Positions 1 to 41,803 of a stretch of DNA of 41,803 nt are shown here, in pieces (position 1 is the first letter of the stretch; the number at the start of each line of letters is the position of its first letter). Position numbers and translations under genes: made by a program. Under the pieces are notes generated by a model. It worked only from the letters and a program-made list of their open reading frames with translations, ran no database searches and was not told the DNA's origin. This DNA is from Actinomycetota bacterium (lineage in GTDB: Bacteria; Actinomycetota; Acidimicrobiia; Acidimicrobiales; Iamiaceae): the NCBI GenBank assembly GCA_019639095.1, contig JAHBSN010000002.1, positions 1 to 41,803 on the forward strand. Reading direction: 5' to 3'.

Positions 1-623
1 TCTTCGTGGTCGACGAGCGCGGCGAGGGCCTGTCGGGCTCGGTCACCACCGCCCTGGTGGCGGTGGGCGTGCTCGAGAAGGAGCCCGGCGCCACCATCCT
101 GCACAACCTCATCTGCTCCAAGGTGGTGCCCGAGGTCGTGCGCGAGCACGGTGGCACGCCGGTGCGCACCAAGGTCGGCCACTCCTACATCAAGGCCGAG
201 ATGGCGGCCACGGGCGCGGCGTTCGGCGGGGAGCACTCGGCGCACTACTACTTCCGCGACAACTTCCGGGCCGACTCCGGCCTCATCGCCGCCATGTTGG
301 TGCTCGAGCGCCTCTGCGCCACCGACGAGCCCATGTCGGTGGTGCGCCACCCCTTCGACCGCTACGCCGACTCCGGCGAGATCAACACCCAGGTGGCCGA
401 CCCCGCCGCCGTGATCGACGCCGTGGCCGCCGAGTACGCCGCCTCCCACCCCGACGCCGCCCAGGACCGCCTCGACGGCCTCACCGTCGACCTCGGCGAC
501 TGGTGGTTCAACCTGCGCCCGTCCAACACCGAGCCGCTGCTGCGCCTCAACCTCGAGGCCCGCACGCGAGACGAGTGCGACCTCCACACCTCCGAACTGC
601 TCCACCAGATCACCAAGGGATGA
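1..623 (+). CDS. manB: Phosphomannomutase/phosphoglucomutase, C-terminal part (5' end outside window)
   Basis: C-terminal ~207 residues of an alpha-D-phosphohexomutase, the cytoplasmic enzyme interconverting hexose 6- and 1-phosphates on the way to GDP-mannose or UDP-glucose. The reading frame is open from base 3, so the start and the phosphoserine loop lie upstream of the window. Visible signs are the domain III sugar-recognition stretch with GGEHSAHY at about nucleotides 226-250 and the domain IV phosphate-binding signature RPSNTEPLLRLNLEA near the end. The stop overlaps or abuts the next gene (ATGA at 620-623), so it heads an operon with the Trm112-like and SIS isomerase genes. The isomerase neighbour favours phosphomannomutase over phosphoglucomutase, but the substrate cannot be fixed from a fragment. 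Confidence 0.93.
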   Translation, partial: FVVDERGEGLSGSVTTALVAVGVLEKEPGATILHNLICSKVVPEVVREHGGTPVRTKVGHSYIKAEMAATGAAFGGEHSAHYYFRDNFRADSGLIAAMLVLERLCATDEPMSVVRHPFDRYADSGEINTQVADPAAVIDAVAAEYAASHPDAAQDRLDGLTVDLGDWWFNLRPSNTEPLLRLNLEARTRDECDLHTSELLHQITKG

Positions 624-631
624 CATCCGCC

Positions 632-865
632 ATGGCCCTCGACCCGAAGCTCCTCTCGATCCTCGCCTGCCCCGAGGACAAGGGCTCGCTGCTCTACTTC
701 GAGTCCGAGCACGCGCTCTACAACCCGCGGCTCAAGCGCCGCTACGAGATCCGCGACGACATCCCGGTGATGCTCCCCGACGAGGCCACCACCGTCGACG
801 ACGCGGAGCACGAGCGCCTCATGGCCAAGGCCGAGGCCGACGGCGTGCCCTCCACCCTCTCCTGA
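632..865 (+). CDS. Trm112-like small protein
   Basis: A 77-residue protein with the Trm112/YcaR fold signature: an LLSILACPEDKG start and a YEIRDDIPVMLPDEA end. Trm112 proteins stabilise methyltransferases in eukaryotes and archaea; the role of the bacterial relatives is poorly known. The zinc-binding Cys pairs of classical members are absent (only one Cys remains), so metal binding is unlikely. ATG at 632 is chosen because AAGGGA at 615-620 sits 11 nt upstream. An ATG at 620 overlapping the mutase stop (ATGA) would add four residues (MTSA). It lies between the mutase and the SIS isomerase, 5 nt before the latter, so it is probably co-translated with GDP-mannose enzymes. Confidence 0.85.
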   Translation: MALDPKLLSILACPEDKGSLLYFESEHALYNPRLKRRYEIRDDIPVMLPDEATTVDDAEHERLMAKAEADGVPSTLS

Positions 866-870
866 CCGCC

Positions 871-1905
871 GTGCCGGACTCCCTCGGGCTGCGAGACGCC
901 CTGTTCGACCTGCCCGAGCAGCTCGTGGCGGCCAGCCGCAGCCTGCCGGTCACCGGCCCGCTGCCCGAGCACGACGACATCGCCAACGTGCTCCTGCTCG
1001 GCACCGGCGCGGCGGGCTGGGCATGCGACCTGCTCGCGGCGGTGGCCGGGCCGTTCATGCCGGTGCCCGTGGTGGTGCACAAGGGGTTCGAGCCGCCCTC
1101 GTTCGTCGACGCCACCACGCTCGTGGTGGCCATCTCGGCCTCGGGCGACTCGCCCGAGGCGGTGGCCTCGGCCACCACGTCGGTGGAGGCCGGTGGGCGG
1201 CTCTTCGCCGTCACCAGCGGCGGGCAGCTGGGGGCCCTGGCCGACCAGCAGGCCGCGCCCACGGTCTTCCTGCCGGTGGCCACCTCGCCCATGCCCACCC
1301 GGGCGCGCATCGGCGCGCTGTCGGTGCCGGTGCTGCGGGCCTTCGAGGACATCGGCCTCTTCCCCGGTGCCCGGGACTGGATCGCGGCCGCGGTGGACCA
1401 GCTGCGAGCCCGTCGCGACGAGCTGGCCAAGGACGGCAACGCCGCCGTCGCCCTCGCTCGCGACCTCGCCGGCACCATCCCGCTCGTCTACGGCGGTGGC
1501 GCTGCCGGCGGCGTGGCCGCCTCGCGCTGGAAGGCGCAGCTGAACCAGAGCGCCAAGACCCCGGCGTTCACCGGCGAGCTGCCCGACGTCGTCCACGGCG
1601 AGATCGCCGGCTGGGGCCAGCACGGCGACGTCACCCGCCAGGTGCTCTCGCTGGTGCTGCTGCGCCACGACGAGGAGCCGCCGCAGCTCGCCGAGCAGTT
1701 CGCCGCGGTCGAGACCTGGACCGACGAGGTCGTCACCGGCATCCACACCGTGCGGGCCGAAGGCGACGGCGCCCTCGCCCAGATCCTCGACCTCGCCCTC
1801 TTCGGCGACGTCGTGGCGCTCGACCTGGCCGAGCGCGCCGGCATCGATCCGGGCCCCACCCCGGCCATCGCCGCATCCCCGGCGGCGGCCCCGTCGCCGG
1901 GCTGA
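871..1905 (+). CDS. SIS-domain phosphoglucose/phosphomannose isomerase family protein
   Basis: A 344-residue protein with an N-terminal SIS (sugar isomerase) domain. The sugar-phosphate-binding loop shows as VLLLGTGAAGWA near residue 40 and VVAISASGDSPEA near residue 90. The second half resembles the C-terminal domain of bifunctional phosphoglucose/phosphomannose isomerases, including an Arg/Lys-rich strand with NQSAKTPAFTGELPDVVHGE around residue 230. The expected reaction is fructose-6-P to mannose-6-P or glucose-6-P. The GTG start lies 5 nt after the previous stop, so this is an operon with the mutase; together they would make mannose-1-phosphate for glycan or polyprenol-mannose synthesis. 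Actinobacterial proteins of this type are often annotated only as SIS proteins, so the activity is inferred. Confidence 0.82.
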   Translation: MPDSLGLRDALFDLPEQLVAASRSLPVTGPLPEHDDIANVLLLGTGAAGWACDLLAAVAGPFMPVPVVVHKGFEPPSFVDATTLVVAISASGDSPEAVASATTSVEAGGRLFAVTSGGQLGALADQQAAPTVFLPVATSPMPTRARIGALSVPVLRAFEDIGLFPGARDWIAAAVDQLRARRDELAKDGNAAVALARDLAGTIPLVYGGGAAGGVAASRWKAQLNQSAKTPAFTGELPDVVHGEIAGWGQHGDVTRQVLSLVLLRHDEEPPQLAEQFAAVETWTDEVVTGIHTVRAEGDGALAQILDLALFGDVVALDLAERAGIDPGPTPAIAASPAAAPSPG

Positions 1906-1913
1906 GCACGGTC

Positions 1914-2843
1914 GTGCCCGGCCTCCCGCCCCACCTCGTCGAGCTGGCCGCCCGCGTGTCGAACCGCGGGCGCTGGGGCGCCGACGACCAGCGCGGCACG
2001 CTCAACCTGATCGACGCCGATGCCGTCCGGCGCGGCGCCGCCGCGGTGCGCCAGGGCCGGCCGTTCTCGCTGGCCATCCCGTTCGACGCCGACGGCCCCC
2101 AGACCGGCGGGATCCCCGGGCGGGACAACCCGGCGCTGGAGATGATCGCCGTCAACGTCGCCTACACCGGCGACGCCGACGGCTTCTGCACCAGCGACGA
2201 CCGCTTCTCGATGGGCGTGCAGAGCGCCACCCACTGGGATGCGCTCAGCCACGTGGGCTACGGCCACGAGCTCTACAACGGCACGCCGGACTCGGTCGTC
2301 ACCGAGGCCGGCGCCGCTCGGCTCGGGATCGAGGCCTTCGGCCCGGTGGCCACCCGGGGCGTGCTGCTCGACGTCGCCCGCCTGCACGGCGTCGACCACT
2401 TCGACGACAACCACCCGATCACCGGCGACGAGCTCGACGCCGCCGCGGCGGCCGCCGGCCTCGCCATCGAGCCGGGCGACATCGTCCTGGTGCGCACCGG
2501 GCACATGCACTTCCTGCGCACCGGGCCCAAGGATCGCTACCGCACCACCTGCCCCGGCCTGTCCACGCGATCCATCGAGTGGTTCCACGACCACCAGGTG
2601 GCCGGCGTGGCCACCGACACCCTGGTGCTCGAGTGCTTCCCGTGCGAGGACCCGGCGGTCCTGCTCCCGGTGCACATGATCCAGCTGCGCGACATGGGCC
2701 TGGCCCAGGGCCAGATGTGGGCGCTCGACGAGCTGGCCGCCGACTGTGCCGCCGACGGCCAGGCCGACTTCCTGCTCACCGCCACGCCGATCCCGCTCAC
2801 CGGCGCCAGCGGCGGCCTGGTTGCCCCCACGGCGGTCAAGTAG
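1914..2843 (+). CDS. Cyclase family protein (kynurenine formamidase-like metal hydrolase)
   Basis: A 309-residue protein of the cyclase/kynurenine formamidase family, metal-dependent hydrolases of amide or ester bonds. The metal-binding motif reads QSATHWDALSHVGYG at about residues 102-116, the form typical of the actinobacterial branch (SATHWDA in place of HxGTHxDxPxH). IVLVRTGHMHF and a late CFPCEDPAVLLPVHMIQLRDMG follow the family. The open frame extends far upstream, antisense-free but within the SIS gene; GTG at 1914, 8 nt after the SIS stop, is the first sensible start. Co-directional with the sugar-phosphate genes, but nothing links its substrate to them. Its stop lies 4 nt from the end of a convergent lipoprotein gene. 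Confidence 0.85.
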   Translation: MPGLPPHLVELAARVSNRGRWGADDQRGTLNLIDADAVRRGAAAVRQGRPFSLAIPFDADGPQTGGIPGRDNPALEMIAVNVAYTGDADGFCTSDDRFSMGVQSATHWDALSHVGYGHELYNGTPDSVVTEAGAARLGIEAFGPVATRGVLLDVARLHGVDHFDDNHPITGDELDAAAAAAGLAIEPGDIVLVRTGHMHFLRTGPKDRYRTTCPGLSTRSIEWFHDHQVAGVATDTLVLECFPCEDPAVLLPVHMIQLRDMGLAQGQMWALDELAADCAADGQADFLLTATPIPLTGASGGLVAPTAVK

Positions 2844-2847
2844 CGGA

Positions 2848-3618
2848 TCAGCCCACCAGGTCGTCCACTGCCGCCTCGAGTCGGTCCGACACCGATGCGA
2901 GGAGCTCGACGTCGGTGCGGTTCACCCCGAGGCTCTCGGGGTCGAGGCCGTCGCTGGCGCTGATGCTCACCCCCACCGTGCCCGTCCGGAACGCGAGGCC
3001 GTAGAGCTCGAGGGTGATCGGGTCGGCCTCGAAGGGCAGCGACACCTCCACCACGGCCTGGAACTTCACCGCCTGCTCGCCGTGGTCGGGATCGACCGCC
3101 GTCTGGAACCGCAGGGTGGTGGTCACCCCGTCGCGGTCGTCGACCACCACCTCGTCGCAGCGGTTGGTGGCCTCGACCCGCGCCTCGAGGTCGGCGTCGG
3201 TCCGCATGCGCGGCGTCGGATCGAGCTCCACCGACAGCTCGCGGCCGTCGCCGTCGACGTAGCGCCGGGTGACGTGGTCGTCGTCGGGGTCGTCGGGCTC
3301 GGCACCCATGAGGTCGGCCAGCTCGGGGCACTGGTCGGCGATGGCGCGATCGGTGGGGTCCTCGGCGCCCGATGCCGGGTCGGGCTCATCGGCCTCCGGG
3401 AGGGCCTCCACCCAGTCGGGACCCAGGTCGGCGGCGGCGGGCAGCACCCCGACGAGCTCGGCGGGGGTGGGACCGGGCCCGGGGGGATCGGTGGGGATCG
3501 TGGTGGGCGGGGCCGACGTGGTGGTGGCGGGGACGGCGGTGTCGTCCGACGAGCAGCCCACCAGCAGGGCCACGCCGAGCGCGGCCAGGGCGGTGCGGCG
3601 CGCCGGGCGTGGGGTCAA
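2848..3618 (-). CDS. Putative lipoprotein, unknown function
   Basis: A 256-residue exported protein with a twin-basic signal peptide and a lipobox (LLVGC, Cys about residue 22), so it should be lipid-anchored outside the membrane. A Thr/Pro-rich linker (residues 28-55) leads to an acidic, mostly beta-type domain with no motif I recognise. The TTG start at 3618 overlaps the stop of the LLM oxidoreductase gene (TTGA), which suggests translational coupling and a three-gene unit SDR, LLM, lipoprotein. No Met or GTG start gives a complete signal peptide, which supports TTG. Could be a substrate-binding or sensing protein; that is only a guess from location. Confidence 0.75.
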   Translation of the reverse strand: MTPRPARRTALAALGVALLVGCSSDDTAVPATTTSAPPTTIPTDPPGPGPTPAELVGVLPAAADLGPDWVEALPEADEPDPASGAEDPTDRAIADQCPELADLMGAEPDDPDDDHVTRRYVDGDGRELSVELDPTPRMRTDADLEARVEATNRCDEVVVDDRDGVTTTLRFQTAVDPDHGEQAVKFQAVVEVSLPFEADPITLELYGLAFRTGTVGVSISASDGLDPESLGVNRTDVELLASVSDRLEAAVDDLVG

Positions 3619-4484
3619 TCGCCCAGCTTGGCCAGGATGTCGTCGGCGAAGCGCTTCAGGCCGTCGACCTTGCCCTGCAGCGGCTGCTCGAAGCCGCCGT
3701 AGTAGGCCCAGGGCATGGTGAGCAGGTCGGTGACGCCTGCCTCCTCGGCCCGGCGGAAGTCGTCGACGGTGAGGGCGTCGCTCAGCGAGACGATCATCGA
3801 GAAGTCGGTGTCGGCGCGGCCGAGCCGGGCCCGCTCGGCGTCGAGCGTGGCGCGGTACTCGGCGGCCTGGTCGATCGAGATGAGGTCGGAGATCCAGCCG
3901 TCGTGGCGGGCGGCGCGGCGCAGGGCGGCGTCGGAGAGGCCGCCCACGTACACCGGCACCGGCGCGGGTGGGGCGGGGGTCATCTCGAGCCGGGGCACGT
4001 CGTAGAACTCACCGTGGTGCTCCACCCACCCGCCGGTCCAGAGCTCGGCCAGCAACTCGAGCATCTCGTCGGCTCGGGCGCCGCGCTTGCGGAACGGCTC
4101 GCCCAGCAGGTCGAACTCCTCCTCGCACCACCCCATGCCCACGCCGAGCGCCACGCGACCACCCGATAGCGCCGACGCGGTGGCCACCGCCTTGGCCACC
4201 GTGAAGGGATCGCGCATGGGCAGCACGTAGATGTTGGTGAAGAACCGCAGCTGCTCGGTGACCGCGGCCAGGGCGCCGATGGCCACCCACGGGTCGACCC
4301 AGGGCGTGAAGGCCTCCCACCGCCGGTTCCCGTCGTCGGTGTAGGGGTAGGGCGTCGTGAGCGTCTCGAGGTTCACCACGTGGTCGGCGAGGGCCATGGC
4401 GTGGTAGCCGGCGGCGTCGGCCGCCGTCGCGATCGGGGCCAGCTCCGCCGGTGGCAGGTAGGCCGTGGCCACCGAGACCCTCAC
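3615..4484 (-). CDS. LLM class F420-dependent oxidoreductase
   Basis: A 289-residue TIM-barrel protein of the luciferase-like monooxygenase class, most members of which in actinobacteria use coenzyme F420. Supporting signs are ALADHVVN near residue 33, the nonprolyl cis-peptide region around TNIYVLPMRDP (about residues 78-88), GGRVALGVGMGWCEEEF and the ending EAGVTDLLTMPW. The substrate is unknown. GTG at 4484 overlaps the upstream SDR stop (GTGA), so the two are coupled; the frame continues open into the SDR gene but carries no LLM-like sequence there. With an SDR partner and a KstR-like operator upstream, oxidation of a lipid or steroid-like compound is a reasonable inference. Confidence 0.9.
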   Translation of the reverse strand: MRVSVATAYLPPAELAPIATAADAAGYHAMALADHVVNLETLTTPYPYTDDGNRRWEAFTPWVDPWVAIGALAAVTEQLRFFTNIYVLPMRDPFTVAKAVATASALSGGRVALGVGMGWCEEEFDLLGEPFRKRGARADEMLELLAELWTGGWVEHHGEFYDVPRLEMTPAPPAPVPVYVGGLSDAALRRAARHDGWISDLISIDQAAEYRATLDAERARLGRADTDFSMIVSLSDALTVDDFRRAEEAGVTDLLTMPWAYYGGFEQPLQGKVDGLKRFADDILAKLGD

Positions 4485-5254
4485 GCGTGGGTCCCGCCGT
4501 CGATCCGGATGATCTCGCCGGTCATGTGCCGGCCGTCGTCGGAGGCGAGCAGCGCCACCACCGACGCCACGTCGGCGGCGTCGCCGAAGCCGGTGGGCGA
4601 CATGATGCGGCGCACGAGCTTCCCCTCGTCCTTGGTGAGGTCGTCGGGGAACTCGACGTTGTTCGTGATGCCCGAGGTGACGCTGCCGGGGGCGATGGCG
4701 TTCACCCGCACGCCCTCCTTGCAGTACTCCACGGCGAGGGTGTGGGTGAAGGCGGCGATGGCCCCCTTGGAGGAGGCGTAGGCCGCCATCCACGGGTGGC
4801 CGAAGAAGCTGCTGGTGGAGGCGGCGTTGACGATGGCGCCGCGCGACTCGATCAGGTGCGGCAGGGCGGCTCGGCACATCAGGAACGTGCCGGTGAGGTT
4901 GACGTCGATCACCCGCTTCCAGGTGTCGAGGTCGCACTCGTGGGTGCGCACGGTCTTGAGCATCCCGGCGATGTTGCACAGGGCGTCGAGGCGGCCCCAG
5001 CGCTCCACGGCGGCGGCGATCGTGCCGGCGGCCTGGTCCTCGTCGCTGATGTCGGCCACGTGGGCCACCACCTCGCCGCCCGGCGCGGCGCCGGCGAGGG
5101 CCTCGGCCACGGAGGCGTCGAGCGCGTCGGCGGTGATGTCCGAGGCCAGCACCTTGGCGCCCTCGGCGGCGAGCCGGGCGGCGGTGGCCCGGCCGATCCC
5201 CGAGGCGGCCCCGGTGACGATGACGACGCGATCGGTGAAGCGTTCCAGCGGCAT
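4481..5254 (-). CDS. SDR family NAD(P)-dependent oxidoreductase
   Basis: A 257-residue classical short-chain dehydrogenase: cofactor loop TGAASGIG at residues 14-21, acidic residue after strand beta2 (LASDI), NIAG at about 93-96, active-site Ser in NAASTSSF, YASSKG as YxxxK, and the PGSV stretch. The Asp at the end of beta2 favours NAD+ over NADP+. First gene of a three-gene operon with the LLM oxidoreductase and a lipoprotein. The ATG at 5254 lies 8 nt after a TAGGGT -10 box on the minus strand, so the mRNA is probably leaderless; a KstR-like inverted repeat adjoins that -10. The substrate is likely an alcohol or 3-hydroxyacyl/steroid compound, inferred only. Confidence 0.92.
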   Translation of the reverse strand: MPLERFTDRVVIVTGAASGIGRATAARLAAEGAKVLASDITADALDASVAEALAGAAPGGEVVAHVADISDEDQAAGTIAAAVERWGRLDALCNIAGMLKTVRTHECDLDTWKRVIDVNLTGTFLMCRAALPHLIESRGAIVNAASTSSFFGHPWMAAYASSKGAIAAFTHTLAVEYCKEGVRVNAIAPGSVTSGITNNVEFPDDLTKDEGKLVRRIMSPTGFGDAADVASVVALLASDDGRHMTGEIIRIDGGTHA

Positions 5255-5262
5255 GGGCCGTG

Positions 5263-5280
5263 ACCCTAGAACACGTTCCA
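5263..5280 (-). promoter_or_regulatory. Leaderless SDR promoter with KstR-like operator
   Basis: On the minus strand the -10 TAGGGT (5268-5263) is 8 nt before the SDR ATG. Directly upstream, 5267-5280 reads TAGAACACGTTCCA on +. This fits the TNNAACNNGTTNNA consensus of the TetR repressor KstR, which controls cholesterol catabolism in mycobacteria and rhodococci. The match is seen; binding by a KstR homologue is inferred. Confidence 0.6.
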
Positions 5281-5325
5281 GTTCGGCCGCGCCCGGCGCT
5301 CCGTGCCCGGAGGACGGCGGTGGAC

Positions 5326-5331
5326 TAGGTT
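5326..5331 (+). promoter_or_regulatory. -10 box for ahcY leader
   Basis: TAGGTT fits the TANNNT -10 pattern used throughout this window. It would start transcription near 5338 and give a leader of about 125 nt. Confidence 0.45.
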
Positions 5332-5334
5332 GGT

Positions 5335-5440
5335 CACCGGCCTTCGGGCCGGTGGGCTGTCATGGGTGAGCCAGCGGGCTCCAGCCCCACAACTCGAACG
5401 CTTCGTCCGGTCGCCTCGGCGCGCCCGGCCGAGCACCCAT
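5335..5440 (+). promoter_or_regulatory. Structured 5' leader of ahcY, possible riboswitch
   Basis: Three helices lie between the -10 and the ribosome-binding site. (1) An 8-bp perfect stem with a TTCG tetraloop (5335-5342/5347-5354). (2) A 7-bp stem ATGGGTG/CACCCAT (5362-5368/5434-5440) closing a junction. (3) Inside it, CTCGGC/GCCGAG (5415-5420/5428-5433), which abuts the closing stem so the two could stack. GGGCT occurs twice (5354-5358 and 5376-5380) and both copies can pair with AGCCC at 5383-5387, which gives alternative folds. It does not match the SAH or SAM-IV consensus as I know them. Confidence 0.5.
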
Positions 5441-5463
5441 CATCGACGCGTGGAGGAGACCCC

Positions 5464-6912
<1,449 letters not shown>

Positions 6913-6938
6913 TCCCCGCGATCAGCGTGGCGATCTGA

Positions 6939-6968
6939 CGGTGGCCGGGCCCTCGGGCCCGGCCACCG
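6939..6968. terminator. Hairpin terminator between ahcY and a convergent lipoprotein gene
   Basis: A 13-bp perfect GC stem (6939-6951/6956-6968) with a CTCG loop between the two convergent stops. There is no T-run, so termination strength is uncertain; it could serve both directions. Confidence 0.6.
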
Positions 6969-6980
6969 GCGCGTCCGGGC

Positions 6981-7301
6981 TCAGGTCGCCGGCGGCGCGG
7001 GGAGGTCGACCACCATCCCGGTGGCGGCGTCGGTCACCGACCGGGTTCCTGGCGGCACCTCCAGCACCACCTGCGGCCGGCACCGGCCCACCTTCGGGGT
7101 GCCGGTGATGCGCACGTCGTCGCCCACCACCTCGGCTCGCACGGCGTCGGCGCACTCGGTGGTGGCCACGAGGCGCCCGGCCCGATCCCAGCGGGTGGAG
7201 CGGATGGCGAGGGCCGTGCCGGCCTCGTCGGGCCCGCAGGATGCGAGGACCGCCAGCGCCACGGCGATCGACAGCAGGACGGCAGGGGAGCGGCGGCGCA
7301 C
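6981..7301 (-). CDS. Small putative lipoprotein
   Basis: A 106-residue exported protein: Arg-rich start, hydrophobic core and lipobox LASC (Cys about residue 22), then an ~80-residue soluble domain with two further Cys (near TTEC and VGRC) that may form a disulfide. No family recognised. GTG at 7301 is chosen because a TACGCT -10 box (7313-7308 on the minus strand) lies 6 nt upstream, giving a leaderless mRNA and a perfect signal peptide. It stands alone, convergent with ahcY and divergent from the thiolase gene, only 52 bp away. Confidence 0.72.
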   Translation of the reverse strand: MRRRSPAVLLSIAVALAVLASCGPDEAGTALAIRSTRWDRAGRLVATTECADAVRAEVVGDDVRITGTPKVGRCRPQVVLEVPPGTRSVTDAATGMVVDLPAPPAT

Positions 7302-7307
7302 CGTCGC

Positions 7308-7346
7308 AGCGTAGGAGCGGGGCCGGCCGCACCCCGGGGGTACGGT
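7308..7346. promoter_or_regulatory. Divergent leaderless promoters, lipoprotein (-) and thiolase (+)
   Basis: TACGCT on the minus strand (7313-7308) is 6 nt from the lipoprotein GTG. TACGGT on + (7341-7346) is 7 nt from the thiolase GTG at 7354. A GGCCGGCC palindrome lies between them. Confidence 0.55.
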
Positions 7347-7353
7347 GGCGGGC

Positions 7354-8595
7354 GTGACGACGGGCACACCTGCGGGGACCTGGGTGCTGGGCGGATGCCA
7401 GAGCGACTTCGCGCGCAACCGCAGCCGCGAGGGCGAGGGCTTCGACGCCCTCACCGCCGAGGTGGTGGCCGGCGCGCTCGCCGACGCCGGGGTCCAGGCG
7501 GCCGACATCGACACGGTCCACGTCGCCAACGCCTTCGGCCAGCTCTTCACCGGCCAGGGCCACCTCGGTGCCATGCCGGCCACCGTCGACCCGGACCTGT
7601 GGGGCCGGCCCGCCTCTCGCCACGAGGCGGCCTGCGCCTCGGGCAGCGTCGCCCTGCTCGCCGCCACCGCCGAGCTCGAGGCGGGCCGCTACGACGTCGC
7701 CCTCGTGGTGGGGGTGGAGCTCGAGCGCACCGTGCCCGGAGACGATGCGGCCCGGCACCTGGGCGCCGCGTCGTGGGTGGGCCACGAGGGCGAGCCGCGC
7801 TACGTCTGGCCGGCGGCGTTCTCCGACGTCGCCGCCGAGTACGACCGTCGCTACGGGCTCGACGACGCCCACCTCCACGCCTTCGCCGAGCTGGCCTATC
7901 GCAACGCCCGCACCAACCCCCTGGCCCAGACCCGCGAGTGGCGCTTCGGGCCGCACAGCTTCACCGACGACCCCGACGCCAACCCGGTGGTGGAGGGTCG
8001 GACCCGGCGCAACGACTGCAGCCAGGTGACCGACGGCGGTGCGGCCGTGGTGCTCGCATCGGATCGCTGGGTGCGCGACCACCCCGAGGTGCTGCGCGCC
8101 GGGCGGGCCGCGCGCATCGTGGGCTGGGGCCACCGCACCGTCGGCCTGCCGCTGGCGCCCAAGCTCGAGCGCAGCCGCACCGACACCCACGTGCTGCCCC
8201 ACGTGCGCGACACCTTCGCCGACGCCCTGCGCCGGGCCCGGCTCGGATCGGTCGACGACCTCCACGGGGTGGAGGTGCACGACTGCTTCGCGGCATCGGG
8301 CTACCTCGCCATCGACCACCTCGGCATCACGGCCCCGGGCGACTCGTGGAAGGCGATCGAGGCCGGGGAGATCGAGCGCGACGGGCGGATCCCGGTCAAC
8401 CCGAGCGGCGGCCTGATCGGCGGCGGCCACCCCGTGGGCGCCACGGGCGTCCGCATGGTGCTCGACGCCGCCCGCCAGGTGACCGGTCGGGCCGAGGGCA
8501 CCCAGGTGGCGGGCGCCACCCGCTTCGGCACGCTCAACATCGGTGGCAGCACCGCCACCACCTGCTCGTTCATCCTGGAGGGACCGGCCTCGTGA
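7354..8595 (+). CDS. Thiolase family protein (acetyl-CoA acetyltransferase/SCP-x type)
   Basis: A 413-residue thiolase with all catalytic elements: nucleophilic Cys in EAACASGS near residue 91, the His region VEVHDCFA near 307, and GGGHPVGATG near 354. It should cleave or form a C-C bond in acyl-CoA thioesters. The sequence is nearer the lipid-transfer/SCP-x group than to FadA-type thiolases. GTG at 7354 fits a leaderless promoter (TACGGT 7 nt upstream); a GTG at 7345 would overlap that -10 box. Its stop overlaps the carotenoid oxygenase start (GTGA at 8592-8595), so the two proteins are made together, an uncommon pairing. Confidence 0.9.
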   Translation: MTTGTPAGTWVLGGCQSDFARNRSREGEGFDALTAEVVAGALADAGVQAADIDTVHVANAFGQLFTGQGHLGAMPATVDPDLWGRPASRHEAACASGSVALLAATAELEAGRYDVALVVGVELERTVPGDDAARHLGAASWVGHEGEPRYVWPAAFSDVAAEYDRRYGLDDAHLHAFAELAYRNARTNPLAQTREWRFGPHSFTDDPDANPVVEGRTRRNDCSQVTDGGAAVVLASDRWVRDHPEVLRAGRAARIVGWGHRTVGLPLAPKLERSRTDTHVLPHVRDTFADALRRARLGSVDDLHGVEVHDCFAASGYLAIDHLGITAPGDSWKAIEAGEIERDGRIPVNPSGGLIGGGHPVGATGVRMVLDAARQVTGRAEGTQVAGATRFGTLNIGGSTATTCSFILEGPAS

Positions 8596-10061
8596 CCGAC
8601 GCCCGAGTGGTGGAGCGACTGCGCTCCACGCTGCCCGCCGACGACGACCACCCCTACCGCACCGGGGCCTGGCGGCCGCAGGCCACGGAGTGGTCGGTCG
8701 ACCGGGTCGAGGTGGTGGAGGGGGCCATCCCCGCCGACCTCGACGGCCTCTACGTCCGCAACACCGAGAACCCGCTCCACCCGCCCATCACCCGCTACCA
8801 CCCCTTCGACGGCGATGGCATGGTCCACGCCGTCCGCTTCCGCGACGGCCGGGCGTCGTACCGCAACCGCTTCGTGCGGACCGAGGGCCTCGTGGCCGAG
8901 CAGGAGGCGGGACGGTCGCTCTGGGCGGGGCTGGCCGAGAGCCCCCGATCGGCCGAGCGCACCGACGGCCTCACCGCCCGCGGCGCGATGAAGGACGCGT
9001 CGAGCACCGACCTCGTGGTCCACGGCGGCGAGGTCCTCACGTCGTTCTGGCAGTGCGGCGAGCTGTACCGGCTCGACCCGGACTCGTTGGACACCCGAGG
9101 CGTCACCCGCTGGGACGGGTGGTTCCCGGCCGAGGGCGTGTCGGCCCACACCAAGGTCGACGAGGCCACCGGTGAGCTGTTCTTCTTCAACTACGGCGTG
9201 GCGGCGCCGTACCTCCACTTCGGGGTGGTCGACGCCCGTGGTCGGCTGGTGCACTACGAGCCGGTCCCGCTCCCCGGTCCGCGCCTCCCGCACGACATGG
9301 CCATCACCGAGCGCTTCGTGGTGCTCAACGACCTGCCGATGCACTGGGACGAGGACCTCCTGCCCCAGGGCATCCACGCCGTGAGGATGCACGACAAGCC
9401 CTCGCGCCTGGCCGTGGTGCCCCGGCGGGGGACCGCCGCCGACGTCGTGTGGTTCGAGGCCGACCCCACCTACGTCCTGCACTGGACCAACGCCTACGAG
9501 GACGGCAACACCGTGGTGCTCGAGGGGTTCCACCAGGGGGACCCCTCGCCGCGGCCGAACGTCGACGACGAGCTGTGGATGTTCCGGTACCTCGCGCTCG
9601 ACTGGATGCAGACCCGCCTGCACCGCTGGCGCCTCGACCTGCGCACCGGGCGCTGCACCGAGGAGCGGATGCGCGACGACTTCACCGAGTTCGGGATCGT
9701 CAGCGGACGTCTCACCGGGCGGCGCCACCGCTACGTGTACGCCGCCACCGGCGTGCCCGGGTGGTTCCTGTTCGACGGGCTGGTGCGCCACGACGTCGAG
9801 ACCGGCGAGGACCACCACCTCCGCCTGCCCGACGGCGTGTACGGCTCCGAGCCGGGTGTGGCGCCGAAGGTGGGCGGCACCGCCGAGGACGACGCCTACG
9901 TGGTGACGTTCACCACCGACGTGGCGGGCGATCGCTCCGAGTGCCTGGTGCTCGACGCCCGCAACATCGCCGACGGCCCCGTCGCCCGGTTGCGCCTGCC
10001 CGAGCGCATCTCGAGCGGTACCCACGCCGCCTGGGCGCCGGGGTCGGCCCTCCCGGCCTGA
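8592..10061 (+). CDS. Carotenoid oxygenase family (RPE65-like) dioxygenase
   Basis: A 489-residue non-heme iron enzyme of the carotenoid/lignostilbene cleavage oxygenase family, seven-bladed propeller. Signs in order: NGLY-like DLDGLYVRNTENP (near 50), HPFDGDGMVHAV, SAHTKVD (iron His 1), PHDMAIT (His 2), LHWTNAYEDG (His 3) and SGTHAAW near the C-terminus (His 4). All four iron-binding His are therefore present. Substrates in this family include carotenoids, stilbenes and apocarotenals; no carotenoid biosynthesis genes are in the window. Coupled to the thiolase by a GTGA overlap and followed by an SDR on the same strand. This suggests a short degradation route in which cleavage, aldehyde/alcohol oxidation and thiolysis follow each other; inferred. 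Confidence 0.92.
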   Translation: MTDARVVERLRSTLPADDDHPYRTGAWRPQATEWSVDRVEVVEGAIPADLDGLYVRNTENPLHPPITRYHPFDGDGMVHAVRFRDGRASYRNRFVRTEGLVAEQEAGRSLWAGLAESPRSAERTDGLTARGAMKDASSTDLVVHGGEVLTSFWQCGELYRLDPDSLDTRGVTRWDGWFPAEGVSAHTKVDEATGELFFFNYGVAAPYLHFGVVDARGRLVHYEPVPLPGPRLPHDMAITERFVVLNDLPMHWDEDLLPQGIHAVRMHDKPSRLAVVPRRGTAADVVWFEADPTYVLHWTNAYEDGNTVVLEGFHQGDPSPRPNVDDELWMFRYLALDWMQTRLHRWRLDLRTGRCTEERMRDDFTEFGIVSGRLTGRRHRYVYAATGVPGWFLFDGLVRHDVETGEDHHLRLPDGVYGSEPGVAPKVGGTAEDDAYVVTFTTDVAGDRSECLVLDARNIADGPVARLRLPERISSGTHAAWAPGSALPA

Positions 10062-10062
10062 G

Positions 10063-10113
10063 GAGGGTCGCCGACCCTCGCTCCTGACCCGCGGGTCAAG
10101 TCCGGTCTAGGGT
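10063..10113 (+). promoter_or_regulatory. SDR promoter with two palindromes
   Basis: 10063-10079 is a 17-bp palindrome (GAGGGTCG-C-CGACCCTC) directly after the oxygenase stop and may act as a terminator. 10085-10098 is a perfect 14-bp palindrome TGACCCGCGGGTCA whose first half sits at the -35 position, 17 nt before the -10 TAGGGT (10108-10113). Position and symmetry fit a TetR-type operator. Confidence 0.55.
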
Positions 10114-10149
10114 CGCCGCCGTCGTCGCACGAGCACAGGAGAGCGCAGC

Positions 10150-11004
10150 ATGGACGAGCTGGCCGGCAAGGTCGCGGTGGTCACCGGCGGGGCGTCGGGC
10201 ATCGGCCTGGCCCTCGTGCGGGCGTTCCTCGAGGAGGGCATGCGGGTGGTGGCCGCCGACGTGGAGGCCGCTGCCCTCGAGCGCGCCGTGGCCGACCTGC
10301 CCGAGGGCGCCGAGGTCGAGGCCGTGGTGTGCGACGTGAGCGACGGCGCCCAGGTGGACGCGCTGCGCGACCGCGCCGTCGAGCGATTCGGCACCGTCCA
10401 CGTCGTGTGCAACAACGCCGGCGTGTCCGCCGGCGCCCCGGTGTGGGAGCACTCGGTCGAGGACTGGGAGTGGGTGCTCGGCGTCAACCTGTGGGGCGTC
10501 ATCCACGGCATCCGCGCCTTCACGCCGCTGCTGATCGAGCAGGGCGAGGGGCACGTCGTGAACACGGCGTCCATGGCCGGGCTCACCTCCATGCCGTTCT
10601 CGGCCATCTACAACGTGTCCAAGCACGGCGTGGTCACGCTCTCCGAGACGCTCTTCGCCGATCTCGCCATGGTGGGCGCGTCGGGGGTGGGCGTGTCGGT
10701 GCTGTGCCCCGGGTGGGTGCAGACCCGGATCCACGAGGCCGGCCGCAACCGGCCGGAGGTGGCCGGAGGCGATGCTGTCGACGAGGATCCGCAGCGGGCC
10801 GCCCTGCGCGCCGGGTTCGCCGAGTACATCGCCGGCGTCATCGCGAGCGGCCTCGATCCGGCCGACGTGGCCGCGCTGGTGGTGGACGCGATCCGCACCG
10901 ACCGCTTCTACGTGCTCACCCACCCCGAGTGGGCGCCCATGATCACGGGTCGCACCGAGCGGATCGCGCGCGGCGACGGTCCGCGGCTGCCGTCGCTGCC
11001 CTGA
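10150..11004 (+). CDS. SDR family oxidoreductase
   Basis: A 284-residue short-chain dehydrogenase: TGGASGIG at residues 14-21, VVAADVE after beta2 (Asp, suggesting NAD+), CNNAGVSAG near 92, Ser in NTASMAGL, YNVSKHG as YxxxK, and CPGWVQT. A ~30-residue C-terminal extension (to 284) distinguishes it from the 250-aa core, as in actinobacterial SDRs linked to lipid catabolism. ATG at 10150 has AGGAGAG 6 nt upstream, and unlike many neighbours the mRNA has a ~30-nt leader. Separate promoter from the thiolase/oxygenase pair, with a perfect palindrome over its -35. Substrate unknown. Confidence 0.92.
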   Translation: MDELAGKVAVVTGGASGIGLALVRAFLEEGMRVVAADVEAAALERAVADLPEGAEVEAVVCDVSDGAQVDALRDRAVERFGTVHVVCNNAGVSAGAPVWEHSVEDWEWVLGVNLWGVIHGIRAFTPLLIEQGEGHVVNTASMAGLTSMPFSAIYNVSKHGVVTLSETLFADLAMVGASGVGVSVLCPGWVQTRIHEAGRNRPEVAGGDAVDEDPQRAALRAGFAEYIAGVIASGLDPADVAALVVDAIRTDRFYVLTHPEWAPMITGRTERIARGDGPRLPSLP

Positions 11005-11014
11005 GCGACGCCGG

Positions 11015-11686
11015 TCAGTTCGCGGCCAGCGTCGGATCGGCCTCGGGCTCCGGATCCACGGCCGGATCGAACCCGGGTGGGTGGCCGAGGTCCAGGCGCT
11101 CCAGCCAGAACTGGGCGTTCGGTCCGACGGTGAGGGCGAACAGCACGGTGCCGATGCCCACGGTCCCGCCCAGGGTCCACCCGATGCCCAGCGCCACCAG
11201 CTCGATGCCGGTGCGCACGAGCCGGATCGACGGGCCGCGCTGGGCCAGGCCGGTCATGATGCCGTCGCGGGGTCCGGGTCCGAGGTGGGCCCCGATGTAG
11301 AAGCCGATCCCGGGCCCCACGAGGACGAGTCCGGCGACGAGCAGGGCCCACCGGGTGGGGGTGGCGTCGCTGTGGGGGAGGTGGGGCGCCACGAGGTCCA
11401 TCACCGTGCCGATCACGACCACGTTGCAGAGGGTGCCGACCCCGATCCGCTCCCGCAGCGGGATCCACCCCAGCAGCACCACGAAGCCGGTGGGGGTGGT
11501 GACCAGGCCGATCTCGAGGCCCGTGTGGTGGGCGACCCCCTCGTGGAGCACGTCCCACGGGTCGAGCCCGAGCCGGGCGTCGACGATGCAGGCGAACGCC
11601 ACGCCGCACAGCACGAGGCCGAGCAGCAGGCGGGGGAGCCGACGCCGGACCTCCGGCCAGGGCGGGACGGCGAACAGGCGGGACAC
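11015..11686 (-). CDS. YczE/YitT-like integral membrane protein
   Basis: A 223-residue polytopic membrane protein with about five hydrophobic segments. It carries the family pattern LGLDPWDVLHEG after helix 1 and GPRDGIMTGL in the second half, a repeat of the same idea (YczE/YyaS/YitT group, formerly DUF161-like). Function is not established in the family. GTG at 11686 is preceded by a minus-strand TAGCGT -10 (11700-11695) 8 nt away, so it is probably leaderless; the frame stays open further upstream but without membrane-protein character. The C-terminal tail is acidic and Pro-rich. Convergent with the SDR gene (10 nt apart). Confidence 0.8.
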   Translation of the reverse strand: MSRLFAVPPWPEVRRRLPRLLLGLVLCGVAFACIVDARLGLDPWDVLHEGVAHHTGLEIGLVTTPTGFVVLLGWIPLRERIGVGTLCNVVVIGTVMDLVAPHLPHSDATPTRWALLVAGLVLVGPGIGFYIGAHLGPGPRDGIMTGLAQRGPSIRLVRTGIELVALGIGWTLGGTVGIGTVLFALTVGPNAQFWLERLDLGHPPGFDPAVDPEPEADPTLAAN

Positions 11687-11831
11687 GGCCGTCGACGCTA
11701 CCGGCGAGGTGCGACGGGCCTGAAGGGGGTTCCCATCGCGAACATCACGCGCGGGAGCGACAGGAACGTCGCTGGGGTACCGCACATTCGTCGGGGGTCG
11801 GGGTGTCAGGGGGGTGGGGGAGGATGGGCGG

Positions 11832-12410
11832 GTGCTGCTCGCCACCACCTGCGCCGGGTGCGACCGTCCCGGGCCCTCGCCGTGCTCGGCCTGCACCGCC
11901 CGGTTGGCGCCGGCGCCGCTGGTGCCCGTGCCGGCGTCGCTCGATGCCTGCCGGGCGCTCCTCGCCTACCAGGGGCCCGCCCGCGAGTTGGTGGCCCAGA
12001 TCAAGTACCGCAACGCCCGGGCGCCGCTCCGCTGGCTGGCCCGAGGCATGGCCACGCTCGTCCGCGGCGACGCGATCCAGGTGGTCACGTGGGCGCCCAC
12101 CACCCCCGAGCGCCGCCGAGCGCGCGGCTTCGACCAGGCCGAGCTGCTCGCCCGGCGGGTGGCCCGCGAGCTGGGCGTGCCGTGCCGAGGGCTCCTGGCC
12201 CGGGCGCCGGGACCGGCCCAGACCGGTCGGTCGCTCGACGAGCGCCGCACCGGGCCGGCGTTCCGGCCGGTCCGGCCGGTGCCCGGCGGGCGGGTCGCGG
12301 TGGTCGACGACGTGGTCACCACCGGCGCCACGCTCGGGGCCGCCGGGCGTGCGCTGCGGGCGGCGGGGGCGGGCGCCGTGGTGGGCGTGGCCGCCGCCCA
12401 CCCGCCCTGA
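11832..12410 (+). CDS. comF: ComF family phosphoribosyltransferase-like protein
   Basis: A 192-residue protein with an N-terminal zinc-finger-like CxxC...CxxC (CAGC and CSAC near residues 7-22), then a type I PRTase fold with the phosphoribosyl-pyrophosphate motif VAVVDDVVTTGATL around residue 157 and the ComF signature RGFDQAELLAR near 98. ComF proteins are linked to DNA uptake and to primosome-related functions, without a known reaction. GTG at 11832 is preferred, with GGAGG at 11819-11823 spaced 8 nt; GTG at 11814 would add six residues. Upstream of hpf, the order found in many actinobacteria. A hairpin follows the stop. Confidence 0.87.
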   Translation: MLLATTCAGCDRPGPSPCSACTARLAPAPLVPVPASLDACRALLAYQGPARELVAQIKYRNARAPLRWLARGMATLVRGDAIQVVTWAPTTPERRRARGFDQAELLARRVARELGVPCRGLLARAPGPAQTGRSLDERRTGPAFRPVRPVPGGRVAVVDDVVTTGATLGAAGRALRAAGAGAVVGVAAAHPP

Positions 12411-12424
12411 CGCAGGCTCGGTCG

Positions 12425-12450
12425 CCCGTCCGCGGGCCCTCGCGGGCGGG
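12425..12450 (+). terminator. Hairpin after comF
   Basis: 10-bp stem with one G-U pair (12425-12434/12441-12450) and a 6-nt loop, directly before the hpf -10 box. Probably ends the comF transcript; no T-run. Confidence 0.5.
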
Positions 12451-12452
12451 TC

Positions 12453-12458
12453 TACGAT
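12453..12458 (+). promoter_or_regulatory. -10 box of hpf
   Basis: TACGAT, predicting a start near 12465 and a ~27-nt leader that contains AGGAGG (12478-12483), 8 nt before the GTG. Confidence 0.5.
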
Positions 12459-12491
12459 CCGGACAGCATCCCCGAGCAGGAGGTCCCCCAC

Positions 12492-13076
12492 GTGCAGGTC
12501 ACGGTCAGCCGACGTCACACCGAGGTCTCCGAGAACCTGCGGGTCATGGCCGAGGAGAAGATCGGGCGCCTGGGGCGCTTCGTCGACGGGCTGGACCACG
12601 CCGAGGTGCACTTCTGGGAGCACAAGAACCCGCGCATCGCCGACAAGGAGGTGTGCGAGGTCACCATCGAGGGCCACGGCCACCACGTGCGGTGCAAGGT
12701 GCAGGCCCCCGACGGCTACCAGGCCATCGACAAGGCCTACGAGAAGCTCGAGCACCAGCTCCACAAGCTGAAGACCAAGCTCCGCCAGCGCCACCAGGGC
12801 GCCCCCAAGGCCAAGAAGGGCGTCGACAGCCTCGGTGCGGTGGTCCCGCTGCCCGAGACCGAGGCCGAGACGGAGGTGGAGTCCGCCGACGACGGCCCCA
12901 GGATCGTGAAGTCCAAGCGCTTCGCCATGTTCCCCATGAGCGCCGAGGAGGCCGTGGAGCGCATGGAGCTGGTGGGCCACGGCTTCTTCTTCTTCACCAA
13001 CGCCGAGACCTCGCGCGCCGCGGTGGTCTACCGGCGCGACGACGGCCAGGTCGGGCTGATCGACGAGGCCGACTGA
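12492..13076 (+). CDS. hpf: Ribosome hibernation promoting factor, long form
   Basis: A 194-residue long HPF (RaiA/YfiA family). The N-terminal ~100 residues form the S30-binding domain (beta-alpha-beta-beta-beta-alpha; VTVSRRHTEVSENLR start, YEKLEHQLHKLKTKLR helix). An acidic linker (residues 115-140) leads to the C-terminal dimerisation domain (VKSKRFAMFPMSAEEAVERM ... GHGFFFFTN ... VVYRRDDG). Long HPF pairs 70S ribosomes into 100S dimers in stationary phase. GTG at 12492 has a perfect AGGAGG 8 nt upstream. In actinobacteria hpf commonly precedes secA; here three minus-strand genes lie between. Confidence 0.96.
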   Translation: MQVTVSRRHTEVSENLRVMAEEKIGRLGRFVDGLDHAEVHFWEHKNPRIADKEVCEVTIEGHGHHVRCKVQAPDGYQAIDKAYEKLEHQLHKLKTKLRQRHQGAPKAKKGVDSLGAVVPLPETEAETEVESADDGPRIVKSKRFAMFPMSAEEAVERMELVGHGFFFFTNAETSRAAVVYRRDDGQVGLIDEAD

Positions 13077-13080
13077 TCGA

Positions 13081-13653
13081 TCAGCAGCTCTGCGGCACCG
13101 ACCACGTGCCGAGGGGCGGCCCGTCGAGGTGGAACGTGCGGCCGACGCCGAGCGCGCTGTCGGCCTCCACGGTGGCGTCGCTCGGCCAGTCGCCCATGCA
13201 GCGCAGCTCGAACAGCACCACCACCTCGCGGCTCGTGCCGCCCGGGAGGTCGAAGGGCTCGAGGCCCACCAGGTCGGTGCGGCCTACGAGCCCCGCCGGG
13301 TTGGCCGGGTAGGACCGCACCTCGGGCGGGATGTCGGGGTCGCGCACGTAGAGCTGGAGCTCGCCCTCGTCGCGGTCGCGAACCACCTCCACCGAGCGCA
13401 CGTGCACGGGGAAGCGCCCGTCGTTGGTCACCTCGAACGAGGCGTAGGCCCAGCCGGTGCGCGGATCGGCCTGGCCCGAGGCCGACGTGTGGTGGACCCG
13501 GACCCGGGGCGCCACGGCACCGGTCCACCACACCACCAGGAGCAGCACCAGGATGCTCGTGGCGAGCGCGAGCAGGCGCAGCACGGGGCGGCTCGGGCGT
13601 GGCGTGGTGGCCACGGTGGGCGGCAGCGCCACGGGGCGATCGGTGGGGATCAT
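13081..13653 (-). CDS. Single-pass membrane protein, unknown function
   Basis: A 190-residue protein with one transmembrane helix (about residues 26-46, ending VVWWTGA) and an extracytoplasmic beta-rich domain containing WAYASFEVTNDGRFPVHV near 67-84, which resembles DUF4352/immunoglobulin-like domains of exported proteins. Two Cys late in the domain (RC and the terminal Cys) could form a disulfide. ATG at 13653 overlaps the GntR stop (ATGA), making it third in an operon with the 298-aa membrane protein and GntR. Function unknown; the setting suggests envelope-stress or transport-related control. Confidence 0.72.
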   Translation of the reverse strand: MIPTDRPVALPPTVATTPRPSRPVLRLLALATSILVLLLVVWWTGAVAPRVRVHHTSASGQADPRTGWAYASFEVTNDGRFPVHVRSVEVVRDRDEGELQLYVRDPDIPPEVRSYPANPAGLVGRTDLVGLEPFDLPGGTSREVVVLFELRCMGDWPSDATVEADSALGVGRTFHLDGPPLGTWSVPQSC

Positions 13654-14042
13654 GCGAGCCTCCGGGGTTCGTCGAGGGCGCGGAAGGCCGAGCGGACGGC
13701 GTCGAGGGCCTGGTCGAGGTCGAGCCCGCGGTGGGCGGCCTCCATGGCGTAGGCGGTGGCGGCATCGGCCAGGGCCGGGCCCGCCACCTCCACGGTGGCC
13801 GGAGCCGGTGCCAGCACGAACGTGCCGTGGCGACCGCGCGTGGCCACGAGTCCCTCGAGCTCGAGCTCGCGGTAGGCGCGGGCCACCGTGTTGGCGGCGA
13901 TGCCGAGGTCGTTGGCGAGGTGGCGGATGGTGGGCAGGCGGGTGCCCGGTGGCAGCACGCCGCTGCGCACCATGGTGGCCACCTGGGCCTGGATCTGGGC
14001 GTAGGGCGGCGTGGCCGCCGACGGGTCGACGCGGAGGATCAC
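13650..14042 (-). CDS. GntR family regulator, short YtrA-like
   Basis: A 130-residue DNA-binding protein. Winged helix at residues 10-78 with PPYAQIQAQV, LPPGTRLPTIRHLANDLGIA and NTVARAYRELELEGLV. The following ~50-residue helical tail is too short for the FadR/HutC effector domains, which places it in the YtrA group. Such regulators usually repress their own operons, often of membrane proteins or ABC transporters. GTG at 14042 overlaps the stop of the upstream membrane-protein gene (GTGA). The long inverted repeat at 14949-14978 in front of the operon is the obvious candidate target. Confidence 0.9.
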   Translation of the reverse strand: MILRVDPSAATPPYAQIQAQVATMVRSGVLPPGTRLPTIRHLANDLGIAANTVARAYRELELEGLVATRGRHGTFVLAPAPATVEVAGPALADAATAYAMEAAHRGLDLDQALDAVRSAFRALDEPRRLA

Positions 14043-14935
14043 GTGGTCGCCAGCGCGGACGCGTGCTCAGGGGCCGGCCGGAGCCGCCGGACCCGCCACG
14101 CCCGGTACGTGTAGTACCGCCACGAGACCATGGCGGCCAGCCAGAGCGCGATCGACCCCGTGAGCAGCGGGCCGCTGGTCACGCCGGAGGTGGTGGACGA
14201 CCACCCGAGGGTGCCGGCCAGCACGGCGGCGACGCAGAGGACCACGGCGGTGCCGCCGCCGGTCAGCTGGTGCGCCGTGCTGGTGCGGATGGCGTCGTCG
14301 GCGGCGAGCTGATCCGGCGCGAGCGCGGGCTGGCGACGGCTGACCGTGCGCCAGACGCCCAGGGTGGTGAGCGCCGTGACGGCTGCGCCCACGGCGAGCA
14401 CGGCCACGAGGTAGCCGACCGAAGGCGGTGGCTGGTGCCCCCGAGCGTCGACCGTGGTCGGATCGGCACCGGCGGTGGTCCAGCCGTAGGCGACGAGGCC
14501 GGCGACGATGCCGAGGGCCACGAACGGTGCGGCCCGGAGACGACCCGGCAGGTAGTCGGCCACGCGGCGGGGGAGCAGCGAGGCCACCCCCGAGCCGGCC
14601 GGCCAGCGCAGCTCGCGCTCGGCCCACCACGCCCCGAAGGTCCAGCCACCGATGAGCCACGCCCACCAGCCCGGTGCGGCGGACGTGTGCAGGCCGAAGG
14701 CGGCATCGAAGGCCGAGCCGAGCACCACGCCGGCCACCGCCGCCACCACCCGGGTCACGATGACCAGGCGCACGTAGTAGGTGACCGGCGCCCGGTTGCC
14801 GGGGGTGAGCACGAGGCCGTAGCTCCGGGCCCACGCGTCGAGCTCCCTCGGGCTCGACGCCCGGGCGGTGAACAGCAGCACCACCCCGGTGGCGGCCCCG
14901 ATCGTGAGCACCAGGGCCAAGAGGACGACGGTCAT
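14039..14935 (-). CDS. Polytopic membrane protein in GntR operon
   Basis: A 298-residue integral membrane protein with about six to seven hydrophobic segments (first at residues 3-23, others near 55-75, 88-100, 133-152, 170-190, 228-248, 255-275). The last half carries WRTVSRRQPALAPDQLAADDAIRTS before the final pair of helices, a layout seen in DUF1648/DUF5808-type proteins near YtrA regulators. ATG at 14935 with AAAGGAG about 8 nt upstream. First gene of the three-gene operon. Not identified more precisely. Confidence 0.75.
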   Translation of the reverse strand: MTVVLLALVLTIGAATGVVLLFTARASSPRELDAWARSYGLVLTPGNRAPVTYYVRLVIVTRVVAAVAGVVLGSAFDAAFGLHTSAAPGWWAWLIGGWTFGAWWAERELRWPAGSGVASLLPRRVADYLPGRLRAAPFVALGIVAGLVAYGWTTAGADPTTVDARGHQPPPSVGYLVAVLAVGAAVTALTTLGVWRTVSRRQPALAPDQLAADDAIRTSTAHQLTGGGTAVVLCVAAVLAGTLGWSSTTSGVTSGPLLTGSIALWLAAMVSWRYYTYRAWRVRRLRPAPEHASALATT

Positions 14936-14948
14936 GCAACCCGCTCCT

Positions 14949-14991
14949 TTGTCTCAACACATCAATACAATGAGACAACGGATGGCGTCAA
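14949..14991 (-). promoter_or_regulatory. GntR-operon promoter and inverted-repeat operator
   Basis: A perfect 8-bp inverted repeat TTGTCTCA/TGAGACAA (14949-14956/14971-14978) with a 14-nt AT-rich spacer. On the minus strand a -35 TTGACG (14991-14986) and a -10 near TGTATT (14969-14964) place one arm between the hexamers and the other near the transcription start, the expected geometry for repression by the operon's own GntR protein. Confidence 0.65.
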
Positions 14992-15038
14992 GGCCGATGT
15001 CACTCGTGGGGCGTATGGGAGCGGGGCATCGCGCCACG

Positions 15039-15044
15039 TAGACT
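15039..15044 (+). promoter_or_regulatory. -10 box of secA
   Basis: TAGACT 10 nt before the secA ATG, with no ribosome-binding site in between; the mRNA would have little or no leader. Confidence 0.5.
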
Positions 15045-15054
15045 CGCCAGCCTC

Positions 15055-17772
<2,718 letters not shown>

Positions 17773-17840
17773 ACACCGGGTCGAACGCCGTCAGAACCGG
17801 GTCAGGCTCCCTCAACGCAGCGCTCACCCACGGGAAACCG

Positions 17841-17865
17841 CCTGGTACCAGGGGATCCGTACGGT
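17841..17865 (+). promoter_or_regulatory. Leaderless promoter with 12-bp palindrome for the 68-aa gene
   Basis: CCTGGTACCAGG (17841-17852) is a perfect palindrome 7 nt upstream of the -10 TACGGT (17860-17865), which lies 7 nt before the ATG. The palindrome covers the -35/spacer region, a position fit for a repressor. Confidence 0.5.
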
Positions 17866-17872
17866 CGTGGCC

Positions 17873-18079
17873 ATGAGCGAGACCAAGTCCCTGTACGCCT
17901 GGAAGTGGATCGACGGCCACGGTGCGAACCGCCCGATGATGCCCTCGGAGGCGCGGGCCACGGTCACGGGGACCCAGCGGTACCTACCGTGGGCCCGCGC
18001 CGACATGGTCCTGCCCCGGCCGCTCCTGCCCTGGGAGCACCGCCTGGGCAACGACTGGCGCGGCATCAAGGCGTCCTGA
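17873..18079 (+). CDS. Small orphan protein, 68 aa
   Basis: A 68-residue soluble, basic, Trp/Pro-rich protein with no signal peptide or membrane helix. It holds SLYAWKWIDGHGANRP near the start, TQRYLPWARADMVLP in the middle and WEHRLGNDWRGIKAS at the end. Not recognised. It is supported as a gene by a TACGGT -10 placed 7 nt before the ATG (leaderless), a palindrome in the promoter and a strong terminator just after its stop, so it forms a self-contained transcription unit between secA and the convergent exporter. The frame is open further upstream but only as non-coding sequence overlapping secA. Confidence 0.65.
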   Translation: MSETKSLYAWKWIDGHGANRPMMPSEARATVTGTQRYLPWARADMVLPRPLLPWEHRLGNDWRGIKAS

Positions 18080-18094
18080 TCTGGCGGAGGTCAA

Positions 18095-18137
18095 GGGCCT
18101 CCTGATCCCGCCGTGCGGGGTCGGGATCAGGAGGTCC
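18095..18137. terminator. Strong bidirectional hairpin terminator
   Basis: A 16-bp stem (18095-18110/18122-18137, one G-U pair, 13 bp of it perfect) with an 11-nt loop, between the 68-aa gene and the convergent ABC exporter. The last codons and stop of the exporter gene lie inside the 3' arm. Confidence 0.75.
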
Positions 18138-19866
18138 GGCGGCCGTCCTGGAGGGTGACCACCACGTCGGCCCGCTCGAGCACCCGGGGCCGATGGCTCA
18201 CCGCCAGCACGGTCCGGTCGCCCGCGGAACCGGCGAAGAGGCCGTCCCACAGCCGGTGCTCGGTGGCCACGTCGAGCGCGCTCGACAGGTCGTCCACCAC
18301 GAGCAGCTCGGGCTGGCGGACGAACGCCCGGGCGGCGGCGGTCCGCTGCACCTGCCCGCCCGAGAGGCGGACGCCCTTGGGGCCGACCATGGTGCTCGTG
18401 CCGTGGGCCATCTCGGCCAGGTCCTCGTCGAGGCAGGCCAGCTCGAGGGCGCGGGGCAGCTCGGCCGGGTCCACGCCGAGCAGCACGGTGCTGGCCAGCT
18501 CCTCGGAGAACAAGCGCGGCACCTGCGGCACGTAGGCCACCCGGGGCGGCACCAGGACGGCGGACGGGTCGGCCACCTCCTCGTCGTTCCAGGCGATCGT
18601 GCCCGCCGCCCGGGGTACGAGGCCGAGCAGGGCCCGCACCAGCACCGACTTGCCCGAGCCGACGGGGCCGGTGATCACCACGAGCTGCCCGCGGGCCACG
18701 TCGAGGTCTACCAGGTGGACCTGGTCGGTCTCGTCGAGGTGCACCGAGAGGCCGCGCACCGAGAAGCGCTCGAGGCGATGGGCGCCGCGCTGCGACGGTG
18801 GCACCACCACGTCGGGCACGTAGGGCGGCGGGCCGTGGCGGAGGAACGTCTCGGTGGCGGCCGATGCGAGGTCGGGATCGTGGTCGGGCATGAGCCGGCC
18901 GAGCCGGGCGGCGGACACCTCGGCCTGGCGCTGCCACGCCGACCACCGGGCCGTGACGCGCGGCAGGCCGGCCACGAGCGTGGCGTAGGTGGTGAACAGC
19001 CCGACGTCGCCCACGGTGAGCTCGCCGCGCCGCAGGGCCGGCGCGGTGAGCAGCAGGGCCAGGCCGAGCCCGGCGTTGGCGGTGATGCCCCCCAGGACCT
19101 GCGCCACCTGGGTGCCGACCTGGTCTCGGCGGGCCGCCGCGGCGCGGTGGTGGCCGAGCTGCTCGAAGCGGTCGAGCACGGCCGGCTCGGCGGCGGCCAC
19201 CTTGAGCGCGCCGATGGCGCCGAAGGCGTCGCCGATGAAGCCGGTGACGCCGGCGGTGGCCTGGCGCTCCACCATCCGCCAGTGCTTGAGGCGCGAGCCG
19301 AGCACCTGCCCGAGCACGAGCACGGCGGCGATGGGCACGAACATGGCGATGGCGGCGGCCGGGGAGATGACGAGCAGGACCACGATGCCCCCCAGGGAGG
19401 CGAGCGACGCGGCCACGAGGTCCAGCCACACGTCGAGCACCTGGGCGACGTCGCGAGCGTCGTCGCGGAAGCGGCTCACGGCCTCGCCGGGGGAGCCGGG
19501 GAGGCGACCGGTGACCGGCCCCGGATCCTGTCCGAGCGAGCGCATGGCGTTGACCCGGGGGACGGTGTGCCAGAACACCCACGCGCCGTGCCACTGGACG
19601 ATGGCGGGCATCAGCAGGAGCCACCGTCCCAGCTCCACGCCGCCGAGCAGGGCCACGAGGACCCACACCCCTGACTCGGAGCCGGGCGCCAGGCGATCCA
19701 GGACGGCCTTCAGCAGCAGGCCGGTGGCCATGGGCGCGACGAAGAACGCCACCCACATGGTGAGCGAGATGGCCCAGGTGCGCGGGTCGGCGCGCAGGAT
19801 CCGCCACGCGAAGCGGTAGCTGCTCGCCGTCTCGGGTTCGGCGTCGAGGTGCGTGGGCGCGGTCAT
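18127..19866 (-). CDS. ABC exporter subunit B (degenerate ATPase site)
   Basis: A 579-residue half-exporter: six-helix transmembrane domain (about residues 30-310) and C-terminal nucleotide-binding domain. Walker A is GPVGSGKS near 395, signature RLSGGQVQR is canonical, but Walker B ends VVDDLSSALD with Asp in place of the catalytic Glu, and the switch His is present (VSHRP). This pattern is that of the degenerate partner in heterodimeric exporters such as BmrCD or TM287/288. ATG at 19866 overlaps the stop of the partner gene (ATGA). The transported substrate (drug, lipid or peptide) cannot be told. Confidence 0.93.
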   Translation of the reverse strand: MTAPTHLDAEPETASSYRFAWRILRADPRTWAISLTMWVAFFVAPMATGLLLKAVLDRLAPGSESGVWVLVALLGGVELGRWLLLMPAIVQWHGAWVFWHTVPRVNAMRSLGQDPGPVTGRLPGSPGEAVSRFRDDARDVAQVLDVWLDLVAASLASLGGIVVLLVISPAAAIAMFVPIAAVLVLGQVLGSRLKHWRMVERQATAGVTGFIGDAFGAIGALKVAAAEPAVLDRFEQLGHHRAAAARRDQVGTQVAQVLGGITANAGLGLALLLTAPALRRGELTVGDVGLFTTYATLVAGLPRVTARWSAWQRQAEVSAARLGRLMPDHDPDLASAATETFLRHGPPPYVPDVVVPPSQRGAHRLERFSVRGLSVHLDETDQVHLVDLDVARGQLVVITGPVGSGKSVLVRALLGLVPRAAGTIAWNDEEVADPSAVLVPPRVAYVPQVPRLFSEELASTVLLGVDPAELPRALELACLDEDLAEMAHGTSTMVGPKGVRLSGGQVQRTAAARAFVRQPELLVVDDLSSALDVATEHRLWDGLFAGSAGDRTVLAVSHRPRVLERADVVVTLQDGRRTS

Positions 19867-21614
19867 CGGGCCACCCCCTCGGTGGCGCGGGAGCCGGCGA
19901 GGAGCTGGGCGTAGCGCGACGTGGGGTCGGCGGCGAGCTCGGCGCGCTCGCCGTGCTCCACGAGCCGGCCGTGGTCGAGCACGGCGATGCGGTCGACGCG
20001 GTCGAGCGTGGCGAGCCGGTGGGCGATCACCAGCGCGGTGCGCCCGGCGAGCAGGCGGTCGGTGGCCCGGGCGAGCTGGGCCTCGGTGGCCGGATCGAGG
20101 CGGCTCGACGCCTCGTCGAGGATCACCACCGCAGGGTCGGCGAGCAGCACGCGGGCGAAGGCGAGCAGTTGGCCCTCGCCGGCCGACAGCTCGGCATCGC
20201 CGTCGAGCGGTTCGTCGAGGCCGTTGGGCAGGGAGTCCAGCCAACGGCCGAGCCCGACGTCTCGTAGCGCGGCGGTCAGACGGGCGTCGTCGGCCGCCAC
20301 CGACCCGAACAGGGTGAGGTTGTCGCGCAGCGGGGCGCGCAGCAGCTCGACGTCCTGGGTGACGACGCCGATGCGATGCCGGAGGTCGGCCTGGGACAGG
20401 GCGCGCACGTCGACCCCGCCCACCAGGACGGCGCCCTCCTCGGTGTCCCAGAGCCGGGCGATGAGGCGACCGACGGTGGTCTTGCCCGAGCCGGTGCGGC
20501 CCACGACGCCGAGGGTGGTGCCGGCCGGCACCACCAGGTCGACGTGGTCGAGCACGGGATGGCCGGTCCCGTAGCCGAAGGTGACCTCGCGCAGCTCGAC
20601 CTCGAGGGCACCCGCCGGCAGGGGCGGGCCGACGCCGTCCACCAGGGCCGGGCGGCTGGCCAGGAGCCGGGCGGCACGACGCGTGCCGGCGATGGCCTTC
20701 TGCGCCTCGGCGAGCTGCTCGGCCACCTTCCAGAGCGGGTCGCTCACGAGCTGGCTGAACCGCAGCAGGGTGAGCACCGAGCCCACCGAGAGCGTGCCCT
20801 GCTGGTTGGCCCACACCCCGAGCGCCAGGACCAGCACCGACCCCACGCCGAACACGGCTCCGGCGAGGGAGATGGCGCCGTCGCCGCGCGCCGCAGCGCG
20901 CCGGGCGGTGCGCCACCAGCCGGCCGAGTGCTGCTGCAGGCGGTGCTCGGCCCACCGGCCGGCGCCGTTCGCGCGCAGGTCCTCGAGGCCGCCGAGGCGC
21001 TCCTCCACGTCGCCGTAGAGCTGCGCCTGCACCTCGCGCTCGTCGTCGTAGAAGGGCACGGCCAGGCGCCGGAGGCGGACCATCACCGCCACGGCGGCGG
21101 CCACCGTGAGACCGATGAGCACGCTCGCCCGCCAGTCGATGACCGCGGACACCACGAGCACGCCGGCCACGAGGATCGTGTTGCCGAGCAGCTGCAGCAC
21201 GGCGGTGGAGGAGAAGCGGGTGACGGCGTCGATGTCGCCGTCGATGCGCTCGATGAGCTGGCCCGGGCTGTGATCGCCGTGCCAGTGGAGGTCCATGGCG
21301 AGGGCGTGGCGGCACAGGTCCCGCCGCAGGTTGTTGCCGACCCGCCACGCCAGGCGCACCGAGAGCCAGGTGACCACCAGCTGGAGCGCGTCGCCGGTGA
21401 GCGTGGCGGCGAGGAACAGGGCGGCCAGGCGCAGGAGGGCGGCGGTGTCCTCGCCGGCGAGCGCGGCGTCGACGAAGCGGCCCACGAGCACCGGGCCGGC
21501 GAGGGGCAGGACCATGGCCACCACGAGGAGCGCGGTGAGCGCGCCGAGGACGCGCCGCTCGGGGCGCAGGTGGGTGGCCAGGAGGCGGACGTCGGCGGGG
21601 GGAGAGGGGTCCAT
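19863..21614 (-). CDS. ABC exporter subunit A (canonical Walker B)
   Basis: A 583-residue half-exporter with a six-helix transmembrane domain and an ATPase domain. Walker A is GRTGSGKTT near 375 and Walker B is VVILDEASSRLD with the catalytic Glu, followed by AHRLATL. Its signature motif is altered (LSAGEGQ instead of LSGGQ). With subunit B this gives one full site (A Walker motifs plus B LSGGQ) and one degenerate site (B Walker motifs plus A LSAGE), exactly as in known heterodimers. ATG at 21614; its promoter (minus TAGCGT at 21667-21662) carries a perfect palindrome. First of the two-gene operon, divergent from the GNAT gene. Confidence 0.93.
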   Translation of the reverse strand: MDPSPPADVRLLATHLRPERRVLGALTALLVVAMVLPLAGPVLVGRFVDAALAGEDTAALLRLAALFLAATLTGDALQLVVTWLSVRLAWRVGNNLRRDLCRHALAMDLHWHGDHSPGQLIERIDGDIDAVTRFSSTAVLQLLGNTILVAGVLVVSAVIDWRASVLIGLTVAAAVAVMVRLRRLAVPFYDDEREVQAQLYGDVEERLGGLEDLRANGAGRWAEHRLQQHSAGWWRTARRAAARGDGAISLAGAVFGVGSVLVLALGVWANQQGTLSVGSVLTLLRFSQLVSDPLWKVAEQLAEAQKAIAGTRRAARLLASRPALVDGVGPPLPAGALEVELREVTFGYGTGHPVLDHVDLVVPAGTTLGVVGRTGSGKTTVGRLIARLWDTEEGAVLVGGVDVRALSQADLRHRIGVVTQDVELLRAPLRDNLTLFGSVAADDARLTAALRDVGLGRWLDSLPNGLDEPLDGDAELSAGEGQLLAFARVLLADPAVVILDEASSRLDPATEAQLARATDRLLAGRTALVIAHRLATLDRVDRIAVLDHGRLVEHGERAELAADPTSRYAQLLAGSRATEGVAR

Positions 21615-21661
21615 GGTTCGAGCGCGGCGCGGCGAGACCTCGGTCCCCGCGCGGCCGTGCC

Positions 21662-21680
21662 ACGCTACGGACCGGTCCGT
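21662..21680 (-). promoter_or_regulatory. Exporter promoter with 14-bp palindromic operator
   Basis: ACGGACCGGTCCGT (21667-21680) is a perfect palindrome that touches the minus-strand -10 TAGCGT (21667-21662) and fills part of the -10/-35 spacer. Palindromes centred on GACCGGTC are typical TetR-family sites, often in front of exporters. No TetR gene lies in the window. Confidence 0.55.
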
Positions 21681-21714
21681 CAGATCGGCGACCGATTTCC
21701 GATCGGGGGCAGGG

Positions 21715-22236
21715 GTGGAGCAGCAGGTCAGGTGGCAGGTGCGCCCGGCGGAGGAGCGCGACGTCGAGGCCATCGCCGAGCTGGTGCGCGAGCTGGCCGC
21801 CTACGAGCGGGAGCCCGAGGCCGCGCTCGCGTCGGGCGACGACTTCCGGGCCGCGCTGTTCGGATCGGCTCCCCTCGTGCACGCCCACGTGGCCGAGGTG
21901 GCCGACGGCGATGGCGACGGATCGTGGGAGGTGGTGGGGATCGCCGTGTGGTTCGCCACGTTCTCCACGTGGAAGGGCCGCCACGGCCTCTGGCTGGAGG
22001 ACCTGTTCGTGCGCCCCGAGCACCGCCGACTCGGGCTGGGCCGGGCGCTGCTGTCCACCCTGGCCGCGCTCTGCGTGGAGCGGGGGTGGCCCCGGTTCGA
22101 GTGGTGGGTGCTCGACTGGAACGAGCCGGCCCACCGGTTCTACGAGTCGCTCGGAGCACAGCCGCAGGACGAGTGGACCACGTGGCGCCTGGACGGGGAG
22201 GCCCTGGCCGAGGCGGCCGCCCGGGTCCTTCGCTGA
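21715..22236 (+). CDS. GNAT family N-acetyltransferase
   Basis: A 173-residue acetyltransferase of the GNAT fold. VRPAEERDVEAIAELVRELAAYE at the start, the central strand LWLEDLFVRPEHRRLGLGRAL holding the acetyl-CoA pyrophosphate loop (RRLGLG), and the late WWVLDWNEPAHRFYESLGA. The overall pattern matches diamine/spermidine N-acetyltransferase-like proteins (thialysine acetyltransferase group), which acetylate small polyamines or amino acids. GTG at 21715 follows a G-rich stretch; GTG at 21739 would still give the whole fold. Divergent from the ABC exporter and 45 nt upstream of prfB. Confidence 0.85.
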   Translation: MEQQVRWQVRPAEERDVEAIAELVRELAAYEREPEAALASGDDFRAALFGSAPLVHAHVAEVADGDGDGSWEVVGIAVWFATFSTWKGRHGLWLEDLFVRPEHRRLGLGRALLSTLAALCVERGWPRFEWWVLDWNEPAHRFYESLGAQPQDEWTTWRLDGEALAEAAARVLR

Positions 22237-22281
22237 CCCGGGTTTCGGCCCGGCCCGGTTCGCGGCGAGAATCGGAGGACC

Positions 22282-23391
22282 ATGCGAGACGTCACCGACG
22301 ACATCACCGCCCTGCGCAAGCGCCACCAGGAGGCCGCCACCTACCTGAAGGTGGCCGAGCTGCGCGCCCGCCAGCCCCAGCTCGAGACCGAGGCGTCCCG
22401 GCCCGACCTGTGGGACGACCCCGACCGGGCCCGCCAGGTCACCGGCGAGCTCGCCTCGGTCACCGACGACCTGGAGGTCTACGACGGCTTCGGCGCGCGG
22501 ATCGACGACGTCGAGGTGCTGGCCGAGCTGGCGCGCGAGGAGCACGACGACTCGGTGGCCCAGGAGGTGGAGGACGCCCTCTCGGCGCTGGTCACCGACT
22601 TCGGCGCGCTGGAGCTGCGCAGCCTCTTCACCGGCGAGCACGACGAGCGCGACGCCATCTGCGAGGTGCAGTCCGGCGAGGGCGGCGCCGACGCCCAGGA
22701 CTTCGCCAACATGCTCCTGCGCATGTACCTGCGCTGGGCCGAGCGCCGCGGGTTCGAGGTGGAGCTCGACGAGGTGTCCGAGGGGTCCGAGGCCGGCATC
22801 TCCTCGGCCACGTTCCTCGTGAAGGGCCGCCACGCCTACGGCCTGCTGCGCTCCGAGCACGGGGTGCACCGCCTGGTGCGGATGAGCCCGTTCAACGCCC
22901 AGGGCAAGCGCCAGACCGCCTTCGCCGCCCTCAAGGTCACCCCGTTCCTCGAGGACGTGCCCGACATCGTCATCGACGACAAGGACCTCCGCATCGACAC
23001 CTACCGGTCGTCGGGCGCCGGCGGCCAGCACGTGAACGTGACCGACTCCGCGGTGCGGATCACCCACCTGCCCACCGGCACGGTGTCGTCGTGCCAGAAC
23101 GAGCGCAGCCAGCACCAGAACAAGGACCGGGCCATGCAGGTGCTCAAGGCCAAGCTGGCCGAGCTCGAGCGCGAGAAGCGCGCGGCCGAGCTCGACGCCA
23201 TCCGCGGCGTGCAGCACTCGGTGGGCTTCGGCTCGCAGATCCGGTCCTACGTGATGGCGCCGTACCAGATGGTGAAGGACCTGCGGTCCGAGCACGAGAC
23301 CGGCAACGTCGACGGCGTCTTCGACGGCGCGCTGGACGAGTTCATGGAGGCGTACCTGCGCTGGCAGCGCTCCGAGGCGCTCGCCGGGTGA
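22282..23391 (+). CDS. prfB: Peptide chain release factor 2
   Basis: A 369-residue class I release factor recognising UGA/UAA. Domain 2 carries the tripeptide anticodon in RMSPFNAQGKRQT, and domain 3 the GGQ motif in SSGAGGQHVNVTDSAVR near residue 245, whose Gln is the methylated catalytic residue. The C-terminal GSQIRSYV...MVKD is intact. The reading frame is continuous with no in-frame UGA near codon 26, so the autoregulatory frameshift of enterobacterial prfB is absent. ATG at 22282 with GGAGG about 6 nt upstream. Conserved order prfB, ftsE, ftsX follows. Confidence 0.98.
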   Translation: MRDVTDDITALRKRHQEAATYLKVAELRARQPQLETEASRPDLWDDPDRARQVTGELASVTDDLEVYDGFGARIDDVEVLAELAREEHDDSVAQEVEDALSALVTDFGALELRSLFTGEHDERDAICEVQSGEGGADAQDFANMLLRMYLRWAERRGFEVELDEVSEGSEAGISSATFLVKGRHAYGLLRSEHGVHRLVRMSPFNAQGKRQTAFAALKVTPFLEDVPDIVIDDKDLRIDTYRSSGAGGQHVNVTDSAVRITHLPTGTVSSCQNERSQHQNKDRAMQVLKAKLAELEREKRAAELDAIRGVQHSVGFGSQIRSYVMAPYQMVKDLRSEHETGNVDGVFDGALDEFMEAYLRWQRSEALAG

Positions 23392-23438
23392 CCCCGGCAG
23401 CACCCGGGGGGTGCCGCTTGGCGCGCATTACGTCCGTG

Positions 23439-23444
23439 TAACGT
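23439..23444 (+). promoter_or_regulatory. -10 box of ftsEX
   Basis: TAACGT in an AT-richer patch, 10 nt before the ftsE ATG; no clear ribosome-binding site follows, so the transcript is nearly leaderless. A TTGGCG at 23418-23423 may be the -35 (15-nt spacing). Confidence 0.45.
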
Positions 23445-23454
23445 TTCACCCGGC

Positions 23455-24132
23455 ATGATCAAGCTGGAGAACGTCTCGAAGGTCTTCAAGGGCGACGTCG
23501 TCGCCCTGCGCGAGGCCAATTGCGACATCAACAAGGGCGAGTTCGTGTTCCTGGTGGGCCCGTCGGGCTCGGGCAAGTCCACCATGATCCGCCTGCTCAA
23601 CAAGCAGGAGGAGCCCAGCACCGGCGCCATCTACGTGGCCGGCAAGCACATCGGCCAGCTCAACAGCTGGAAGGTGCCCTACCTGCGCCGCAACATCGGG
23701 TGCGTGTTCCAGGACTACAAGCTCCTGTCGAACAAGACCGTCTACGAGAACGTGGCCTTCGCCCTCGAGGTGATCGGGCGCCCCCGCCACGTGGTCAAGA
23801 CCCAGGTCCCGGCCATCTTGGAGCTGGTGGGCCTGTCGAAGAAGCACAAGAACTACCCCGACGAGCTCTCCGGCGGCGAGCAGCAGCGGGTGTCCATCGC
23901 CCGGGCGTTCGTCAACCGGCCGCTGATCCTGCTGGCCGACGAGCCCACCGGCAACCTCGATCCCGCCACCTCGGTGGGCATCATGCGGCTGCTGGATCGC
24001 ATCAACCGCACCGGCACCACCGTGGTGATGGCCACCCACGACCGCAGCATCGTCGACACCATGCGCCGCCGGGTGATCGAGCTCGATCGCGGCTCGATCA
24101 TCCGCGACCAGGCCCGCGGCGTCTACGAGTAG
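23455..24132 (+). CDS. ftsE: Cell division ATP-binding protein FtsE
   Basis: A 225-residue ABC ATPase partner of FtsX that drives peptidoglycan hydrolase activation at the septum. Walker [10 protein letters not shown] at residues 35-43, the FtsE-typical Q-loop context [11 protein letters not shown], signature LSGGEQQR near 140, Walker [13 protein letters not shown] near 160, switch His in MATHD. Start ATG at 23455. ftsX begins 12 nt after its stop. Placement after prfB is the common actinobacterial order. Confidence 0.97.
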
Positions 24133-24144
24133 GTCCGACCAGCC

Positions 24145-25041
24145 ATGGCCATCAACGGCAACTACGTCCTCCGCGAGACCACCGCCAACCTCACCCGCAA
24201 CATCACGCTCACCGTGGCGTCGGTGCTCACGGTGTTCGTGTCGCTCGCCATCCTCGGGTCCACGGTGCTCGTGCGCCAGGGCGCCCAGAACGCCACCCGC
24301 CAGTTCGAGGGCGGCGTGGAGTTCATCGTCTACGTCGACGCCGACATCACGCCCTCGGAGCTGGCCGCGGTGAAGGCGTCGCTCGAGGACAACCCGGGCG
24401 TGCTGCGCGCGCCGTACGTGGACGCCGAGGCCACCTACAAGGAGTTCCGGCGCCTGTTCAAGGGCCAGGAGACGATGCTCGAGAACGTCCGCAAGGGCGA
24501 CCTCCCCACGAGCTTCCGCGTGGAGCCCAAGGACAAGAGCGTCGAGAGCGTCCAGGAGCTGGTGGCCTACTACCAGAAGCGCCCGAACGTGTACTACGTG
24601 TCGGCGGCCACCGAGGTCATCCGCGAGATGAAGGCCATCACCACGTTCTTCAACAACGGCCTCAGCGTCTTCGCGGTCTTCCTGCTCGTCGCCTCGGCGC
24701 TGCTGATCCTGAACACGATCCGCACCGCCATGTTCGCCCGGCGCCGCGAGATCGAGGTGATGAAGCTGGTGGGTGCCACCAACTGGTTCATCCGGATCCC
24801 GTTCATGCTCGAGGGGCTCATCCAGGGACTCATCGGCGGCGTGCTCGCGGTGGGCTTCGTGTTCCTCGCCAAGGGCTGGCTCGACGACCTGCTGAACCGC
24901 TCGAAGGGCCTCAACCTGCTGCAGAACTTCTCGATCGAGTCGAGCGACGTGACCCTGGCGTGCCTGGTGGTGGTGGGCGTGGCCATCACCCTGAGCGTGG
25001 TGAGCTCGGCGCTCGCCACCCGCCGCTTCCTCGACGTCTGA
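24145..25041 (+). CDS. ftsX: Cell division protein FtsX
   Basis: A 298-residue membrane protein with the FtsX layout: cytoplasmic N-tail, helix 1 at about residues 21-43, extracellular domain to about 170 (FIVYVDADIT, YVSAATEVIREMK), then three helices near 172-195, 223-245 and 268-290. The cytoplasmic motif RTAMFARRREIEVMKLVGATNWFI contacts FtsE. It relays ATP hydrolysis to cell-wall hydrolases of the NlpC/P60 type. ATG at 24145. smpB, often next in this cluster, is not here; a convergent P450 gene follows instead. Confidence 0.96.
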   Translation: MAINGNYVLRETTANLTRNITLTVASVLTVFVSLAILGSTVLVRQGAQNATRQFEGGVEFIVYVDADITPSELAAVKASLEDNPGVLRAPYVDAEATYKEFRRLFKGQETMLENVRKGDLPTSFRVEPKDKSVESVQELVAYYQKRPNVYYVSAATEVIREMKAITTFFNNGLSVFAVFLLVASALLILNTIRTAMFARRREIEVMKLVGATNWFIRIPFMLEGLIQGLIGGVLAVGFVFLAKGWLDDLLNRSKGLNLLQNFSIESSDVTLACLVVVGVAITLSVVSSALATRRFLDV

Positions 25042-25086
25042 TCGGGTCGCCGGCGCCGGATCGGTGGCCGGCGGCGCCCGCCGGGC

Positions 25087-26325
25087 TCAGCGGAGCGACA
25101 CCGGCAGCACGTCGTAGCCGCGCAGCACGAGGCGCCCGTTGTGGGTGGGGTCGCCGGCCGCCGCCATGTCGGGGAACCGCCGCACCAGCCGACCGATGAC
25201 CTCCTGGCCCTCGAGGCGGGCCAGCGCCGCGCCGAGGCAGTGGTGGACGCCGCTGCCGAACGACACGTGCTCGCGAGCGTCGGGCCGGCCGAGGTCGAGC
25301 TCGGCCGCGGTGGGCCCGAACTTGTCGGGGTCTCGGTTGGCGGCGCCGAGGCAGGTCATCACGAACTCGCCGGGGGCCACCACGTGCTCGCCGATCTCGA
25401 TGGGCTCGAGGGCGATGCGACGCGAGAACTGCACCGGGCTGTCGAAGCGCAGCAGCTCCTCCACGGCGTTGGCGTCGAGGGAGGGGTCGGCCACGAGCCG
25501 GGCTCGCTGGTCGGGGTGCTCGAGCAGCGCGTGGGTGCCGTTGCCGATGAGGTTCACCGTGGTCTCGTGGCCGGCCAGGAACAGCAGCACCACGTTCTCC
25601 ACCAGTTCGGCGTCGGAGAGCGTGTCGCCGTCGTCCTCGGCGGCGATCAGCGCGGAGAGCAGGTCGCCCTCGTCGCCGCGCGCCCGCTTCCACGCGATGG
25701 CGTCGTTGACCACCGCCCACATGTTGTCCGAGGCCTCGAAGATGGCCTCGGCGTTCTGGAAGGCGAGGATCGGGTCGAGGAACTGGGTGACCAGGTGCGA
25801 CCACGTGCGGAGCTGGTCGCGGTCGCCCTCGGGCATGCCGAGCATCTCGGAGATCACCGCGAAGGGCAGGGGGAAGGCCAGCTCGGAGATGAGGTCCACC
25901 GGACCCTCGCGGGTGGCGAGGTCGTCGAGGATCTCCTCCACCATCTCGCCGGTGCGGGCGCGGATCTGCTCTACCGCCCGGGGGGTGAACGCCTTGGACA
26001 CGAGCCGGCGGATCCGGGTGTGGTCGGGCGGGTCGATGTTGAGGATGGCCCGGCTGCGGCGAGCCTCGCGCCCCTCCACCAGGTCGGCCAGCTGCTCGCG
26101 GCGGCTCGGGCCCTCGTGGGCGATGTTGCGCTCCTCGACGCTGGTGCCGGGCTTGCGCAGCACGGCGTGGACGTCGTCCCAGCGGGTGACCAGCCACGGC
26201 CCGAGGTCGCTCTTGTGGATCGGCCGGGTGGCCTGGATCTCGGCGTACTGGCGGTACGGGTCGTCGTAGAAGCCGGGCTCGAAGGGGTTGAGCCCGATCA
26301 CGGTGGGCGGCGCGTCGGCATCCAT
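25087..26325 (-). CDS. Cytochrome P450
   Basis: A 412-residue bacterial P450. I-helix oxygen-binding motif FLAGHETTVNLIGNG near residue 240, ExxR as EELLRF near 283, and heme-binding loop FGSGVHHCLGAALARLEG near 345 with the cysteine thiolate. Actinobacterial P450s of this length hydroxylate fatty acids, steroids or terpenes with a ferredoxin partner, none of which is nearby. ATG at 26325 is 6 nt from a minus-strand TACGGT -10 (26337-26332), so it is leaderless; a longer frame exists upstream but would run through the operator. Divergent from the LLM operon with a shared palindrome, suggesting joint control and one pathway. Confidence 0.95.
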   Translation of the reverse strand: MDADAPPTVIGLNPFEPGFYDDPYRQYAEIQATRPIHKSDLGPWLVTRWDDVHAVLRKPGTSVEERNIAHEGPSRREQLADLVEGREARRSRAILNIDPPDHTRIRRLVSKAFTPRAVEQIRARTGEMVEEILDDLATREGPVDLISELAFPLPFAVISEMLGMPEGDRDQLRTWSHLVTQFLDPILAFQNAEAIFEASDNMWAVVNDAIAWKRARGDEGDLLSALIAAEDDGDTLSDAELVENVVLLFLAGHETTVNLIGNGTHALLEHPDQRARLVADPSLDANAVEELLRFDSPVQFSRRIALEPIEIGEHVVAPGEFVMTCLGAANRDPDKFGPTAAELDLGRPDAREHVSFGSGVHHCLGAALARLEGQEVIGRLVRRFPDMAAAGDPTHNGRLVLRGYDVLPVSLR

Positions 26326-26331
26326 GGCCCG

Positions 26332-26402
26332 ACCGTACTCCCGTCGGGCAAGAAGTTGCACGCGTCGTGCAAGTTCCTGCCCGGCGGCGATCGCCCTAGG
26401 GT
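26332..26402. promoter_or_regulatory. Divergent leaderless promoters flanking a 17-bp palindrome
   Basis: TTGCACGCGTCGTGCAA (26356-26372) has perfect 6-bp arms. On the minus strand its left arm overlaps a -35 placed 17 nt before the P450 -10 TACGGT (26337-26332). On + it lies just upstream of -35 TTCCTG (26374-26379), 17 nt before the LLM -10 TAGGGT (26397-26402), itself 6 nt from the GTG at 26409. One regulator bound here could control both sides. Confidence 0.65.
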
Positions 26403-26408
26403 GCCGAC

Positions 26409-27302
26409 GTGCGCTTCAGCCTCTGGACCTCCACCGAGCCCGCCTGGCCCGACCTGCTGGCCCGAGCCCACGCCGTCGAGGCCGCCGGCCTCGACGGCGT
26501 GTGGGTGGCCGACCACTTCATGCCCAACTCGGACGACGTGTCGGCGCCGATGCTCGAGTGCTTCTCGGTGCTGGCCGGCTTGGCCGCCGCGGTGCCGCGC
26601 GTGCGCCTCGGCTCGCTCGTGGCCGGCGCCACCTACCGCCACCCCGCGGTGCTGGCCAACGTGGCCGCCGCCATCGACCAGGTGAGCGGCGGTCGCTTCG
26701 TGCTCGGCATCGGCGCGGGGTGGCAGCAGAACGAGCACGACGCCTACGGCATCGAGCTGGGTTCGGTCACCGAGCGCATCGATCGCTTCGCCGAGGCGTG
26801 CGAGGTGGTCACCTCGTTGCGGGACCACGATCGGACCACCTTCGAGGGCCGGTACTTCCAGCTCGCCGACGCACCCATGGAGCCCAAGCCCACCGGTCCG
26901 ATGCCGTTGCTGATCGGCTCGAGCGGGCCGAACCGCATGGCGGCGCTGGTGGCGCGCTGGGCCGACGAGTGGAACTCGTGGGGAACCCCCGAGGTGTTCG
27001 CCGAGAAGGGCGCGCACGTCACCCGGGCCCTCGAGGAGGCGGGGCGGGACCCCGCCACCCTCGCCCGGAGCACCCAGGCCCTGGTGTTCCTGGGGCCCGA
27101 CGGCGCCACCACCGCCGAGCGCTTCGCCGCCATCCGCCCCGCCATCGGCGGAACGCCCGAGCAGCTGGTGGAGGTGGTGGGCCGCTACGTCGAGGCCGGC
27201 GTCGACGAGCTCATCTTCCCCGACTTCACCTTCGGTCCCCAGGCCCAGGCCCTGGAGACCATCGACCAGCTGGCCCGCGAGGTCGTGGACGTGGTGCGGT
27301 GA
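26409..27302 (+). CDS. LLM class F420-dependent oxidoreductase
   Basis: A 297-residue luciferase-like TIM-barrel enzyme. MRFSLWTSTEPAWPD start, GVWVADHFMPN near 35, PRVRLGSLVAGATYRHPAVLAN near 65 (cis-peptide region of F420 enzymes), GGRFVLGIGAGWQQNEHDAYG near 97, and GVDELIFPDF at the end. Probably an F420H2-dependent reductase or F420-dependent dehydrogenase of a lipid-like substrate. GTG at 26409 is leaderless. First gene of an operon with the thiolase-fold and DUF35 genes (GTGA and ATGA overlaps). It is distinct in sequence from the LLM protein at 3615-4484. Confidence 0.93.
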   Translation: MRFSLWTSTEPAWPDLLARAHAVEAAGLDGVWVADHFMPNSDDVSAPMLECFSVLAGLAAAVPRVRLGSLVAGATYRHPAVLANVAAAIDQVSGGRFVLGIGAGWQQNEHDAYGIELGSVTERIDRFAEACEVVTSLRDHDRTTFEGRYFQLADAPMEPKPTGPMPLLIGSSGPNRMAALVARWADEWNSWGTPEVFAEKGAHVTRALEEAGRDPATLARSTQALVFLGPDGATTAERFAAIRPAIGGTPEQLVEVVGRYVEAGVDELIFPDFTFGPQAQALETIDQLAREVVDVVR

Positions 27303-28480
27303 GCGGCCTGCGGGGCCGGGCGGCCATCGTGGGCGTGGCCGACGCCGTGTCGCCCACGGGCGAGCTCGAGGGATCGGTCCGCGCCCTCGAGGTGGCGATG
27401 ATCCGCGAGGCGCTCGACGACGCCGGCCTCGCCATCTCCGACGTCGACGCCGTCTTCTCGAACCTCTCGGCCGGGTGGGCGCCGGCGATGGAGCTCGCCG
27501 AGTACCTCGGCCTGGCGCCGCAGTGGGTGGACTCCACCCAGACCGGAGGGTCCAGCTTCGAGATCCACGTCGAGCACGCCGCCGCCGCCATCGCGCTCGG
27601 GCTGTGCGAGGTGGCGGTGATCGTCTACGCCGCCACGCCCCGCTCGTCGTTCAAGCGCGGGGGCGGGGGCTACGCCAGCCGGGGCGCCATGCCCGGCCCC
27701 ACGCCCGGGGCCGAGTGGGAGCTGCCCTACGGCATGCGGGCCCCGATGGGGGCGTACGCCCTGGCCGCCAGCCGGCACATGCACGAGTTCGGCACCACCT
27801 CCGAGCAGCTGGCCCAGATCGCGGTGGACACGCGCCGCTGGGCCGCGCAGAACCCGCGGGCCCGGCTCCAGGAGCTCATCACCGTCGACGACGTGCTCGC
27901 CTCGCCCTTCGAGGCGTCGCCGCTCCACAAGCTCGACTGCTGCCTGGTCACCGACGGCGCCGGCGCGGTGGTGCTCACCAGCGCCGAGCGGGCACGCAGC
28001 CTGCGCAAGCCGCCGGCACTCGTGCTCGGCACCGGCACGTGCACCACGCACTCGATGATCAGCGAGATGCCCGACCTCACCACCACCGGCGCCGCCGTGT
28101 CCGGCCCGCTCGCCTTCGCCGCCGCCGGCCTCACGCCCGCGGACGTCGACGTGGTGCAGATCTACGACTCGTTCACCATCACGGTGCTGCTCCTGCTCGA
28201 GGACCTCGGCTTCTGCCCGAAGGGCGAGGGTGGCGGGTTCGTGGCCGACGGCGTCCTCGCGCCGGGTGGGGCGCTGCCGGCCAACACCACGGGCGGCGGG
28301 CTCGCCTACACCCACCCCGGCATGTTCGGGATCTTCCTGCTGGTGGAGGCGGTGCGCCAGCTGCGCGGCGAGTGCGGACCGCGCCAGGTGGCGGGCGCCG
28401 AGGTGGCCCTGGCCCACGGCAGCGGTGGCGTCCTCTCGGCCATGTCCACGGTGATCCTCGGCACGGAGGCCACGGCATGA
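27299..28480 (+). CDS. Thiolase-fold protein without catalytic Cys, Ltp2-like aldolase candidate
   Basis: A 393-residue thiolase-fold protein. The nucleophilic Cys position is occupied by Ser (TQTGGSSFEIH, residues 81-90), and the thiolase HDxF motif is replaced by QIYDSFTI (Tyr289). GHPxGATG is replaced by GGGLAYTHPGMFG (Tyr337). These changes are those of Ltp2-type steroid side-chain retro-aldolases, which use two tyrosines and work in complex with a DUF35 protein (ChsH2). Such a DUF35 protein is encoded next with an ATGA overlap. Inferred role: C-C cleavage of a beta-hydroxyacyl-CoA to release an acyl-CoA and a ketone. The exact substrate is unknown. GTG at 27299 overlaps the LLM stop. Confidence 0.85.
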   Translation: MSGLRGRAAIVGVADAVSPTGELEGSVRALEVAMIREALDDAGLAISDVDAVFSNLSAGWAPAMELAEYLGLAPQWVDSTQTGGSSFEIHVEHAAAAIALGLCEVAVIVYAATPRSSFKRGGGGYASRGAMPGPTPGAEWELPYGMRAPMGAYALAASRHMHEFGTTSEQLAQIAVDTRRWAAQNPRARLQELITVDDVLASPFEASPLHKLDCCLVTDGAGAVVLTSAERARSLRKPPALVLGTGTCTTHSMISEMPDLTTTGAAVSGPLAFAAAGLTPADVDVVQIYDSFTITVLLLLEDLGFCPKGEGGGFVADGVLAPGGALPANTTGGGLAYTHPGMFGIFLLVEAVRQLRGECGPRQVAGAEVALAHGSGGVLSAMSTVILGTEATA

Positions 28481-28923
28481 GCGTGATCGAACGGCCCGAC
28501 GGCACGCCCGAGCGCTTCTCGCCCCCGGTCTCGCCGGCGGCCGAGCCGTTCTGGGCCGCCACCCGCGAGCGCCGCCTCGTGCTGCAGTGGTGCCGCTCGT
28601 GCGACCGGCCGATCCACTTCCCGCGCGAGGCGTGCCCACGCTGCCTCGGCGCCGAGCTCGAGTTCCGGCCGGCGTCGGGCCTCGGCACCGTGCACGCGGT
28701 GAGCGTGATGCCCAAGCCGGCCAACCCGACCATGGCCGAGCGCGCGCCGTACGCGGTGGCCCTGGTGGACCTCGACGAGGGGGTCAGGATGCTCACCAAC
28801 GTGGTGGGCGTCGACCCGTGGTCGGTGGCGGTCGGAGTGCGGGTGGCGGTGGCGTGGGAGCCCCTGGCCGACGGCCGGCACCTGGCGGTGTTCGTGCCCG
28901 CAGGCGGGGAGCCGACCCCCTGA
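28477..28923 (+). CDS. Zn-ribbon/OB-fold DUF35 protein
   Basis: A 148-residue protein with an N-terminal helix (AEPFWAATRERRLVLQ), a rubredoxin-like zinc ribbon (CRSC...CPRC, about residues 39-57) and a C-terminal OB-fold (GLGTVHAVSVM; YAVALVDLDEGVRMLTNVVG). DUF35 proteins pair with thiolase-fold partners, as ChsH2 with Ltp2 in steroid degradation or with HMG-CoA synthase complexes in archaea, where they recruit the acyl-CoA. The ATGA overlap with the previous gene supports a 1:1 complex. Last gene of the operon; carD follows after ~100 nt with its own promoter. Confidence 0.93.
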   Translation: MSVIERPDGTPERFSPPVSPAAEPFWAATRERRLVLQWCRSCDRPIHFPREACPRCLGAELEFRPASGLGTVHAVSVMPKPANPTMAERAPYAVALVDLDEGVRMLTNVVGVDPWSVAVGVRVAVAWEPLADGRHLAVFVPAGGEPTP

Positions 28924-28943
28924 CCTGCACCGTCGGGCCGCGG

Positions 28944-28974
28944 TTGCCGGGATCGCGGCACCGTCTGGCACAAT
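28944..28974 (+). promoter_or_regulatory. carD promoter
   Basis: TTGCCG (28944-28949) and CACAAT (28969-28974) with a 19-nt spacer; the -10 is preceded by TGG (extended). The predicted start near 28982 gives a ~40-nt leader. Confidence 0.4.
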
Positions 28975-29020
28975 GGTCTGCCGTTCTGGCCGCCCCCCGG
29001 CCCGTCCGAAGTGGAGTCTG

Positions 29021-29500
29021 ATGTCGTTCAAGGTCAACGATCGGGTCGTCTACCCGCACCACGGCGCCGCCGTGATCAAGAAGAAGGTCAAGCGGGAGCT
29101 CCAGGGCGAGACCCGTGAGTACTTCGTGCTGGAGATGGTCCACGGCGACCTCATGCTGTCGGTCCCGGTGGACATGGCCGAGGAGGTGGGGATGCGCCCG
29201 CCGATCTCCAAGTCCGACGTGGACGACCTGTTCCGCCTCATCGCCAAGCGAGACGTGCGCGAGCCGGCCAACTGGTCCCGGCGGTTCAAGAACCACCAGG
29301 AGAAGATGAAGTCGGGCGACGTCTACCAGGTGGCCGAGGTGGTCCGGAACCTGGCGCTGCGCGAAGCCGGCAAGGGCCTCTCCACCGCCGAGAAGTCGAT
29401 GCTCGAGCGGGCCCGGGGCATCCTCGTGTCGGAGCTGAGCTTCGCCCTCAACGTGAGCGAGGACGACGCCCTCGCCAAGCTCCAGAAGGGCCTCGAGTAG
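29021..29500 (+). CDS. carD: CarD family transcriptional regulator
   Basis: A 159-residue global regulator that binds the RNA polymerase beta subunit and stabilises open promoter complexes, notably at rRNA promoters. N-terminal Tudor-like RNA-polymerase-interaction domain (FKVNDRVVYPHHGAAVI ... YFVLEMVHGDLMLSVP), then a helical DNA-binding domain with NWSRRFKNHQEKMKSGD, carrying the Trp that wedges the -10 fork, and LSTAEKSMLERARGILVSEL. Length and layout match mycobacterial CarD (162 aa). ATG at 29021. Convergent with the desaturase gene. Confidence 0.97.
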   Translation: MSFKVNDRVVYPHHGAAVIKKKVKRELQGETREYFVLEMVHGDLMLSVPVDMAEEVGMRPPISKSDVDDLFRLIAKRDVREPANWSRRFKNHQEKMKSGDVYQVAEVVRNLALREAGKGLSTAEKSMLERARGILVSELSFALNVSEDDALAKLQKGLE

Positions 29501-29521
29501 GTCGACGCCCCGCCGGCCCGA

Positions 29522-30628
<1,107 letters not shown>

Positions 30629-30659
30629 GTGGCCTGCTTTCTCGCGGAAGGTCCGGCGC

Positions 30660-30689
30660 AGCCTACCTACTGGTCGGTAGGGCACTCAA
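30660..30689 (-). promoter_or_regulatory. Desaturase promoter with inverted repeat
   Basis: Minus-strand -35 TTGAGT (30689-30684) and -10 TAGGCT (30665-30660), 18-nt spacing. CCTACC/GGTAGG arms (30662-30667/30676-30681, 8-nt spacer) overlap the -10 and spacer. Fatty-acid desaturase genes are often under TetR repressors that sense acyl-CoA, so this is a plausible operator. Confidence 0.5.
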
Positions 30690-30975
30690 CGCACCGGTGT
30701 GTCGCACCCGTCACCTCTTCGGCCGGCGGGCCCGCCACCTTGATCGAACGGCGTCATGGATCGCCGCCCGGGCCGTCTCACCCGGCGGTCGACCCGTCTC
30801 TGCGGGGGCGGTCCGGTGGTGAGAGGCAGGGGTGGCCTAGACCGTCGGTCCCGCTTGCGGCCCCGGTGACCCGGACCTCGGTCCGGGTCACCGCCGTTTT
30901 CGGGTCCTTCGACGGTGGTGGGGGCCCGGTACCCCGGTGGCAGGATGGACGTGCCCGCAACGCACTGGAGATCTC
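30690..30975. other. Gene-free stretch with RNA-like hairpins
   Basis: No credible gene. Contents on +: a 12-bp palindrome GGCGGGCCCGCC (30725-30736), a branched hairpin closed by TCTCACC/GGTGAGA (30776-30782/30818-30824) with inner CCCG/CGGG stem (30793-30796/30803-30806), then the U-tailed terminator at 30864-30900, and a possible TACCCC -10 (30930-30935) for the DUF305 gene. The terminator implies a transcript arriving from within this gap. Confidence 0.5.
30864..30900 (+). terminator. Intrinsic terminator with T-run in intergenic gap
   Basis: A 13-bp perfect stem (30864-30876/30881-30893) with a CTCG loop, followed by CCGTTTT. It is the only hairpin in the window with a clear T-run on its 3' side, and it is oriented on + although no + gene lies upstream. 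Confidence 0.75.
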
Positions 30976-31734
30976 GTGACCGACGTGGCCTCGGACCAGG
31001 ACCAAGCGGCGGCCGGCGTCGCCCCCGACGCCTCCACCAGCACCGCAGAGGAGCGGCCGGGGGTCGCGTCGCGGTTCGGGCCGCTCACCCCGCTGCGGGT
31101 GGTGGTCCTGCTCGTGGCGGTGGCGTTCCTCGCCGGCACGGTGGGCTGGGCGGTCTCCGAGCGCACCAGGGACCCGCTCAACGAGGTCGACGTGGGCTTC
31201 ATGCAGGACATGGGGTACCACCACGACCAGGCGGTCCAGATGTCGCTCCTGCTCCTGGCCAAGCCCGACGTGCCGCGTGACCTGCGAGGCTTCGCCCAGG
31301 AGATCATCATGGACCAGCGCTTCGAGCAGGGCGTCTTCAACGCCATCCTCGATCGCTTCGGCTACCCGGCCGAGCCGGGCGAGACGGTCATGGACTGGAT
31401 GGACACGCCCCTGCCGCGGGACTCCATGGAGGGCCTGGCCACCGACGAGCAGATGCAGCAGCTGCGCGACGCAGAGGGCAGCGAGGCCCAGGCCCTGTGG
31501 ATCTCGCTCATGTCCGAGCACCACCTCGCCGGGCTCCACATGGCCGACTGGGCCGCCCGCCACGGCCACGACGCCACGGTGCGCAACCTGGCGCGGTCCA
31601 TGGTGCGCAGCCAGCGCAGCGAGGTGCTCGACCTCGACCGCTTCCGCCGCCGCGAGGGCCTGCCCCTGGCCGAGGGCTTCGGCGACCCCACGAAGGACCA
31701 GCGGCTGAACCCGCTCAGCCTCGCCGACGGCTGA
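30976..31734 (+). CDS. DUF305 domain membrane-anchored protein
   Basis: A 252-residue protein with a cytoplasmic N-tail, one transmembrane helix (about residues 41-62, VVVLLVAVAFLAGTVGWAV) and an extracytoplasmic helical DUF305 domain (ferritin-like bundle). Motifs are FMQDMGYHHDQAVQM near 77 and ISLMSEHHLAGLHMA near 178, each giving a His pair expected to bind copper or another metal. DUF305 proteins often accompany copper handling. GTG at 30976 has GGAG about 5 nt upstream. The last 20 bp overlap the end of the convergent DoxX-like gene. Confidence 0.9.
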   Translation: MTDVASDQDQAAAGVAPDASTSTAEERPGVASRFGPLTPLRVVVLLVAVAFLAGTVGWAVSERTRDPLNEVDVGFMQDMGYHHDQAVQMSLLLLAKPDVPRDLRGFAQEIIMDQRFEQGVFNAILDRFGYPAEPGETVMDWMDTPLPRDSMEGLATDEQMQQLRDAEGSEAQALWISLMSEHHLAGLHMADWAARHGHDATVRNLARSMVRSQRSEVLDLDRFRRREGLPLAEGFGDPTKDQRLNPLSLADG

Positions 31735-32182
31735 TCGTCGCCGGGGTCGCGCTGGCCCGCCACGCCGTCCAGGCGCCGGTGGACCACAGGGCCAGCGCCA
31801 CGAGCACCGGTTGGAAGGCGAGGTGCACGGCCCGGGCTCGGTCCGAGTCGAGCCCGAAGGCGGCGTCGTGGTCGACGTACTGCGACACGTTGCCGGGGAA
31901 GACGGCCACGAAGAACGCGGCGAGCACCCATCCGAGCAGCACGCGGTGGCGGGGGAGTGCCGCCACGGCGGCGCCCAGCGCGATCTCGACCACGCCCGAG
32001 AGCACCACCACCAGCTCGGCGTCGAGCGGCATCCAGCCCGGCACCTGGGCGTGGAACTCCGACCGCGCCCAGAACAGGTGCGACAGGCCGGCGAACACGA
32101 GGGCAGCGCCCAGGAGGATGCGCACGCCGTGCTGGACGGCGGAGGGCTCGGACGGGTCGACGACGGGATCCACGTCGATCAT
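31715..32182 (-). CDS. DoxX-like four-helix membrane protein
   Basis: A 155-residue membrane protein with four hydrophobic segments and the DoxX/MauE-like layout: ILLGAALVFAGLSHLFWARSEF in the first helix, LSGVVEIALGAAVAAL in the second, LLGWVLAAFFVAVFPGNVSQYVDH in the third, and HLAFQPVLVALALWSTG in the last. DoxX-type proteins are thought to act in quinone-linked redox or sulfur chemistry; function is uncertain. ATG at 32182 overlaps the XRE regulator stop (ATGA), so the pair forms an operon. Its 3' end overlaps the DUF305 gene by 20 bp. Confidence 0.85.
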   Translation of the reverse strand: MIDVDPVVDPSEPSAVQHGVRILLGAALVFAGLSHLFWARSEFHAQVPGWMPLDAELVVVLSGVVEIALGAAVAALPRHRVLLGWVLAAFFVAVFPGNVSQYVDHDAAFGLDSDRARAVHLAFQPVLVALALWSTGAWTAWRASATPATISRRRG

Positions 32183-33045
32183 CCTGGCGGCGGATCGCCC
32201 GATCGGTGCGCGCCGGGCGCGAGCGCCCGGCAGGCCTCGGCGGTGGCCTGGTCGTAGGGCAGCCAGGTCTCGATGCGGAGGTGCTCGACGGCCACGGCCT
32301 GGGGTGCCTGGAACGCGGTGATCGTGGTGAGGAACCGCAGCTCCAGGCCCTTGCGGCGCAGGTGCAGCACGAGCGCCGGGTCCGAGGGGGCGAGCAGGTC
32401 GACCTCCCGCCACGCCGGATCCACCGTGGGCAGGGCGAGCAGGTCGTCGAGCAGGTCCTGCATCTCCCCGTCGTCGGGATCGGCCAGCACCTCTCGTTGG
32501 ATCCGCCACAGCAGCTGGCGGCCCACCTCGTCGAAGTTGGCCACGTGGGGCTGGGCGCCGTGGGGATCGAAGGTGGTCCGAGCCAGGTTGAGCCCCAGGG
32601 CGGCGATCGCCCCGGGTGCCGGCCGCTCGGCCGTCGGGGCCTCGCCGAGCACGGCGGCGAGCACGCCGAGCGCACCGCCGTTCAGGTCGAGCACCCGGTA
32701 GGTGCGATCGAGGACCACGAGCGGGAACGGCTCGTGGTGGGACTTGAGCAGCTCGATCGCCTCCGCCACCGGATCGGGCAGGACGTCCGACGTCTCGTCG
32801 TACGCGGGCTCGTGGCCTGCGGCGCGCAGCATGGCGTTGACCTGGCGCAACGGCACGCCGAGCGAGGTGCCGAGCTGCAGGACCATCTCGGGGCTCGGGT
32901 TCGACCGCCCGGTCTCGAGGAAGCTGACGTGGCGGGCCGAGACGCCGGCGCTCAGCGCCAGGTCGAGCTGGCTGAGGCCGCGCTGGCGGCGCCAGTGCTT
33001 GAGGAGGGCGGGGAACAGCCCGGAACGGGCGTCGGCGCGGGCCAC
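32179..33045 (-). CDS. XRE family regulator with MmyB-like ligand domain
   Basis: A 288-residue regulator. N-terminal helix-turn-helix (about residues 10-65: LLKHWRRQRGLSQLDLAL, SARHVSFLETGRSNPSPEM) and a C-terminal PAS-like MmyB ligand-binding domain (FPLVVLDRTYRVLDLNGGA near 110; late RRKGLELRFLTTITAFQAPQAV). MmyB-type regulators sense small molecules, possibly fatty acids, and usually control a neighbouring dehydrogenase or membrane gene. GTG at 33045 lies 7 nt after a minus-strand TAGCGT -10 (33058-33053), so it is leaderless; the 12-residue-longer frame would start upstream of that -10. Operon with the DoxX-like gene; an inverted repeat overlaps its -35. Confidence 0.93.
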   Translation of the reverse strand: MARADARSGLFPALLKHWRRQRGLSQLDLALSAGVSARHVSFLETGRSNPSPEMVLQLGTSLGVPLRQVNAMLRAAGHEPAYDETSDVLPDPVAEAIELLKSHHEPFPLVVLDRTYRVLDLNGGALGVLAAVLGEAPTAERPAPGAIAALGLNLARTTFDPHGAQPHVANFDEVGRQLLWRIQREVLADPDDGEMQDLLDDLLALPTVDPAWREVDLLAPSDPALVLHLRRKGLELRFLTTITAFQAPQAVAVEHLRIETWLPYDQATAEACRALAPGAHRSGDPPPG

Positions 33046-33052
33046 GGACCGG

Positions 33053-33091
33053 ACGCTACGGCGGCCCGGCGGTGGAGGCACCTACCTCCAC
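33053..33091 (-). promoter_or_regulatory. XRE promoter and inverted repeat
   Basis: The -10 TAGCGT (33058-33053) gives a leaderless start. GTGGAGG/CCTCCAC arms (33072-33078/33085-33091, 6-nt spacer) cover the -35 region, fit for autoregulation and possibly for control of the divergent hydrolase gene. Confidence 0.55.
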
Positions 33092-33179
33092 AGGTCGTTG
33101 CCGGCCCGGTGCGAGCGGGCGCACCGTGGACGCCGCCGGCCACCCGTCGGCCGCCCGCCCCCCGACCACAGGATGACCG

Positions 33180-34061
33180 ATGACCGCCCTCACCGCCGCC
33201 GACGCCGCCGACCTGTTCCGAGCCCCGCCCCATCGCCACCTCGACGTGGGGGCGGGCGAGGTGGCGCTGCGCACGGTGGGCAGCGGTCCCGACGTGCTCT
33301 TCGTGCACGGGTGGCCCGTGAGCGGCGCCACCTTCCGCCTCCTGCTCCCGCACCTCGTCGATCACCTGACCTGCCACGTGATCGACCTGCCGAGCGCCGG
33401 GTCGAGTCGGTTCGACGACGCCACCCCGCTGTCGGTCGACCAGCACATCGCCACGGTCCGACGGGTGGTCGACCAGCTCGAGCTCGACGAGGTCGCGGTG
33501 GTGGGCCACGACAGCGGGGGGCTCATCGCTCGCCACGCCCTGGCCGGAGACCCCAGGCTGCGAGCCATGGGCCTGATCGACACCGAGCAGCCGCAGGGCC
33601 TGAGCTTCCGGTTCAAGCTCTTCCTCGCCGGTCGGCACCTGCCGGGCTTCGGCGCCGCGCTCGGCTGGTCGGTCGGGCGCCCCCGGGTGCGGCGCAACGC
33701 GCTCGTGCTCGGCGGCGCGTTCGTGGACGATTCGCTGCTCGACGGGGAGTTCGACGAGTTCTTCCTCCGTCCGCTGCACGAGGACCCGCTCCGCCTCCGG
33801 GCCGCCCTGCGGGTGCTGCGCACCTTCGACGAGCGCCACGTGCGAGCCCTGGCCGGCCTGCACGAGCGCACCACGGTCCCGGTCCAGCTGGTGTGGGGCG
33901 AGCAGGACGCGTTCTTCCCGCTCGGGTGGGCCCGGGAGATGGCGACCACCTTCCCCGACGGCCGCCTGGCCGTGATCCCCGGTGCCGGCCTGTTCAGCCA
34001 CGAGGAGCGCCCCGCCGAGGTGGCCCAGGCCCTCCTGCCCGTGCTGGCCGGTCGGTCCTAG
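33180..34061 (+). CDS. Alpha/beta hydrolase with Asp nucleophile (epoxide hydrolase/dehalogenase-like)
   Basis: A 293-residue alpha/beta hydrolase. HGWPVSG near 43 (oxyanion-hole strand) and nucleophile elbow VVGHDSGG, where the G-x-Nu-x-G pattern puts Asp111 at the nucleophile, as in epoxide hydrolases and haloalkane dehalogenases. LVWGEQDAFFP near 239 holds the acid. The usual catalytic His (AGHF) position reads AGLF in GAGLFSHEERP, with a His only three residues later, so activity needs checking. ATG at 33180. Divergent from the XRE/DoxX operon, which suggests that XRE may control it. Confidence 0.88.
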   Translation: MTALTAADAADLFRAPPHRHLDVGAGEVALRTVGSGPDVLFVHGWPVSGATFRLLLPHLVDHLTCHVIDLPSAGSSRFDDATPLSVDQHIATVRRVVDQLELDEVAVVGHDSGGLIARHALAGDPRLRAMGLIDTEQPQGLSFRFKLFLAGRHLPGFGAALGWSVGRPRVRRNALVLGGAFVDDSLLDGEFDEFFLRPLHEDPLRLRAALRVLRTFDERHVRALAGLHERTTVPVQLVWGEQDAFFPLGWAREMATTFPDGRLAVIPGAGLFSHEERPAEVAQALLPVLAGRS

Positions 34062-34125
34062 GCTGGCTCCAGCCCGGCGTCGGCCGGCCGATGGCGCGGC
34101 ACGCGGTCGAGACCGAGGAGGGCAC

Positions 34126-34764
34126 GTGGACGACGCGGCGGAGACCGGTGGCACCTGGGTCCCGTGGAGCGGAGGGGGCGGGAGCGACGCGTTGCAGCCG
34201 CTGGAAGCGCCCCCGGGCCGGTTCGACCTGAGCACCGAGGCCACCTTCGTCTGGGAGGTTCGGCCCGAGGTCTTCCAGCCCGAGCGCTTCGCCCGCTCGC
34301 TCCTGCGGGCCAGGAGCTCTCACGACCGCACCGCGGGGGCGGTGGCCAAGCTGGTCGTCGCGTGCGTGGCGCTGGTGGGCGTCGTCGCGTGGGCGAGCGG
34401 TGGCTCGGCGGCGCTGCTCGTGCCGGTGTTCGCCTACGTGGCCATCGTGGCGCTGATCGTGGTCCTGGCGCGTCGCCGCAGCGCCATCCTCACCGCCCGC
34501 AACCTGAGCAGCGGGCTCTACGCCGGGAGCCACGGCTACCGCGTGGGGCCCCGGGGGATCCACAGCGGCGACGGCGCCACGTGGTCGGCGAGCCACGCCT
34601 GGCGCCACTTCCTCTGGGCCGCCCTCCAGGACGAGGTGATCGTGCTGCGATCCGCCGCCGGCGGGTTCCACGTGCTGCCCAACGCCGCCCTCGTCACCCC
34701 GGCGGCGCCGGCCGACGTGGTCCGCCAGATCCAGGCCTGGATCGAGGCGGCCAGGGTCGGCTGA
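34126..34764 (+). CDS. YcxB-like membrane protein
   Basis: A 212-residue protein: a charged N-terminal part with TFVWEVRPEVFQPERFARSLLRARSS, two adjacent transmembrane helices (about residues 74-113), and a C-terminal PH-like domain (YRVGPRGIHSGDGATWSASHAWRHFLWAALQDEVIVLRSAAG, then FHVLPNAAL). This is the layout of YcxB-like proteins, whose function is unknown. GTG at 34126 has GGAGGG a few nt upstream. It stands between the hydrolase and the Mur-ligase/Pth fusion, which has its own promoter. Confidence 0.78.
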   Translation: MDDAAETGGTWVPWSGGGGSDALQPLEAPPGRFDLSTEATFVWEVRPEVFQPERFARSLLRARSSHDRTAGAVAKLVVACVALVGVVAWASGGSAALLVPVFAYVAIVALIVVLARRRSAILTARNLSSGLYAGSHGYRVGPRGIHSGDGATWSASHAWRHFLWAALQDEVIVLRSAAGGFHVLPNAALVTPAAPADVVRQIQAWIEAARVG

Positions 34765-34806
34765 GGCGAACCTCCGGTCACCTTCGAGGCGGGCGACGGC
34801 GCCGCG

Positions 34807-34812
34807 TAGTCT
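34807..34812 (+). promoter_or_regulatory. -10 box of the Mur ligase/Pth fusion gene
   Basis: TAGTCT, giving a start near 34819 and a short leader with GAGGGGAG (34825-34832) 5 nt before the TTG start at 34838. Confidence 0.5.
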
Positions 34813-34837
34813 CGGACGGGTCTCGAGGGGAGCTGGT

Positions 34838-36733
34838 TTGCCGTCCACGTCTGAACGTCTCAAGGACCTCCGCGGCCGTGCCATGAGCAGCACGCCCCGG
34901 TACTGGGCCACCAAGACCGTCCGGCAGGCGTGGGCCCGGCTCCGACCCACGGTGCTCGGCGTGGTGGCGTCGCTGGTCACCGTCTACCGCCTGACCCTGC
35001 GCCGCCCGATCTTCATCGGGGTCACCGGCAGCGTGGGCAAGACCACCACCAAGGAGATGATCGCCACCGTCCTCGCCAGCCGGTGGACCGGCTACAAGAG
35101 CCCGGGCACCAACAACGTCCTGAAGGCGGCGGTGCTGTCGGTGCTGCGCACCAAGCGGGACTTCGGCTACTGCGTGCAGGAGTTCGGCGTGGGCGGCCTC
35201 GGCGAGGCCGTGCCGGTCGAGAAGCAGTTCCGCATGTTCAAGCCGCAGATCGCCGTGGTCACCACGGTGGGCGACGACCACATCGACGCCCACGGCAGCC
35301 GCGAGGCGATCGCCGCCGCCAAGGGGAAGCTCGTGGCCGCCATCCCGGCGTCGGGAACGGCCGTCCTCAACGCCGACGACCACCTCGTGCTCGCCATGCG
35401 GACCCGCAGCAGGGGCCGGGTGCTCACCTACGGCCTCTCGCCCGACGCGGAGGTCCGGGGCGACGACATCCGCTCGGACTGGCCGAACCGCCTCTCCCTC
35501 ACGGTGTCCCACGGGGGCGAGTCGGTGCGGGTGCAGACCCAGTTCTGCGGCGCCCACCTCGTGACGAGCGTGCTGGCCAGCATCGCCGTGGGCCGCGCCG
35601 CCGGCCTCGGGCTGCAGGAGGCGGCCACGGCGATCGAGGGGCTGGCGCCGGTGCCCGGTCGGATGTGCCCGGTGGAGAGCCCCGACGGTGTCACGTTCAT
35701 CCAGGACGACGTGAAGGCGCCGGTGTGGACCTTCCCTCCGGCGCTCGAGTTCCTCCGCGAGGCCGACGCCAAGCGCACGATCATCATCGTCGGCAACCTG
35801 TCGGACTACCAGGAGCCCCTGGACCCCACCTACGCCAAGGTCGCCCGGGCGGCGCGGGACTCGGCCGACTTCGTGTTCTTCGTCGGGCGCTGGGCCACCC
35901 GAGCTCTGAAGGCCAAGCGCAGCCCCGACGACGAGTCGGTGCGGGCGTTCGTGACCGTCGACCACATCAACGACTTCCTGCGCGACTTCCTCGAGCCCGG
36001 CGACCTCGTCCTGATCAAGGGCTCGCACCCCGACCGCCTCGGCGGCATCATCCGGGCCCGCCTCGACCAGGCTCGGGCCGCGGCCACCGGTCTCCCGGCG
36101 TCGTCCGCACCCGCCCCCGCCGTCGAGAGCGAGGACCCGGTGGAGGTCCCCGCCGTGGCGCAGGGGATCGGCCAGCTCGTGGTGGGGCTCGGGAACCCCG
36201 GCGAGCGCTACCTCGGGACGCCGCACAACGTCGGCCAGCAGGCGCTCGACCACCTGGCCCAGACGCTCGGGCTCGCCTGGTCCGAGGAGGACTTCGGGCT
36301 GGTGGCCCGCACCGAGGTGCTGGGCCAGGACGTGCTGCTCGTGAAGGCGGGGGTGGAGATGAACCGCACCGGCCCCTGGATGCGGGAGCTGGCCGACCAG
36401 GCCGGGTTGCGAGACCGTGACTGCCTCTTCGTGCACGACGACATCAACCTCAAGCCCGGCGTGGTCCGCAACCGGATGGGCGGCAGCTCCGGCGGGCACA
36501 AGGGCGCGCAATCGATCGTGGCCGCGTTCCAGAGCGAGGACGTGCGCAAGGTGAAGATCGGCGTCGGGTTGCCCCCCGAGGGCACCACCGTCACCCAGTA
36601 CGTCCTCTCGCCAGCGAAGGGCGAGCTGGCCGAGACCATGGACAAGGCGTCGGCCCAGGCCGCGAGCCGGGTGATGGACATGCTCAAGCTCCACGTCAAG
36701 GAGGCCGAGGCCGCCGTCGAGGACCGCGGGTGA
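34838..36733 (+). CDS. Fusion of a Mur-ligase family enzyme with peptidyl-tRNA hydrolase
   Basis: A single uninterrupted 631-residue frame joining two enzymes. Residues 1-410: MurF-like ATP-dependent amide ligase with P-loop GVTGSVGKTTTKEM (61-74), SPGTNNV, VTTVGDDHIDAHGS, AVLNADD, VPGRMCPVE and a C-terminal domain ending LVLIKGSHPDR. The MurF N-terminal UDP-MurNAc-binding domain is absent and replaced by a ~60-residue segment with one hydrophobic stretch (about 38-50). An Ala/Pro/Glu linker (411-443) leads to a full-length peptidyl-tRNA hydrolase (444-631): GLGNPGERY (Asn453), PHNVG (His463), MNRTG (Asn509), HDDINL (Asp534). The active-site Asn of GHNG is Lys555 (GGHKGAQ). TTG at 34838 has a good ribosome-binding site; ATG at 34883 is the alternative. 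No separate pth is in the window. Confidence 0.9.
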   Translation: MPSTSERLKDLRGRAMSSTPRYWATKTVRQAWARLRPTVLGVVASLVTVYRLTLRRPIFIGVTGSVGKTTTKEMIATVLASRWTGYKSPGTNNVLKAAVLSVLRTKRDFGYCVQEFGVGGLGEAVPVEKQFRMFKPQIAVVTTVGDDHIDAHGSREAIAAAKGKLVAAIPASGTAVLNADDHLVLAMRTRSRGRVLTYGLSPDAEVRGDDIRSDWPNRLSLTVSHGGESVRVQTQFCGAHLVTSVLASIAVGRAAGLGLQEAATAIEGLAPVPGRMCPVESPDGVTFIQDDVKAPVWTFPPALEFLREADAKRTIIIVGNLSDYQEPLDPTYAKVARAARDSADFVFFVGRWATRALKAKRSPDDESVRAFVTVDHINDFLRDFLEPGDLVLIKGSHPDRLGGIIRARLDQARAAATGLPASSAPAPAVESEDPVEVPAVAQGIGQLVVGLGNPGERYLGTPHNVGQQALDHLAQTLGLAWSEEDFGLVARTEVLGQDVLLVKAGVEMNRTGPWMRELADQAGLRDRDCLFVHDDINLKPGVVRNRMGGSSGGHKGAQSIVAAFQSEDVRKVKIGVGLPPEGTTVTQYVLSPAKGELAETMDKASAQAASRVMDMLKLHVKEAEAAVEDRG

Positions 36734-37212
36734 CCGGCCGTCGCCTCCTCGCCGTGGCGCTGGCGGCAGCGGTGCTCGTCGGGTGCGGCGGCTCCTCGGG
36801 CGAGTCGCCGGCCGAGGCGACCACCACCATTCCCGGCACCAGCAGCAGCACCAGCACCAGCACGACCACCGCCGGCGCTGAGCCGATCGACCCCGGCAAC
36901 CCCCTCCTCAGCGGGCTCGTGGCGGCCCGGGAGCAGGTGGCCGACCCGGCGAACGCCGAACGGGTCGCCGCGGCGCTCGACGAGCTCGACGCTGCCACCG
37001 GGATCGCGTGGACGCCGGACATGCTCGCCGTGCTCGGCGCGTCCTACTGCAACGACTGGGACCGCCCCGCCGGCGAGGTGGGCCTGGAGCTCACCGAGGC
37101 CGGGCGGGCCGATTGGGCGGCGGCGGTCGGACCCCTGTTGTCGCTCTCGGCCGACCAGGCCGCGGCCTCGGTCCGCACCGACGCCGGCGTCGACTTCCGG
37201 GTCTGCCAGTGA
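36730..37212 (+). CDS. Small putative lipoprotein 1
   Basis: A 160-residue exported protein: RRLLAVALAAAVLVGC gives a signal peptide with lipobox (Cys about 19), then a Thr/Ser-rich spacer (about residues 30-48) and a mostly helical domain of ~110 residues with two Cys (YCNDW and the penultimate Cys) that may pair. GTG at 36730 overlaps the stop of the fusion gene (GTGA), so it is translationally coupled to it, a surprising link between a cytoplasmic ligase/Pth and an exported protein. Family not recognised. Confidence 0.75.
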   Translation: MTGRRLLAVALAAAVLVGCGGSSGESPAEATTTIPGTSSSTSTSTTTAGAEPIDPGNPLLSGLVAAREQVADPANAERVAAALDELDAATGIAWTPDMLAVLGASYCNDWDRPAGEVGLELTEAGRADWAAAVGPLLSLSADQAAASVRTDAGVDFRVCQ

Positions 37213-37258
37213 CCGGCACCAGCGGCCAGGATGGAGCGGTGCACCACGGGAGGAACCG

Positions 37259-37768
37259 ATGAACCGAACCCACCGCCGACGGGGCCTGCTGGTGGCCGTC
37301 GCGCTGATCGCCGGAGCCGGGCTGGTCGGATGCTCCTCCGACGACGGCGACGCCACGAGCGCCTCCACCACCACCACGTCCGCTCCCGCCACCACGGAGA
37401 CCGAGCCGGCCTCCGAGCCCGGCGACACCACCAGCACCACGGTGGACTCCGATGGTTCCGGCACCGACGTCGAGACGGTGGACCTGCTCGAGTTCCTCCA
37501 GGACGAGGACGCCGCCATCGGCGACCTCTTCGACTGGAACACGGGCGCCGGGGTGATCGCCATCACCTACGTGGGCGTGCAGACGGTGCAGCTCTACAAC
37601 GGCGGCGACCTCGATGCCGAGACCGCACTGGCGGCCTGCGAGCTGGCGTCGGACTACGTCTTCCCCATCGACGACGGCGCCGCCATCGAGGTGCTCGCCG
37701 GGGAGTACCCCGACGGCACGGTCCTCGCGTCGGTGCAGGGCATCGACGGCACCTGCGCCGCCGCCTGA
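37259..37768 (+). CDS. Small putative lipoprotein 2
   Basis: A 169-residue exported protein: basic start, hydrophobic core and lipobox LVGC (Cys about 25), then a Thr/Ser/Glu-rich spacer (residues 28-70) and a compact domain of ~95 residues with two Cys (AACELAS and GTCAAA). The domain has no motif I can name. ATG at 37259 has GGGAGGA about 6 nt upstream. It resembles the preceding lipoprotein in layout (lipobox, TTT/SST spacer, Cys pair) but not obviously in sequence. Its 3' end carries a short tandem duplication spanning the stop codon. Confidence 0.75.
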   Translation: MNRTHRRRGLLVAVALIAGAGLVGCSSDDGDATSASTTTTSAPATTETEPASEPGDTTSTTVDSDGSGTDVETVDLLEFLQDEDAAIGDLFDWNTGAGVIAITYVGVQTVQLYNGGDLDAETALAACELASDYVFPIDDGAAIEVLAGEYPDGTVLASVQGIDGTCAAA

Positions 37769-37789
37769 GGCGGCACCTGCGCCGCCGCC
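37748..37789. repeat. Short tandem duplication across a stop codon
   Basis: An 18-bp unit, GGCACCTGCGCCGCCGCC, occurs at 37748-37765 and 37772-37789 (period 24). The first copy ends the lipoprotein-2 gene and its stop; the second lies just outside. Confidence 0.8.
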
Positions 37790-37828
37790 GTCCCGGTTCA
37801 CCCCACGCGAGCGCGGGTACCCCCGTGC

Positions 37829-38311
37829 ATGGAACGCAGACCGTCCGCCGTCCGCCGCACGCTCGTCCCGGCCTTGGTCCTGCTCCTCGTGGCCACCGCC
37901 GCGCTCGCCGCGTGCGGCTCGAGCGAGGATCCGGGGTTCGACCAGGCCGATCCCGGTGCGGTCGGAGCCGGCCAGCCCTTCGCCGGGCGGTTCGACGACC
38001 TGCCGCTCCCGGCTCGCTCCGATCCCATCGGCAGCCGCAGCGAGCAGGGCGGCGTGGTGACCCAGAGCTACGAGGTGTCCGGCAGCACGCGAGAGGACGT
38101 CATGGCGTTCTACGAGGGAGCCCTGCCCGACCTGGGGTGGGAGGTCCTGAAGGCGCCCAAGCCGTCGGGCACGTCGACGACGCAGGCCGAGTGGACCACG
38201 GGCGACCTCATCCTGCGCATCACCGCCAACGGTGCATCGGGTCTCGGTGGGGACCACGACCCGACCGAAGCGGTGCGCACCCAGTACAGCCTCATGCTCC
38301 GGGAGGCCTGA
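37829..38311 (+). CDS. Small putative lipoprotein 3
   Basis: A 160-residue exported protein with an Arg-rich start, hydrophobic core and lipobox LAAC (Cys about 29). The mature domain holds QSYEVSGSTREDVMAFYEGALPDLGWEVL (about residues 76-104), a pattern seen in small exported proteins annotated as bacterial lipoproteins of unknown function, and WTTGDLILRITANG. ATG at 37829 with a possible TACCCC -10 (37818-37823) close by; no strong ribosome-binding site, so it may be leaderless or start at GTG 37825 in another frame. Independent of the previous genes by a 60-bp gap. Confidence 0.72.
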   Translation: MERRPSAVRRTLVPALVLLLVATAALAACGSSEDPGFDQADPGAVGAGQPFAGRFDDLPLPARSDPIGSRSEQGGVVTQSYEVSGSTREDVMAFYEGALPDLGWEVLKAPKPSGTSTTQAEWTTGDLILRITANGASGLGGDHDPTEAVRTQYSLMLREA

Positions 38312-38331
38312 GCCGGGCCCTCCAACGGGCG

Positions 38332-38363
38332 TGGGGCGCATGGGGTGAGTAGCGTGCGCCCCA
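38332..38363 (+). promoter_or_regulatory. Inverted repeat over the protease promoter
   Basis: TGGGGCGCA/TGCGCCCCA (38332-38340/38355-38363, 14-nt spacer) forms a 9-bp perfect stem; a -10 TAGCGT (38350-38355) runs into the 3' arm. It may be an operator for the protease gene or a terminator for lipoprotein 3. Confidence 0.45.
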
Positions 38364-38405
38364 GAGCGCGTCGATCCGTTCGGCGCCCGGGCGCGGGGGA
38401 TCTCC

Positions 38406-40610
38406 ATGAAGCGTGCGATGTTCGCAGCGGCCATCTCGATGGCGGCGGTCGGTGGCGTGCCGGTGCTGGTGGCGGCGCCCAGCGGGGCCCAGGCCGTCCC
38501 GGTGCCCCAGGTGCGGCCGAGCCAGAGCCCCACCGCCACCGACCAGATCATCGTCCGGTTCGCCGGCCAGCCCGATGCCGGCGCGGTGCCCGATCCGGCC
38601 GGCGGCTCGGCCCAGGTCCGCCGCCAGCTCGGCGACGGGTCCTGGGTGGTCAAGCTCGACGACCGCTACGCCCCGGCCGACGCGGCGGCGATCGCCGCCG
38701 TCTACGCGCGGCAGCCGGGCGTGAAGTACGCCGAGCCCGACACCCGCCAGTTCGCCACCGTCGTCCCGAACGACACCCGCTACCCCGACCAGTGGGACCT
38801 CCAGCCGGTGACCCCGAACACCAGCTACGGCGCCAACCTCCCGGCGGCGTGGGACATCACCACCGGATCGGCCAGCCAGGTGGTGGCCGTGGTGGACACC
38901 GGCTACCTGAACCACGCCGACCTCGCCGGCCGGTTCGTCCCGGGCTACGACATGGTGAGCGACGCCCAGATCGGCAACGACGGCGACGGCCGCGACGCGA
39001 ACGCGCTCGACCCGGGGGACTGGATCACCTCGGCCGAGAACTCCTCGGGCTTCTTCGCCGGGTGCGGCGTCAGCAACAGCAGCTGGCATGGCACCCACGT
39101 GGCCGGCACCATCGGCGCCGCGTCGAACAACGCGACGGGCGTGGCGGGCATCAACTGGAACGCCAAGATCCTGCCGGTGCGCGTGCTGGGCAAGTGCGGC
39201 GGCTACAGCAGCGACATCGCCGACGGCATGCGCTGGGCCGCCGGGCTCACGGTGTCGGGCGTGCCCGCCAACCCCAACCCGGCCAAGGTGATCAACCTGA
39301 GCCTGGGCGGGTCGGGAGCCTGCAGCACCACCTACCAGAACGCCGTGAACGCGGTGACCGCAGCCGGCTCGATGCTCGTGATCGCCGCCGGCAACTCCAA
39401 CTCCGACGCCGCCAACTTCCAGCCGGGCAACTGCGCGGGCGTGGTGACCGTGGCCGCCACCGGTCGGGCCGGGAACCGGGCCACGTACAGCAACTACGGC
39501 AGCACCGTGGAGATCGCCGCCCCGGGCGGCAACCTCTCGGGCGGGCTCGACACCGGCATCCTGTCCACGCTCAACACGGGCACCACGAGCCCGGTGGCCG
39601 ACGCCTACGTGGCCTACCAGGGCACGAGCATGGCCGCGCCCCACGTGGCCGGCGTGGCGTCGCTCGTGTGGGCGGCGCAGCCCTCGCTGACGGCTGCGCA
39701 GGTGACGACGTTCCTCCAGATCTCGGCCACCCCGTTCAAGGCCGGGAGCACGTGCACCACGGCGATCTGCGGGCCCGGGATCCTGAACGCGGGGGCGGCG
39801 GTGGCGGCGGCCACGAGCCCGCCCTCGAGCCTGAGCGGCACGGTGCGGGACGGCAACGGCGCCGCCATCAAGGGGGCCCAGGTCCGCGTGCCCGGCAACG
39901 CCGTGGCGGTCACCGATGCGAGCGGCAGCTACTCGCTGCCCACGGTGGTCGACGGCTCCTACACGGTGCAGGCCGACGGGGCGTGCCGCGCTCCGGCGTC
40001 GCAGTCGGTGTCCATCAGCGGGCCGACGGTGCTCGACTTCACCCTGGGCATCTCTGGCGGCTGCTACGTGGACCCGGCCGCTTGGGACGCCACGTCCACG
40101 GTGCTCGCCCTGTCGGGGGACGATGCGTCGCTCGCGGTGGCCCTGCCCTTCCCGTACGCCCACGCCGGCGCCAGCTACACCACGGCCAACGTCTCCACGA
40201 ACGGCGTCGTGAACTTCCTGGCGCCCGACACGACGTACAGCAACACGGCGATCCCGAACGCCGCGGCGCCGAACGCGGCGCTGTACGGCTTCTGGGACGA
40301 CCTGATCGTCGACGGCTCGAGCTCGGTGCTCGCCGACACCTTCGGCTCCGCGCCCAACCGCCGGTTCGTGATCGAGTGGCGGAACGTGGCCCTGCTCGCC
40401 GACACCACCAAGCGGCTGAGCTTCCAGATCGTCCTGTACGAGAGCACGGCCCAGCGCGTGCGGCTCCAGTACAAGGACATCGCCGACGGCACCGCGGAGG
40501 CGGGCACGAGCGCAACGGTGGGCACCGAGAACGCGGCCGGCAACGGCGGCACCCAGGTGCTCTACAACAACGGCCTGCTCTTCGACGGGCTGAGCGTCCG
40601 GCCGAAGTGA
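38406..40610 (+). CDS. Secreted S8 (subtilisin-like) serine protease
   Basis: A 734-residue secreted protease. Signal peptide 1-30 ending SGAQA, an inhibitor-I9-like propeptide (about 45-110, DQIIVRFAG to VKYAEPD), then the catalytic domain with Asp164 (VVAVVDTG), His228 (WHGTHVAG), Asn330 (AAGNSNS) and Ser408 (YQGTSMAAPHVAG). After ~475 comes a carboxypeptidase-regulatory-like beta domain (SLSGTVRDGNGAAIKGAQV, to ~546), then a C-terminal NIDO-like/beta domain (LPFPYAHAGASYTTANVSTNGVV). Several Cys in and around the catalytic domain suggest disulfides outside the cell. ATG at 38406. A secreted FN3 protein follows 28 nt later, probably co-transcribed. Confidence 0.96.
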   Translation: MKRAMFAAAISMAAVGGVPVLVAAPSGAQAVPVPQVRPSQSPTATDQIIVRFAGQPDAGAVPDPAGGSAQVRRQLGDGSWVVKLDDRYAPADAAAIAAVYARQPGVKYAEPDTRQFATVVPNDTRYPDQWDLQPVTPNTSYGANLPAAWDITTGSASQVVAVVDTGYLNHADLAGRFVPGYDMVSDAQIGNDGDGRDANALDPGDWITSAENSSGFFAGCGVSNSSWHGTHVAGTIGAASNNATGVAGINWNAKILPVRVLGKCGGYSSDIADGMRWAAGLTVSGVPANPNPAKVINLSLGGSGACSTTYQNAVNAVTAAGSMLVIAAGNSNSDAANFQPGNCAGVVTVAATGRAGNRATYSNYGSTVEIAAPGGNLSGGLDTGILSTLNTGTTSPVADAYVAYQGTSMAAPHVAGVASLVWAAQPSLTAAQVTTFLQISATPFKAGSTCTTAICGPGILNAGAAVAAATSPPSSLSGTVRDGNGAAIKGAQVRVPGNAVAVTDASGSYSLPTVVDGSYTVQADGACRAPASQSVSISGPTVLDFTLGISGGCYVDPAAWDATSTVLALSGDDASLAVALPFPYAHAGASYTTANVSTNGVVNFLAPDTTYSNTAIPNAAAPNAALYGFWDDLIVDGSSSVLADTFGSAPNRRFVIEWRNVALLADTTKRLSFQIVLYESTAQRVRLQYKDIADGTAEAGTSATVGTENAAGNGGTQVLYNNGLLFDGLSVRPK

Positions 40611-40638
40611 GCCCGGGCGGCAGAGAGAGGTCAGGACC

Positions 40639-41803
40639 ATGGAGACGTTGCTGAGGAGTCGGACCGGGGTGCGTCGCGTTCGCCGAGGTGCGGTCGTCCT
40701 GGCGCTCGTGGCGGGGGCCTGCCTCAGCCCGCTCGCGGCGGGAGTGAACGCGGCGGACGCCCATGTGGGGCCGCCGGACTCGACGGTCGCCACGACACCC
40801 GGTGCGCCCACGATCGGTGTGGCTCGGCCGTCGAACGGCTCGGCCATCGTTACGTGGACGGCTCCGGCGTCGCAGGGGAGCTCACCGATCACCGGCTACC
40901 GGGTGACTGCCTACTACGACCTCATCCTCCAGACCTCGATCACCTTCCCGTCGACCGCCACGACGCAGGTGTTCACGAGCCTCGTCAACGGCAACGACTA
41001 CCGATTCAAGGTGGCGGCGATCAACGCGTCGGGGGCCGGCCCGAACTCGGCCTACTCGAACACGGTCACCCCCCGGGTGATGTATCCGCCAAGTGCGCCG
41101 GCGATCGGCCCGGCCACGGGCGGCGACCAGCAGGCCACGGTGACCTGGTCCACGCCCGCCAACGACGGCGGCGCCACGATCACGGCCTACCAGGTGACCA
41201 CGATGGTCGGCGGCGAGGGGGTGGCGGTCCAGACCTTCAACTCGGCGGCCACCACCCAGGTGATCACCGGGCTCACCAACGGGGTGATCTACCAGTTCCG
41301 GGTGGCTGGGGTGAACGACGCCGGCGTCGGGTGGTCCTCCGAGCCGTCGAACACGGTGACCCCGAGCGCCCTGCCGGGCGCGCCCACGTCGGTCCAGGCG
41401 TTCGCGGGCAACACGCAGGCCACCGTCACCTGGCTGGCGCCAGCATCGGACGGCGGCGCTCCCATCACGGGCTATGTGGTGACTCCGTACGTCGGCGGCA
41501 CCGCCCAGAGCCCTCGGACCTTCGGGACGACGGCGAACTCGCAGGTCGTCACGGGTCTGACGAACGGGACCAGCTACACGTTCCGGGTGGCGGCCATCAA
41601 CCCGACCGGCACCGGAACGCAATCGGACCCGTCCAACGCAGTGACGCCGGCGGTGAACTCGGTGCCCGGCGCTCCCACCGTCGGTTCGGTGACGCCCGGT
41701 GATCGGCAGGTCACCGTGACCTGGACGCCACCCACCGACACGGGCGGACTTCCTCTGACCGGCTATGCGATCACACCGTACGTCGGCTCGGTGCCGCAGG
41801 CGC
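40639..41803 (+). CDS. Secreted fibronectin type III repeat protein, 5' part (3' end outside window)
   Basis: The frame is open from ATG 40639 to the window edge (388 residues seen). Basic N-region and hydrophobic signal peptide (residues 1-39, cleavage near AADA), then tandem FN3 domains of about 91-97 residues at 54-145, 152-242, 246-336 and 343-388 (cut). Each has the pattern PGAPT...ATVTW..P...GG.PITGY.V....TTQV.TGLTNG..Y.FRVAA.N..G.G..S..SNTVTP. Such proteins are surface adhesins or carbohydrate-active/peptidase accessory proteins. Ribosome-binding site AGAGAGG about 9 nt upstream. Synonymous third bases differ between copies, so the repeats are not recent duplications. Confidence 0.92.
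   Translation, partial: METLLRSRTGVRRVRRGAVVLALVAGACLSPLAAGVNAADAHVGPPDSTVATTPGAPTIGVARPSNGSAIVTWTAPASQGSSPITGYRVTAYYDLILQTSITFPSTATTQVFTSLVNGNDYRFKVAAINASGAGPNSAYSNTVTPRVMYPPSAPAIGPATGGDQQATVTWSTPANDGGATITAYQVTTMVGGEGVAVQTFNSAATTQVITGLTNGVIYQFRVAGVNDAGVGWSSEPSNTVTPSALPGAPTSVQAFAGNTQATVTWLAPASDGGAPITGYVVTPYVGGTAQSPRTFGTTANSQVVTGLTNGTSYTFRVAAINPTGTGTQSDPSNAVTPAVNSVPGAPTVGSVTPGDRQVTVTWTPPTDTGGLPLTGYAITPYVGSVPQA

Follow-up and report, generated by a model that had tools for sequence, protein, structure and literature searches.

Mur ligases joined to another enzyme are an established kind of protein: the MurF–alanine racemase and MurE–MurF fusions (PRK11930 and PRK11929) are known fusion types, and the partners there serve one known pathway. 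The fold of peptidyl-tRNA hydrolase (Pth), for its part, has been put to another use in CRS2, a plant chloroplast splicing factor. Mur-type ligation and peptidyl-tRNA hydrolysis are not known to be linked. Here we describe a gene that joins the two, found in a stretch of 41,803 nucleotides of DNA from a member of the Actinomycetota (the window). It resembles PRK11930 and PRK11929 in that a Mur ligase is joined to another enzyme; its partners, unlike theirs, are not known to serve one pathway. A sequence-only reading of the window had placed a Mur ligase and a Pth in one unbroken frame, and both Pfam and the codon pattern bear this out (Table 1). The order of the domains is Mur_ligase_M, Mur_ligase_C, a Pro/Ala-rich linker and Pept_tRNA_hydro. 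That reading also held the coupling of ligation and peptidyl-tRNA release to be without precedent, and we found none; nor did we find a report of a Mur ligase–Pth fusion in the literature, although this absence is weak since open-licence full texts were searched. Judged from sequence, the combination of domains would be new, and both component superfamilies are already known.

Table 1. Positions in the window of the fusion gene, its parts and the coupled downstream gene.
Feature	Position	Strand	Remarks
Shine-Dalgarno-like GAGGGGAG	34825–34832	+	5 bases upstream of TTG start
Fusion gene (Mur-ligase core, linker, Pth domain)	34838–36733	+	631 aa, one open frame
N-terminal extension, residues 1–57	34838–35008	+	Stands where the UDP-sugar domain would be
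Mur_ligase_M, residues 62–251	35021–35590	+	Pfam, E 2e-33, 116 bits (cut-off 24)
Mur_ligase_C, residues 274–397	35657–36028	+	Pfam, E 9e-11, 43 bits (cut-off 28)
DDVKAP, residues 290–295	35705–35722	+	Replaces D-x-Y-N-A-N-P of MurF; alignment
Pro/Ala-rich linker, residues 406–445	36053–36172	+	About 40 residues; sequence
Pth domain, residues 447–623	36176–36706	+	Pept_tRNA_hydro, 178/183 positions, E 6e-41
Glu507 codon	36356–36358	+	E at E. coli Phe66 position (substrate-stacking aromatic); alignment
Lys555 codon	36500–36502	+	K at E. coli Asn114 position; alignment
Lipoprotein gene, translationally coupled	36730–37212	+	160 aa, GTGA overlap, no Pfam family

The frame has the marks of a coding gene. 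Its start codon, TTG, is preceded by a ribosome-binding box, and the combination of GAGGGGAG with a TTG at this spacing occurs once in the window against 0.02 matches expected. Third-position G+C is 97–99% in the two folded domains and 93% in the linker that joins them; being high in every segment, it indicates that the whole fusion frame is coding. Codon use resembles that of the other genes of the window. A scan for promoters and terminators found nothing, and a defence role was rejected when PADLOC gave no match. The genome assembly is a draft of 475 contigs, which leaves some room for an artefact in which the halves were falsely joined or the contig is foreign. We regard this as very improbable, given that the frame and codon pattern run continuously across the join, through a typical linker, and that the secA of this contig, the sole copy in the genome, is 83–88% identical to full-length secA of the genus. 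A single-copy, genus-like secA means that the contig is native to the organism and rules out mis-binning.

The N-terminal half belongs to the Mur ligase superfamily (PF08245 and PF02875), both of whose domains score over their cut-offs and lie in order. The Mur_ligase_M part keeps the P-loop GSVGKTTT, NN, E115, H148 and K162, and the Mur_ligase_C part keeps R275 and KGS. The roles of these retained residues, which include the P-loop, the Mg-site Glu and the carbamylated-Lys site, are established. Since the catalytic set is kept, acyl-phosphate chemistry by the ligase half is plausible. The UDP-sugar domain was said to be missing, and indeed no Pfam match to it was obtained in the fusion, in which ∼57 residues precede the P-loop domain. 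AlphaFold2 predicts a long helix (residues 20–52) in this N-terminal extension, which also contains a mildly hydrophobic stretch with hydropathy up to 1.25.

The ligase half had been called MurF-like, a label that proved too narrow. What stands is the fold: AlphaFold2 gives a Mur-ligase fold at high confidence for residues ∼21–415, with MurF as the best structural matches (Z∼34). Against TIGR01143 (MurF), however, the fusion scores 194.9 bits, below the curated cut-off of 288.6, and the profile aligns only from its position 75. The Asn of the NANP motif, kept in nearly all MurF-type relatives that we collected, lies in the stretch that reads DDVKAP in the fusion, and the usual GxHNxxNAL of MurF is GAHLVTSVL. 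Hence the fusion has in common with MurF the middle and C-terminal ligase domains with their P-loop, Mg-site Glu, carbamylated-Lys site and KGS, and differs in the sub-cut-off score, the two altered motifs and the missing UDP-sugar domain. Because of the low score and the loss of both NANP and the UDP-sugar domain we dropped the MurF identity; on these sequence criteria the ligase half is a member of the Mur-ligase superfamily and not MurF.

The nearest ligase relative found is WP_108437331.1 (P0003), a protein of 441 aa annotated as 'Mur ligase family protein' and encoded on Gemmobacter aquarius plasmid NZ_CP028919.1, where its gene neighbours are glycosyltransferases and polysaccharide pyruvyl transferase. 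Both proteins have a short N-terminus for the UDP-sugar domain, a GVGG motif, KAP replacing NANP and no Asn in the GxH motif. WP_108437331.1 differs in having no Pth domain, in its C-terminal Cys-containing tail and in its glycosyltransferase cluster, and identity is 31%. In the tree the two form a group, with support of 100/99, that excludes the 69 other Mur ligases. As both sit on long branches (1.14 and 2.26 changes per site), the grouping rests equally on the common motifs and the short N-terminus. We provisionally refer to these two proteins as KAP-type short Mur ligases, a label coined here; a two-row profile yielded no clear further member in the class among the best matches read. Surface-glycan amidation is a lead to what the ligase may do, because WP_108437331.1 sits in a polysaccharide cluster.

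Other Mur ligases were also met in these searches. A separate group without the UDP-sugar domain occurs in Paenibacillaceae and Syntrophomonadaceae (L062, L071, L080, L088, L102, L107 and L116); it has tree support of 100/100 and keeps an S-A-N-P-like motif, and L116 has a CapA-like-looking gene nearby (4528–5613, minus strand). Two open frames, of 871 and 901 aa, resemble MurF–alanine racemase by sequence and come from genomes of the same order as this one (L119 in G352 and L120 in G431). Extra MurF copies are carried by Streptomyces plasmids (L140:3671–5182 and L142:3566–4966), one adjoining a predicted vanHOX and the other a D-Ala-D-Ala ligase and a peptidase; these paralogues sit in glycopeptide-resistance-like clusters.

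Turning to the C-terminal half, the claim of a complete Pth domain is borne out by the extent of the Pfam match (Table 1). It scores 140.8 bits against PF01195 (cut-off 27) and 132.7 bits against TIGR00447 (cut-off 100), the NCBI equivalog for aminoacyl-tRNA hydrolase. Residues were numbered by the E. coli Pth sequence, which is a full match to 3vjr and 2pth. In the alignment N453, H463, N509 and D534 correspond to E. coli Asn10, His20, Asn68 and Asp93, all of them kept, and Lys555 falls where the sequence-only reading had put it. The Asn114 position is N in 29/29 stand-alone Pths aligned. That reading called Lys555 an altered active-site residue, which does not in itself point to a changed or lost reaction: Thermus thermophilus Pth is active with Arg103 at this position, Arg103→Ala markedly reduces its kcat/Km, and some other thermophile Pths are also basic here (PMC11994314). 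The fusion and the Thermus enzyme both have a basic residue here; the latter, unlike the fusion, is a stand-alone housekeeping protein. Lys555 is therefore weak evidence of an altered reaction and is compatible with catalysis.

A second substitution, absent from the earlier reading, is Glu507. The residue that it replaces, Phe66, helps to stack substrate in E. coli Pth (PMC11202043). This position is Tyr, Phe or Trp in 29/29 stand-alone Pths aligned, and no precedent for E was seen among them. Moreover, the branch that leads to the fusion Pth measures 4.14 changes per site, compared with a median of 0.18. Glu507 and this very long branch argue more for divergence than Lys555 does. Both substituted residues are at cleft positions and could pair. 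As for the origin of the domain, a sister relation to the stand-alone Pth of this genome is weakly rejected (p 0.035), and a position inside the class is not (p 0.084). Compared with bacterial Pth1 (PF01195 and TIGR00447), then, the domain has the fold, the equivalog score and the equivalents of N10, H20, N68 and D93 in common, and differs in its attached ligase, its status as a second genomic copy, Glu at 66, Lys at 114 and its long branch.

In the full-length AlphaFold2 model the Pth half is unreliable because the alignment carried one Pth row, and we refolded it alone. The result is a Pth fold with Z 26.6 to M. tuberculosis Pth, so that structure prediction, proposed earlier as a check, returned both expected folds. 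The model is as close to CRS2 (1ryb; Z 26.1, r.m.s.d. 1.6) as to true Pths. This match, together with the two cleft changes and the very long branch, is what would be expected if the Pth domain were a non-enzymatic, CRS2-like adapter that binds RNA or another ligand and places the ligase. The long branch could indeed also reflect lost catalysis. A common fold says nothing on function, however, and CRS2 is a plant protein without a ligase domain. All four core residues are retained, and T. thermophilus Pth is active with a basic residue in place of Asn114 (PMC11994314). On balance we judge an adapter role to be distinctly unlikely.

The fusion is an additional copy of both of its components. 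The sequence-only reading had considered that it might supply the only Pth, which is not so: the genome has a stand-alone Pth (contig C192, 200 bits) and a stand-alone full MurF (contig C447, 378 bits; cut-off 289). By homology the fusion is paralogous to both and accessory to them, and it should be dispensable for housekeeping, the MurF and Pth reactions being covered elsewhere in the genome. With housekeeping covered by the stand-alone genes, the fusion is free to specialise. The stand-alone Pth (L001:1489–2049, minus strand) has substitutions of its own: its motif is AGNNG, with Asn at the position of His113, in place of the usual GGHNG or AGHNG, and residues 67–68 are Tyr-Asn instead of Met-Asn. 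T. thermophilus Pth likewise has Asn at the His113 site (PMC11994314).

A second Pth of the ordinary kind might simply have become linked to a short Mur ligase, with the halves acting on separate substrates and no mechanistic meaning to the join. Retention of the catalytic residues in both halves and a Pth score over the equivalog cut-off fit such a chance fusion, as does the Pro/Ala-rich linker, which permits independent domains; a predicted helix (402–417) runs into its first residues, and pLDDT is low beyond it. The Pth part has, however, diverged far more than any stand-alone Pth sampled, an ordinary spare Pth would be expected to have kept the cleft aromatic that E507 replaces, and a stand-alone Pth is already present in the genome. 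A join by chance is thus a possible explanation, if an unlikely one.

Searches for a second fusion covered samples of the genus (12 genomes), family (24), class (395), phylum (396) and relatives (61), which overlap and together comprise ∼770 different genomes of the phylum. None contained one, and the survey of Acidimicrobiia proposed earlier thus places the fusion in this genome only, among those sampled. Neither was a second fusion present among the at least 590 pattern matches listed from 84,980 species genomes, a list filled by ordinary MurF, or in the viral contigs, phages and plasmids searched. In a census of the class, Pth was present in 280/296 genomes, and a second strong Pth occurred in this genome alone among the 296; the others with a match had one Pth each, apart from the genome described next. 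One further genome (G337; completeness 93%) has two weak, partial-looking Pth matches (best E 3e-23, where Pths of the class usually reach E 1e-47 or better), possibly because the gene is broken or divided by a contig break.

Because the fusion is found in one genome only, selection on it is not measurable. Its restriction to a single genome, and a coupled lipoprotein that is likewise an orphan, would suit a decaying or transient chimera without selected function in one lineage. We consider this improbable: the frame is full-length with high third-position G+C throughout and codon use typical of the window, the ribosome-binding box is good, and the catalytic sets are retained.

Our tentative preference, held at somewhat less than even confidence, is for a specialised amide ligase with a diverged Pth domain that would provide or edit its substrate, an N-blocked aminoacyl or peptidyl compound, the whole being accessory and lineage-specific. 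The N-terminal half would be an ATP-dependent amide ligase that no longer recognises UDP-MurNAc, turning the carboxylate of a small non-murein substrate into an acyl phosphate and coupling it to an amine. The other, C-terminal half would be a strongly diverged, probably still catalytic, Pth-fold esterase with a substrate cleft reshaped by Glu507 and Lys555. It would hydrolyse an N-blocked aminoacyl or short peptidyl ester, bound to tRNA or to a tRNA mimic, and the freed carboxylic acid would feed the ligase half, or a misloaded acid would be cleared. The chemistry of the two halves fits, in that a carboxylic acid is what Pth releases and what a Mur ligase activates. Retention of the catalytic sets of both domains speaks for this amide-ligase reading, as do the equivalog score of the Pth domain, the compatibility of Lys555 with activity, the stand-alone copies that cover housekeeping, and the kinship of the ligase half with WP_108437331.1, and we infer that both halves are active in one common pathway leading to an envelope or exported product. 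Against it stand the orphan lipoprotein, the lack of a neighbour that names a pathway, the distance of the closest ligase relative (31% identity, long branches), the restriction to one genome, and the very long branch of the Pth domain.

A more specific version is a tRNA-coupled amide-bond enzyme, in which Pth would free a short N-blocked peptide or an N-blocked amino acid from tRNA and the ligase would re-activate its carboxylate with ATP and join it to an amine. This is a long shot. If true, an acid made by the ribosome or on tRNA would feed Mur-type ligation, and if both halves share one substrate this would open a new path by which tRNA-bound acids become amides. Even otherwise, the gene draws attention to Mur ligases that have no UDP-sugar domain and an altered active-site motif, and to a Pth domain released from housekeeping by a second copy.

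The genes downstream offer no clue to a pathway, and the same holds for every neighbour. The fusion stop codon overlaps the GTG start of the lipoprotein gene by 4 bases (GTGA), confirming the coupling that had been noted from sequence. The lipoprotein had also been taken to point to the envelope, and this pointer is weak: in the genomes of the family its relatives comprise only lipobox- or signal-peptide-like and low-complexity matches. It is the first of three tandem small lipoprotein-like genes in the window (36730–38311; starts at 36730, 37259 and 37829), none of which has a credible Pfam family. Next comes a subtilase (38406–40610) that carries a carboxypeptidase-regulatory-like domain.
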